Numbered from the stretch's first letter, positions 1 to 64,000 are shown. The stretch: DNA of 64,000 nucleotides from Candidatus Rokuibacteriota bacterium (GCA_003220615.1 QHTB01000130.1:1-64000), one strand, 5' to 3'. The notes: generated from the letters alone by a model not told the origin. Numbers and translations are program-made.

Positions 1-728
1 CCCACCTTCACGATCCCCCGCTCGACCCGCCCGGTCACCACCGTCCCCCGCCCCGTGATCGAGAAAATGTCCTCGATCGGCATCAGAAACGGCTTGTCCA
101 CCGGCCGCGGCGGCGTCGGAATGTAGCTGTCCACCGCCTGCATCAGCTTCCAGATCGCCTCCGCCGCCTTCGGGTCCTCCGGCTTCTCGTTGGCCTGCAG
201 CGCCGACCCCCGGATCACCGGCACCTCGTCCCCCGGAAACTGGTACTTCTTCAACAGCTCCCGCACCTCCAGCTCCACCAGGTCCAGAATCTCCGGGTCA
301 TCCACCATGTCCACCTTGTTCATGAAGACGACGAGAAAGGGAACGTTGACCTGCCGAGCCAGCAACACATGTTCACGCGTCTGCGGCATCGGCCCGTCAT
401 TGGCCGCCACCACCAGAATCGCCCCGTCCATCTGGGCCGCCCCCGTGATCATGTTCTTGATGTAGTCCGCGTGCCCCGGACAGTCGATGTGGGCGTAGTG
501 CCGCTTGTCCGTCTCGTACTCCACGTGCGCCACCGCGATCGTGATCCCCCGCTCCCGCTCTTCCGGCGCGTTATCGATCGACCCGTACTCCCGCACCGCG
601 ATCTTCTGGTTCTTCGTGTGCAGCACCTTCGTGATCGCCGCCGTCAACGTCGTCTTGCCGTGGTCGATGTGCCCGATCGTCCCGATGTTCACGTGCGGCT
701 TCGTCCGCTCGTACTTCGCCTTCGCCAT
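1..728 (-). CDS. tuf: Elongation factor Tu, copy 1 (3' end cut by window edge)
   Basis: EF-Tu is the GTPase that brings aminoacyl-tRNA to the ribosome. About 242 N-terminal codons are present, starting MAKAKYER at an ATG at 728 with GGAGGA upstream. The GTPase elements (the P-loop [16 protein letters not shown] and NKVD) are all visible. The gene lies 28 bases after fusA, as the last visible member of a str operon rpsL-rpsG-fusA-tuf. It is a near duplicate of the copy at 15462-16655: protein differences are few (for example NQKIAV here against NKAIAV there). The DNA differs in one concentrated synonymous patch at 252-399. Domains 2 and 3 lie largely beyond the window. Confidence 0.97.
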
Positions 729-756
729 GATCTGCGTTCCTCCGGTCTCGCGAGTT

Positions 757-2868
<2,112 letters not shown>

Positions 2869-2900
2869 TATGTCGCCCCTTTTTGTTCGGCTACACATGC

Positions 2901-2933
2901 GAAGAGGGGGGTCAGCACGTGGCCCCCCTCTTC
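2901..2933. repeat. Strong hairpin between rpsG and fusA
   Basis: An 11-bp perfect inverted repeat (GAAGAGGGGGG at 2901-2911, complement at 2923-2933) surrounds an 11-base loop in the 78-base rpsG-fusA gap. No T-run follows on the transcribed strand, so it is not a standard intrinsic terminator. It could be an attenuator, an RNA-processing site or an mRNA-stability element. Similar G6/C6 hairpins occur at 12617-12637 and 61000-61022. Confidence 0.7.
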
Positions 2934-2946
2934 GTCGTTCCCCCGT

Positions 2947-3417
<471 letters not shown>

Positions 3418-3798
3418 CTACGCGGCTCCCTTGGGCGCCTTGGCGCCGTACTTCGACCGGCTCTGCTTGCGGCCGGCCACGCCGGCCGTATCCAGCGTGC
3501 CGCGAATGATGTGGTAGCGGATACCGGGAAGGTCCTTCACACGGCCACCCCGGATCATCACGATCGAGTGCTCCTGGAGATTGTGGCCGACCCCCGGGAT
3601 GTACGACGTCACTTCCAGGCCGTTGGTGAGCCGCACGCGGGCCACCTTGCGCAAGGCCGAGTTCGGCTTCTTCGGTGTGGTCGTGTACACGCGAATGCAC
3701 ACGCCCCGCTTCTGAGGACACGCCTGCATCGCCGGCGTCTTCGACTTCTTCCGCATGGCCTCTCGGCCCTTACGCACGAGCTGATTAATGGTCGGCAT
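3418..3798 (-). CDS. rpsL: 30S ribosomal protein S12
   Basis: S12 sits in the decoding centre of the 30S subunit. The 126 residues include the family motifs [24 protein letters not shown] and GGRVKDLPG. The lysines corresponding to E. coli K43 and K88, where streptomycin-resistance changes occur, are both present, so the sequence looks wild type at those positions. The ATG has AGGAG upstream and a short leader from the promoter at 3846-3874. It is the first gene of the str operon. Confidence 0.97.
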
Positions 3799-3845
3799 GG
3801 CTCTCCTGACGCCAAACCTGCCGGGTCCGGCGACAAAACTCTAAC

Positions 3846-3882
3846 TTTATATCTGAAACACCCTGTGATGTCAAAGTTTCAG
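3846..3882 (-). promoter_or_regulatory. str operon promoter with flanking inverted repeat
   Basis: On the minus strand a perfect -35 TTGACA (3874-3869) is followed by exactly 17 bases and a -10 TATAAA (3851-3846), in the 97-base rpoC-rpsL gap. Transcription would begin near 3838, about 40 bases before rpsL. A perfect 7-bp inverted repeat CTGAAAC/GTTTCAG (3853-3859 and 3876-3882) brackets the -35 and spacer and could be an operator. Confidence 0.8.
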
Positions 3883-3895
3883 GCCTCACCACACC

Positions 3896-8080
<4,185 letters not shown>

Positions 8081-8106
8081 TCAGTCTTCTCCTTTGTCGA
8101 GGGGGC

Positions 8107-12114
<4,008 letters not shown>

Positions 12115-12173
12115 GGCTTCTCCTGAGGATTAAGGGTTTCGCCCCGATCACATCGCCGCCCCGGAATCGGCGT

Positions 12174-12563
12174 CTACTTGACCTGGACGGTCGCGCCCTG
12201 CTCCTCGAGCTTCTTCTTCATTTCTTCGGCCTCGGCCTTGGCGATCTTCTCCTTCACCGCCTTGGGCGCACCGTCGACCAGGTCCTTGGCCTCCTTGAGG
12301 CCGAGACCGGTCAACTCGCGCACCACCTTGATGACCTGGATCTTCTTCTCACCGGCCGCCATCAGAACCACGTCGAAGTCGGTCTTCTCCTCGACGGCCG
12401 GGGCCCCGCCGCCGGCGCCACCCGCCGATCCCGGCATGGCCGCAACGGCCACGGGCGCTGCCGCCGACACGCCCCACTTCTCCTGGAGCAGCTTCGAGAG
12501 CTTCGCGGCGTCGAGCAGCGAGAGCTTGTCGAGTTGTTCGGCGATTTCTTCGATCGTGGCCAT
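12174..12563 (-). CDS. rplL: 50S ribosomal protein L7/L12
   Basis: L12 forms the flexible stalk that recruits translation GTPases. The gene gives 129 residues: an N-terminal dimerisation helix ([22 protein letters not shown]), an Ala/Gly/Pro-rich hinge around residues 35-55, and a C-terminal domain with [17 protein letters not shown] placed the start at the ATG at 12563, which has AAAGGAG just upstream. The frame is open further, but the extra residues are not part of the family. It follows rplJ after 162 bases containing a hairpin. Confidence 0.97.
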
Positions 12564-12616
12564 GGCCTCTCCTTTGTAATGGGTGCGGGCACCCGGGCTG
12601 TCGCTTCTGTTCAACT

Positions 12617-12637
12617 GAGGGGGGCAACGCCCCCCTC
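12617..12637. repeat. Hairpin in the rplJ-rplL spacer
   Basis: An 8-bp perfect stem (GAGGGGGG at 12617-12624, complement at 12630-12637) with a 5-base loop lies in the 162-base rplJ-rplL gap, the largest non-coding stretch inside the ribosomal block. There is no T-run after it. It may be an attenuating or processing structure that helps set the L12:L10 ratio (inference). The rest of the gap shows no other feature apart from the rplL ribosome-binding site. Confidence 0.65.
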
Positions 12638-12725
12638 GTTCTCCCCCGGCGCGCCCCGCCGCGATATTCCCTTACCGCTTCATCGACCGCGTCGCGCGCC
12701 GCGCGACCACGGCCCCATCACTCCG

Positions 12726-13274
12726 CTATGCGTGTCCGTTCGAGTCGGCGGCCGCTTCGGCGGCGGCCTGGGCCCCGCGCTGCTGCAGGACGTAGGCGAT
12801 CTCGCGTTGCGGGGCCGCGAGCAAGCCGACGAGCTGGGCCAGCGGTCCCTGGAGCGCGGCGAGCAGCTGGCTGCGCAGCGCGTCTCGCGAGGGTAGATCG
12901 GCCAGCGCCTTCAGTCCGGCCGGTTCCAGGACCTGACCATCGGCGTAGCCCGCCTTGATCGTGAGCGCCTGATTCGCTTTCGTGAACGCCTGGAGCGCTT
13001 TGGCCACGGCCACCGGGTCACTGTTCGAGACGATCATCCCGGTCGGGCCGTTGAGGTGACGGGCCAGCGCGCTCAGATCCGTCGCGTCGACGGCGATCTT
13101 GGCCAGCCGGTTCTTCACGACCTTGTAGTGCGCGGACACGGCCCGCAGTTGCTTGCGCAGATCGGACAGCTGCCGCACGGTCAGGCCCCGGTACTCGGTG
13201 AGCACGACCGTCTTCACGCCGTCCAGGCGCTGCTTGAGCTCGTCGACCGCCTTGACCTTGGCTTCCGTGGGCAC
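12726..13274 (-). CDS. rplJ: 50S ribosomal protein L10
   Basis: L10 anchors L12 dimers to the ribosome stalk base. The 182 residues begin [39 protein letters not shown], typical of the family, and end in the alpha-helical L12-binding tail. The start is a GTG at 13274, only 2 bases after the rplA stop. Consequently the long rplJ leader used for L10 autoregulation in E. coli is missing, and any autoregulation must act elsewhere. Confidence 0.96.
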
Positions 13275-13276
13275 GC

Positions 13277-14008
13277 TCAGGCTCCTTGCTTCTTGAACAG
13301 GTTGGCCGTCCGCACGGGATCGATCTTGATGCCGGGGCTCATCGTGCTGGACAGCGTGAGCGTCCGGAGATACGTGCCCTTGGCCGCCGCGGGCTTGGCG
13401 CGAACGATCGCCTCGATCACGGCCAGCGCGTTGGCGACGATGTTCTCGGGGCTGAACGAACGCTTACCGACCGGCACGTGGACGTTACCCGCCTTGTCGA
13501 CGCGGAACTCGACCTTCCCCGCCTTGGCTTCGCGCACCGCCCGTCCCACGTCGAAGGTGACCGTGCCGAGCTTGGGGTTCGGCATGAGGCCGCGTGGACC
13601 CAGTACCTTGCCGAGGCGTCCGACCTGACCCATGAGGTCCGGCGTGGCGATCGCCGTGTCGAACTCCATGAAGCCGCCCTGGACCTTCTCGACGAGATCC
13701 TCGGCGCCGATCACATCCGCCCCCGCCTCGCGCGCCTCCCGCTCCTTCTCGCCTTTGGCGAAGACGGCAACCCGGATGGACTTGCCGATGCCGTGAGGCA
13801 GGACGACGGCGCCGCGCACCATCTGATCGGCGTGCTTGGGATCGACGCCGAGCCGGAGCGACAGATCGACGGACTCGTCGAACTTCGCGCCCGGCATCGC
13901 CTTCAGCGCGCCGACCGCCTCCTCCACCGTGTGTTCACGCTCCGGCTCGATTTTGGCCGTCGCCGTCGCGTACCGCTTGCCACCCTTCTTCGTGAGAACC
14001 GTCGCCAT
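13277..14008 (-). CDS. rplA: 50S ribosomal protein L1
   Basis: L1 forms the mobile stalk near the ribosomal E site. The 243 residues carry the family blocks [27 protein letters not shown] and [11 protein letters not shown], with a normal length. It follows rplK after 18 bases and precedes rplJ by 2 bases, so all are read from one mRNA. In many bacteria L1 represses translation of rplK-rplA; I see no distinct operator here. Confidence 0.97.
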
Positions 14009-14026
14009 GGCTTGCGCTCCTGATCG

Positions 14027-14446
14027 TTAGACGACGTCGATGCCCATGCTGCGGGCGGTGCCTTCGACGATCCGCATCGCGGCGTCGATGTTCTCGGTGT
14101 TGAGGTCCACCAGCTTCGTCTGCGCGATCTCCCGGACCTGCTGGCGGCTCACCTTACCGATCTTGTCCTTGTGAGGAATCGCCGACGCTTTGGCGATCCC
14201 GGCCGCCCGCTTGAGGAGGACCGCGGCCGGCGGCGTCTTCACCACGAACGTGAACGACCGATCCTGATAGATGGTCACCACGACCGGAAGGATCAGACCT
14301 TCCTGCCCCTGCGTCTGGGCATTGAACCCCTTGCAGAACTCCATGATGTTCACGCCGTGCTGTCCGAGCGCCGGGCCGACCGGCGGCGAGGGATTCCCCT
14401 TCCCCGCCGGGATCTGCAACTTGACGACGGCCTGGACCTTTTTCAC
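14027..14446 (-). CDS. rplK: 50S ribosomal protein L11
   Basis: L11 binds the GTPase-associated centre of 23S rRNA. The 139 residues start [30 protein letters not shown] and include the RNA-binding C-terminal domain. The start is a GTG at 14446 with AGGTGG upstream, and it overlaps the nusG stop as GTGA. The same frame stays open upstream through nusG, but those residues are not L11-like. The overlap implies translational coupling to nusG. Confidence 0.96.
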
Positions 14447-14997
14447 AGTCGTTCCACCTGGTAGTACTCGAGCTCGACCGGCGTGGGACGTCCGAAGACA
14501 GGTACCACCACCTTCATACGGCCCCGCTCCGGGTTGATGTCCTCGACGGTCCCCTGGAAGTTCACGAACGGTCCGTCGATGACCCGCACCTTGTCGCCAC
14601 GCTGGAAGACCGACTTCGGCTTGGGCTTCTCCGCGCCGGCTTCCATCTGACGCAGGATCTCGTCGACCTGATCCTGACTGAGCGCCACCGGCCGCGTGCC
14701 CGAGCCGACGAAGCCGGTCACCTTGGGCGTCGCGCGCACGAGCTGCCAGGTCTCGTCGCTCAGCTCCATTTCGACGAGCACGTAGCCGGGGAAGAACTTC
14801 TGCTCGGTCTCCCGCTTCTGCTTGTTGCGCACCTCGACCACTTTCTCGGTCGGGACCAGGACGCGCGAGACCTTCTCGCCCATCCCGAAGATCTTGGCGC
14901 GCGACTGGATGGCCTCGGCGACCTTGTTCTCGAAGCCCGAGTAGGTATGTACGACGAACCACTGCTTGGTCGTCGTGGCCGTCCCCTCTGCGCTCAT
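14443..14997 (-). CDS. nusG: Transcription termination/antitermination factor NusG
   Basis: NusG binds RNA polymerase and links it to ribosomes, Rho or antitermination complexes. The 184 residues comprise the NGN domain ([18 protein letters not shown] to about residue 115) and a C-terminal KOW domain ([21 protein letters not shown]). It overlaps secE upstream (ATGA) and rplK downstream (GTGA), the standard secE-nusG-rplK arrangement. Confidence 0.97.
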
Positions 14998-15185
14998 CTC
15001 AGGATCCTTTCCACGACTCTCGCCAGCCCGATGTCGACCGCACCCAGGAAGAACGCGAGCACGACCGTCACCACGATCACCACGGTCGTCGAGTTCACGA
15101 GCTCCTGCCGGCTGGGCCAGGTCACCTTACGGAATTCGACGAGGACTTCGCGGATGAATTCTCGTGCCCGCGTCAGGAAGCCCAT
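14994..15185 (-). CDS. secE: Preprotein translocase subunit SecE
   Basis: A small membrane subunit of the SecYEG channel. The 63 residues form the short single-span SecE: an amphipathic N-terminal helix with [13 protein letters not shown], followed by one transmembrane helix ([17 protein letters not shown]). E. coli SecE has two further helices, but this minimal form is the usual one in most bacteria. It sits between tRNA-Trp and nusG and overlaps nusG by 4 bases. Confidence 0.96.
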
Positions 15186-15211
15186 GTCACTGCCCTCGGT
15201 CCAATATATGG

Positions 15212-15288
15212 TGGCAGGGGTGGAGGGATTCGAACCCCCATCCCCCGGATTTGGAGTCCGGTGCTCTAGCCGTTAGAGCTACACCCCT
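15212..15288 (-). tRNA. trnW: tRNA-Trp (CCA anticodon)
   Basis: The minus strand folds as a complete 77-base cloverleaf: 7-bp acceptor AGGGGTG/CACCCCT, anticodon stem CCGGA/TCCGG with loop CTCCAAA (anticodon CCA), and a T arm with GTTCGAATC. The 3' CCA is encoded. It lies between rpmG and secE, the common rpmG-trnW-secE order. Confidence 0.97.
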
Positions 15289-15302
15289 CCGTGCGGCGGC
15301 GA

Positions 15303-15452
15303 CTACTTCGTCTCCTTGTGCGGCGTGTGTTTGCGGCACCACCGGCAATACTTCTTCAACTCCATGCGGTCGGGATGCGTCCGCTTGTTCTTGGTCGTCG
15401 AGTAGTTCCGACGCTGACACGTGGTGCATGCGAGCGAGATGATGTCGCGCAT
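15303..15452 (-). CDS. rpmG: 50S ribosomal protein L33, zinc-binding form
   Basis: A 49-residue large-subunit protein, too small to stand out but clear on translation: it begins [17 protein letters not shown], and four cysteines at residues 9, 12, 36 and 39 form two CxxC pairs of the zinc-ribbon (C+) type. It sits 9 bases after the second tuf and just before tRNA-Trp, the classical position. In many genomes zinc starvation replaces C+ L33 with a cysteine-free paralogue; none is present in this window. Confidence 0.95.
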
Positions 15453-15461
15453 GGCCGTCCA

Positions 15462-16655
15462 CTATTCCTGAATCTCGGTGACGACGCCGGCGCCCACCGT
15501 GCGGCCCCCTTCGCGGATCGCGAATCGCAGCTCCTTCTCCATCGCGATCGGCTGGATCAGCTCGATCGCCAGCGTCACGTTGTCCCCCGGCATCACCATC
15601 TCCACCCCCGCCGGCAACGTGCACACCCCCGTCACGTCCGTCGTCCGAAAGTAAAACTGCGGCCGGTACCCGTTGAAGTAGGGCGTGTGCCGCCCCCCCT
15701 CTTCCTTCGTCAGCACGTACACCTCGGCCTTGAAGTTCTTGTGCGGTTTGATCGACGCCGGCTTGGCCAGCACCTGCCCCCGCTCCACCTCGTCCTTGTC
15801 CACCCCCCGCAACAGCGCCCCGATATTATCCCCCGCCTGCCCTTCGTCCAGCAGCTTCCGGAACATCTCCACGCCCGTCACCACGCTCTTGCGCGTGGCG
15901 TGGATCCCCACGATCTCCACTTCCTCGCCCACCTTCACGATCCCTCGCTCGACTCGCCCGGTCACCACCGTCCCCCGCCCCGTGATCGAGAAGATGTCCT
16001 CGATCGGCATCAGAAACGGCTTGTCCACCGGCCGCGGCGGCGTCGGAATATAGCTGTCCACCGCCGCCATCAGCTTGAAGATCGCCTCCGCCGCCTTCGG
16101 GTCCTCCGGCTTCTCGTTGGCCTGCAGCGCCGACCCCCGGATCACCGGCACCTCGTCCCCCGGAAACTGGTACTTCTTGAGAAGCTCACGGACCTCGAGT
16201 TCGACCAGGTCGAGAATTTCAGGATCGTCGACCATATCGACTTTGTTCATGAAAACAACCAAGAACGGGACGTTCACCTGCCGCGCCAGCAGGACATGTT
16301 CCCGCGTCTGCGGCATCGGGCCGTCGTTGGCCGCCACCACCAGAATCGCCCCGTCCATCTGGGCCGCCCCCGTGATCATGTTCTTGATGTAGTCCGCGTG
16401 CCCCGGGCAGTCGATGTGGGCGTAGTGCCGCTTGTCCGTCTCGTACTCCACGTGCGCCACCGCGATCGTGATCCCCCGCTCCCGTTCTTCCGGCGCGTTA
16501 TCGATCGACCCGTACTCCCGCACCGCGATCGCCTTGTTCTTCGTGTGCAGCACCTTCGTGATCGCCGCCGTCAACGTCGTCTTGCCGTGGTCGATGTGCC
16601 CGATCGTCCCGATGTTCACGTGCGGCTTCGTCCGCTCGTACTTCGCCTTCGCCAT
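15462..16655 (-). CDS. tuf: Elongation factor Tu, copy 2 (complete)
   Basis: Complete 397-residue EF-Tu, starting [27 protein letters not shown] and ending in [12 protein letters not shown]. The G domain and beta-barrel domains 2 and 3 are all of normal length. I used the ATG at 16655; a GTG three bases upstream would add only one methionine. It follows four tRNA genes, equivalent to E. coli tufB. It is nearly identical to the copy at 1-728 except within 16179-16326, where about 31 of 148 bases differ without changing the protein. Confidence 0.98.
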
Positions 16656-16695
16656 CACTGACCTCCGTTGGCCGCGACAATCCTCTCGAGGGCGA

Positions 16696-16771
16696 TGGAG
16701 CCCATGTCCGGGATTGAACCGGAGACCTCGTCCTTACCAAGGACGCGCTCTGCCGACTGAGCTACATGGGC
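16696..16771 (-). tRNA. thrT: tRNA-Thr (GGU anticodon)
   Basis: The cloverleaf is complete on the minus strand: acceptor GCCCATG/CATGGGC, anticodon stem CGTCC/GGACG with loop TTGGTAA (anticodon GGT), and a normal T arm. CCA is encoded at 16698-16696. It is the tRNA closest to tuf, as thrT is to tufB in E. coli. Confidence 0.96.
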
Positions 16772-16785
16772 GTGGCCAATCGTCA

Positions 16786-16808
16786 TGGGGGCCCCGAAAT
16801 GGCCCCCA
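16786..16808. repeat. Hairpin between tRNA-Gly and tRNA-Thr(GGU)
   Basis: Perfect 8-bp stem TGGGGGCC/GGCCCCCA with a 7-base loop, in the 89-base spacer between two tRNA genes. No T-run follows. It may be a processing site for the multi-tRNA-tuf transcript or a partial terminator (inference). Confidence 0.6.
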
Positions 16809-16860
16809 AACCCCCGACGTTCGTCGCCCCCGGCAAAGCCGTGGGCTCCTCGATATCGCT

Positions 16861-16935
16861 TGGAGCGGGAAACGGGATTCGAACCCGCGACCCCCAGCTT
16901 GGAAGGCTGGCGCTCTACCGCTGAGCTATTCCCGC
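16861..16935 (-). tRNA. glyT: tRNA-Gly (UCC anticodon)
   Basis: Minus-strand cloverleaf with acceptor GCGGGAA/TTCCCGC, anticodon stem CCAGC/GCTGG and loop CTTCCAA (anticodon TCC). CCA is encoded. Third of four tRNAs in the cluster upstream of tuf. Confidence 0.96.
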
Positions 16936-16962
16936 CCATGTAAAGGCCGCCTCGTGCGCAAG

Positions 16963-17048
16963 TGGTGGGGAGGGGAGGGTTTGAACCTCCGAAGGCCGAA
17001 ACCAGCAGATTTACAGTCTGCCCCCTTTGACCACTTGGGTACCTCCCC
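16963..17048 (-). tRNA. tyrU: tRNA-Tyr (GUA anticodon)
   Basis: An 86-base class II tRNA on the minus strand: acceptor GGGGAGG/CCTCCCC, anticodon stem GCAGA/TCTGC with loop CTGTAAA (anticodon GTA), and a long variable arm (GGTTTCGGCC region). CCA is encoded at 16965-16963. Confidence 0.96.
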
Positions 17049-17100
17049 GAACCTGCCGGTATGATGTCTCGGAACTCCTCGGAATCTAACAACAGTTGGC

Positions 17101-17175
17101 TGGCGCTGGCGGGAGGATTTGAACCCCCGACCCACTGCTTACAAGGCAGTTGCTCTTCCCCTGAGCTACGCCAGC
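17101..17175 (-). tRNA. thrU: tRNA-Thr (UGU anticodon)
   Basis: Minus-strand cloverleaf with acceptor GCTGGCG/CGCCAGC, anticodon stem ACTGC/GCAGT and loop CTTGTAA (anticodon TGT). CCA is encoded. It is the first gene of the tRNA-tuf transcript, only about 8 bases from the predicted start site. Confidence 0.96.
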
Positions 17176-17189
17176 ACAGACAAAACTTC

Positions 17190-17218
17190 ACATTAGTTTC
17201 GAGTCTCTGTTAAGTCAA
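17190..17218 (-). promoter_or_regulatory. Promoter of the tRNA-tuf unit
   Basis: On the minus strand a -35 TTGACT (17218-17213), a 17-base spacer and a -10 TAATGT (17195-17190) stand about 15 bases before the 5' end of tRNA-Thr(UGU). The hexamers match 5/6 and 3/6 of consensus, with ideal spacing. The promoter overlaps the last codons of rlmB, so it is embedded in a gene end. Confidence 0.65.
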
Positions 17219-17963
17219 GGAGTTTTCGCCGGGCATGCCTCTGCCGGACGACCTCGTAACAGATGACCGCGGTAGCTGCCGATACGTTGAGGGAACCGAC
17301 CTGGCCGAGCATCGGCACGGTCAACAGAACGTCGCAAGTCCTCGCGATGAGCGGCCTCAGGCCGCCGCCTTCGCTTCCCAGGACGAGGCAGAGAGGGCCC
17401 GTCAGGTCGGCGTCCCACGGGGCGACCCCTCCCGTCGCGGCAGCCCCGTGAATCCACACGCCTGCTTGCTTGAGCTTCTCGAGCGCTGTCGCGAGATTCG
17501 TCTCGCGCGCCACCCTGACCGAGTCGGCGGCGCCCATCGCGGTCTTGGCCGCAGCACCCGTGAGCCCGACTTGATGATGCTTCGGAACGATCACGCCATG
17601 GACCCCGAGGGCGTCGGCGGACCGAAGCACGGCGCCGAGATTCCTCGGGTCCTGGACCTGGTCCAACGCCAGAAAGAACGCGGGCTCATCCCGCCCCGAT
17701 GGGATGTCGAGGAGGTCGTCCAGCTCCGCGTACTCGGCGGCGGCGACGCGGGCGACCACACCCTGATGGTTAGGCGACCCGGCGATGGCGGTGAGCTGGT
17801 CGCGTGTGCGATATGAGACCTTCACCCCGGCCCGGCGAGCCAGCGCCACCATTTCGGCCAGCGGGCCGGCCGCCCCGGCGAGGACGGCGATCTCATCGGT
17901 CCTCCGTCCACCACCCTTGAGGAGTGCGCGGACGGGATTTCGTCCGAAGAGGACGTCGCTCAA
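17193..17963 (-). CDS. rlmB: 23S rRNA (guanosine-2'-O-)-methyltransferase, TrmH/SpoU family
   Basis: A SAM-dependent 2'-O-ribose methyltransferase of the RlmB type. The N-terminal substrate-binding domain begins VLFGRNPVRALL; the SPOUT knot motifs follow (LDQVQDPRNLGAVLRSADALGV, LVLGSEGGGLRPL and VGSLNVSAATAV). I prefer the TTG at 17963, which gives a TTGA overlap with the cysS stop like other junctions here and about 256 residues. An upstream start at 18011 would overlap cysS by 52 bases. Neither start has a strong ribosome-binding site. The exact modified nucleotide (G2251 in E. coli) is by family only. Confidence 0.88.
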   Translation of the reverse strand: MSDVLFGRNPVRALLKGGGRRTDEIAVLAGAAGPLAEMVALARRAGVKVSYRTRDQLTAIAGSPNHQGVVARVAAAEYAELDDLLDIPSGRDEPAFFLALDQVQDPRNLGAVLRSADALGVHGVIVPKHHQVGLTGAAAKTAMGAADSVRVARETNLATALEKLKQAGVWIHGAAATGGVAPWDADLTGPLCLVLGSEGGGLRPLIARTCDVLLTVPMLGQVGSLNVSAATAVICYEVVRQRHARRKLLDLTETRN

Positions 17964-19351
17964 CGACGCGGCGTCAGTCGAGGGCCGCTGGGCGTGTCCT
18001 CGACCGACCATCCAAGCTTCTGGAGCTCATCGCGCAGCTCGTCGGAACGTCGCCAGTCACGCCGCTTGCGGGCGTCGGAACGCTCGCTGACGAGGCGGTC
18101 AACCTCCGCCGGCGGGCCCGCGACGGTCACGCCGCTCGCAAACAGGCCCAGCGCACCGCCCAGACGCTTGACCTCGTCGACTCCGGCCACGAGCGCCTGT
18201 TGAGCGTCAGCCTCCTCGGTGCGCTCGACGTGTTCATACAGCGCGCGTGCAAGATCGAACAGAGCGCCGAGCGCCTGAGGCGTATTGAAGTCGTCGTCCA
18301 TCGCCGCCTCGAAGCGGAGACGGAACTGACGCAACGCATCCGGAACCGGCCCCGGCGGCCATGCATAGCGGGCGGCTTCCCGGAACAGGCGGCTGAAGCG
18401 CTCGAGCGCACGCCCCGCCTCGTTCAAGCGCTCCTCCGAGAACTCGACCGGATGGCGGTAGTGGGTGCCGAGGAGCCAGAGTCTCAGCGCGTCCGGATCG
18501 TGGCGCTTCACCAGCTCGCGGATGAGCAGCGTGTTGCCCAGGGATTTGGACATCTTCTCGGCGCCCAGATTCACGAACCCGTTGTGGACCCAGTACCGAG
18601 CGAACGTCTTCCTGGTCGCCGCCTCCGACTGCGCGATCTCGCACTCGTGGTGGGGAAAGACGAGGTCCTCGCCCCCGCCATGGACGTCGAACGTCGAGCC
18701 GAGATACTCCATCGCCATGGCCGAGCACTCGATGTGCCAGCCGGGGCGTCCATCCCCCCAGGGACTCGGCCACGACGGCTCGCCAGGCTTGGCCGCTTTC
18801 CACAGCGCGAAGTCACGCGGGTCGCGTTTGCGCTCGTCCACTTCGACGCGGGCGCCGGCGAGCAGCTCGTCGAGGTTCTTGCCGGACAATCGGCCGTAGG
18901 CCGGAAACTTCGAGATCTCGAAGTAGACGTCACCCTCGACGACGTAGGCGACACCGGCCGTGACGAGCTGCTCGATGAGCCGGATCATCTGCTCGATATG
19001 GTCAGTGGCCTTGGGCTCGACGTCGCCCCGCAGGATGCCGATCGCGTCCATGTCGCGATAGAACTCGGCGATGTAGCGCTCCGAGATCTCGCGGGCGCTC
19101 ACGCCCTCGGCATTGGCGCGCTTGATGATCCTGTCGTCGACGTCGGTGAAGTTCTTGACGAACGTCACGCGATAGCCCTTGAAGGCCAGGTACCGGCGGA
19201 TCACGTCGAAGACGATGGCGCTCCGGGCGTGCCCGATGTGGCAGAGGTCGTAGACCGTGACCCCGCACACGTACATCCTCACCTCGCCGGGCACGAGTGG
19301 GACGAAGTCCTCCTCCTTGCGGGTGAGGGTGTTGTGGACGCTGAGGCTCAC
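17960..19351 (-). CDS. cysS: Cysteinyl-tRNA synthetase
   Basis: Class I synthetase charging tRNA-Cys. The 463 residues include the zinc-ligand cysteine in MYVCGVTVYD, the HIGH box in CHIGHARS, the GWHIECSAM and HHECEIAQSEA zinc-site segments, and KMSKS in EKMSKSLGN. Length is normal. It overlaps ispF by ATGA and the following rlmB. The pairing ispD-ispF-cysS-rlmB is common in bacteria. Confidence 0.97.
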   Translation of the reverse strand: MSLSVHNTLTRKEEDFVPLVPGEVRMYVCGVTVYDLCHIGHARSAIVFDVIRRYLAFKGYRVTFVKNFTDVDDRIIKRANAEGVSAREISERYIAEFYRDMDAIGILRGDVEPKATDHIEQMIRLIEQLVTAGVAYVVEGDVYFEISKFPAYGRLSGKNLDELLAGARVEVDERKRDPRDFALWKAAKPGEPSWPSPWGDGRPGWHIECSAMAMEYLGSTFDVHGGGEDLVFPHHECEIAQSEAATRKTFARYWVHNGFVNLGAEKMSKSLGNTLLIRELVKRHDPDALRLWLLGTHYRHPVEFSEERLNEAGRALERFSRLFREAARYAWPPGPVPDALRQFRLRFEAAMDDDFNTPQALGALFDLARALYEHVERTEEADAQQALVAGVDEVKRLGGALGLFASGVTVAGPPAEVDRLVSERSDARKRRDWRRSDELRDELQKLGWSVEDTPSGPRLTPRR

Positions 19352-19824
19352 GTCACCTCCACGCCGACAACCGCCATGGCGGCGATGCCCTCCTTGCGAC
19401 CCAGCAGGCCCAGGCCCTCCGGACTCTTCGCCTTCACGCTGACGGCACCCCGGTCCACGCCGAGCGTGTCCGCCAGCCGCTTGGCCATCTCCTCCAGGTG
19501 GGGTTGCAGCCGTGGCGCCTGGGCCAGGACGGTGGCATCGACGTTCACCAGTCGGCCCCCGCGCGACCGCACCAGGTCCATGACCTTCTCGAGCAACACG
19601 AGGCTTGAGATGCCGTGATAGCGGGGATCGGTGTCGGGAAAATGCCGGCCGAGGTCGCCCATGGCCAGCGCCCCCAGGAGCGCCTCACCGACGGCGTGAG
19701 AGAGGACGTCGGCGTCGGAGTGGCCGTCGAGACCAGCCTCTGACTCGAGCGTCACGCCACCCAGAACGAGGGGCCTGCCGCGTCGCAGGGGATGGAGGTC
19801 GAAGCCGAAGCCGACGCGCGTCAC
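19348..19824 (-). CDS. ispF: 2-C-methyl-D-erythritol 2,4-cyclodiphosphate synthase
   Basis: Fifth step of the MEP isoprenoid pathway: cyclises CDP-ME 2-phosphate with loss of CMP. The 158 residues begin TRVGFGFDLHPL, with the zinc-binding D-x-H, and carry GHSDADVLSHA and AKSPEGLG motifs. The start is a GTG at 19824 making a GTGA overlap with ispD; the frame is open further upstream but only by running through ispD. The two genes act in the same pathway. Confidence 0.95.
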   Translation of the reverse strand: MTRVGFGFDLHPLRRGRPLVLGGVTLESEAGLDGHSDADVLSHAVGEALLGALAMGDLGRHFPDTDPRYHGISSLVLLEKVMDLVRSRGGRLVNVDATVLAQAPRLQPHLEEMAKRLADTLGVDRGAVSVKAKSPEGLGLLGRKEGIAAMAVVGVEVT

Positions 19825-20501
19825 GAGCGGGCGCGAGCCCGCGCACGTCGGAGATCCACCGGGGTCGTGATCTTCACATTCTCGGCGAGCCCGGGCACCA
19901 CCTGAACGCTCTGGCCGAGGCGCTCGACCAGCATCGCGTCGTCGGTCCCGATGAAGCCGTCGCGCCGGGCCTTGCCGTGCGCCTCTCGCAGGAGATCCGC
20001 CCGAAAGGCCTGAGGCGTCTGGACCGCCACGAGCTCCGCGCGGTCGACCGTGCTCTCGACCACGCCGCCGCTCACCCGCTTCACGGTCTCGGCGATCGGC
20101 AGAGCGCAAATGGCGGCGCCAGTCGCCCGCGCGGCCCCGAGGACGGCATCGATCAGCACCCGTGTGATGAACGGCCGCACGGCGTCGTGGACGACGACCA
20201 GGGCGCTGTCGGCGGGCACTGCGGCGAGGCCGCGGCTCACCGATTCCTGGCGCGTCCCGCCGCCCTCCACCACGGTGACCGGAGCCCCGCGCCCCCGCTC
20301 CAGCATCCGTCGTGTCCGCTCGACGTGCGCCGCCGGCGCGGCGACGACGACGCTATTGACGCGAGGATGTCGGACGAAGTGACGGACCGTGGCGACGAGG
20401 ATCGGCGCGCCGCCGAGAGCGAGAAACTGCTTCGGCGTGCGCCGGCCCAGGCGTGTGCCGACGCCGCCGGCCGGAATGACCACCGCCACGTCACGCACCA
20501 C
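19821..20501 (-). CDS. ispD: 2-C-methyl-D-erythritol 4-phosphate cytidylyltransferase
   Basis: Third step of the MEP pathway: makes CDP-methylerythritol from MEP and CTP. The 226 residues show the nucleotidyltransferase N-terminus VVIPAGGVGTRLGRRTPKQFL, then VHDAVRPF and VQTPQAF, and end in ENVKITTPVDL. It overlaps the PIN-TRAM gene upstream by 11 bases and ispF downstream by 4. Confidence 0.96.
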   Translation of the reverse strand: MVRDVAVVIPAGGVGTRLGRRTPKQFLALGGAPILVATVRHFVRHPRVNSVVVAAPAAHVERTRRMLERGRGAPVTVVEGGGTRQESVSRGLAAVPADSALVVVHDAVRPFITRVLIDAVLGAARATGAAICALPIAETVKRVSGGVVESTVDRAELVAVQTPQAFRADLLREAHGKARRDGFIGTDDAMLVERLGQSVQVVPGLAENVKITTPVDLRRARARARS

Positions 20502-21501
20502 GTGGTCCGGAGCCGTCCTCGTCGCGCAGACGCGTGAAGATCATCCGGCCAGCCGTCGTCTGCAGCACGCTGGTGACGACGACGTCGGCCGCCTGACCGA
20601 GATAGCGACGGCCGTGATCGACGACCACCATGGTGCCGTCGTCGAGATAGGCGACGCCCTGCCCGGCTTCCTTCCCCTCGCGCACCACCTGCACGCGCAT
20701 CGCCTCGCCGGGCAGGACCACGGGCTTGAGCGCGTTGGCCAGCTCGTTGATGTTGAGCACGGGCACGCCGCTGAGCTCCGCCATCTTGTTGAGGTTGTAG
20801 TCGTTGGTGAGCACCTTGGCGCCCAGCGTCTTGCCGAGCTCGATCAGCTTGCGGTCGACCTCACGGACGTGGGGGAAATCCGTGTCCATGATCTCGACCT
20901 TCACCTTGCGGCTACGCTGCAAGCGCTGCAAGACGTCGAATCCGCGCTTGCCCCGGTTCCGGCGCAGCGTATCGGGCGAGTCCGCGATCTGTTGCAGCTC
21001 ACCCAGCACGAACTGCGGCACGATCAGTGTTCCGTCGATGAAGCCGGCCTCGCACACGTCGGTGATGCGGCCGTCGATGATGACGGACGTGTCGAGCACC
21101 TTCGACAGCTCACCCCGCCGGCCGCCTGGGAAGAGGACGGCCGACACCGGCTCGAGGTCGGCCCGGCGGCGCAGCGCGGTGGCGGCGCCGAGGTACGCGC
21201 CGAGCAGTGCGGGCAATCCGACGCCGGCCATGCCGACGTTGGGCACGATCGAAGCGACCGCGGTCCCGATGGCGAGGCCGGCGATGATCCCGAAGAATCC
21301 GCCGACGGTCCCCCAGAAGAGGCGCTCGACCGGCACGCCAACGGCGCGGGTCTCCAACCAGACCGCGATGCCGCCGAGAAACGCGCCGGCGACGGCCCCG
21401 GCAGTGATCGGCACCTGGAAGGCGGGTGCCAGCTCGACGCCTGCCCAGGCCGAGAGCGCGACGACCATCGCGCGCGCGAGGAGGACGGTGCGGAGCTTCA
21501 T
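20491..21501 (-). CDS. Membrane-anchored PIN-TRAM domain protein (YacL-like)
   Basis: A 336-residue protein with four hydrophobic helices in residues 1-110, a PIN nuclease-like domain from about 130 (VLDTSVIIDGRITDVCEAGF, FVLGELQQIAD, LTNDYNLNKMAE), and a C-terminal TRAM RNA-binding domain (AMRVQVVREGKEAGQGVAYLDDGTMVVV). PIN domains cleave RNA using clustered acidic residues, several of which are visible. The architecture matches B. subtilis YacL, which also neighbours radA and ispD. Its substrate is not established. It overlaps radA by ATGA. Confidence 0.9.
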   Translation of the reverse strand: MKLRTVLLARAMVVALSAWAGVELAPAFQVPITAGAVAGAFLGGIAVWLETRAVGVPVERLFWGTVGGFFGIIAGLAIGTAVASIVPNVGMAGVGLPALLGAYLGAATALRRRADLEPVSAVLFPGGRRGELSKVLDTSVIIDGRITDVCEAGFIDGTLIVPQFVLGELQQIADSPDTLRRNRGKRGFDVLQRLQRSRKVKVEIMDTDFPHVREVDRKLIELGKTLGAKVLTNDYNLNKMAELSGVPVLNINELANALKPVVLPGEAMRVQVVREGKEAGQGVAYLDDGTMVVVDHGRRYLGQAADVVVTSVLQTTAGRMIFTRLRDEDGSGPRGA

Positions 21502-22862
21502 GACAGGAGCACGTCCAGCGCCTCGTGCACCGTCGCCACGCCGTGCGCTTCGAGAGGTGGGCGAGGCGTCTCGAGCAGGTTGCTCCTGGGCACGACCGCC
21601 TGGGTGAAGCCGAGCTGCGCCGCCTCACGCAGGCGAGCCTCGAGCCCGGTGACCGCGCGCACCTCTCCGGTCAAGCCCACCTCGCCGAGGACCACGACGT
21701 CGCCGCGCACGGGACGATCCATGTAGCTCGACGCGGCCGCAACGAGGACGGCGAGGTCGGCCGCCGGCTCCATGACGCGTCCTCCACCAGCGACGTTGAC
21801 GAAGACGTCCTGGCTGGCCAGCGGCACTCCTGCGCGCTTCTCGAGAACGGCGAGGAGCAGGCAGACCCGGTTGTAGTCGGCGCCGAGCACGGTGCGGCGT
21901 GGCGTCCCGAAGGACGCAGGCGCCACCAGTGCTTGCAGCTCGAGCAGAAGAGGACGCGTGCCTTCGAGACCTGCGACGATGACCGAGCCCGGGACGTCCT
22001 TGGGACGCTCGGCCAGGAAGAAGCCCGACGGGTTCTTGACCTCGAGCAGGCCGCGTTCGGCCATCTGGAAGACGCCGATCTCGTTGGTCGAGCCGAAGCG
22101 GTTCTTCACGGCGCGCAGGACGCGATAGGCATGATGCTGCTCACCCTCGAAGTAGAGCACGGTGTCGACCAGGTGCTCGAGGACACGAGGCCCGGCCAGG
22201 GCTCCCTCCTTGGTGACATGGCCGACCAGGAACGTCGCGATCCCTCGCCCCTTGGCGATCGTCATGAGCCGTCCCCCGCACTCCCGAACCTGGGCCACGC
22301 TGCCGGGGGCGGACTCCAGCGTGGGCAGAAACACGGTCTGGATCGAGTCGATGATCAGGACCTTTGGCTTCACGGTGTCGAGCTCGGCCTCCACGGTGAC
22401 GAGATCGGTCTCCGTCCACAGGAGCAGTCCATCGCTGCTGATGCCCAGGCGCTCGGCGCGCAGCTTCACCTGGGCGGCCGACTCCTCGGCAGACACGTAC
22501 AAGACCGGCGGCGCCGCCGTCGCCAGCGCGCGAGCCGCCTGGATGAGCAATGTGCTCTTGCCGATTCCCGGATCGCCCCCGATGAGCACGAGCGAGCCCG
22601 GCACCACGCCCCCGCCGAGCACGCGGTCGAGCTCACCGATGCCGGTCCGGAGACGGTCCGTGTGCTCCATGGTAATGTCGCTGAGCGCGCGAGGCCGGCT
22701 GCTCGACAGGCCGATCCGACGGCCACCCGGCTCTGGCGCAGCGCGCTCCTCGACCAGGGCCATCAGCTCTCCGGTCATCCGCTTGCAGTCCGGGCACGTG
22801 CCGGGCTTCGGGCTGGCGAAGCCGCACTGCTGGCAGCGATAGACGTTGCGGTCGCGCACCAT
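21498..22862 (-). CDS. radA: DNA repair protein RadA
   Basis: A RecA-like ATPase that processes branched recombination intermediates. The 454 residues carry an N-terminal C4 zinc finger (CQQCGFASPKPGTCPDCK), Walker A GGDPGIGKST near residue 95, the RadA-specific KNRFGSTNEIG motif and a C-terminal Lon-protease-like domain ending around EALDVLLS. It starts directly after mlaD with no gap. The radA-yacL-ispD-ispF-cysS order recalls Firmicutes and suggests an old conserved cluster. Confidence 0.96.
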   Translation of the reverse strand: MVRDRNVYRCQQCGFASPKPGTCPDCKRMTGELMALVEERAAPEPGGRRIGLSSSRPRALSDITMEHTDRLRTGIGELDRVLGGGVVPGSLVLIGGDPGIGKSTLLIQAARALATAAPPVLYVSAEESAAQVKLRAERLGISSDGLLLWTETDLVTVEAELDTVKPKVLIIDSIQTVFLPTLESAPGSVAQVRECGGRLMTIAKGRGIATFLVGHVTKEGALAGPRVLEHLVDTVLYFEGEQHHAYRVLRAVKNRFGSTNEIGVFQMAERGLLEVKNPSGFFLAERPKDVPGSVIVAGLEGTRPLLLELQALVAPASFGTPRRTVLGADYNRVCLLLAVLEKRAGVPLASQDVFVNVAGGGRVMEPAADLAVLVAAASSYMDRPVRGDVVVLGEVGLTGEVRAVTGLEARLREAAQLGFTQAVVPRSNLLETPRPPLEAHGVATVHEALDVLLS

Positions 22863-24086
22863 CTATCTTCTCTCCGGGGAGGCAGCGGGCTCGTTCTTGC
22901 CCTTATCCCCCTGCTCGCCAAGTCGGCGGAGGAAGTATTTCAGGATCGTGCTCCGCTGGGCCCCGTCGAGGATGGCGACGAGACGCTCGTAGAGCGTCGG
23001 ATCGGCGATGAGGGCGCCGAGCGTTCCCTCGCCCTCGTTGACCTTGGCCGTGATCTCTTTCAGGTTCCCCACCGCCACCCGCAGATCGTCTACCGCACTG
23101 CGGAGACCCGCGTCGCTCGAGTCGTCCTTGACCAGGCTGCCCAGCGTCCCCCGACCACCGACGATCCGGTCCGAGACCTCTCTCAGATTGTGGCTGACGA
23201 CACGGAGGTCCTCCAAGACCTGCTTGTACTTCGGATCGAAGAGCAGGCCGGGCAGGAGGCCGTCTTCGGCATTCGGCGTCTCAGCGGCGCGCCCGACGCG
23301 CTCCATGGCCGCCACCAGCTTCCGGGCCGCCTCGGTGGAGCGGGGTGACGTGAGCACCCCGACGGCGCCCTCACCCTGCTCGACCCGATCGAGGACCTTC
23401 TGGGTGGCCGTGATGAGCCCGTTGAGCTTCTGCAAGGCTACCGGCTCTTCGTAGAGGAGGGCGTGGGCCCAGCCGCGGCCGGTCCGGGCCTCGGTCACGA
23501 TCCGCTCGAGCTGCTCGGTGGCCCGCCGGGCCGACCCGGTCGTCGCCGAGACATCGTCCATGACCTTCGACTCATTGAACGACCGCGCCATCTTGCCGAG
23601 ATTCTCGGTGAGGGCGGCGACGTTCTTCACGGTCTCCGTCCCCTGGGTCAGCACCTGGCCGACGTCCACCGGATCGCGGGCCGCGATGATGCCGTCGGGC
23701 GGGACGACCGGGGCGTCGGGGGTGCCAACGGTGATCTCCACGATCTTGTCGCCGAGCAGGCCCTGCGTGTCGATGCGGGCCACGGAATTCTGGCGGATGC
23801 GGTCGGCGTACTTCCGCGTGATGTTCAGATCCACCCGCACCTTGCCACCGGGCTGGGACGGCAGATGAACCGCCGACACCCGGCCGATCTGCACTCCCGC
23901 CAGGCGCACGGTCGCCCCTTCGGTAAGGCCACCCACCTCGGTGAAGTCGGCGTGGACCGTGTAGCGCGCCTCGAAGAGGCGCGCCCGGGCGCCGAGCGCG
24001 TAGATCATGCCCAGGAACGTGGCAAGCGCGATGATGACGAAGAGGCCCACCCGGAACTGCGAGGCGAGTCGGCGGCGGTCAGACAC
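22863..24086 (-). CDS. mlaD: MCE-domain lipid transport protein (MlaD-like)
   Basis: Periplasmic, membrane-anchored substrate-binding part of the Mla phospholipid transporter. One N-terminal transmembrane helix (VGLFVIIALATFLGMIYAL) is followed by the MCE domain at about residues 38-120 (ADFTEVGGLTEGATVRLAGVQIGRV, GLLGDKIVEI). A long helical C-terminal region extends to residue 407. E. coli MlaD is about 183 residues, so this is the longer form with a helical tail that may span further into the periplasm (inference). The GTG start overlaps mlaF by 8 bases. Confidence 0.9.
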   Translation of the reverse strand: MSDRRRLASQFRVGLFVIIALATFLGMIYALGARARLFEARYTVHADFTEVGGLTEGATVRLAGVQIGRVSAVHLPSQPGGKVRVDLNITRKYADRIRQNSVARIDTQGLLGDKIVEITVGTPDAPVVPPDGIIAARDPVDVGQVLTQGTETVKNVAALTENLGKMARSFNESKVMDDVSATTGSARRATEQLERIVTEARTGRGWAHALLYEEPVALQKLNGLITATQKVLDRVEQGEGAVGVLTSPRSTEAARKLVAAMERVGRAAETPNAEDGLLPGLLFDPKYKQVLEDLRVVSHNLREVSDRIVGGRGTLGSLVKDDSSDAGLRSAVDDLRVAVGNLKEITAKVNEGEGTLGALIADPTLYERLVAILDGAQRSTILKYFLRRLGEQGDKGKNEPAASPERR

Positions 24087-24831
24087 GGTAAGACGTCGCG
24101 TCGCCAGTCAGGAATGCGTGGACGGCCGGTTCGTCGCTGTCGAGCACGGCGTCGCGCGGCCCGAGGGCCGCGAACCGGCCGTCGATGAGGACGGCCACGC
24201 GGGTCGCCACGGCTCGCGTGAGCTCGAGATCGTGCGTGACCACGATGGAAGTGTCGCATACCCGCGCCTGCACTTCCGAGATGAGATCGGAGACGAGGTG
24301 GGCATTGGTCGGGTCGAGGCCCGCCGTGGGCTCATCGTAGAGCATCATCTCCGGCTCGAGCATGAGTGCGCGCGCGATGCCTACACGCTTGCGCATGCCG
24401 CCCGAGAGCTCGGAGGGCAGGAGCGGTAGCACGTCCTCCCTGAGTCCGACACGCGCCAGTGCCTCCACCACACGCCCCTGGATCTCGTCTTCGGACAGCC
24501 GCATGTGCTCGCGCAGCGGGTACGCGACGTTCTCGTGGATCGTGAGCGAGTCGAACAGCGCGGCCCCCTGGAACACGAACCCCATACGACGCCGGAACGG
24601 CAGGAGCTCCTCTTCGCTCAGCGCCTCGATGTTCTGACCGAAGACTTTGATCTGGCCCTGATCCGGCTGGATGAGGCCGGCGATGTGCCGGAGCAGCACG
24701 GTCTTCCCGGAGCCGCTCCCTCCCATGACCACGAGCGTCTCGGCCTTGAACGCTTCGAACGACAGGCCCTGGAGGACTTCGAGGCTGTCGAAGCGCTTCC
24801 AGACGTCGTTGACCTCGACGATCGCTGTCAT
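24079..24831 (-). CDS. mlaF: Mla lipid transporter ATP-binding protein
   Basis: ABC ATPase that powers the MlaE permease. The 250 residues contain Walker A GGSGSGKTVLL, the Q-loop, signature LSGGMRKRVGIARAL and Walker B MMLYDEPTAGLDP. The LSGGMRKR form and the TAGLDPTNAHLV segment fit the MlaF subfamily. It lies 4 bases after mlaE and just before mlaD. Confidence 0.93.
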   Translation of the reverse strand: MTAIVEVNDVWKRFDSLEVLQGLSFEAFKAETLVVMGGSGSGKTVLLRHIAGLIQPDQGQIKVFGQNIEALSEEELLPFRRRMGFVFQGAALFDSLTIHENVAYPLREHMRLSEDEIQGRVVEALARVGLREDVLPLLPSELSGGMRKRVGIARALMLEPEMMLYDEPTAGLDPTNAHLVSDLISEVQARVCDTSIVVTHDLELTRAVATRVAVLIDGRFAALGPRDAVLDSDEPAVHAFLTGDATSYRV

Positions 24832-24835
24832 CGCC

Positions 24836-25603
24836 TTACTGTCCCCAGAAGAAGATGAGAAACAGCTTGGTGAGGAAGAAGTCGGAGACGATCACCCCCA
24901 TCGTGACGTGGACGACGGTGGCCGTCGTTGCCCGCCCCAACCCTTCCGTGCCTCCCTCGACGCTCAGGCCGTTGTAGCAGCCGATCAGCGTGACGATGCC
25001 GCCGAAGAAGAAGCTCTTGCCCACCCCCATGAGGAAGTCGCGCGGCACGACCCAGTAGGTCGTCACGTTCCAGTAGGTGTACATGTCGGCGCCGCGCTCG
25101 AGGTTCATGATGATCATGCCGCCGAGCACCCCGACCGCGTCGGACAGCACGGTGAGGAGCGGAAACACGACGACCGCGGCCAGGAGCCGGGGCACGATCA
25201 AGCGTTTGACGTAGTTCACGCCGAGCGTCCGAAGGGCGTCGATCTGCTCGGTGACCTTCATCGAACCGAGCTCGGCGGTGATGCCGGACGCGACCTTGCC
25301 GCCCACGAGAATGGCGGTGAGCACCGGCCCGAGCTCGCGGAGGATCGCCAGCGCGCTCACCGGGCCGACGTACGCTTCCGCGCCGAACCGCGCCATGTTG
25401 ATGGCGCTCTGCAGCGCGAACACCATGCCCGTGAAGACGGCGGCGACGAGGGCCACGCCGAGCGAGCGCACGCCCATCACCTCGATCTCGTGGACCACGT
25501 GCTGCAGATAGGCGGGCGGGAGGGCCAGATTCCGCACCACGCTGGCGGCGAGGATGCTCAGGCCGCCATACCAGAGCACCGTGCGTCGGAGGTACGCTTC
25601 CAT
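24836..25603 (-). CDS. mlaE: Mla lipid transporter permease
   Basis: Inner-membrane permease of the MlaEFD complex, which moves phospholipid between the inner and outer membrane in Gram-negative bacteria. The 255 residues show the MlaE family pattern: about five membrane segments, FTGMVFALQSA, and ELGPVLTAILVGGKVASGITAELGSMKVTEQIDAL. The order mlaE-mlaF-mlaD is standard. No mlaB or mlaC gene is adjacent; a lipoprotein gene precedes instead. Confidence 0.94.
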   Translation of the reverse strand: MEAYLRRTVLWYGGLSILAASVVRNLALPPAYLQHVVHEIEVMGVRSLGVALVAAVFTGMVFALQSAINMARFGAEAYVGPVSALAILRELGPVLTAILVGGKVASGITAELGSMKVTEQIDALRTLGVNYVKRLIVPRLLAAVVVFPLLTVLSDAVGVLGGMIIMNLERGADMYTYWNVTTYWVVPRDFLMGVGKSFFFGGIVTLIGCYNGLSVEGGTEGLGRATTATVVHVTMGVIVSDFFLTKLFLIFFWGQ

Positions 25604-25606
25604 CCA

Positions 25607-26110
25607 CTACTCCGTGGCGAACGACTGGACGAGCCGCGCGAAATCGTCGCGGCCGGCCGCGAAGGCTGCCGGGTCCGCGGCGTAGATCAAGTCATACACA
25701 CAGCGCCCGTCGGTCACGACGAACGTCTCGATCTTCATCCGCGAGCCGGTCCGGCCATTGGCTGCCTCCAGCACGGTGTGGGCGGCCCGATGGCCATCGA
25801 CGGTCGCCTCGCCCCGCTCGACGGTTGTCCGCCGGGTCAGGCCGTGCAGCAACCGGCGCTCGAGGAACGCGAGCGGCCGGCTCGCCCGCCGAGCGTCACA
25901 CTCGGCGTGGACGAGGATGCCGGCGCGGTCGGTGACGTCGCGCAGCTCGAGGTCCGCGTGGCCGTCCGAGATCATGGTCCACCCAGAACCGGGCATCGTC
26001 ACGCGGTAGCCCTTGGCCGAGTGGAACACGCCAGGATCGACGCGATGGCTCGCGCAACCAGCGATGAGCGCCGCCGCCACGATCAGGAAGGGCCGGCGCC
26101 CTTGCCGCAC
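25607..26110 (-). CDS. Putative lipoprotein of unknown function before mlaE
   Basis: About 167 residues from a GTG at 26110, beginning RQGRRPFLIVAAALIAGCASH: a short positive N-terminus, a hydrophobic stretch and a lipobox LIAGC, so a lipid-anchored envelope protein is likely. The rest (YRVTMPGSGWTMISDGHADLELR and onward) resembles no family I can name with certainty. The longer open frame overlaps hisIE and would bury the signal peptide, so I reject it. It lies 3 bases before mlaE and 4 bases after hisIE; the position suggests an accessory role in lipid transport, which is inference. Confidence 0.72.
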   Translation of the reverse strand: MRQGRRPFLIVAAALIAGCASHRVDPGVFHSAKGYRVTMPGSGWTMISDGHADLELRDVTDRAGILVHAECDARRASRPLAFLERRLLHGLTRRTTVERGEATVDGHRAAHTVLEAANGRTGSRMKIETFVVTDGRCVYDLIYAADPAAFAAGRDDFARLVQSFATE

Positions 26111-26114
26111 GGGA

Positions 26115-26747
26115 TCACGCGCCTGGCGTCGCGCGCGCCTGATGTCGCCGGGCCAACTCCTCGAGCACGTCGTGGACCGCGATGCCGCGCGCCCCGAGCA
26201 GGACGATCGTGTGGAACCACAGGTCGGCGACCTCCTCCACGACGCGGCGGTCGCCCTCGCCACCGAGCGCGGCCGTGATGACCTCGGTCGCCTCCTCGCC
26301 GATCTTGCGGGCGATCGCCGGCTCGCCGCGCGCGAGCAGCCCGGCCACGTAAGACCCGGCGGGCGCGCCGGTCTTTCGGCTGGCCACGATCCGCTCGAGA
26401 CGCTCGATCATCGTGGCCCCCGGCGGTCCGGCCTTGATCGCCGTGAAGAAGCACGTCCGGTTGCCCGTGTGACAGGCCACACCCTCCTGGTGGACCTGCA
26501 CGAGCAGCACGTCGGCGTCGCAGTCGACGTAGACGCCTTGTACGTGCTGGACGTGACCCGACGTCTCGCCCTTCTGCCAGAGCCGCTCGCGCGACCGCGA
26601 CCAGAAGTGCGTCAACCCCGTCCGCAGCGTGGTGTCGAGCGCTTCCCGATCCATCCACGCCACCATCAGGACCTCGCCGGTGTCCGCTTCCTGCACCACG
26701 GCGGGAATCAGCCCGCGCTCGTCGAACTTGAGGCCGTCGATCGTCAT
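26115..26747 (-). CDS. hisIE: Bifunctional phosphoribosyl-AMP cyclohydrolase / phosphoribosyl-ATP pyrophosphatase
   Basis: Fused enzyme for steps 2 and 3 of histidine synthesis. The HisI part (residues 1 to about 110) has the metal-binding [28 protein letters not shown] segment; the HisE part (about 112-205) has [12 protein letters not shown] and EEVADLWFH. Fusion of these two domains is common. The ATG overlaps the hisF stop by 4 bases. The C-terminal tail HQARATPGA is short and unremarkable. Confidence 0.95.
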
Positions 26748-27586
26748 GGCTCGAGGCGCACTTCGACGCCTCGCTCGCGCAGGTATGCCTTGGCCTCGGC
26801 GACCGTGTGGAGGCCGAAGTGGAAGATCGACGCAGCCAGGACGGCGTCAGCCGATCCATCGACGAGCCCTTCCCAGAGATGCTCGAGCGTGCCCGCGCCG
26901 CCGGAGGCGATGACCGGAATCGACACCGCAGTGGACACGGCCCGCGTGAGCTCGAGATCGTAGCCGTCCTTGGTGCCGTCACGATCCATGCTCGTCAGGA
27001 GAATCTCGCCGGCGCCGAGCCGGGCGGCCTCGCGAGCCCATTCGACGGCGTCGCGACCGGCCGCCCGACGACCGCCGTGCGTGTAGACCTCCCATGTTGT
27101 CGCGGAAGCCGCCAGCCCGGCTTGCGCCGCAGCTGCCCTGTTCGAGGTGCGGGGTGGCTCCGGTCGCGAGGCATCGCTTGGCTGCGTTTGTCTCGCGTCG
27201 ATGGCCACCACGATGCACTGGCTGCCGAACCGTTCAGCGGCCTCCGAGATCAGCTCGGGTCGCGCGAGCGCCGACGTGTTGAGCGAGACCTTGTCGGCCC
27301 CCGCCCGCAGCAGCGCGCGAACGTCCTCGATGCCCCGGATGCCGCCGCCCACGGTGAGTGGCATGTAGATCCGCTCCGCCGTCTGAGCCACCACGCCGAG
27401 CATGATTTTCCGGTTCTCGTGCGACGCCGTGATGTCGAGGAAGACCAGCTCATCGGCGCCTTGCGCGTCGTAGGCCTCGGCGGCGGCCACCGGATCGCCG
27501 GCATCGCGCAGATCGACGAAGCGGACCCCCTTCACGACGCGGCCGTCCTTGACGTCGAGACAGGGGATGACGCGCTTGGTCAGCAT
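26744..27586 (-). CDS. hisF: Imidazole glycerol phosphate synthase, cyclase subunit, with an internal insertion
   Basis: Forms imidazole glycerol phosphate and AICAR using ammonia delivered by HisH. The (beta/alpha)8 barrel is intact, with the catalytic aspartate in [10 protein letters not shown] near residue 11 and the second in DITASHEN or [11 protein letters not shown]. HisF is normally about 252-258 residues; this one has 280 because of about 27 extra residues between IDAR (131-132) and WEVYTHGG (165). The insert is rich in Ala, Pro, Arg and Ser and lies in the loop after a central strand, where it may be tolerated. The encoding DNA resembles part of hisG's end. Confidence 0.95.
27095..27197 (-). 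repeat. In-frame insertion element in hisF (copy A of a small repeat)
   Basis: The segment 27115-27197 shares 13 identical bases (CCTGTTCGAGGTG at 27137) and 10 identical bases (TGGCTGCGTT at 27179) with 30858-30915 in the hisG tail, plus weaker flanking similarity. Its ends are partly complementary (CGCAGC/GCTGCG), so it could fold as a hairpin. It encodes part of the extra HisF residues. About 26 bases are present here and absent in copy B. Confidence 0.5.
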
Positions 27587-28299
27587 GCGAGCGCCGTCAG
27601 CGCCTGACGAAGATCGATGGCGCCGGTGTAGAGCGCGCGTCCGACCACGGTGCCGATCACGCCCGGAATCGACGCCAACCGTCGCAGGTCCTCGAGTCGG
27701 GCCACGCCCCCCGAGGCGAGGACGGGCAGGTCGACCGTACGCGCGAGCCCTTCGGTGTGCTCGACGTTCGGTCCCTGTTCCGTGCCATCGCGCGTGATGT
27801 CCGTGTAGAGGAGCGCCGCCGCGCCCACGTCGCGCGCACGCATCCCCAGCTCGGCTGTCGTCGTGTCGGCGACTTCCGTCCATCCCTTCACGGCGACGCG
27901 TTCGCCCCGAGCATCCACGGCGACGATCACGCGATCCGGAAACGCGCGGCACACCTCGCCGAGAAAGCGAGCATCCAGTGCGGCTCGCGTTCCGAGCACC
28001 ACCCACCGTGCCCCGGCCTCGATCGTGGCCTCGACCGCAGCCAGATCGCGCAAGCCACCGCCGACCTCGACCGGAACCGGCGCCACCGCGGCGACGACGG
28101 CGGCGACGAGCGTCGTCTGACGGACCGCGCCAAAGGCACCGTCGAGGTCGATCACGTGCAGGCGCTCGGCGCCGAGACCGGCCCAGCGAGCGGCCATGGC
28201 CACCGGATCATCGGAGAACACCGTGGCCTGGTCGGCGCGACCCTCGCGCAGGCGAACGCACCGGCCGTCCTTGATGTCGACGGCCGGGATGATGGTCAC
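27580..28299 (-). CDS. hisA: 1-(5-phosphoribosyl)-5-[(5-phosphoribosylamino)methylideneamino]imidazole-4-carboxamide isomerase
   Basis: Amadori-type isomerase of histidine synthesis, a TIM barrel related to HisF. The 239 residues start [16 protein letters not shown] with the catalytic Asp, and include VEVGGGLRD and [10 protein letters not shown] with the second Asp. I place the start at the GTG at 28299, overlapping the hisH stop as GTGA; residues further upstream in the open frame belong to hisH read out of frame. It overlaps hisF by 7 bases. Confidence 0.96.
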
Positions 28300-28922
28300 G
28301 CGCGCGCCGCTGTCGCTGCCCGCACGAGCGCGGCGAAATTCTCGAGCAGACGGAGGCCCCAGCGCTGGCTCTTCTCCGGGTGGAACTGGGTGGCGAAGGT
28401 GACGCCACGCTCGATGGCAGCGGCGAAGCGCACACCGTAGTCGCACCACGCCGTGGCGACCCCGTTGACCGCCATCTCGGGGTAATAGGAGTGGACGAAG
28501 TAGAAGTGGGCGCCGTCCGGGATCCCCTCGAACAGCCGCAGCCGCTGGCCGTGCTCGACTCGATTCCAGCCCATGTGCGGAACCTTCCGACCGGCCGCGA
28601 ACCGGCGCACGACGCCGGACAGCACGTCGAGGCCCCGGCCCTCGCCGAACTCCTCGCTGCGCGAGAAGAGCAGCTGATAGCCGAGGCAGATGCCGAGAAA
28701 CGGGCGGCGGCCGTCGAGCGCGCGACGCAGCGACGGCGTCAGGCCAAGACGGTCGAGATTGGACATCGCATCGTGAAACGCGCCGTCGCCGGGAAGGACC
28801 ACGGCATCGGCGTCGTCCACCGCCTTCGCGTCCTGGGTCACGACGGCGTCCATGCCGACCCGTTCGAAGGCCTTCTCGACCGAGCCGAGATTGCCTCGGC
28901 CGTAATCGACGATGGCGATCAC
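28296..28922 (-). CDS. hisH: Imidazole glycerol phosphate synthase, glutamine amidotransferase subunit
   Basis: Class I glutaminase that supplies ammonia to HisF. The 208 residues contain the nucleophile Cys79 in FLGICLGYQ and the His-Glu pair in QFHPEKS. It starts IAIVDYGRGNLGSV, typical of the family. It overlaps hisB upstream (ATGA) and hisA downstream (GTGA), so synthase subunits are translated from one coupled message. Confidence 0.97.
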   Translation of the reverse strand: MIAIVDYGRGNLGSVEKAFERVGMDAVVTQDAKAVDDADAVVLPGDGAFHDAMSNLDRLGLTPSLRRALDGRRPFLGICLGYQLLFSRSEEFGEGRGLDVLSGVVRRFAAGRKVPHMGWNRVEHGQRLRLFEGIPDGAHFYFVHSYYPEMAVNGVATAWCDYGVRFAAAIERGVTFATQFHPEKSQRWGLRLLENFAALVRAATAARA

Positions 28923-29524
28923 AGCGTGCCTTTGGTCGAGGGCAGGATTCCGGCGATGCGCGGGTTGAGTCGTGTCGCCTCGGCCAGCGCCCGCCCGACC
29001 GCCTTGAAGACGGCCTCGGTGACGTGGTGCAAGTTGTGGCCGTAGTGCATCGTCACGTGGAGCGTGATCTCGGCGTTGAACGCGAAGGCGCGAAAGAATT
29101 CCTGCAGCATGTCGAGATCGAAGTTCGACACGCGCGCTCGCGCCACCGGCACGTTGAAGACCAGGAAGGGCCGGCCCGAGATGTCGACGGCGGCTTGCAC
29201 GAGCGCCTCGTCCATCGGCACGAAGGCCGTGCCGTAGCGCACGATGCCGCGCTTGTCGCCGAGGGCCTGCTTGAGCGCCTGGCCCAGCACGATCCCGACG
29301 TCCTCCACGGTGTGGTGGATGTCGACCTCGACGTCGCCGCTTGCCTCTACGCTGAGGTCGATCAGGCCGTGCTTGGCCCAGGCTTCCAGCATGTGGCTGA
29401 AGAACGGAATGGGCGTCCGCACCTTGACCGCGCCGGTGCCGTCGAGGTTGAGCTGGAGCCCGACTTCCGTCTCCTTCGTCTTCCGCTCGACGCGCCCCTG
29501 TCGGCCTTCGTCCTGGCGACTCAT
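28919..29524 (-). CDS. hisB: Imidazoleglycerol-phosphate dehydratase
   Basis: Manganese-dependent dehydration of IGP to imidazole acetol phosphate. The 201 residues are the single-domain type, without the histidinol-phosphatase domain found in E. coli HisB. Metal ligands are visible in VDIHHTVEDVGI and in MHYGHNLHHVTEAVFK. A charged N-terminal run (MSRQDEGRQGRVERKTKETEV) precedes the core. It overlaps hisD and hisH by ATGA. Confidence 0.96.
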   Translation of the reverse strand: MSRQDEGRQGRVERKTKETEVGLQLNLDGTGAVKVRTPIPFFSHMLEAWAKHGLIDLSVEASGDVEVDIHHTVEDVGIVLGQALKQALGDKRGIVRYGTAFVPMDEALVQAAVDISGRPFLVFNVPVARARVSNFDLDMLQEFFRAFAFNAEITLHVTMHYGHNLHHVTEAVFKAVGRALAEATRLNPRIAGILPSTKGTL

Positions 29525-30840
29525 GGCCCTTTCCCTCCGGCCTTCGGGTTGACCCGCACTTCCGCCGCCGCTCCGTGCCCGGCGAGGCCTTCGATCCGCG
29601 TCAATGCGCGCAGGTGCGGCAGCGCCGCCTGGAGTCCACCGGCGGCGTACTCGATGACGCTCGTCCGCGTCACGAAATCCTCGGTGCCCAGCGGCGAAGA
29701 GAACCGCGCGGTCCCCGCCGTCGGCAGCACGTGGCTCGGCCCGGCCACGTAGTCCCCGACGACCTCCGGCGTCTGACCGCCGACGAACACGGCGCCAGCG
29801 TGGCGGATGCGGCCGAGCAACGCTTGCGGGACACGGACCAGCAATTCGAGGTGCTCGGGCGCGAGACGGTTCGCCAGGTCGGCGGCGTCATCGAGTGAAC
29901 GGACGCGCACGAGGGCACCGTTCTGCGCCAGCGCCTCGGCGGCGATGGTGCGGCGGGGCAGACGCTCGAGCTGATCAGTGAGCGCCGTCTGTACGCGTCC
30001 TGGAAGCTCGGCGTCGTCAGTGATCAAGACGGCCCGCGCCATCGGATCGTGCTCGGCCTGCGCGAGGAGATCGGCGGCGATCCAGGCCGGATCGGCCATC
30101 GCGTCGGCGACGACGACGACCTCGCTCGGCCCCGCCACCATGTCGATCCCGACGTCACCAAAGACGCGGCTCTTGGCGAGCGCGACGTACACGTTGCCGG
30201 GGCCGACGATCTTGTCGACGCGGTGGATCGTCGAGGTCCCGTAGGCCAGGGCTCCGATCGCCTGGGCGCCGCCGATCTTCCAGCCTTCCGTCACACCCGC
30301 CATGCGAGCAGCCGCAAGGACCGTTGGATCGACACGGCCGTCACGCCCGGGCGGAGTGACCAGGACGATGTCGCGAACGCCGGCGACACGTGCCGGCACC
30401 GCCGTCATGAGCACCGTGGACGGGTAGGACGCGCGACCACCCGGGATGTAGACGCCGACACGGTCGAGCGGACGGATCTCCTGTCCCAGTACGGAGCCGT
30501 GCTCGTCGGTGATCCTCCACGATTTCGGCAGCGCGGCAGCGTGATAGCGCTCGATGCGCTCAGCCGCGTAGGCGAGGGCGGCCTTCACATCGCTGGCCAG
30601 CGCGCGATCGGCAGCGTCCCACTCGGCCGGCGCGATCGCGAGCGCTGACGCGGACGGCGCCGCGTGGCCGTCGAAGCGCTCGGTGTACTCGAGCACGGCG
30701 GCGTCGCCGCGTGCACGCACGTCGGCCAGAATCTCGTCCACGACGCGCTGGATCGAGGGATCGAGGGCGGCCGGCGGCCGGGCCAGTCGCCTGACGACCT
30801 CGTCGGCGCCGAGCTCACGCGCGTCCAGTGTCCGGATCAT
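29521..30840 (-). CDS. hisD: Histidinol dehydrogenase
   Basis: Last two oxidation steps to histidine, zinc and NAD dependent. From the ATG at 30840 the protein has 439 residues, with VGVYIPGGRASYPSTVLM, IVGPGNVYVALAK and the zinc/catalytic segment AGPSEVVVVAD. The frame is open far upstream through hisG but those residues are not HisD. The ATG overlaps the hisG stop as ATGA. Confidence 0.96.
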   Translation of the reverse strand: MIRTLDARELGADEVVRRLARPPAALDPSIQRVVDEILADVRARGDAAVLEYTERFDGHAAPSASALAIAPAEWDAADRALASDVKAALAYAAERIERYHAAALPKSWRITDEHGSVLGQEIRPLDRVGVYIPGGRASYPSTVLMTAVPARVAGVRDIVLVTPPGRDGRVDPTVLAAARMAGVTEGWKIGGAQAIGALAYGTSTIHRVDKIVGPGNVYVALAKSRVFGDVGIDMVAGPSEVVVVADAMADPAWIAADLLAQAEHDPMARAVLITDDAELPGRVQTALTDQLERLPRRTIAAEALAQNGALVRVRSLDDAADLANRLAPEHLELLVRVPQALLGRIRHAGAVFVGGQTPEVVGDYVAGPSHVLPTAGTARFSSPLGTEDFVTRTSVIEYAAGGLQAALPHLRALTRIEGLAGHGAAAEVRVNPKAGGKGP

Positions 30841-31532
30841 TGTAACGGGGTCCGTGAGGCCGGTTCGGTCCGCAGGTGGCCTGTTCGAGGTGGCCGTGGC
30901 TGCGTTCGGCTTGCCAATTGATCGATAAAGTTCGTGATTTCCGAGTACTCCGTCTTCATGGAGGCCCGGTTGACGATCAACCGCGCCGTCGAGCGCGCGA
31001 TCTCTGCGACCTCGACGAGGCCGTTGGCCCTCAGCGTCTCCCCCGTCTGGACGAGATCGACGATGCGCTCGGCCAGCCCGACCAGCGGCGCCAGCTCGAT
31101 CGAGCCGTCCAGACGCACGATCTCCACCTGGATGCCGCGCTCGGAGAAGTACCGCTCCGTCATCCGGGCGTACTTCGTGGCGACGCGGACCCACGACCAC
31201 TTGGATGGATCGTCGCGCTCCCACAACTCCCGCGGCTCGGCGACGACGAGCCGGCAGACTCCGAAGCCGAGATCGAGCGGCTCGTAGACGTCCGGCTCCT
31301 GCTCCAGCAGGATGTCCTTGCCGACGATCCCGAGGTCGGCGGCGCCATACGTCACGTAGGCGGGAACGTCGGCCGGCTTGAGGAAGAGCAGGCGGAGTCC
31401 GCGCTGCGGGTCGGTGAAGATCAGCCGGCGGGAATCGGCGTCGATGCCGTCCACGCCGATATCGCGCAGGAGGCCCAGCGCGCCGTCGAGCAGACGGCCC
31501 TTGGGAAGCGCCAGCGTGAGCCGCTCGCTCAC
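30837..31532 (-). CDS. hisG: ATP phosphoribosyltransferase, short form
   Basis: First, committed step of histidine synthesis. The 231 residues start [18 protein letters not shown] and include [13 protein letters not shown] and the PRPP-binding [15 protein letters not shown]. This is the short form, which lacks the regulatory ACT-like domain and normally works with HisZ; no hisZ is seen in the window. The last 25 or so residues (after NFIDQL) are an unusual Pro/Arg/Thr-rich tail whose DNA resembles the hisF insertion. The start is a GTG with GTGA overlap to murA. Confidence 0.95.
30858..30915 (-). repeat. Small repeat in the 3' end of hisG (copy B)
   Basis: Shares the 13-base and 10-base identical blocks of copy A (at 30880 and 30897) with about 42 of 54 aligned bases matching. 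The ends CGCAG/CTGCG are inverted and can pair. It codes for the C-terminal tail of HisG just before the hisD start, and a GGTGGCC direct repeat flanks the TGTTCGA centre. Confidence 0.5.
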
Positions 31533-32782
31533 GTTCGCCGCTCGATGCGCGCGCCGAGGTTCGCCAGCTTGGTCTCCATCCGCTCGTAACCCCGGTCGAG
31601 GTGATAGACGCGGGCGACTTCCGTCCGACCGCGTGCGGCCAACCCCGCCAGGACCAGCGCGGCGGAGGCACGGAGGTCCGACGCCATCACCTGGGCTCCC
31701 TGGTAGTGACGGACGCCTCGGATGGTCGCCGTGGAGCCCTCGGTCTCGATGCGGGCGCCCAGCCGCACGAGCTCGGCCGCGTGCATGAACCGGTTTTCGA
31801 AGATCGTCTCGGTCACGCGCGACTGTCCGTCGGCGAGCCCGAGCAACGTCATGAGCTGGGCCTGCATGTCGGTCGCGAACCCGGGGAACGGGCTCGTGAC
31901 GACGTCGGTCGGGCGAGGCCGCTCGGGCCCGCGCACGCGCACCCACGTCGAGCCGACCTCGATGCCCACGCCGCACTCCTCGAGCTTGGCGAGCACGGCT
32001 CCGAGGTGGTCGGGCACGAGATCGCTCACCGTCACGTCACCGCGGGTGATGGCGCCGGCGACGATCAGGGTGCCGGCCTCGATCCGGTCGGGAACGATCC
32101 GGTGCGTGGCGCCGGCCAGCGTCGGCACGCCCTCGATCTCGATCCGCGAGGTACCGGCGCCGTCGATGCGTCCTCCCATCGCGTTGAGGCACGCGGCGAG
32201 ATCCGACACCTCGGGCTCGCGCGCGGCATTCTCGATGACCGTCGTGCCCTGAGCGAGCGTTGCCGCCATCATGAGGTTCTCGGTGCCCGTCACGGTCACC
32301 ATGTCGAGGGTGATCGACGCGCCGCGAAGCCGGCTGGCTCGGGCGACGACGTAGCCGTTCTCGATCGCGATCTCCGCACCGAGCTTGGCCAGGCCCTTCA
32401 GGTGCTGATCGATGGGGCGCACGCCGATCGCGCATCCGCCGGGCAGCGCGACGCGCGCCGAGCCGTGACGGGCGACGAGCGGGCCGAGCACGAGGACCGA
32501 GGCGCGCATGGTCGACACGAGCTCGTACGCCGCCTCGTCCTTCAGCACTCGCGCGACGCGGACGCTGGCGCGAGCGTCGTTGCGGTCGATGGTCGCGCCC
32601 AACGTTTGCAGCAGGCGAATCATCGTGCGGACGTCCTGCAAATCGGGGAGGTTGGGAAAGACGAGCGGCTCGGCCGTCAGCAGCGCGGCCGCCAGCGCCG
32701 GCAGCGCCGCGTTCTTCGCCGCGCTGACCTTGACGGTGCCCCTCAGCGGAATGCCGCCCTCGATCTCGAGTCGTGCCGGCAT
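31529..32782 (-). CDS. murA: UDP-N-acetylglucosamine 1-carboxyvinyltransferase
   Basis: First committed step of peptidoglycan synthesis: transfers enolpyruvyl from PEP to UDP-GlcNAc. The 417 residues have the EPSP-synthase double fold, the N-terminal [14 protein letters not shown] and the loop [16 protein letters not shown]. The cysteine that fosfomycin alkylates (C115 in E. coli) is present, so the enzyme should be of the sensitive type (inference). It lies 3 bases after prmC and overlaps hisG, an arrangement that places cell-wall and histidine genes in one message. Confidence 0.97.
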
Positions 32783-32785
32783 AGC

Positions 32786-33679
32786 TCACCCCCTGCCGTC
32801 GTCAATCGACGGCAAAAATGCCGCAATGAATCGCTCGATCCCGACCAAATCGCACCGCGTCGAAATATTCGAGAGTCCTGCCGCGCGCATGAGGCCAGCC
32901 GTCTCGGGAATCTGATCGCCACCGGCGGTCTCGAGGACGAGCGCACCGCCCGGCGCGAGCCAGCGCGGGGCTTGGGCGACGAGCGAGCGGATCACGCTCA
33001 GACCGTCGGGTCCGCCATCGAGGGCGACCCATGGCTCGTGGTCGACGACTTCAGGGGCCAGGCCGGCCAACACCGGCGCAGGCAGGTAGGGCAAGTTCGC
33101 GACGACGAGATCGGCGCGCCAGGCCCCGAGACCGGACAGCAGGTGGCCTTCCCTCACGGTGACGCGACCGCTCAGCCCGAGGCCCACCACGTTTCGACGC
33201 GCAATCTCAACGGCGGCGGGCGAGGCGTCGATGGCAACCACGTCGACGTCTGTTCGGGCCAAGGCCAGCGCGCACGCGACACATCCCGAGCCGGTCCCCA
33301 CGTCGATGGCGAGTCGCCTGCGAGCGCCGGCGCGTGGCAGCAGAGACAGCGTCCACTCGACCAGCATCTCAGTCTCGGGACGAGGGACAAGGACGTCCGG
33401 CGTCACCGTGAATCGAAGCCCGCAGAACTCCTCCCAGCCGAGGATGTGCTGGAGCGGCTCGCGTCGCTCGCGGCGCGTCACCGCGGCGTCGTAGCGAGCG
33501 GCAAGCGCCGGGGTCAGCTCCTCATCGAGATTCGCCGCGAGCGCAGCCCGACCGACTCCGAGGAGCCCGGCCATCAGCCACTCGGCGTCCACGCGAGCGG
33601 TGTCCACGCCGGCGTCCCTGAGCCGGGTCGTGGCCGCCTCGATGGCGGCACGCGTGGACGCGATCGTCACGGCGCTCAC
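32786..33679 (-). CDS. prmC: Peptide chain release factor N5-glutamine methyltransferase
   Basis: Methylates the Gln of the GGQ motif in release factors, raising termination efficiency. The 297 residues include an N-terminal helical domain, the SAM motif [15 protein letters not shown] and the substrate motif NLPYLP (NPPY in E. coli; NLPY is a frequent variant). It follows prfA, its substrate gene, with a GTGA overlap. Confidence 0.93.
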
Positions 33680-34749
33680 TGGGCGACCCGCTCCAGACGC
33701 TCGGCCTGCTCCGCGGCGGCCAGCGCCTCGATCACCTCGTCGATGTCCCCTTCGAGCACCTCGGGCAATCGATGCAGGGTGACGCCGACGCGATGATCGG
33801 TCACGCGGTTCTGGGCGAAGTTGTACGTGCGGATGCGTTCGCTGCGCTCGCCGGTGCCCACCTGGCTGCGCCGGTCGGCGGCGATTGCGGCCTGTTGCTC
33901 CTCCTGGGCGCGCTCGAGGAGGCGGGCCTTCAGGACCCGCAGCGCCTTCGCGCGGTTCTTGAGCTGAGAGCGCTCGTCCTGGCAGGTCACCACGAGGCCG
34001 GTGGGAATGTGCGTGATGCGGACCGCCGAGTCGGTCGTGTTCACGCCCTGGCCACCCGGGCCGGAGGAGCGATAGACGTCCACGCGGATGTCCTTCTCCT
34101 CGACCTTGACGTCCACGTCCGCGGCCTCGGGGAGCACCGCCACCGTGACCGTCGAGGTGTGGATACGACCCGCTGATTCCGTGGCGGGAACGCGCTGGAC
34201 GCGATGGACCCCACGCTCGAATTTCAGTCGCCTCCAGGCGCCCTTGCCCTGGACGAAGAGGATGACTTCCTTGTAGCCGCCGACGCCCGTCGTGCTGGCG
34301 TCCATGATCTCGACCTTCCAGCGCTGGCGCTCGGCGTACTTCGTGTACATCCGCAGCAGGTCGCCGGCGAAGAGGCCCGCCTCGTCACCTCCGGCGCCCG
34401 CGCGGATCTCGACGAAGACGTTCTTATCGTCGTTCGGATCGCGCGGCAGGAGCAGGCGCTTGAGATCGCTCTCGAGTGCCGTCTGGCGGGCCGAGAGCTC
34501 ATCGATCTCGAGCTGGGCCAGCTCGGCCAGCTCGCGGTCGCCGCCGTCGGTCAGGAGGTGGCGCGCCTCGCCGAGACGGCGCAGGACTTCGCGGTACTCA
34601 CGGAAGCGGTCGACGATCTCGCTGCTGTCGGCGTGCTCTTTGCGAAGCCGGGCGAACTCCGCCGGCTGACCGTAGATCCTGGGGTCGGCGAGGGCGCGCT
34701 CCAGCTCTTCCGAGCGCTCCTCGATCTGCCGCAACTTGTCAAACAGCAT
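33676..34749 (-). CDS. prfA: Peptide chain release factor 1
   Basis: Reads UAA and UAG stop codons. The 357 residues carry the PAT codon-recognition tripeptide in [10 protein letters not shown] and the catalytic GGQ in [17 protein letters not shown]. Length and order are standard. It lies between rpmE and prmC, the usual rpmE-prfA-prmC arrangement. Confidence 0.97.
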
Positions 34750-34787
34750 CGTGGATCACCCGGCGACGGTCCGGCCCGGCCGGCCGT

Positions 34788-35003
34788 TCAGCTGGCCGTG
34801 ATCGTCTGGCGCTTGTACTTTCGCTGGAACCGCTCGACGCGGCCGGCGGTGTCCATGAACTTCTGCTTGCCCGTGTAGAACGGGTGGCACTTCGAGCAGA
34901 CTTCCACCCGGATGTCGGGCTTCGTCGAGCGAGTCTGGATGACCTCGCCGCACGCGCACGTGATCTTCGTGTCGATGTAATCCGGATGAATGCCAGCCTT
35001 CAC
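34788..35003 (-). CDS. rpmE: 50S ribosomal protein L31, zinc-binding form
   Basis: A 71-residue large-subunit protein starting [21 protein letters not shown]. Cysteines at 16, 18, 36 and 39 mark the zinc-binding (C+) type. The start is the GTG at 35003, preceded by a strong GGGAGGTG; upstream open codons to 35048 carry no family residues. It is the first gene after the rho terminator and is led by a probable extended -10 promoter. Confidence 0.94.
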
Positions 35004-35027
35004 GGCCCACCTCCCTCGCGAAGCCTG

Positions 35028-35036
35028 AGAATACCA
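35028..35036 (-). promoter_or_regulatory. Probable extended -10 promoter for rpmE-prfA-prmC-murA-his
   Basis: Minus-strand TGGTATTCT (35036-35028) is an extended -10 (TGn plus TATTCT) located about 25 bases before the rpmE start and right after the rho terminator. No convincing -35 is seen. Position between a terminator and a first gene supports it. Confidence 0.45.
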
Positions 35037-35044
35037 GGGCGGGC

Positions 35045-35082
35045 ACAAAAACGCAAAAACTCCCCGGGATTTCAGGGAGTTT
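35045..35082 (-). terminator. Intrinsic terminator downstream of rho
   Basis: On the minus strand an 8-bp perfect stem AAACTCCC/GGGAGTTT (35082-35075 and 35064-35057) with a 10-base loop is followed by TTGCGTTTTTGTG. It sits 26 bases after the rho stop and is the only clear hairpin-plus-T-run terminator I find in the window. Confidence 0.8.
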
Positions 35083-35107
35083 CACGCCACCGGCGGATGC
35101 CGGAGGA

Positions 35108-36436
35108 CTAACCCATCGAGTGCATCGAGGCCAGGAACTCTTTGTTCGTCTTCGTCAGCTTGAGCTTGTCGAGCAGGAGCTCCATCGCTTCGACGGGATT
35201 CAGCTGGGACAGCGCCTTGCGGAGCAGCCACACCTTCTGGAGCTCGTCCTTCTCGAGGAGCAGCTCCTCCTTGCGGGTGCCCGACTGCTCGATGTTGATC
35301 GTGGGGAAGATGCGCTTGTCCATCAACCGCCGGTCGAGGTGGACCTCCATGTTGCCGGTGCCCTTGAACTCCTCGAAGATCACGTCGTCCATCCGGCTGC
35401 CCGTGTCCACGATGGCGGTCGCCATGATCGTGAGCGAGCCGCCCTCCTCGATGTTGCGGGCGGTGGCGAAGAAGCGCCGGGGGCGCTGGAGCGCGTTGGC
35501 GTCGAGGCCGCCCGAGAGCACCTTGCCCGACGACGGGATGATGGCGTTGTGGGCCCGCGCGAACCGCGTGAGCGAGTCGAGCAGGATCACCACGTCGCGC
35601 TTGTGCTCGACGAGGCGCTTGGCCTTCTCGATGGCCATGTCGGCGACCTGGATGTGGCGCTGGGGCGGCTCGTCGAAGGTCGAGGAGATGACCTCGCCCT
35701 TGACGGTCCGCTGCATGTCAGTGACTTCTTCTGGCCGCTCGTCGATGAGCAGCACGATGAGATAGACCTCGGGGTGGTTCGCCGCGATGGCGTGCGCGAT
35801 GGACTGCAGCATCATCGTCTTGCCGGTGCGCGGCGCCGCCACGATCATGCCGCGCTGGCCCTTGCCGATCGGGCAGAGAAGATCCATGACCCGCGTGGTC
35901 AGGTTCTCAGTCGTGTGCTCCAGGCGCAGCCGCTCCATCGGATAGAGCGGCGTGAGGTTGTCGAAGAGGATCTTGTCGCGCGCCGCCTCCGGCGCCTCGA
36001 AGTTGATCGACTCCACTTTGAGCAGCGCGAAATACCGCTCGGAGTCCTTGGGCGGACGGACCTGGCCGGAGATCGTGTCGCCGGTGCGCAGGTCGAAGCG
36101 CCGGATCTGCGAGGGCGAGACGTAGATGTCGTCGGGGCCGGGCAGATAGTTGTAGTCGGGCGCACGCAAGAAGCCGAAGCCGTCGGGAAGGACCTCGAGC
36201 ACGCCCTCGGCGTAGATGAGCCCATCCTTCTCCGCTTGAGACTGGAGGATCTTGAAGATCAGTTCCTGCTTGCGCAGGCCGCCGACGTTCTGGATGTTCA
36301 TCTCGCGGGCAATGCCGTTGAGGTCGGGGATGCTCTTTTCTTTCAGCTCGGAGAGGTTCATCCCTCCGGCGGCAGATTGAGCGGCACTCTCGGCGGTTGG
36401 GTTGCTGCCTTGGCCTCGGTCTCGGCGGGCGCTCAT
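35108..36436 (-). CDS. rho: Transcription termination factor Rho
   Basis: Hexameric RNA helicase that ends transcription. The 442 residues show the N-terminal helical Rho domain ([20 protein letters not shown]), a cold-shock RNA-binding domain ([21 protein letters not shown]), Walker [11 protein letters not shown] and the ATPase core with [16 protein letters not shown] use the ATG at 36436 (GGAG about 8 bases upstream). The ATG at 36361 would also start at the core, but its SD-like GGAGG abuts the codon. A 143-base leader upstream contains a lone TTGACA near 36570 without a good -10. Confidence 0.96.
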
Positions 36437-36579
36437 GAGACGGCTCCGGGGGCGGCGTTCGCTGCCGCGTCAGTTAGTGGTTCGCACAGTGACTCGCGTG
36501 TATCAAGCAGGGCGTTGCGGGGTTGGACTGCTAACAGCACGGTCATGCTCTCACCCGGATCCAAGGATGTCAACGTTTT

Positions 36580-37650
36580 TCACATCCGCACCTCGATGAT
36601 GGCTCGTTCCTTCATCTCCTTGATCCAGGCCTCCATCCTCGCCTCGTACTTCTCACGGTAGAGGATCTCTTTGACCTGCTGCCGAACCCGCTGGAGGCCC
36701 TCACCCTCGAGCATGTCCTTCGACTCCAGCCGGAAGACGTGCCAGCCCAGGGACGACGGGAACGGCTGCGAGACTTCGCCCGGTTTCAAGGCGAGAATGC
36801 GGACCTCGATCTCCTGGGCGAGCTCGCCCCGTTTCAGGGTACCGAGATCGCCCCCGTCCTTGGCGCTGGCGTCTCCGGAGTTGTGGCGGGCCAGCTCGGC
36901 GAAGTCCGCGCCCTCCAGGATCTGGGCGCGGATGACGTCGGCGCGAATGCGGGCCGCTTCCAGGTCGGCATCCGTGGTGCCGGCGGGCACGATGAGGATG
37001 TGGCGCGCGTGGTAGCCGAGGCCGGCCTCGAGCTTCTCGCGGTTGTCGGCGATGTAGCGATCGATCTCCGGCTCGGTCACCGAGATCCGGAGTGAAACCT
37101 TGCGGCGCATCACCTTCTGGACGAGCAGCGAGTCGCGAATGCGCTTCTTCACCGTGTCGTAGGAGAGCCCCTGCGACTTCACGAGGGCCTCCAGCTCTTC
37201 CGGCGTCTTGGCGCCGAAGCGCTTCATGCGGTCGGCCAGCTCTTCGTTGAGCTCGGCGTCCTCGACCGTGATCTTCTCGCGCCCGGCTTCCTGGATCTGC
37301 AGCCGCGAGTCGATGAGGCGCCCCAGGAACTGCTTCTGCAGCTCCTCGTCGGACGCGCTGACCCGGTCGCGATTTTCCTGGCGGAAGATGGCGATGTTCT
37401 CCTGCAGCTCACCGAGCGTGATGGCGTCGTTGTTCACGACGGCGACCACGCGGTCGGCCACGTCCTCGCTCTCCGGCGGGCGCGGCTTCGTCACCACGGG
37501 GGCTCGTGTGGCCGCCGGCGCGGGCGGAGGTGGCTGCGCAACCATGGGCTCGCCCTTTTTCTTGCCGAGGTAGGGGACCCATCCCGGCATGGGCATGGCG
37601 CAGCCGCCGACGGCGAGGGCCAGCACGGCGGCCACGAAGCGCGCCCTCAT
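36580..37650 (-). CDS. SurA-like peptidyl-prolyl isomerase lipoprotein
   Basis: Predicted periplasmic foldase for outer-membrane proteins. From the ATG at 37650 the 356 residues begin [19 protein letters not shown], a lipoprotein signal with lipobox VGGC. A Pro-rich linker follows, then a SurA N-terminal-like domain (VADRVVAVVNNDAITLGELQENIA) and one parvulin PPIC domain (YHARHILIVPAG to LGWHVFRLES). SurA itself usually has two parvulin domains and no lipid anchor, so the closer match is a single-parvulin SurA/PrsA relative. It overlaps mfd by ATGA. Confidence 0.88.
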   Translation of the reverse strand: MRARFVAAVLALAVGGCAMPMPGWVPYLGKKKGEPMVAQPPPPAPAATRAPVVTKPRPPESEDVADRVVAVVNNDAITLGELQENIAIFRQENRDRVSASDEELQKQFLGRLIDSRLQIQEAGREKITVEDAELNEELADRMKRFGAKTPEELEALVKSQGLSYDTVKKRIRDSLLVQKVMRRKVSLRISVTEPEIDRYIADNREKLEAGLGYHARHILIVPAGTTDADLEAARIRADVIRAQILEGADFAELARHNSGDASAKDGGDLGTLKRGELAQEIEVRILALKPGEVSQPFPSSLGWHVFRLESKDMLEGEGLQRVRQQVKEILYREKYEARMEAWIKEMKERAIIEVRM

Positions 37651-40600
37651 CCGCGACCGATCTCGGACAACAGCGCGAGCAGGGCGTCCCGCACCACCGG
37701 CCACTCTCCGCGAGCGATCAACGCTTCGAGGGTGAACTCACGCTTCATGGCGAGACGCCCCCGGCTCTTCTGCACGAGCCCGACGAGCGTGGCCGGCTCC
37801 ACCTTGGTGGATGGGGCGAACGTGAGGAGCGCGCGGCCGGAGCCGGCCTCGATCCGTTCGATCCCGAGGGTCCGGGCGGCGCCACGGATGCGGACGATGT
37901 CGAGGAGCTGCTCGACTTCGGGCGGCGGCGGACCAAAGCGGTCGGCGAGCTCGGCACGGAGCTCGCCCACGGCATCGTCGCCGCTGGCGCCGGCCAGACG
38001 CTTGTAAAAGGCCAGTCGCTGATTGACCTCGGGGACATAATCTTCAGGCAAGAATCCTTCAGTGTTGACGCTGATCACCGGCTCGACCGTCACAGTGGCC
38101 GGTTCGCCTTTCAATTCTGCCACGGCCTCGGCCAGGAGCTTCGAATAAAGATCGAATCCCACGGCCGCGATGTGTCCGTGCTGCTCGGCCCCCAGGAGAT
38201 TGCCGGCCCCGCGGATCTCCAGGTCGCGGAGCGCTAGCTTGAAGCCAGAACCCAGCTCCGTCAACTCCTGCAGGACGCGCAGCCGACGCTGGGCTTGCTC
38301 GTCGACCCGGCCGTCGGCGGGGACCAGCAGGTAGCAGTACGCCTGCTGGCGCTCGCGCCCGACTCGCCCCCGGAGCTGATAGAGCTGGGCGAGCCCGAAC
38401 CGGTCGGCCCGGTTGACGATGATCGTGTTGGACGCCGGGATGTCGAGCCCGGACTCGATGATCGCCGTCGACACCAGCACGTCGGCCTGGCCGCTCACGA
38501 ACTTCACCATGGTCGCTTCGAGCTCGCGCTCACGCATCTGGCCGTGCGCCATGACGATGCGCGCATCGGGTACGAGCTCCTGGACGAGGCGCGCCATCGA
38601 CGGGAGCGACTGGACACGGTTGTGGACGAAGAACACCTGCCCGCCCCGGCGGAGCTCGCGCTCGACCGCCTCCTTGATCACCGCCTTGGAGAAGCGCCTG
38701 AGCACGGTGTCCACCGGAAGCCGATCGAGCGGCGGCGTCTCGATCACCGACATGTCACGCACACCCGAGAGCGACATGTAGAGCGTGCGGGGGATCGGCG
38801 TGGCCGTGAGCGTCATCACGTCCACCGCGGCCCGGAACTGCTTGAGCCGTTCCTTGTGGGCGACGCCGAAGCGATGCTCCTCGTCGACGACGAGGAGGCC
38901 GAGGTTCTTGAACTCGACGTCCTTCGACAGCAAGCGATGGGTGCCGATGACGACATCGACCGTGCCCAGGCGGAGCCCCTCCACGACGGCCTTCTGCTCC
39001 GCCGGCGAGCGGAAGCGAGAGAGCAGCTCGACCTTGGCCGGGAACGGCGTGAAGCGGTCCACGAACGTCGACCAGTGCTGCTGGGCCAGCACCGTGGTGG
39101 GAACCAGCACGGCCACCTGGGTGCCATCGGCCACCGCCTTGAACGCGGCGCGAAGCGCGACCTCCGTCTTGCCGTAGCCGACGTCACCGGCGATGAGGCG
39201 GTCCATCGGCCGCTCGCCTTCCATGTCGCGCTTGGCCTCTTCGATGGCGCGGAGCTGATCGGTGGTCTCCTCGAACCGGAAGGCGGCTTCGAACTCGCGC
39301 TGCCAGGGCGTGTCGGTCGAGAAGCGATGGCCGTCGGCCACCGTCCGCTTGGCGTAGAGCCGCAGGAGCTCCTCGGCCATCTCGCGCAGGGCCGCGCGGA
39401 CGGAATCCTTCACCCGCTGCCAGGACGCGCCGCCGAGCCGATCGAGGCGCGCCGCGGTGGAGTCGCCCCCCATGTACTTCGAGATCAGGTCGAGCCGATC
39501 GACGGGCAGATAGAGACGGTTGTTCTCGGCGTACTCGAGGAGCAGGAAGTCACCGTCGCGGTCTCCCACCGCCATGGTCTTGAGGCCGAGATACTTTCCG
39601 ATGCCATGGTCCTCGTGAACGACGAGGTCACCGACCTCGAGGTCGGTGAAGGCGCTGATGGGTGAGCCCCGCTGGTATTTCGGGCGCCGCAGCGTTCGCC
39701 GCCGGGCGCCGAACATCTCGGTCTCGGTGACGAGGATCAGGCCCAGCGCGGGGATCGAGAACCCCGACGAGCACTCCCCGACGACGATGGCCAGTCCTTC
39801 GGGAGCGTCGATGCTGGCGGCCCGGATCGCCTCCACACCGTGCTCGCGCAGGATCTGCTGGACGTGGTCGGCCTGGCGATCGTCGGCCGCGGCCAGCCTC
39901 ACCGTGAAGCCCTCGCGACGCCAGCCCGCGATCTCCTCGGCGAGCTGGGTGAACTTTCCTGCGTGCTGCGTCACCGAGCGCGTGTCGAGCGTGAGCCCCG
40001 CGGGGCCGGTGGCGCCCTCGACCAGCTCGAGCTCGAGGCGCTGCCGTCCGCCCAGGCGCTGGCCGAGCGGCGGTCGCTCGGGCGCGTCTTCGTCAGTGGC
40101 GTCGAGCAGCTTCGGCGAGTCGACGACGACCGAGGCCGTCGGCGGGAGATAGTCGAGGAGGCCGCGCCCCGCCTCGGCACTGGCGCCGTCCTCGTGCAAC
40201 GGAAGCACAAGGAGCTCGTCGAGCGTGGCCTGTGAGCGCTGTGACGTCGGATCGAAGAGCCGGATCGACTCGATCTCGTCGCCGAAGAACTCGAGCCGCG
40301 CCGGCGCCGTCTGGGCCGGCGAGAACACGTCGACGATGCCACCGCGCACGCTCCACTGACCGACCTCGACGACGGTGTCGGTCCGCTCGTAACCGGCCTT
40401 CTCCAGCGCCTCGATCAAGAGCTCGCGATCGAGGCTGTCGCCGGTCGTGAAGCGCAGCGTGGCCTCGCGGAACTCCGTCGGGCTGGGAAGCGGAACGTCG
40501 ATCGCGGTCGGCGTGGCCACGACGACGAGCGGCTCGCCGGCGAGCAGGCGACGACAAACGACGGCCCGCTCGGCGTCGCTCTCGCGCTGGCGCCCGCCCC

Positions 40601-40847
40601 GCCACAGGCGCGGCTCGCGCTCGGGAAATTCCACCGCGGGCGTCCCGAAGAACTTGAGGTCCTGGGTGAAGCGGTGAGCGTCGGCGAGCGTGGCGGCCAC
40701 GACGAGCAGTGGCCGGGGATGCGTCTTCGCCAGGCCGGCGACGACCATCGCCCGGGCCGAGCCGGTGAGTCCGGCGACGCGCAGGCAGGCCTCTCCCTCG
40801 GCGAAGGCTTTCGCCAGCTCGCTGAAGGCGGCCCACTCACTCAGCAT
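37647..40847 (-). CDS. mfd: Transcription-repair coupling factor
   Basis: Removes RNA polymerase stalled at DNA damage and recruits UvrA. The 1066 residues contain the UvrB-like N-terminal region, the RNA-polymerase-interacting domain ([13 protein letters not shown]), Walker [16 protein letters not shown], the DEEH box in [10 protein letters not shown], and the C-terminal TRCF domain ([24 protein letters not shown]). It is a little shorter than E. coli Mfd (1148). A strong hairpin lies immediately before its ATG, and no clear ribosome-binding site is seen. Confidence 0.97.
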
Positions 40848-40855
40848 GTCGAACC

Positions 40856-40890
40856 GGGCACGGGCGCCCGGGCTCGCGAGGCCCGTGCCC
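40856..40890. repeat. Hairpin between rex and mfd
   Basis: A 10-bp perfect stem GGGCACGGGC/GCCCGTGCCC with a 15-base loop fills most of the 55-base rex-mfd gap, ending 8 bases before the mfd ATG. No T-run follows. It may end or weaken transcription from the atp-rex unit, or control mfd translation (inference). Confidence 0.65.
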
Positions 40891-40902
40891 CGTCACATCA
40901 TC

Positions 40903-41553
40903 CTACCGCGAAGCTTTCGCCAGGTAGAACGAGAGGGTCTCGAGCTCGATGGAGAGGTCGACGTCCTTGAGCCGGACGTCGCGCGGCAGGCGGATCCGGG
41001 CCGGCGCGAAGTTGAGCACGGCCTTGATCCCGGCGGCGACGAGTTGATCGGCCACCGACTGGGCCGCCTCGGCCGGCACCGCGACGATCGCCATCTGCAC
41101 GCGCCGAGCCTGGATCTCCCGCGCGAGATCGCGCGTGGAGAAGATCGGGACACCGTCGACCTCGCGGCCGACCTTCGCGGGATCGTCGTCGAAGATGACG
41201 GCGATCCGGAAACCCTGCCGCCCGAAGCCCCGGTAGTGGAAGAGCGCCGAGCCGAGGTTACCGAAGCCGACGAGCGCGACCGGCCACTCCCGATCGAGCC
41301 CGAGGATGCGCTGGAGCTCGGCCTTCAGGCTCGAGACGTAATAGCCGATGCCTCGAACGCCGAACTCGCCGAAGTACGCCAGGTCCTTGCGCACCTGCGC
41401 CGAATTCAGGTTGAAGCGCTCGGCCAGGTCCTGCGAGGACACCGTCTTCACGCCGTCTTCCTCGAGCTGGAGGAGACAACGCGTATACACGGAGAGCCGG
41501 CGCACGGTCATCTCCGGGATCCTCGGGAGGCGAGAGCTGGGACGACGGGGCAT
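40903..41553 (-). CDS. rex: Redox-sensing transcriptional repressor Rex
   Basis: Senses the NADH/NAD+ ratio and represses respiratory and fermentative genes when NADH is low. The 216 residues have an N-terminal winged-helix domain (TVSSQDLAERFNLNSAQVRKDLAYFGEFGVRG) and a Rossmann domain with VALVGFGNLGSALFHY, ending in a domain-swapped helix (ETLSFYLAKA). It follows atpE by 46 bases on the same strand. Linkage to ATP synthase genes makes control of energy metabolism plausible, but I found no convincing Rex operator in the window. Confidence 0.95.
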   Translation of the reverse strand: MPRRPSSRLPRIPEMTVRRLSVYTRCLLQLEEDGVKTVSSQDLAERFNLNSAQVRKDLAYFGEFGVRGIGYYVSSLKAELQRILGLDREWPVALVGFGNLGSALFHYRGFGRQGFRIAVIFDDDPAKVGREVDGVPIFSTRDLAREIQARRVQMAIVAVPAEAAQSVADQLVAAGIKAVLNFAPARIRLPRDVRLKDVDLSIELETLSFYLAKASR

Positions 41554-41599
41554 CGCCGGGGACGCGGGCGCCGCGGGGCGCCCGCGCTGGTGAACCCTC

Positions 41600-41929
41600 C
41601 TACCCCTTGATCGGTTGCACGAACAACAGAATCATCGCGACGACGAGGACGTAGATCGCCAGGGACTCGATGAGGGCCAGACCGATGATCATCGCGGTCT
41701 GGATGCGCGCAGCCGCCGCCGGCTGCCGAGCCATCGCATCGACCGCTGCGGCCACCGCCCGTCCCTGACCCAGTCCGCACAGCCCCGCTGCCAGCGCCAT
41801 CCCGATTCCGGCCGCGATGACCGCGAACGGGCCGACCCACCCTCCGGTGGCGGTGGCGGGTCCCTGTGCGGCCGCAAGGCCTGGAAACGCGAACACTGCC
41901 CCGAGTGCCAGCATCAGTGAACGTGACAC
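41600..41929 (-). CDS. atpE: ATP synthase FO subunit c with N-terminal signal-like extension
   Basis: Forms the rotor ring. The GTG at 41929 has AGGAGG upstream and gives 109 residues: a signal-peptide-like segment (residues 1 to about 22, ending AAAQ), then two transmembrane helices joined by the polar loop ARQP. The ion-binding Glu is residue 88 in [10 protein letters not shown]; Gln55 in GLGQGRA is also kept. A Leu (90) stands where sodium-dependent c subunits have Thr, which favours protons, though this is not decisive. Most c subunits are about 80 residues without the extension. Confidence 0.93.
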
Positions 41930-41958
41930 GACCTTCCTCCTCTCCGCGTGGTGATCTG

Positions 41959-42726
41959 CTAGTGGTGTTCCGCGTGGTGGTGCTCGGCCCCCTCGGTCGC
42001 GCCGGCGATGTAGAGCATCGTCAGCATCACGAAGATGAAGGCCTGAAGAACCGAGACCAGGATCTTCAATGGATAGAGGAAGCCGACCGTGAAGACGATC
42101 ATGATGAGGCCGCCGACGCCCCCGACGATCGCTCCGGCTGGGCTGCCGGAGAGCGCCCAACCGATCAGGCCGTCGAGCCCCATCAGGAAGAAGATGATGG
42201 CGAGCAGGATGTGGCCGCCCGTCATGTTGCCGAACAGTCGGAGCGAGAGCGACAGCGGCCGGGCCAGGTGACTGATCGTCTCGATGGGGATCATGAGCGG
42301 CGCCAGGAGCGGCACCGGGCCCATGAAGTGCTTGAAGTAGTTCACGAAGCCCTGCCGGCGGATGCCGATCGCGTGGTACGAGACGAAGACGATGATCGCG
42401 CAGGCCGCCGTCGTGTTGAGGTTGGCGGTCGGCCCCGCCACCCCGGGAATGAGGCTGAGCAAGTTCCCGGTGAGGATGAACAGCCCGAGCGTCGCGATCA
42501 GCGGAAGATACGGCCGTCCCTCGGGGCCGATGACGTCGTCGATCAGCGCCTGGAACTGCTCGAGCACGACTTCGAGGAAGTTCTGCGTCCCGCGCGGAAC
42601 GAGGTCCATTCGCCGCGACGCCACGAACGCGAGCCCGGCCAGGATGATCATCACGATCCACGTATAGGTGACGTGATCGGGAATGCCGGGCAGGCTGAAG
42701 ATCGGGGGATGCTCGATGGCTTCCAT
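41959..42726 (-). CDS. atpB: ATP synthase FO subunit a
   Basis: Stator channel subunit for the c ring. From the ATG at 42726 it has 255 residues with about six membrane segments and the essential arginine in [16 protein letters not shown]. The tail ends [11 protein letters not shown], a His-rich C-terminus that is unusual but not functionally interpreted here. The ATG shares one base with the atpI stop (TGATG). Confidence 0.95.
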
Positions 42727-43094
42727 CAGCCCTCGCGCTGAACGCGGGCGAGCCGCAGCCCCTGGGCCACGAGATCGCACGGCAGGATGGTGAGACCGAA
42801 CACGAGCGCGACCGGATGCGCCCAGTCGAGGACGAGGAGCACGGCCGTCGCCGCCGCGAGTCCACCGAAGCGCAGCGCGCTGGCGATCAGCCAGCGGCCG
42901 GATGCCGCGGTCGCCAACGAGACGCTCGCCGCGTCACCGGCCAACCGCCAGAAACTCGCGATGGCGAGGGCGCCGCCGGCCAGGACGCCGAGTCCGACGC
43001 GGGCGCCGCCGAGCGTCGCGGCGACGACGGCGAGCACGACGACGATCACCGCGCTCTCCGCCGTCACCCGCAGACGAAGCTCACTCACGCTCAT
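42726..43094 (-). CDS. atpI: ATP synthase subunit I-like membrane protein
   Basis: A 122-residue hydrophobic protein with four probable membrane helices ([62 protein letters not shown]). This size and topology, directly before atpB, fit the AtpI assembly/chaperone-like subunit of FO. Sequence conservation in this family is low, so the call depends largely on position. Confidence 0.75.
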
Positions 43095-43311
43095 CCAGAT
43101 CCCGCTCCGCGTCCTTCGCCGTCCGAAACAGGCTCACGAACCCCGCCGCGATCCCCAGGCCGAGACCGACCAGAAGAAAGATGGGGCTCGTGCCGAGCCA
43201 TCGGTCAGCGTAGTACCCGCCGGCGAGCCCGATCACCGTCGCGAGCACCATCGTCATTCCGATCGATGCGAGCTCTCCGACGGACTTCCAGGCAGGCTCG
43301 CCCGGCGCCAT
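43081..43311 (-). CDS. atpZ: AtpZ/AtpI-type small membrane protein
   Basis: A 76-residue protein with two membrane helices (IGMTMVLATVIGLAGGYYADRWL and PIFLLVGLGLGIAAGFVSLF) separated by a short loop, the AtpZ pattern often found first in atp operons. I chose the ATG at 43311 (APGEPAWKSVGELASIG); the frame is open to 43362 with a TTG, but those residues are not family-like. It overlaps atpI by 14 bases. Confidence 0.78.
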   Translation of the reverse strand: MAPGEPAWKSVGELASIGMTMVLATVIGLAGGYYADRWLGTSPIFLLVGLGLGIAAGFVSLFRTAKDAERDLDERE

Positions 43312-43365
43312 GTGAAGACGAACACTAGCACAAGCGTGAAGTTGCGACAAGGAAAGGCTCAATGT

Positions 43366-45072
43366 TTATCCGAACATCCCACCCATGCGCGTGCCGGCGA
43401 CGCGGTTGATCACGAGCACGGTCACCGCGGCGACGACGAGGAGGATGACGCCGAGCGCGGCCGCTTCGCTGGCGCTGCCCGCGATGTAGAAAGAAAAGAT
43501 GCCCACGGTGATCGTCTCCCAGCCGCCGAGGGAGAGGAACAGCACCGCCGAGGCTTCCTGGAGCGACGTCATGAACGAGAAGAGCGAGCCGACGAGGATG
43601 CCGCGCCACATCAGCGGCAGCGTCACGTCGCGGAACGACCGCAGGCGTCCGGCGCCGACGCTGGCCGCGGCCTCCTCCATCGAACGATGGACGAGGAGCA
43701 GCGAGGCGTACGAGCCCCGGACGGTGTACGGCAGCCGACGGATGGCCAGGACGAGCGGCAGGATGATCCAGAAGCTCGTCAATCCGCGGTCGAACCCGGG
43801 CGGAGGCTCGTGGAAGGCGCGGATGTAGGCGATGCCGATGGCCGTCCCGGGAACGGCCAGGATCAGCGTGTTGAGCCCATCGAGGACGTCGCGGCCGGGC
43901 ACGTGCGTCCGCGCGAGCAGCCACGCGATCGGAACACCGACGACGATACAGATGCCCACCGCCACGATCGAGTACAGGAAGCTGTTCACGACGTACTTGG
44001 GCGTTTCGACGATGACGCGCTCGAAGAACTGCAGCGTGTAGTGGAGCGGGACCGGCGTCATCGACCAACCTCGTCCCACGGACGCGAGGAGCACGCCGAC
44101 ATACGGGATGAACGACGCCAGCATCACCAGCGAGAGGAAGAGGATGGCCAGGACCTGCCGCGCCGGCGAGAGCCGCCGCCTCGCCACGCGCGAGTACGAG
44201 AGCGACGAGTAGTCCTTGATGGCCACGTACCGGCGGGCCGCGATCAGGAAGAGCACCGCGAGGAGGACCATGAACGCCGAGATGACGATCCCCATCCGGA
44301 AGAGCCGGCGGTCCACGAACTGGACGATGTTGAGATACGCCTGCGCGGCCAGGAGATCGTGGACGCCGAGGACGAGCGGCGTGGCGAAATCCGAGAACGT
44401 CCAGATGAACACGAGCAGCGCGCCCGCCACGTAGCCGGGGGTCGTCAGCGGCAGCGTGATCGTGGCGAGCTTCCACCATCCGGGCGCGCCGACACTCTCG
44501 GCGGCTTCCTCCAGCGCCGGATCGATCTTGGCCAGCGCGTCGACCACGTTCAGCGTGATCATCGGAAAGAGGTGGAGCGTCTCGACCAGGAGCACGCCGT
44601 GGACGCCGTACACGAAGTTGATCGGCGTCAGCAGGTCGAACCAGTCCATGAGCAGGACGTTGACCGTTCCCGCCCGGCCCAGGATGAACGTGAAGCCCAG
44701 GACGCCCACCAGCGGCGGCGCGACGATCGGGATCAGGGTCAGGTTGCTGAACAGGCTGCGGCCGACGAAGTCGTAGCGAACGAGCAGCATCGCGATGGCG
44801 AAGCCGAGGACGCTCGTCGCGGCCACCGTCCCCAGTCCGAGGACCAGCGAGTTCCAGAGGGAACGGCGGTAGAACCCGTCGGTGGCGAAGTCGACGAAGT
44901 GGCGGACCGTGAGCCGCCCGGCGTCGTCCGAGAACGCGTCGTAGAAGATCCGGGCGAGCGGGTAGACGAGGAAGACGCCCAGGAAGATCCAGATCGCGGC
45001 GATGCCAAGCGCCGGCCACCACGCGCCGCCCGCGCCGGCGCGCGGGCGCGCCTCAGCTCGCGCCGACGTCAT
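43366..45072 (-). CDS. ABC transporter permease, two fused permease domains (FbpB-like)
   Basis: A 568-residue inner-membrane protein with about twelve helices in two homologous halves, each with an EAA-type ATPase-contact motif (EEAAESVGAPGWWKLATITLPL and MEEAAASVGAGRLRSFRDVTLPL). Fused permeases of this kind serve iron(III), thiamine or phosphonate-type importers. It overlaps the ATPase gene by 20 bases. The substrate is not defined by the sequence. Confidence 0.9.
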   Translation of the reverse strand: MTSARAEARPRAGAGGAWWPALGIAAIWIFLGVFLVYPLARIFYDAFSDDAGRLTVRHFVDFATDGFYRRSLWNSLVLGLGTVAATSVLGFAIAMLLVRYDFVGRSLFSNLTLIPIVAPPLVGVLGFTFILGRAGTVNVLLMDWFDLLTPINFVYGVHGVLLVETLHLFPMITLNVVDALAKIDPALEEAAESVGAPGWWKLATITLPLTTPGYVAGALLVFIWTFSDFATPLVLGVHDLLAAQAYLNIVQFVDRRLFRMGIVISAFMVLLAVLFLIAARRYVAIKDYSSLSYSRVARRRLSPARQVLAILFLSLVMLASFIPYVGVLLASVGRGWSMTPVPLHYTLQFFERVIVETPKYVVNSFLYSIVAVGICIVVGVPIAWLLARTHVPGRDVLDGLNTLILAVPGTAIGIAYIRAFHEPPPGFDRGLTSFWIILPLVLAIRRLPYTVRGSYASLLLVHRSMEEAAASVGAGRLRSFRDVTLPLMWRGILVGSLFSFMTSLQEASAVLFLSLGGWETITVGIFSFYIAGSASEAAALGVILLVVAAVTVLVINRVAGTRMGGMFG

Positions 45073-46126
45073 CCGTCAGCACGAGCGCCGCGGACGACCC
45101 GAACCCGATCCGCACGCGCTGGCCCGCGGCCAGCGGTTGGTGGTGCAGCGGGTCGCGCACGTCGACCTTGAGGCGCACGCCGGCCGCGGCCTCCACGTCG
45201 TAGCGGAGCGCGTGGCCGAGATACGAGGCGAGGATGACGCGCGCCTCGACGATGTTGTCGCCGCCGTTGCCGACGACCAGGTTCTCGGGACGGACCGCGA
45301 GCACGCAGCGGCCGCCCGGCCTGACGCCGTCGGCGGCGACGCCGCGCACGACGCCGAGCGCCGTGTCGATCGTCGCGCGATCGGCGGCCACGTCGCGGCA
45401 CACACCGGGCACGAAGTTGTTGACACCGACGAAATCGGCGACGAAGCGGCTTCGTGGCCGCTCGTAGAGCTCGCGGGGAGGCGCCGTCTGGAGGATCACG
45501 CCGTCACGCATGACCGCGACCCGATCGGAGAGCGACAGCGCCTCCTCTTGATCGTGGGTGACGTAGACCGTGGTGATACCGAGATCCTTCTGGAGCGTGC
45601 GGATCTCGGCCCGCACCTGGACGCGGATCTTGGCGTCGAGATTCGAGAGCGGCTCGTCGAGGAGCAGGATGTCGGGGTTCAGCACGAGGGCGCGGGCCAG
45701 GGCCACGCGCTGCTGCTGGCCGCCGGAGAGCTGGCCGGGGTAGCGCTCGGCCAGGCCCGCGAGGTTCACCTTGCGGAGGCCCTCGGCCAGCCGGCGCGCG
45801 ATCTCGGCCGTCGAGAGCTTGCGCAGCTTGAGGCCGTACGTGATGTTCGCGGCCACGGTCATGTGCGGCCACAGCGCGTAGTTCTGGAAGACCATGCCGA
45901 TGTTGCGCACGTGGGGCGCCAGGTCGTCGACCCGGCGCCCGCCGAACCAGATCTCGCCGCCGTCGGGCCGGTAGAACCCGGCCATGAGCCTCAGCAGCGT
46001 CGTCTTGCCGCACCCGGAGGGGCCGAGCAGCGTGAAGAGCTCGCCGTCGGCGATGTCGAGCGTCGCGTGATCGACGGCGGCGGTCGCGCCGAACTTCTTC
46101 GAGACCGCGCGCAGCGCGATGTTCAC
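45053..46126 (-). CDS. ABC transporter ATP-binding protein (PotA/FbpC type)
   Basis: Energy-coupling ATPase, 357 residues: Walker A GPSGCGKTTLL, Q-loop VFQNYALWPHMTV, signature LSGGQQQRVALARAL, Walker B ILLLDEPLSNLDA, then a C-terminal TOBE domain (about 240-350). It belongs to the CUT1/iron/polyamine importer group. It lies between the pdxA-like gene (GTGA overlap) and the permease. The nearby ugpBAE genes lack an ATPase, so it might serve both transporters (inference). Confidence 0.93.
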   Translation of the reverse strand: MNIALRAVSKKFGATAAVDHATLDIADGELFTLLGPSGCGKTTLLRLMAGFYRPDGGEIWFGGRRVDDLAPHVRNIGMVFQNYALWPHMTVAANITYGLKLRKLSTAEIARRLAEGLRKVNLAGLAERYPGQLSGGQQQRVALARALVLNPDILLLDEPLSNLDAKIRVQVRAEIRTLQKDLGITTVYVTHDQEEALSLSDRVAVMRDGVILQTAPPRELYERPRSRFVADFVGVNNFVPGVCRDVAADRATIDTALGVVRGVAADGVRPGGRCVLAVRPENLVVGNGGDNIVEARVILASYLGHALRYDVEAAAGVRLKVDVRDPLHHQPLAAGQRVRIGFGSSAALVLTDDVGAS

Positions 46127-47070
46127 GCGCCCGTGGCCATCTGGGCGGCGAGCTTCAGCGCGGCGATCATGGCGCCTGGATGCGGGACGCCCTTGGCCGC
46201 GATGTCGTGCGCGGTGCCGTGCGCAGGCGTCGTCACCGGGAAGGGCAGCCCGGCGGCCAGCGTGACGCCGCGCTCGAAGCCGAGCAGCTTCATCGCGATC
46301 TGGCCCTGGTCGTGGTACATGGTCACGACGGCGTCGAACTCCCCCGCCCGCGCGCGCACGAAGACGGTGTCGGCAGGAATCGGGCCTCGCGCGTCGAGGC
46401 CCTCGTCACGGGCTTGATCCACCGCGGGCTCGATCACGCGCGGCTCCTCGTCGCCGAACAGTCCCTGCTCGCCGCCGTGGGGATTGAGAGCGGCGACGGC
46501 GATGCGCGGCCGGGGCCAGCCGGCCGCCCGCTGGGCCCGGTCGATGAGGCGCACCGCTCGCACGACCCCGGTCCACCGAGAGCTCGGCGGCGACGCGAGC
46601 CAGGCCGACGTGGGAGGTCACCCGCGAGGTCCACAAGCGCTCCAGCGCGTTGATCTCGCCGACGTCGGCGCTGCCCGTCCAGTGAGCGAACATGCGCAGC
46701 TCGTCCTCGAACGGGTAGCCCCCGTCGTGCAACGAGCGCTTGTGCAGCGGCGCGTAGCACACACCGACGACGTCGCCGCGGGCCGCCATCGCGAACGCGC
46801 GCTCGAGCGCCTGCCGGCGGCGCGGCCCGCGCGCGGGAGCGCCGCGCCCAGCGCCACGTCCTCGGGTGGGCAATGTGCGAGGTCGACGATCTCGATGGCC
46901 GGAGGCACCGCCGTGCCGGCGAGCGCCGCCCCGCGCGCGACGATCCGGGCGTCCCCGACGACGACGGGCGTGAAGGCGGCCGTGACCTCGGCCCGGGCGA
47001 GCGCCCGCGCGAGGATCTCGGGGCCGATCCCCGTCGGGTCACCCATGACGACGGCCAGCCGCGGCTTCAC
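46123..47070 (-). pseudogene. pdxA: PdxA-like 4-phosphohydroxythreonine dehydrogenase, two compensating frameshifts
   Basis: Three frames together give a full PdxA-family protein of about 315 residues: the N-terminus KPRLAVVMGDPTGIGPEI and PPEDVALGA, then ALERAFAMAARGDVVGVCYAPLHK to VAAELSV, then RAVRLIDRAQRAAGW to MYHDQGQIAMKLLGFERGV and HGTAHDIA. One base seems lost near 46813-46820 and one gained in a four-C run at 46566-46569. Both sites are GC-rich runs, so an assembly error is as likely as real decay. The family includes PdxA (vitamin B6) and PdxA2 (4-phospho-D-erythronate/threonate); the transporter context favours a catabolic role, as inference. Confidence 0.85.
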
Positions 47071-47075
47071 CTCGA

Positions 47076-48185
47076 TTACTTTTTCCAGGTGGCCTCGATG
47101 TCGGAGCGGAATCGGGTCTTCAGCGCCTCCGATCGCTTGGCCGCAACGGCGTCGTCGTACACGTTGGCGACGTCGCCATCGAAGTACGAGCGGATCCCGC
47201 CGGTGAACTGCACGGCCAGCTCGGCGGTGGAGCCCGGGGGTCCCTGGACCTTGTACTTCGGCGTCACCGGAAACAGCCCGCGCTCCATGAACACTCTCTG
47301 GCCACGCTCGGTGAGGAGGAACTCGACGAAGGCCCGCGCCGCCTTGGGGTTGCGGGAACCGGCCAGGATGGCCATCGGCTCCGGCGTCACGAACGCGTTC
47401 CTCGGCGCCACGAAGCGGATGTCGAAGCCAGCCAGCTTTTCCTCGAAGGCCATGTAGGACGGCACCGCGAAGCCCGCGGCGTACTCGCCCTTGGCGACGA
47501 CGTTGGGCACGTCTCGGCTGCGCGCCGTGAAGTGTCCCGTGTTGGCGGCGAGCTTTCTGAGCCATTCCCAGCCCTTGTCCTCGCCGTGCAACGAGAGGAT
47601 GACCTCGTACGTCGCGTTCGACGACGACGAGCGGGTGGGCGCGCACTGCGCGACCTCGCCCTTGAGCTTGGGATTGAGCAGGTCGTCCCAGTCGCGCAGG
47701 TCGGGCACGCCCAGCCGGTGGAGCTTCCGCGGATGCCACACGAGCCCGTACGGCTCGAGCGCAGTGCCGACCCAGTAGCCCTCGGGGTCCTTGAGCGGAA
47801 TGGGCTTGGGCTTGGCGATGGACGACGGGATCGAGTCCCAGGCCTCGCGCGAGATCTCGAGCTTCTGCAGCAGCTTCTGATCGGCCAGCTTCTCGAAGAG
47901 CGCCGACTCACCGCCCCAGAAGATGTCGGCCTCGGGCTTGCCTTTCCACTCGGTGATGCGCCCGTACGCGATCGGCGTTCCGGCAGGGATGGCGTTGACC
48001 CTCACGGCCACGTTGAAGCGCTCCTTGGCGTAGTCGGCGAAGGCTTTCAGCGCGGCGTCGTGGATGAACTTCGAGACCGGTGTGATCAGCGTCAGCTCGT
48101 TCTCGATGGGCGCCTGGGCCGTTGCCGCGCCCACCGCGCTCATCGCGAGAACCAGTGCCAGAACGACCCCGCAGAACCGCCGCAT
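47076..48185 (-). CDS. ABC transporter substrate-binding protein, unknown ligand
   Basis: Periplasmic binding protein of 369 residues with a cleavable signal (RRFCGVVLALVLAMSAVGAATAQ). The ATG at 48185 follows AAGGAGG. The body resembles the iron(III)/phosphonate-type cluster (ELTLITPVSKFIHDAALKAF, ADIFWGGESALFEKL, TPEPMAILAGSRNPKAARAF). The tandem tyrosines that bind ferric ion in FbpA are not evident, so iron is not assured. It is the first gene of a binding protein-PdxA-ATPase-permease set. Confidence 0.88.
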   Translation of the reverse strand: MRRFCGVVLALVLAMSAVGAATAQAPIENELTLITPVSKFIHDAALKAFADYAKERFNVAVRVNAIPAGTPIAYGRITEWKGKPEADIFWGGESALFEKLADQKLLQKLEISREAWDSIPSSIAKPKPIPLKDPEGYWVGTALEPYGLVWHPRKLHRLGVPDLRDWDDLLNPKLKGEVAQCAPTRSSSSNATYEVILSLHGEDKGWEWLRKLAANTGHFTARSRDVPNVVAKGEYAAGFAVPSYMAFEEKLAGFDIRFVAPRNAFVTPEPMAILAGSRNPKAARAFVEFLLTERGQRVFMERGLFPVTPKYKVQGPPGSTAELAVQFTGGIRSYFDGDVANVYDDAVAAKRSEALKTRFRSDIEATWKK

Positions 48186-48227
48186 GTGACTCCTCCTTAT
48201 ATATGTACCGGCCCGGATCACCCTACC

Positions 48228-48372
48228 GCCCGCTCGGGTCGCTCGGCTCCGATTCGTTCATTTGGTCGCCTCGCGACTGGCGGGATTCCCAGTTCGCTCG
48301 CCTTCAGGCGCGGGGCCCCAGCCCCAACCGCCTTACGGCTCGCCCCGCGGCCCGCTCGGGTCGCTCGGCTCC
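48228..48372. repeat. 23-bp direct repeat across the glpK end and the following spacer
   Basis: The 23 bases starting GCCCGCTCGGGTCGCTCGG are found perfectly at 48228-48250 (non-coding spacer before the binding-protein gene) and 48350-48372 (last codons of glpK), 122 bases apart. It looks like a short local duplication of the glpK end. The rest of the 147-base spacer has only an AT-rich stretch (ATATATAA) before the binding-protein start. Confidence 0.75.
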
Positions 48373-49859
48373 CACTGCAGCGCTCGTTCGACCGCGCGGC
48401 GCCAGCCGTCGTAGCAACGCGCGCGCGTGCTGGCATTCATCGCCGGCTCGAAGGTCCGCTCGATGCTCGCGCGCGCGGCCAGCGCATCCAGCGAGCGCCA
48501 GAGGCCAGCTCCGACGCCAGCCAGATACGCCGCACCCAGCCCCGTCGTCTCCGTCACCGCGGGCCGGATCACGGGGATGTCGAGAATATCCGCTTGAAAC
48601 TGGCAGAGGAAGTCGTTGGTGGCCGCGCCGCCATCGACGCGCAACCGTCTCGCGATGATCCCGGCGTCGGCGGTCATGGCCTCGAGGACGTCACGGCTCT
48701 GGTACGCGATCGCCTCCAGCGCCGCGCGAGTGAGATGGGCGGCGGTCGTGCCCCGCGTCAGGCCCACGATGGTACCCCGCGCCCGCATGTCCCAGTAGGG
48801 CGCGCCCAGGCCCACGAACGCAGGCACGAGATAGACGCCGCCGGTGTCGGGAACGGACTCCGCGATGCGCTGGCTCTCGCCGGCGGTGCGCAGGACGCCG
48901 AGGCCGTCGCGCAGCCACTGGATGGCGGCGCCGGCGATGAAGACGCTGCCCTCGAGGGCGTAGGTGATCCGTCCGTCGAGTCGCCACGCGATCGTCGTGA
49001 GCAGCCCGTGGCGCGACGCGACGGGAACGTGGCCGGTGTTGAGCAACAGGAAGCAGCCGGTGCCGTACGTGTTCTTGGCGTCACCGGGGACGTAGCAGGC
49101 GTGCCCGAAGAGCGCCGACTGCTGGTCGCCGGCGACGCCGGCGATCGGCACGCCATCGGGCAACCAGCCAAGTCCGCGGGTCTCGCCGAAGACGCCGGCC
49201 GATGGCCGCACCACCGGAAGGAGAGGCCTCGGCACGCCGAAGATCCCGAGCATCTCGTCGTCCCAATCGCCCGTGCGCAGGTCGAGACAGAGCGTGCGCG
49301 ACGCGTTGGTGACGTCGGTCGCGTGGACCCGACCGCCAGTCAGCTTCCACAAGAGCCAGGCGTCGACCGTCCCGAACGCGAGCTCGCCGGCCTCGGCGCG
49401 CTTGCGGGCGCCCGGTACCTCGTCGAGCAGCCACCGGATCTTCGTCCCCGAGAAATAGGCGTCCAGGACCAGGCCGGTCCGCTCGCGCACGAGGGACTCG
49501 AGGCCATCGGCACGTAACCGCTCGCAGAACGGCGCCGTCCGGCGGCACTGCCACACGATGGCGCGATGGATCGGCGCGCCCGTCGTTCGGTCCCAGACGA
49601 TCGTGGTCTCGCGCTGGTTGGTGATCCCGACGGCGGCGATGTCGGCCGCGCGCACACGCGCCTCGGCGAGCGCCACGGTCGCCGCCTGTCCCACCGTGGC
49701 CCAGATCTCTTCCGGGTCGTGCTCGACCCAGCCCGGCTGCGGATAGTACTGGGGCAGCTCAGCATAGCCGCGCGCGATGACTCGCCCGTCGGAGTCGACG
49801 ACGAGAGCCGTCGTGCCCGACGTTCCCTGGTCGAGCGCCAGGACGACGCGAGAGCTCAC
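48333..49859 (-). CDS. glpK: Glycerol kinase
   Basis: Phosphorylates glycerol to glycerol-3-phosphate, trapping it in the cell. The 508 residues follow the FGGY fold: [15 protein letters not shown] at the N-terminus, [29 protein letters not shown], and [21 protein letters not shown]. It lies 13 bases after the glycerophosphodiesterase gene. With glpD and ugp genes upstream it forms a glycerol and glycerophosphodiester utilisation set. Confidence 0.95.
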
Positions 49860-49872
49860 GCGCGCACGGGCC

Positions 49873-50625
49873 TCACGGGCGCACGAGCCGGAGCGCGAGG
49901 TCGGGGCGGTCGCTGATCACGACATCCACGCCGAGGCCGACGATGCGGCGGATATCGGTCTCCTCGTTCACCGTCCACGCCGCCACCTTGAGGCCAGCCG
50001 TCCGCGTGGCCGCCATGAGATCGGCGTCGAGGAGCCGGAAGTCGTAGCCGATGACATTGGCACGGAGCGCCGTCGCCTGCTGGACGGCGTCACGCGCGCC
50101 CTGACGGCGTCCGACGAGCAGCACGGTGCGGATGGCGGGGTCGAGCTCGCGCACGCGCGCGACGGTCTCGGGCTCGAACGCCATGACCAGCGTTCGCTCG
50201 GCCATCCGGCGACTCCGCAGCAACGCGAGCGCCTTCTCCTCGATCCCGGGATAGCGCCGATTGCGTGCATCGACCTTGATCTCGAGCAGGAGCTGGGCGC
50301 GTTGGGGCGCGAGCAGGTCGAGGAGTTGAGCGAGCGTCGGAACGCGCTCGTCGGTCGTTCGGCCGGCGCGATCTTTGAGTCGCGCCGCGGTCACGTCGGT
50401 CGTCGCCAGCTCGCTGATCGCTCCGCGCCCCATCGTCGTGCGGTCGAGCGTCGGATCGTGAATCACGACGATCTCGCCATCGCTCGTCATGTGAGCGTCC
50501 GTCTCCACGGCGTCGACGCCCAGGCCCAGCGCGTTGTCGAAGGCGAGCAGGCTGTTCTCGGGCCACAGCTGGGCGCCGCCCCGGTGCGCGGCGACCAGGA
50601 TGGCGAGGCCGATCACGCTCTTCAC
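49873..50625 (-). CDS. ugpQ: Glycerophosphodiester phosphodiesterase
   Basis: Hydrolyses glycerophosphodiesters to glycerol-3-phosphate and an alcohol. The 250 residues carry [13 protein letters not shown], the [10 protein letters not shown] metal site, [10 protein letters not shown] and LLEIKVD, the GDPD signature. The GTG at 50625 overlaps the ugpE stop as GTGA; the open frame upstream lies inside ugpE. There is no good signal peptide, so like UgpQ it may act in the cytoplasm on imported substrate (inference). Confidence 0.9.
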
Positions 50626-51470
50626 TTTTCCGTCTCCACCAATCCCTTCACGAACCAGCGCTGCATGACGATCACGACGACGATCGGCGGCACCATGGCC
50701 AGCATGGCCGTGGCCATCACCCCTTGCCACTCGACCTGGGCCTCGGCCACCGCCACCATCCGATGAATCGCCACGACGATCGTGTACATCGCCTCGTCGG
50801 TGGTCACCAGCAGCGGCCACAGGTACTGGTTCCAGCCGTAGATGAAGAGGATCACGAACAGCGCGGCGATGCTCGTGCGCGACACCGGCACCAGGATCGA
50901 CGCGAAGAACCGCAGCGGGCCGGCGCCGTCGATGCGCGCGGCCTCCAGCAACTCGTCGGGGACGGTGAGGAAGAACTGCCGGAACAGGAACGTCGCGGTG
51001 GCCGAGGCGATCAGTGGCACGGTGAGCCCGGCGTAGGAGTTGAGCATGCCGAGGTCGGCGATGACCTTGTAGGTCGGGACGATGCGCACCTCGACGGGGA
51101 GCATGAGCGTCAGGAAGATCGTCCAGAAGGCGGCGGCGCGGAACGGGAAGCGAAAGTAGACGATGGCGAAGGCCGACAGCAGCGAGATGGCGATCTTGCC
51201 GGCGGCGATCACGAGGGCCATCACCAGGCTGTTCACCAGCATGCGGCCGACCGGCGCGCCCCCGGCGCTGCGCAGTCCGTCGGTAAGGACCGCCCGGTAA
51301 TTCTCGACCAGGAGGTGGCCGGGCAGGAGCGGCATCGGCGCCCGCACGACGTCGTCGAGCGTGTGGGTGGACGCCACGAACGTCACGTAGATCGGGAAGG
51401 CGACGACGGCAATGCCGGCCAGCAGGACCGCGTGCGTCAGGAGCGTGAGACCGGACTGGCGCTCGACCAT
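50622..51470 (-). CDS. ugpE: sn-glycerol-3-phosphate ABC transporter permease UgpE-like
   Basis: Second permease of a CUT1-type importer, 282 residues and six helices. The ATPase-contact EAA motif reads EAARIDGAGPLRFFASILVPVS, and VGRMLVNSLVMALVIAAGKIAISLLSAFAIVYF is characteristic. It starts on the base where ugpA ends (TGATG). Assignment to glycerol-3-phosphate depends on the neighbours glpD, glpK and the phosphodiesterase. Confidence 0.87.
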   Translation of the reverse strand: MVERQSGLTLLTHAVLLAGIAVVAFPIYVTFVASTHTLDDVVRAPMPLLPGHLLVENYRAVLTDGLRSAGGAPVGRMLVNSLVMALVIAAGKIAISLLSAFAIVYFRFPFRAAAFWTIFLTLMLPVEVRIVPTYKVIADLGMLNSYAGLTVPLIASATATFLFRQFFLTVPDELLEAARIDGAGPLRFFASILVPVSRTSIAALFVILFIYGWNQYLWPLLVTTDEAMYTIVVAIHRMVAVAEAQVEWQGVMATAMLAMVPPIVVVIVMQRWFVKGLVETEK

Positions 51471-52351
51471 CAGTAGTGGACCTTACGCTCGACGTAGCGG
51501 AACTGCACGACGGTGAGGCCGATCACGATGGCCATGAGGATCACGGACTGTGCGGCCGATCGGCCGAGGTCGAGGCCGACGAACCCGTCCCGGAAGACCT
51601 TGAACACGAGGATCTCCGTCGCGCGAGCGGGGCCGCCGCCGGTGACGGCGTGCACGATGCCGAACGTCTCGAAGAACGCGTAGACGATGTTGACGACGAC
51701 GAGGAAGAACATCGTCGGCGAGAGCAACGGGAAGACGATGCTGACGAAGCGGCGCGCCGGCCCGGCGCCATCGATGGCGGCGGCCTCGAGCACGGCGCGG
51801 CCGACCCCGGCCAGCCCGGCCAGGAAGAAGATGAAGTTGTAGCTCACCTGCTTCCAGGCCGCGGCCAGCACGACCAGCACCATCGCCTGGTCCCCATTGA
51901 GCAGATGGTTCCAGCGGTAGCCGACCTGGCGAAGCGCGAACGCCACGATGCCGAGCGTGGGGTTGAACAGGAAGAGCCAGAGCACGCCGGCCACCGCCGG
52001 CGCGACTGCGTAGGGCCACACCAGGAGCGTGCGGTACACGCGGCCACCACGCACGACGCGGTCGGCCATCACCGCCAGCACGAGGGCGCTGCTCAGTGCC
52101 AGCGCCGTCACCGACGCGCTGAAGATCGCGGTGACGGCCACCGCGTGCAGATAGTCGCGATCGCGGAAGAGCGCGGCGAAGTTCTCGAGGCCGGCGAAGC
52201 TCGTGCGGAGCCCGAAGGCGTCCTGGCGAAGGAGCGATTGATAGAGCGCCTGCGACGCCGGCCAGACGAAGAAGACCAGCGTGACCGCGATCTGGGGGGC
52301 CAGCAGGACGTAGGGCAGGACGCGGTGCGGAAAGACCGCCCGCTTCTCCAT
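51470..52351 (-). CDS. ugpA: sn-glycerol-3-phosphate ABC transporter permease UgpA-like
   Basis: First permease, 293 residues from the ATG at 52351, with about six helices and the EAA motif [23 protein letters not shown]. The N-terminus [33 protein letters not shown] is typical of UgpA. The frame is open upstream into ugpB but without family residues. It pairs with ugpE. Confidence 0.87.
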
Positions 52352-52359
52352 CGCCCCGC

Positions 52360-53658
52360 TTACTTGTTGGCGCGCTCGAACTGGCGCAGCAGGTCGTTGC
52401 CGCGCCGCACCGCCGTGTCCAGCGCGTCCTTGGCCGGCGTCTTGCCGGCCCACACGGCCTCGAGCTCCTCGTCGATCACGTCGCGGATCTGGACGAAGTT
52501 GCCCAGCCGCAGGCCCTTGGAGTTCTCGCTCGGCGCCCGGCCCGTCATCTGGAGGATCGACACCTCGGTGCCCGGGTTCTTCTCGTAGAAGCCCTGCTTC
52601 TTGGTCAGCTCGTACGCCGCGCGGGTGATCGGCAGGTAGCCGGTGAACTGGTGCCAGTCGGCCTGCACCTCCGGCGACGAGACGTAGCTGAAGAACTTCG
52701 CCACGCCCTTGTACGCCGGCGGCTGATGGCCGGCCATCACCCAGAGGCTGGCCCCACCGATGATCGTGTTCTGCGGCGCGCCCTTCATGTCCGGCCAATA
52801 GGGCAAGGTCCCGATGCCGAAGTCGAACTTCGCCGTCTTCTTGACGCCCGCGTAGCCGGCCGACGACTCCATCAGCATCCCGCACTCTCCGCTGGTGAAC
52901 TTCGCCGTCGCCTCGTTACGCCGGCCGCCGTAGTCGAAGAGCTTCGTCTTCTGCCACTCCCCGAGCTGCGTGATGTGCTTGACGTGGAATGGCGTGTTGA
53001 AGCGCAGCTCCGTGTCGAGGCCGCCGAAGCCGTTGGCCTTGGTCGCGAACGGCACGTTGTGCCAGGCGGAGAGGTTCTCGAGCTGGATCCACGACTGCCA
53101 GTCGGTGGTGAAGCCGCACGGAAGACCGGCCGCCTGGAGCTTCTTGCCGGCGTCGCCCAGCTCGGGCCACGTGGCCGGCGCCTTGGCGGGATCGAGGCCC
53201 GCCTTCTTGAACGCGTCCTTGTTGAAGTAGAGCACCGGCGTCGAGCTGTTGAACGGCAGCGAGAGCATCTTGCCGTCGGCGGACGTGTAGTAGCCGGTCA
53301 CGGCGGGCAAGTAGGCGGAGGGATCGAAGCGCTCGCCCGCCTCGGCCATCAGCGCGTGCACCGGCTTGATCGCGCCGCGCGCGGACATCATGGTGGCCGT
53401 CCCCACCTCGAACACCTGGACCACGTGCGGCTGCTGGCGCGCGCGGAACGCCGCGATGGCCGCGGTCATCGTCTCCGTGTAGTTGCCCTTGTAGACGGGC
53501 GTGACCTTGTACTCGCTCTGCGTCTTGTTGAACGCGTCGGTGATCTCCTTCACCTTCTCGCCGAGCGCTCCGCCCATCGCGTGCCACACGGTGACCTCGG
53601 TCTCGGCGGCGGCCGGCGACACCAGCGCAAGAAGCAACACGACGACGGCAAGCGCCAT
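52360..53658 (-). CDS. ugpB: Glycerol-3-phosphate-type substrate-binding protein UgpB-like
   Basis: Periplasmic binding protein of 432 residues with a Sec signal ([21 protein letters not shown]) followed by [23 protein letters not shown], the UgpB-like start. [13 protein letters not shown] and [10 protein letters not shown] support the family. The ATG has GAGGAGG upstream. It is the first gene of its unit, with a promoter and tandem repeat just before it. No ugpC ATPase accompanies the three transporter genes. Confidence 0.9.
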
Positions 53659-53673
53659 GACATCCTCCTCGCG

Positions 53674-53730
53674 AGCGGTGGCGGGACTCCAGCGGTGGCG
53701 GGACTATAGCACAGGCGAATGGAGCGTCCG
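53674..53730 (-). promoter_or_regulatory. Probable ugpB promoter with 15-bp tandem operator-like repeat
   Basis: Minus strand: extended -10 TGCTATAGT (TATAGT at 53708-53703), a 16-base spacer and a weak -35 CGGACG (53730-53725) at the glpD stop. Overlapping the -10 and the likely start are two perfect copies of a 15-base sequence (AGTCCCGCCACCGCT, at 53705-53691 and 53688-53674), 17 bases apart. They could bind a regulator of phosphate or glycerol use. Confidence 0.6.
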
Positions 53731-55353
53731 TTACGCCTTGAAGCGCTGGGCGCGGGCGACGTGCGCGCGGTACGCGTCGAGCTCGGCTTCACGCCGCCGC
53801 GGGCGCCAGCCGAGGAGCGCGGCCATCCGATCCGCGATGCTCTCGGCGCAGTCGAGGCCCTGACACGCGCTGGTGCCGATGCCGGTCCGCCGGAGCAGCA
53901 CGTCCTGGAGCGACACGGCCAACTCGTCCTGCACGGCGAGATGGAGCTGGGCCACGATGTCGGGGTTCACGGGACAGAGACGCTCGCCGCCCCCGGCCAC
54001 CTTGCCGGCCATCTCGATGACGCGGTGATATCCGCGGCCGTACGTCGTCACCAGGGTCTCCAGCGTGTCCCGGGAGAGGCCCGTCGTGGCCGTCTCGGGC
54101 GAGACGTCGAGCCAGGCGTGGGCTTCCGTGCGTCCGACGGCTTCGTCGGCGCCGTCGAGCGTGAGCTCCGCCGTGCGGCTTCGCGCGCGCAGGTCGAGCG
54201 TGTCGAGGACGTGGTCGCCCAGCTGGGCGGCCAGGCTGCGGAAGCACGTCAGCTTCGTGCCGGTGATGGACAGGAAGCGTCCGTCTTCCTCGCCGATGAC
54301 CTTGTGCGCGCGCGACACGTCGGACGCGCGCGCGTTGTCCTCCCACGTGAGCGGGCGAACGCCGGCGTAGGTGTAGGCGACGTTGCCGGCCGCCACGCGC
54401 GGGTCGGGGATCGCCTTGCGCACCTCGGCCAGCAGGTAGTCCACCTCGGCGCGGGTCGCCTGCAGGCGGTCGAGATCGCCGTCGAAGTCGGTGTCGGTCG
54501 TGCCGACCAGCGAGAAGCCGCGCCACGGAATGACGAAGATCATGCGGTCGTCGCCGGTCGCGTGATACACGGCGCGCTCGGTCAGCCGCGGCAGCAGGCA
54601 GTGGATGCCCTTCGTCGTCCGCACGATTCTCCGGCCGCGCTCGGTCACCCGGGCGCGTTCGCGGATCTGGTCGACCCAGGGCCCGGTGGCGTTCACGATC
54701 ACCCGCGCCCCCAGCGTGACCACCTGCCCCGTGAGCAGGTCGCGCACCTTCACGCCCGTCAGGGTCCCGCGCGCATCGCGCACGACCTCCTCCACGTCGG
54801 CGTAGTTGTAGACGCGCGCGCCGTGACGGCTGGCCGAGAGCACGTTCTCCAGGCAGAGCCGTTCCGGATAGAGGAGCAGGCCGTCGAAGTAGTAGCCGGC
54901 GCCGCGCAGGTCGCGGGCGCGCAAGGCAGGCTCGAGGCTCAACGCGTCCACCGGCTTGAGCACACGGTAGCGCTCGCGGTCGCCCCCGGGCGTCAGCCAG
55001 TCGTAGAGCCGGAGGCCCAGGCGCACCTTGATGAGACTGCGCGACGACTCGCGGTAGATCGGCACCAGGAACGGCAGCGACTTGACCAGGTGCGGCGCCA
55101 GCCGGCCGAGCGTCTCGCGCTCGCGCAGCGATTCGCGAACGAGTGCGAAGTCGAACAGCTCGAGATAGCGCAGACCGCCGTGGACCAGCTTCGAGGACTT
55201 CGAGGTGGTGCCCGAGCCGAAGTCGCCCTTGTCGAGCAGCGCGACCGAGACGCCGCGCAGCGCGAGGTCGCGCGCCGCTCCCGCGCCTGCGATGCCGCCT
55301 CCGATGATGACGACGTCGTAGTCGGCATCGGCCAGCGGTGCCGCGCGCGTCAT
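53731..55353 (-). CDS. glpD: Aerobic glycerol-3-phosphate dehydrogenase
   Basis: FAD enzyme oxidising glycerol-3-phosphate to dihydroxyacetone phosphate and passing electrons to quinone at the membrane. The 540 residues start with DVVIIGGGIAGAGAARDLALRG (FAD binding), then SSKLVHGGLRYLE and IPWRGFSLVGTTDTDFDGD, with a C-terminal helical domain ending around residue 530. It overlaps the HAD phosphatase gene by 4 bases and is followed by ugpB. Confidence 0.95.
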   Translation of the reverse strand: MTRAAPLADADYDVVIIGGGIAGAGAARDLALRGVSVALLDKGDFGSGTTSKSSKLVHGGLRYLELFDFALVRESLRERETLGRLAPHLVKSLPFLVPIYRESSRSLIKVRLGLRLYDWLTPGGDRERYRVLKPVDALSLEPALRARDLRGAGYYFDGLLLYPERLCLENVLSASRHGARVYNYADVEEVVRDARGTLTGVKVRDLLTGQVVTLGARVIVNATGPWVDQIRERARVTERGRRIVRTTKGIHCLLPRLTERAVYHATGDDRMIFVIPWRGFSLVGTTDTDFDGDLDRLQATRAEVDYLLAEVRKAIPDPRVAAGNVAYTYAGVRPLTWEDNARASDVSRAHKVIGEEDGRFLSITGTKLTCFRSLAAQLGDHVLDTLDLRARSRTAELTLDGADEAVGRTEAHAWLDVSPETATTGLSRDTLETLVTTYGRGYHRVIEMAGKVAGGGERLCPVNPDIVAQLHLAVQDELAVSLQDVLLRRTGIGTSACQGLDCAESIADRMAALLGWRPRRREAELDAYRAHVARAQRFKA

Positions 55354-56150
55354 GGCTCCATCAGCTCTCCGATCGATCGTACCACGGCGTCCGGAGCCAC
55401 CTCGGCGATGCGCGGGTCGTCGGCGCGCGTGATGCCCGAGAGCACGAGCACGGTCGCCAGGCCGCCGCGCTTGCCCATGACGATGTCCGTCTCGATCCGG
55501 TCGCCGACCATGACCGCGTCGGCCGCCGGCACGGCGAGCCTGGCCAGCGCCGTCTCGAGGATGATCGGTGACGGCTTGCCGACGATCACCTCCACGGTGG
55601 CGCCGGTCACGGCTTCCACCGCCGCGATCATGCCCGCACAGTCGGGAATCTCACCGTCCTCGGTCGGGCAGGTCCGGTCGGGATTGGTCGCGATCAACCG
55701 CGCGCCGGCCCGCACGGCCTGGAGCGCCGTGTTGAGCTTCGCGTAGTCGAACGTCCGGTCGAAGGCGATGACGACCCAGCGCACGTGGTGATGCGTGCGG
55801 ACCTCGAAGCCGTGCGTCTGAAGCTCGGTGATCAGGGGCGGCTCGCCGATGACAAAGACCGGGGCTCCCGGGTCGAGCGTGCGCAAATGACGAGCCAGGA
55901 CCAGCGAGGAGCTGATGACCTCGTCGGCCGAGGTCGGAATCCCCAGGCGCGTGAGCTTCGCCGCGTAGTCGCCGCGCGTCTGTAGCGGCTTGTTCGAGAG
56001 GAACGCGACGCGGCGCCCAGCCGCTCGCAGCGCCGCGATCGTCGCCGCCGCGCCGGGGATCAAGACGTCACCGCGATAGACCGTCCCGTCGAGATCGAAG
56101 AGCCACCCTCGTTGCGGGAGCCGGAACGAGGGGATCGCGGAAGGCCTCAG
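55350..56150 (-). CDS. HAD phosphatase, NagD/phosphoglycolate phosphatase-like, likely CTG start
   Basis: The HAD core is clear: DLDGT (catalytic Asp at codon 56090 to 56096), FLSNKP, a type IIA cap (ATNPDRTCPTEDG), and VGKPSPIILE with VGDRIETDI. The only standard start in the frame is a TTG at 56063, which would delete the catalytic motif. The frame runs open to a CTG at 56150, which makes a CTGA overlap with nuoN like the ATGA/GTGA/TTGA junctions elsewhere, and gives 266 residues, a normal length. The product most likely dephosphorylates a small phosphate ester such as glycerol-phosphate or phosphoglycolate (inference from glpD context). Confidence 0.75.
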   Translation of the reverse strand: MRPSAIPSFRLPQRGWLFDLDGTVYRGDVLIPGAAATIAALRAAGRRVAFLSNKPLQTRGDYAAKLTRLGIPTSADEVISSSLVLARHLRTLDPGAPVFVIGEPPLITELQTHGFEVRTHHHVRWVVIAFDRTFDYAKLNTALQAVRAGARLIATNPDRTCPTEDGEIPDCAGMIAAVEAVTGATVEVIVGKPSPIILETALARLAVPAADAVMVGDRIETDIVMGKRGGLATVLVLSGITRADDPRIAEVAPDAVVRSIGELMEP

Positions 56151-57595
56151 CGAAGCAGCGGGGCGACCGCGACCTGGGCCAGATCCACGAACGGCGCCGG
56201 CATCAGCCCCAGGAGCACGACGCCGATGACCGCGATGGTGAGCGCCAGGCCGCCCGCGAACGACGGCGCCACGGATGCCGACTGTTCATCGGGCTCCTGC
56301 ATGTACATCGTCACGATGACGCGGAGGTAGTAATAGGCGGCGATGGCCGAGTTCAGCACGCCGAGGACAGCCAGCCACACGAAGCCCGCCCGCACCGCGG
56401 CGCCGAACAGGTAGAACTTGCCCACGAAGCCGGCCAACGGCGGGATGCCGACCAGGGAGAGCAGCAACAGGGCCAGCGCGAAGGCCAGCACGGGATGCCG
56501 GCGCCCGAGGCCGGCGTAGTCGCGGACGTCGACGGCCTCCTCGCCCGCGCGCACGCACAGCGTGATCACGCCGAAGGTGCCGGCCGTCGTGAAGGTGTAG
56601 GCGAGCAGGTAAAAGAGCACGGCCCCGGCGCCGGCGGCGCCGCCGGCCGCCAGGCCCACGAGCATGTAGCCGACGTGGGCGATCGACGAGTAGGCCAGCA
56701 TGCGCTTGAGGTTCGACTGCGCGATGGCCACCACGTTGCCGAGGGTCATCGTGAGCGCGGCCAGCACCCACAGCACCGCCGTCCAGTCGGCCTGGACGGC
56801 GCGCACACCGGAGAGGAGCAGCCGGACGAGCACGGCGAAGACCGCCGCCTTCGATCCGGTGGCGATGAGCGCGGTGACGCTCGTGGGCGCGCCCTCGTAG
56901 ACGTCGGGCACCCACATGTGGAACGGCGCCGACGAGATCTTGAAGCCGAAGCCGACCAGGAGCAGCCCCAGGCCGGCGATCAGGAGCGTATCGTGCGGCG
57001 CGGCGGCGGCCGCCGCCGCGATGCGGTCGATGCTGGTCGTCCCGGTGGCGCCGTAGAGCAGCGCGATCCCGTAGAGGAGAAAGGCGGAGGCGAACGCGCC
57101 GAGCAGGAAATATTTCATCGACGCCTCGCCGGCCTGCCGGCGGCGCTTGAACAACCCCGACAGGACGTAGAGCGAGAGCGACATCAGCTCGATGGCGATG
57201 AAGACCACGATGAGGTCGCTGGCCGAGGTCAAGAGCAGCATGCCCGACGTCGAGAAGAGCACCAGCGCGTAGTACTCACCCGACTCCACGCCGCTGCGAC
57301 GCAGATAGTCGATCGACAGGAGCACGATCAGCGCAGCCCCGTAGCAGATGACGACGTGGAAGAAGAGCGCATAGTTGTCGAGGATCACCATGTCGCGGAA
57401 GCCTCGCCCGCGGCCGCCCCACGCCGCCAGCGAGGTCAGCAACGCGGCCACCACGCCGAGAAGGGCGACGGTGGCCAGGTGGACCTTGCTCGCCCGCGGC
57501 GGCAGCAGGTCGAGGAGGAGCACCAGGCAGCCGGCGCCCATCACGATGAGCGTCGGGGCCAGGACGGCCAGCGAGATGGGCGGCGCGGGAATCAT
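56147..57595 (-). CDS. nuoN: NADH-quinone oxidoreductase subunit N
   Basis: Proton-pumping antiporter-like subunit of complex I. The 482 residues span about 14 helices, with the family segments ELMSLSLYVLSG, SFGFKISSAPFHMWVPDVYEGAP-like KISSAPFHMW, and LKRMLAYSSIAHVGYMLVGL. From the ATG at 57595, overlapping nuoM by ATGA. The conserved pump lysines and glutamates lie in membrane segments. Genes for the other subunits, such as nuoA-K, are not in this window. Confidence 0.93.
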   Translation of the reverse strand: MIPAPPISLAVLAPTLIVMGAGCLVLLLDLLPPRASKVHLATVALLGVVAALLTSLAAWGGRGRGFRDMVILDNYALFFHVVICYGAALIVLLSIDYLRRSGVESGEYYALVLFSTSGMLLLTSASDLIVVFIAIELMSLSLYVLSGLFKRRRQAGEASMKYFLLGAFASAFLLYGIALLYGATGTTSIDRIAAAAAAAPHDTLLIAGLGLLLVGFGFKISSAPFHMWVPDVYEGAPTSVTALIATGSKAAVFAVLVRLLLSGVRAVQADWTAVLWVLAALTMTLGNVVAIAQSNLKRMLAYSSIAHVGYMLVGLAAGGAAGAGAVLFYLLAYTFTTAGTFGVITLCVRAGEEAVDVRDYAGLGRRHPVLAFALALLLLSLVGIPPLAGFVGKFYLFGAAVRAGFVWLAVLGVLNSAIAAYYYLRVIVTMYMQEPDEQSASVAPSFAGGLALTIAVIGVVLLGLMPAPFVDLAQVAVAPLLR

Positions 57596-59097
57596 CGGAG
57601 CGCCACGCTGGCCTTGGACTGGACCTGCGCGATCAGGGCTTCGACCGTCGCCTCGGTGGGCCCCGTGAACACGGTGGGATAGACGCCGATCCAGACGATG
57701 AAGATCACCAGCGGCACGATCAACGCCCACTCGCGCAGGCTCAGGTCGCGCAACCCGCGGTTCTCCTCGTGCGTCACCTCGCCGAAGATCACCCGCTGGT
57801 ACATCCACAGCAGGTACACGGCGGCGAAGATGACGCCGGTCATGGCCAGCGCGGCCAGGCCGCGATTCGTCTGGAACGCACCGATCAGGATCAGGAACTC
57901 GCCGACGAATCCGTTGAGGCCGGGCAACCCGAGGGACGACAGCACCACGACCAGGAAGAGGGCGGAGAAGGCGGGAATCACCTTCCACAGGCCGCCGAAG
58001 TCGGCGATGAGGCGGGTGTGACGGCGCTCGTAGATCATCCCGACCATGAGGAACAGCGCGCCCGTGCTCAGGCCGTGGTTGATCATCTGGATCACGCCGC
58101 CGACGAGGCCCTGAACGTTCAGCGTGAAGATCCCCAGCATCACGAAGCCCAGGTGGCTCACGCTCGAGTACGCGACCAGCTTCTTGAGGTCGGGCTGCAC
58201 GGTGGAGACCCAGGCCCCGTACACGATGCCGAAGACGGCCAGCGCGAGGACGATGGGCCCGAAGGTGAGGCTCGCGTCCGGGAAGATCGGCAGCCCGAAG
58301 CGGAGGAAGCCGTACGTCCCCATCTTGAGGAGCACACCCGCGAGGATGACCGAGCCGGCCGTCGGCGCTTCGACGTGGGCGTCGGGCAGCCACGTGTGGA
58401 ACGGGAAGAGCGGCACCTTGATCGCGAAGGCCAGGGCAAAGGCCAGGAACATGAGGTTCTGGCCGAGCCCGGCCGGCACCACCCAGCGCGTCACGATGGG
58501 CACGTCGAACGTGAACGTCCCCGTCGCCACGCCGTGCTGGTAGTAGAGGGCGAGGATGGCCACCAGCATGAGCGCGGAGCCCGCCATCGTGTAGAGGACG
58601 AACTTCACGGCGGCGTAGATGCGGTTGGCGCCGCCCCACACGCCGATGATGAAGTACATCGGGATGAGCATCGCCTCCCAGAACACCAAGAACAGGAACA
58701 GGTCGAGGCTGACGAAGACGCCCACCATGCCGGTCTCGAGGACCAGCATGGCGATCACGAACTCCTTCGTGCGGTCCTCGATGGCGTGCCAGGCCGAGGC
58801 GAGCGCGATCGGCATGAGGAGCGTCGTGAGGAGCACCAGGAGCAGGCTGATGCCGTCGATCCCGATGTGGTACGACGCGCCGAGCGACGGCATCCAGGCC
58901 ACGTTCTCCTCGAACTGGTAGCTGGCCGAGCCGCCGTCGAAGCCCGTGTAGAGCCGGATGGAGACCGCGAACGCCGCCAGCGAGACGATGAGGGCGCCGA
59001 CGCGCAGCACCTGATCGAGACGGCGCGGCACGAGGGTCAGGGCGAGCGCGCCGGCCAGGGGCAGCAGCGTCACGATCGAGAGAACGTGGGTAGTCAC
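57592..59097 (-). CDS. nuoM: NADH-quinone oxidoreductase subunit M
   Basis: Second antiporter-like pump, 501 residues. Features include FLVFWEAMLIPMYFIIGVWGG, PLFPFHTWLPDAHVEAPTAGSV and LKKLVAYSSVSHLGFVMLGI, all typical of NuoM. It starts 4 bases after nuoL and overlaps nuoN, so the three pump genes are translated in series. Confidence 0.95.
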   Translation of the reverse strand: MTTHVLSIVTLLPLAGALALTLVPRRLDQVLRVGALIVSLAAFAVSIRLYTGFDGGSASYQFEENVAWMPSLGASYHIGIDGISLLLVLLTTLLMPIALASAWHAIEDRTKEFVIAMLVLETGMVGVFVSLDLFLFLVFWEAMLIPMYFIIGVWGGANRIYAAVKFVLYTMAGSALMLVAILALYYQHGVATGTFTFDVPIVTRWVVPAGLGQNLMFLAFALAFAIKVPLFPFHTWLPDAHVEAPTAGSVILAGVLLKMGTYGFLRFGLPIFPDASLTFGPIVLALAVFGIVYGAWVSTVQPDLKKLVAYSSVSHLGFVMLGIFTLNVQGLVGGVIQMINHGLSTGALFLMVGMIYERRHTRLIADFGGLWKVIPAFSALFLVVVLSSLGLPGLNGFVGEFLILIGAFQTNRGLAALAMTGVIFAAVYLLWMYQRVIFGEVTHEENRGLRDLSLREWALIVPLVIFIVWIGVYPTVFTGPTEATVEALIAQVQSKASVALR

Positions 59098-59101
59098 GAC
59101 T

Positions 59102-60976
59102 TCATCGAATCAGCAGGAAGCCCACGAGCAGGACGGCGCCCACGAGCATCGTCAGCGCGTAGTTCACGACGTACCCGGTCTGGAGCCGACGGAAGCCGGC
59201 GGCCCACGCCACGACGGCGCGGCCCACCGCGTTCACGAGGCCATCGATGATGCCGAGGTCGACCCGGTACGCCAGGAACACGGACAGGACGTAGAGCGGC
59301 CGCACGATCAGCCGGTCGTAGATGAGGTCGACGTAGTACGCGTTCAGCAGCAGCTTGTGGAACGGCGTCCGCGGTTGCCCGATCGTCGCGGCCTTGACCG
59401 GCGCCGCGGCGTACCGGAACCAGGCGAGCACGATGCCCGCGCTGGCCGCGATCGTGCTCAGCACGGCGAGCATGAGCGTGACCGCGCCGCTCCACTCGTG
59501 GGCGGCCGGCGGGAAGACCGGGGTGAGGAACCGCGCGAAGCGCGTGCCCGCCTCCGACGGCATGCCCACGGCCCAGCCGGCGAGGAACGTCAGCACGGCC
59601 AGCACCACGAGCGGCAACGTCATCACCCACGGCGATTCGTGGACGTGGTGGGCGACCTCGCGCGACATCCGGGGGCCGCCGAAGAACGTCAGGAAGATCA
59701 GCCGGAACGAGTAGAACGCGGTCATGAACGCGCCGAGGAGGAGGAACGCCCACAGCAGGCGGTGATGGCTCGCGTACGCCGCGTGGAGGATCTCGTCCTT
59801 CGAGAAGAAGCCCGCGAACGGCGGCAATCCGGCGAGGCCGACGGCGCCGATCGTCATGGTGATCGTCGTCGTGACCATCTTCGGCGCCAGCCCGCCCATC
59901 TTTCTCAGGTCCTGCTCGCCACCCATGCCGTGGATCACGCTGCCGGCGCCCAGGAAGAGCAGCGCCTTGAAGAAGGCGTGGGTCACCAGATGAAAGATCC
60001 CGGCCGCGTACGCGCCGAGGCCGACCGCGGCGAACATGTAGCCGAGCTGGCTGATGGTCGAATAGGCGAGCACGCGCTTGATGTCGGTCTGAACGAGCCC
60101 GATCGACGCGGCGAAGACGGCGGTGACGGTGCCCACGATGGCCACGACCTCGAGCGCCACGCCCGAACGCTCGAACAGCGTGTGGCTCCGGGCGACCATG
60201 TAGACGCCGGCCGTCACCATCGTGGCCGCGTGGATGAGCGCGGACACCGGGGTCGGTCCTTCCATCGCGTCCGGGAGCCAGACGTGCAGCGGAAGCTGCG
60301 CCGATTTCCCGCACGCGCCCATGAAGAGCAGGAGCGCGATACCGGTGGCCACGCCCGGCGCCAGGTCGCCCGTCTTGGCGAAGACGTCCGTGTAGTCGAG
60401 CGTGCCGAGCGCCGTCCACAGCCAGAGGACGCCGAGGCCGAAGCCGAAGTCGCCCACGCGATTGACGATGAACGCCTTCTTGCCCGCCTCGGCCGCGGCC
60501 GGGCGCGTATACCAGAAGCCAATCAGGAGATACGAGCAGAGACCGACCGCCTCCCAGAAGACGTAGAGGAGGAGGAAGTTGCCGGCGAGCACCAGCATCG
60601 TCATCGAGAAGACGAACAGGTTGAGATAGGCGAAGAAGCGCGCGTACCCCGGGTCGCCGTGCATGTACCCGACCGAGTAGAGGTGGATCAGGAAGCCGAC
60701 GCCGGTGACGACGAGGAGCATGACGCCGGTGAGCTGATCGACGTGGGCGGTGATCCACGTATCGAACTCGCCGGCGACGATCCAGGGCGCGAGCTGCGCC
60801 GTCAGCGGCCGCCCGCCCGACACCTGCGAGAAGACCATCCACGAGGCGACGAACGAGCCGGCGAGCGCGGGCACGGCGATCCAGTGCGCGCGACGTCCGG
60901 TGATGCGGCCGAAGAGGATGTTGAGGAGGGCGCCGGCCAGCGGAAATGCGGGAATCAGCCAGACAGCGCTCGACAC
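59102..60976 (-). CDS. nuoL: NADH-quinone oxidoreductase subunit L
   Basis: Largest antiporter-like subunit, 624 residues with about 16 helices and the long lateral helix region near the C-terminus. Signature segments: FVFWEAVGLCSYLLIGFW, QLPLHVWLPDAMEGPTPVSALIHAATMV and IKRVLAYSTISQLGYMFAAVG. The start is a GTG at 60976 with no Shine-Dalgarno; the predicted transcription start falls on this codon. Confidence 0.95.
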   Translation of the reverse strand: MSSAVWLIPAFPLAGALLNILFGRITGRRAHWIAVPALAGSFVASWMVFSQVSGGRPLTAQLAPWIVAGEFDTWITAHVDQLTGVMLLVVTGVGFLIHLYSVGYMHGDPGYARFFAYLNLFVFSMTMLVLAGNFLLLYVFWEAVGLCSYLLIGFWYTRPAAAEAGKKAFIVNRVGDFGFGLGVLWLWTALGTLDYTDVFAKTGDLAPGVATGIALLLFMGACGKSAQLPLHVWLPDAMEGPTPVSALIHAATMVTAGVYMVARSHTLFERSGVALEVVAIVGTVTAVFAASIGLVQTDIKRVLAYSTISQLGYMFAAVGLGAYAAGIFHLVTHAFFKALLFLGAGSVIHGMGGEQDLRKMGGLAPKMVTTTITMTIGAVGLAGLPPFAGFFSKDEILHAAYASHHRLLWAFLLLGAFMTAFYSFRLIFLTFFGGPRMSREVAHHVHESPWVMTLPLVVLAVLTFLAGWAVGMPSEAGTRFARFLTPVFPPAAHEWSGAVTLMLAVLSTIAASAGIVLAWFRYAAAPVKAATIGQPRTPFHKLLLNAYYVDLIYDRLIVRPLYVLSVFLAYRVDLGIIDGLVNAVGRAVVAWAAGFRRLQTGYVVNYALTMLVGAVLLVGFLLIR

Positions 60977-60982
60977 CGGGCC

Positions 60983-61011
60983 AATCTATCGAGGCGCTCG
61001 GGGGGTGTCAA
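60983..61011 (-). promoter_or_regulatory. Predicted nuoL promoter, possibly leaderless
   Basis: Minus strand: perfect -35 TTGACA (61011-61006), 17-base spacer, -10 TAGATT (60988-60983), then only six bases before the nuoL GTG. Transcription would start at or within a base of the start codon, giving a leaderless mRNA. No SD is present, which agrees. Confidence 0.6.
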
Positions 61012-61022
61012 GGAAACCCCCC
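61000..61022. repeat. G6/C6 hairpin between the FecR gene and nuoL
   Basis: A 7-bp perfect stem GGGGGGT/ACCCCCC with a 9-base loop, overlapping the nuoL -35. No T-run on the minus strand. It could be a terminator-like structure for the FecR unit or a control element on nuoL. Confidence 0.6.
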
Positions 61023-61034
61023 ACGGCAGCGCGG

Positions 61035-61973
61035 CTACTTTGCGTTGCGGGTAAGCAGGAACTGCGCCTCGTCGAAGGACTCGGCAGCCATCTCGCCGAG
61101 GCCGCTCTTCTGGTAGAGGCTCCCCAGGGCCTGGTGCAGCGCCGGCTCGTCGGGATCGCTGGCCAGCGCGTCCAGCACCACCCGGCGAGCGTCGTTGAGC
61201 AAGCCGTTGCTGGCGAGCATGCCTGCCCGCACCACCGCGACCGAGTTCCGCGACGTGCCGCTGCCGAAGCTCTGGGTGAGCGCGGCCAGATCGTCGGCGA
61301 TCGTGCGGGCCCGCTCGGCATCGAGGATCTCGAACCACGCCTCCTGGTGTGTCTGCTCACCGCTGGTCACCTGGATGGTGTAGCGCGTGCCCGGCGCCAG
61401 CGCCGTCGCGTCCGGCGGATAGTCGAGCCGCCCGCCGGCGACGCCGCGGCGCTCGAAGACAGGCCCCGACGGCCCCACGATGCGCACCGTGTATCGCGCG
61501 AAGCGGCTCCCAGCCCACTCGAGCGCGATTGGCCCCGGGAGCAGGCTCGTGTTGCGCGGCGCGATGACGACCGGCGGCTTGGCCGCGCTGCGGGTGCTCA
61601 GAACGGCGGTCGGCGCCTCGCGTTGACCGGCGGCCATGAAGCCCAGGCCCGCCTGCACGAGCGTGCGCGCCTTCTGCGTGCGCGTGTCGTCGGCTCGCGC
61701 GGCCACCGTGTACGGCGAGTTCGCCGCCTGGACCTTCACCGTGCCCCCACCGCTCAGCATCACGACGGCCACGGCGTCGTCCGTGACGCGCAGGGCATCG
61801 CCGGCCCGCAGCGCCTGGAGCGGCCCGGCCCGACGCCAGTCACTGCCGCTTCGGAGCTCGACGCGGCCGTGGCCGGTCTTGATCTCGGTGATCATGCCGA
61901 CGGTCTCGGTGGACTGCGCCGCCGCGACTCCGGCGGCGAGGACGAGGACCAGCACGGCGACGACACGGGCCAT
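61035..61973 (-). CDS. Secreted FecR-domain protein
   Basis: A 312-residue exported protein: signal peptide ARVVAVLVLVLAAGVAAAQS, then a FecR-like domain (residues about 25-120: GMITEIKTGHGRVELRSGSDWRRAGPLQALRAGDALRVTDDAVAVVMLSGGGTV). Next comes a beta-rich region with fibronectin-like features (IALEWAGSRFARYTVRIVGPSG), and a short TPR-like C-terminus (EPALHQALGSLYQKSGLGEMAAESFDEAQF). Free FecR domains are typical of envelope sensors. It shares a base with the cyclase gene (TGATG), so the two are coupled. Confidence 0.85.
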   Translation of the reverse strand: MARVVAVLVLVLAAGVAAAQSTETVGMITEIKTGHGRVELRSGSDWRRAGPLQALRAGDALRVTDDAVAVVMLSGGGTVKVQAANSPYTVAARADDTRTQKARTLVQAGLGFMAAGQREAPTAVLSTRSAAKPPVVIAPRNTSLLPGPIALEWAGSRFARYTVRIVGPSGPVFERRGVAGGRLDYPPDATALAPGTRYTIQVTSGEQTHQEAWFEILDAERARTIADDLAALTQSFGSGTSRNSVAVVRAGMLASNGLLNDARRVVLDALASDPDEPALHQALGSLYQKSGLGEMAAESFDEAQFLLTRNAK

Positions 61974-63853
61974 CACGAACCTCCTGGCTCTCCGGTGTCC
62001 AGCAACTCGAAGAGCTCGACCGGCTCGGCCTTGCCCTTCACGTTCACGGCGCCCCGCTCGCGGACACGCACGCGGCCCTTCACCGCCGCCAGCGTCGCGC
62101 TCGAGACGAGGATCTCCGTGCCCAGCTCGCGGTTCATCGCCTCGATCCGCGCCACCGTGTTCACGGTGTCGCCGAGCACTGAGTACTTCTTCTTCTTCGG
62201 CGACCCCATGGTACCGGCAAACACCTCGCCGGTGTTGATCGCCACGCCCATGGCCAGCGTGGGCGCGCCCCGTGCCGCCCACACCCGGTTCAGCTCGGCG
62301 AGCGCCCGCTGCATGTCGAGCGCCGTCTCGACCGCGTGCCAGGCGTGCTCCGCGTCGTCCACCGGCGCGCCGTAGACCGCGAGGATTCCGTCGCCGATGA
62401 AGTCGTTGACGAGGCCGTGGTGGCGCATGATCACCTCGACCATCGCCGTGAAGTACTCGTTCATGATCTCGGAGATCCGGGCCGGAGGCAGCCGCTCGGA
62501 GAGCGTGGTGAATCCACGGACGTCCGACATCAGCACCGAGACTGTCCGCACCTCGCCGCCCAGCCGTGTCCCCTCGCGCAAGACGCGCGCGAGGACTTCC
62601 TTGCTCACGTACTGCCCGAACTCGGCGTTGAGCCGACGCCGGGCCAGGGTGCTCGAGCCCTGCCGGTAGAACTTCATCACGGCCAACGGCGCGATGAAGT
62701 CCAGCCAGTAGCCCCGGCTGTACGCCTCGTAGCTCAGCGCCACGAAGACGACGACGAGGCCCAGGCTCAGCACGATGACCCAGACCTGGCGCATCCGCAC
62801 GGAGAGCAGCGAGATCCAGAGGCAGGCGGTCAGGAGCAGCGCCATGTTGAGCGCCCACGGCGGCGGGAGCAGCGCCCGGCGTGAGAGCAGCGTGTGGACG
62901 ATGTTCGCCTGGATCTCCACGCCGCTCATCAGGCCCATCGGCGTGCCGTAGAAATCGCGGCTCTCGCCGAAGGTGGCGCCCACCAGCACGATCTTGCCTC
63001 GGAACGGATTGTCGCCCTCGGGACGCACGCCGCTACGCGCCACCGCCATGAGGGCGCCCGCCGGGAACGCGGCGAAGGCGCCCGGCTGGCCGACGTAGTC
63101 GATCCGCCACACCGTGTCGCGCAGCGATCCGACTGAAATCGCATCGTGCCGGTTGATGCCGCGCTTCGGATCCCCCACGGGCAGCACGACCTCGCGCGAG
63201 GTCCCGCCGGTCAGCGCCGCGGCCAGCGCTTCCGGCGAGTAGCCCTCGTAACCGGCCAGCACGGCGAGAGCGAACGACGGGAGGTACTGGTCGCCGGCCG
63301 CCGGCAACACCGGCCGCGCGACGCGGACCAGGCCGTCGGGGCTGAGCGGGGCGTTGGCGAAGCCGAAGATCGCGCGCAGATCGGGCGAGTACGCCGGCGT
63401 CGGCGCGTAGCGCGCCGGCCGCACGTCCTCGATCGGGTTGGCCACGGTGGTGAACACCAGTCGTCCGCTCCGGCCGTCCCAGCGTCGGGTCACCGCGACG
63501 AGGGCGCCGTCTTCCCGCGGCGTCGTCGCTTTCTTGAGCTGGACGTCGAAGCCGACGACACGCGCGCCGCTCTCGAGCAGGAACTCGGCGAGCTGCGCGA
63601 GATAGGGCCGGGGCAACGGCTGGCGCTCGCCCATCTCCTGGAACGCGGCGTCGTCGATGTTCACCAGGACGATCTCGGGCGTCGGAACGCGATCACGGAA
63701 GAACAGGAAGGCGTCGATGGCTCGCGTCTCCCACCCCGCCAGCCCACCGAAGCGCGACACCACGGTGACCGCGATGCTGACCGCGACACCGAGCAGGAGC
63801 GAACGGGCCAGCGGCGTGTCGACGCGCCGCAGGCCGGCTCGCAGATCTACCAC
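61973..63853 (-). CDS. CHASE2-domain class III adenylate/guanylate cyclase
   Basis: A 626-residue membrane signalling protein: one N-terminal helix, an extracytoplasmic CHASE2 sensor (about 45-320: ILVNIDDAAFQEMG-like VLVNIDDAAF, KIVLVGATFGESRDFYGTPMG), three helices (about 335-395) and a class III cyclase domain (about 435-620). Metal-binding D444 (SDVRGFTTLSERL) and D488 (FIGDGI) and the N565/R569 of GDTVNTVARIEAMN are kept. At the nucleotide-specificity pair Asp484 and Lys556 replace the usual Lys and Asp. The product is thus a cyclic nucleotide of uncertain identity. Confidence 0.93.
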   Translation of the reverse strand: MVDLRAGLRRVDTPLARSLLLGVAVSIAVTVVSRFGGLAGWETRAIDAFLFFRDRVPTPEIVLVNIDDAAFQEMGERQPLPRPYLAQLAEFLLESGARVVGFDVQLKKATTPREDGALVAVTRRWDGRSGRLVFTTVANPIEDVRPARYAPTPAYSPDLRAIFGFANAPLSPDGLVRVARPVLPAAGDQYLPSFALAVLAGYEGYSPEALAAALTGGTSREVVLPVGDPKRGINRHDAISVGSLRDTVWRIDYVGQPGAFAAFPAGALMAVARSGVRPEGDNPFRGKIVLVGATFGESRDFYGTPMGLMSGVEIQANIVHTLLSRRALLPPPWALNMALLLTACLWISLLSVRMRQVWVIVLSLGLVVVFVALSYEAYSRGYWLDFIAPLAVMKFYRQGSSTLARRRLNAEFGQYVSKEVLARVLREGTRLGGEVRTVSVLMSDVRGFTTLSERLPPARISEIMNEYFTAMVEVIMRHHGLVNDFIGDGILAVYGAPVDDAEHAWHAVETALDMQRALAELNRVWAARGAPTLAMGVAINTGEVFAGTMGSPKKKKYSVLGDTVNTVARIEAMNRELGTEILVSSATLAAVKGRVRVRERGAVNVKGKAEPVELFELLDTGEPGGS

Positions 63854-64000
63854 GGAGCGCCGGTCAGGCCGTACCCGGCCCAGGCGAACGGATGCGGGAA
63901 CTGCCGCAGCGTCTCGCGCTGCGCCAGGCTCAGCGCCTCGCCGGGCGCCGTCGTCTTCAGCCGTACGTAGAACTCACGCATGAGTACGAAGCTCGCGCGG
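63847..64000 (-). CDS. CHAT-domain protein, C-terminal end (5' part outside window)
   Basis: The last 50 codons before a TAG at 63849-63847: the minus strand reads ASFVLMREFYVRLKT, then LSLAQRETLRQFPHPFAWAGYGLTGAPW. The closing HPFAWAGYGLTG resembles the HPxxWAxFxLxG end of CHAT peptidase-like domains, often joined to TPR repeats. The cyclase GTG overlaps its stop by 7 bases. The catalytic His-Cys part lies outside the window, so the call is tentative. Confidence 0.65.
   Translation of the reverse strand, partial: RASFVLMREFYVRLKTTAPGEALSLAQRETLRQFPHPFAWAGYGLTGAPW

Follow-up and report, generated by a model that had tools for sequence, protein, structure and literature searches.

Genes and features of the unit

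The window, a stretch of 64,000 nucleotides, is part of contig C148 (70,563 bases) in the genome of a soil bacterium (5.86 Mb in 233 contigs), whose closest named relative in our searches is a Rokubacteria MAG. Three genes on the minus strand, coding for a TPR-CHAT protein, a CHASE2 cyclase and a small exported protein (the third gene), occupy its last part, with the following features.

63847..64000, minus strand: 3' end of the TPR-CHAT gene, which runs on along contig C148 to about 66335 (L006 3348..5836)
63847..63853, minus strand: overlap of 7 bases between the CHAT stop and the cyclase start, the same in the sister genome only
61973..63853, minus strand: gene for a CHASE2-class III nucleotide cyclase, a membrane protein of 626 aa
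61973..61973, minus strand: overlap of 1 base (TGATG) between the cyclase stop and the third-gene start
61035..61973, minus strand: third gene, coding for an MtxA-like protein of 312 aa, predicted to be exported

Our analysis confirmed that CHAT, CHASE2 cyclase and third gene form a real unit. The stop/start overlaps of 7 and 1 bases given in a preliminary description of this DNA are both exact. The CHAT ORF ends with TAG (63849..63847), the cyclase starts with GTG at 63853 and ends with TGA (61975..61973), and the third gene extends from ATG at 61973 to a stop at 61035, all on the minus strand. Only the sister genome has exactly these overlaps; in other genomes the genes remain neighbours but the spacing between them varies, and translational coupling was therefore dropped as a conserved feature. 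The nuoL/M/N genes, judged by reading translations, are found downstream of the unit. On the other side there is an M23 peptidase gene (L006 5906-7291), divergent from CHAT and separated from it by about 70 bases, and also a RraA-like gene. The M23 peptidase/CHAT arrangement was seen at the same place in the sister genome only, and the peptidase was for this reason rejected as a fourth part of the unit. A sigma-70-like promoter or terminator was not found between the M23 gene and CHAT, which says little for this phylum.

Domains of the three proteins

The whole CHAT gene is readable past the window edge; its product has a signal peptide followed by TPRs and a CHAT domain (PF12770; 222.9 bits against the curated Pfam cut-off of 24). 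The TPRs and the His-Cys dyad, which the preliminary description had proposed to look for upstream, are both present: the motifs HFATHA and LSACETG, which hold the His and the Cys, show no variation in the aligned proteins (8/8 and 13/13). Each CHAT relative with a readable start has a signal peptide or a lipobox. Proteolysis by the CHAT protein is plausible. In a whole-chain model the best fold match was DdvA, a membrane anti-sigma factor, followed by separase and Craspase TPR-CHAT, and the active-site loop has a pLDDT below 50, too uncertain for judging dyad geometry. The Craspase protein (Csx29) shares the TPR and CHAT architecture and is a structural match, but it is cytoplasmic and RNA-guided by Cas7-11, neither of which is the case at this locus. 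Membership in a Craspase/type III-E system was rejected, the CHAT protein having a signal peptide and the neighbours examined being the M23 peptidase, RraA-like and nuoL/M/N genes.

The CHAT reading frame is broken once, in a GGGG run near position 65740 of contig C148 (about 5243 in L006). The comparison with the sister genome (G001) gives a dN/dS ratio of 0.25 before the frameshift and 0.17 after it, and values from 0.16 to 0.25 for all parts of the unit; both halves of CHAT show purifying selection. The sister has frameshifts of its own at other places in CHAT, and also in the third gene. Because dN/dS is low on either side of the break and the sister's frameshifts are elsewhere, real pseudogenisation is not favoured; the break more probably reflects a fault in the assembly or a mutation that arose very recently than a gene that died long ago.

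The cyclase has a transmembrane segment (TM) at 13-33, CHASE2 at 28-348, two or more TMs at about 332-379 and the cyclase domain at 436-610; its hydrophobic segments (13-33, 332-353 and 355-379) flank CHASE2 with N-terminal and C-terminal TMs. The CHASE2 domain (PF05226) scored 136.8 bits against the Pfam cut-off of 26.3, and the CHAT and CHASE2 cyclase domains named in the preliminary description were all recovered (E 7.6e-66 for CHAT, 1.3e-39 for CHASE2 and 1.7e-24 for Guanylate_cyc). Of the class III residues (PF00211), the two metal-site Asp (D444 and D488) and the Arg of the Asn/Arg pair (R569) do not vary among 23 relatives; the Asn of the pair (N565) is at least 90% conserved. At the purine-selecting position there is Asp 484, which does not vary in the window family or the distant triads, and not the Lys of the adenylate cyclase subtype. 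The closest natural structural relative is Synechocystis Cya2 (PDB 2w01; catalytic domain E 3.3e-58), a CHASE2-regulated guanylate cyclase which becomes an adenylate cyclase by E488K (PMC5995499). It has the same CHASE2-TM-cyclase layout and an acidic purine-selecting residue, which is Glu in Cya2 and Asp in the window cyclase family. As Asp 484 is invariant where Cya2 has Glu, the product is probably cGMP rather than cAMP, with GTP favoured over ATP. A nearby cyclic-nucleotide receptor, which the preliminary description had proposed to look for, was not found: contig C148 has no cNMP_binding match. The 15 places with cyclic-nucleotide-binding domains in the genome (about 13 frames) are all on other contigs. 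Membership in Pycsar was rejected, as there is no adjacent cyclic-nucleotide-binding effector on contig C148.

The third protein was first described as a secreted FecR-domain protein. Its secretion is predicted from a signal peptide, which is followed by a FecR-like beta domain (24-92), an Ig/Fn3-like domain (134-216) and TPR helices (219-308), but the family assignment did not hold. None of 27 homologues matched Pfam FecR (E 0.01), and neither did the protein itself; when PF04773 was searched for in the genomes of 40 relatives, the third gene's place was not reported. The first domain can be aligned to the N-terminal region of true FecR proteins from this phylum (hhalign 96%) and gives E values of about 1e-4 to 1e-11 in the comparison with FecR by our own HMM. 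The label was rejected for the whole protein after these tests and kept for the first domain only. Genuine FecR (PF04773) genes do occur close to other CHASE2 genes in this phylum, with 19 pairs within 5 kb, often in divergent orientation (G004:C2, G005:C295, G014:C133 and others).

The predicted structure of the third protein (mean pLDDT 79) combines a beta domain with an Ig/Fn3-like sandwich and with TPR helices, and its sole clear Foldseek match is a crystal structure, that of MtxA of Magnetospirillum (PDB 4z29; E 1.3e-8, TM 0.69 on target). By predicted fold the protein is thus MtxA-like, with exported beta, Ig-like and TPR parts. Profile and phmmer searches listed no sequence-level match to 4z29, and for this reason it is called MtxA-like and not MtxA. 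A search for MtxA-like proteins in a Rhodospirillales-labelled relative returned hits that were mostly cross-matches of TPRs. MtxA is itself exported, and its gene adjoins a CHASE2 adenylate/guanylate cyclase gene; the protein has a similar length (about 313 aa), the same domain order and a CHASE2 cyclase neighbour, but mtxA precedes the cyclase gene and the paper mentions no CHAT or caspase gene (PMC4439547). A second link, weaker than that to MtxA, is with DUF928 (PF06051), which matches three of the 27 homologues (best E 1.3e-4), not the window protein itself, and reaches 87% in a profile-profile comparison with the family.

Recurrence in relatives and other phyla

In 60 relatives the third gene was found at 29 places, and at 25 of them it lies just 3' of a CHASE2 gene in the same orientation. 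The adjacency of CHAT and CHASE2 in these genomes is beyond chance, with 12 pairs within 1.5 kb, some of them non-independent since several genomes belong to one genus, against 0.07 pairs expected if genes were placed at random in genomes averaging 4 Mb. In all 12 pairs both genes are on the same strand with CHAT upstream. The relatives are mostly MAGs with short contigs, so that some neighbours are hidden. The CHAT-CHASE2 loci are as follows.

With a third gene of the window type: G000, G001, G024, G027, G053 and G054, with G021 at a contig end
Second lineage, with distantly related CHAT and CHASE2-cyclase: G003, G012, G013, G018 and G031

In the second lineage the next gene encodes DUF928 in four of five loci; the contig of G013 ends before a third gene could appear. 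Three further genomes (G016, G017 and G033) have an exported Peptidase_C14 upstream of the cyclase, in the CHAT slot, with its GHG and D[AST]CYSG motifs intact, and in three further loci C14 is found downstream instead. One of these genomes carries three tandem exported Peptidase_C14 with Ig-like domains directly 5' of the CHASE2-cyclase/MtxA-like pair (L047 4311-11928, G017:C162). A caspase-fold gene is present within about 5 kb at 14 of the 29 third-gene loci. At about 15 of the 29, partly through contig ends, there is no CHAT or C14 nearby, and the caspase-fold part is therefore not obligatory. Two unusual arrangements were also seen. In G007 (L042, G007:C135, 1504-2380) a CHAT tail only, fused to an unrelated open frame, lies beside an intact CHASE2-cyclase/MtxA-like pair, and in L038 (G034:C252, 6054-9496) a different TPR-CHAT gene is followed directly by an MtxA-like gene, the cyclase in the middle being absent.

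We scanned 84,980 species with the CHAT alignment and obtained 79 loci. The full order CHAT, CHASE2-cyclase, third gene was found in Rokubacteria (L123, L127 and L128), NC10 (L142) and MAGs labelled 'Deltaproteobacteria' (L136, L137 and L138), and CHAT followed by CHASE2-cyclase in a Rhodocyclaceae MAG (L201). The adjacency, whose conservation had been left to be checked in the preliminary description, is thus kept in related genomes, other phyla included. Most other CHAT relatives in the scan have no CHASE2 nearby, and the CHASE2 association therefore marks a subset of them. CHASE2, DUF928 and CHAT cluster on annotated plasmids of Nostoc, Gloeothece and Calothrix. Plasmid 2 of Gemmatirosa kalamazoonensis (L117 8929-11700) has CHASE2, cyclase and DUF928 in one frame, with three TPR-CHAT genes flanking it on both sides; an added hydrophobic segment before DUF928 in this fusion would place DUF928 on the CHASE2 side. 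Cyanobacteria and Gemmatimonadota show the same parts (CHAT, CHASE2 and DUF928). CHAT-CHASE2 fusions, with CHAT first in the chain and a DUF928-matching gene next, were observed on plasmids of Nostoc and Brasilonema (L116, L118 and L120).

The pairing of CHASE2 with FecR or MtxA is already known, and CHASE2 beside DUF928 was noted in one paper. In S. meliloti, cyaD1/SMc02177/SMc02178/clr has a CHASE2 adenylate cyclase by a FecR-domain gene, an exported protein and a cyclic-nucleotide output, but the FecR is a true PF04773, a cAMP receptor gene is adjacent and no CHAT or caspase gene is mentioned (PMC5498481). The BiofilmReg operon of Burkholderia/PA4035 combines an exported FecR protein with a CHASE2 sensor, but has a histidine kinase and response regulator as output, LysM in its FecR protein and no caspase-fold partner (PMC5192318). 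A metacaspase-CHASE2 fusion is known in one cyanobacterium, Trichodesmium, where a caspase-fold domain is joined to CHASE2 in a single protein with no cyclase and with the metacaspase predicted to be cytoplasmic, while here the caspase-fold protein is separate and exported (PMC3501461, PMC2853523). In the open-licence literature we found no description of a CHAT association with CHASE2, or of CHASE2, FecR and CHAT together.

A candidate envelope sensor operon

What is observed of the unit is the order of its genes, the domains, export signals, intact dyads and metal residues of its proteins, and its recurrence; our statements on function draw on sequence, predicted structure and gene neighbourhood. 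We propose, with a probability of about 0.5, that it is an envelope sensor operon whose CHASE2 cyclase is under the control of two exported proteins, one of caspase fold and one an MtxA-like partner. The physical partnership, the direction of signalling, proteolysis, the product and the receptor are what we infer in this scheme. Its strongest mechanistic clue is the predicted topology, which would put CHAT or C14, CHASE2 and the MtxA-like or DUF928 proteins outside the inner membrane and the catalytic domain alone inside. Export would bring the TPR-CHAT and MtxA-like proteins into the periplasm, the compartment of the CHASE2 domain, and the MtxA-like protein would pair there with CHASE2. TPR-CHAT, or a metacaspase in some genomes, may recognise a cue from the envelope or from outside the cell and would act on the CHASE2/MtxA-like pair through cleavage or docking. 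CHASE2 would then switch the cytoplasmic cyclase, with cGMP as the likely product, to be read by at least one cyclic-nucleotide-binding protein encoded elsewhere in the genome.

The preliminary description read the set as a peptidase plus cyclic-nucleotide pathway responding to an envelope signal. The TPRs, the dyad and the adjacency across phyla agree with this reading, while the FecR family and a receptor on the contig do not. Such a pathway, suggested by sequence features, is strengthened by the C14 metacaspases in the CHAT slot elsewhere. That two caspase-fold families, both with intact dyads, occupy one slot speaks for a role of catalysis but falls short of proof. In a more specific form, exported CHAT or C14 would be interchangeable proteases that cleave the MtxA/DUF928-type partner or CHASE2 and so gate a guanylate cyclase, a protease-to-second-messenger relay against which the odds are clear. 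Several points count against the operon model as a whole. The caspase-fold part is not obligatory, most CHAT relatives are without CHASE2, deletion of mtxA in Magnetospirillum gave no phenotype, and the FecR gene beside the CHASE2 cyclase of S. meliloti is not needed for signal perception (PMC5498481).

The main alternative is that CHAT is an adaptor and not a protease, its TPRs binding a ligand or partner and its fold coupling this to CHASE2 in a plain ligand-gated cyclase. TPR-CHAT proteins are able to regulate a partner by binding, as in the Craspase literature, the whole-chain model places the anti-sigma factor DdvA ahead of the caspase-like matches, and CHAT is missing at some loci and reduced to its tail in G007. 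However, His and Cys are invariant even in strongly diverged CHAT copies and the C14 replacements retain their own dyad, which a pure adaptor would not need, and we regard this explanation as possible but somewhat unlikely. Adjacency without partnership, with the CHASE2 cyclase and third gene cooperating and CHAT a frequent neighbour acting elsewhere in the periplasm, would fit the far greater constancy of that pair and the broken CHAT gene of this assembly. It is improbable in view of the two separate CHAT lineages and the C14 family that fill the same upstream slot, and of the grouping of CHAT and DUF928 with CHASE2 in cyanobacteria and Gemmatirosa too. Least probable is a defence or conflict operon of the Pycsar or Craspase kind, with the cyclase signalling infection and the caspase-like part killing: bacterial conflict systems often carry caspase-like proteins, the cyclase domain matches PADLOC PycC models (1e-19) and CHAT weakly matches Csx29, but the PycC matches are limited to the shared catalytic domain, the cyclase carries a periplasmic sensor, CHAT and the third protein match no PADLOC model, contig C148 has no effector with a cyclic-nucleotide-binding domain, and the caspase-like protein is predicted to be exported, the wrong side for a killer controlled by cyclic nucleotides.

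The recurrent set, in which metacaspases may replace CHAT, provides candidate partners for CHASE2, MtxA, DUF928 and exported TPR-CHAT proteins, and makes it testable whether bacterial caspase homologues take part in ordinary envelope signalling. The sensor operon, if true, would suggest, short of proof, that bacteria can turn a protease-type event outside the inner membrane into an intracellular signal. Should the relay by cleavage also be true, it would represent a conserved use of caspase homologues across phyla in envelope sensing, and not in cell death or CRISPR immunity, and it would explain the purpose of the MtxA and DUF928 proteins.
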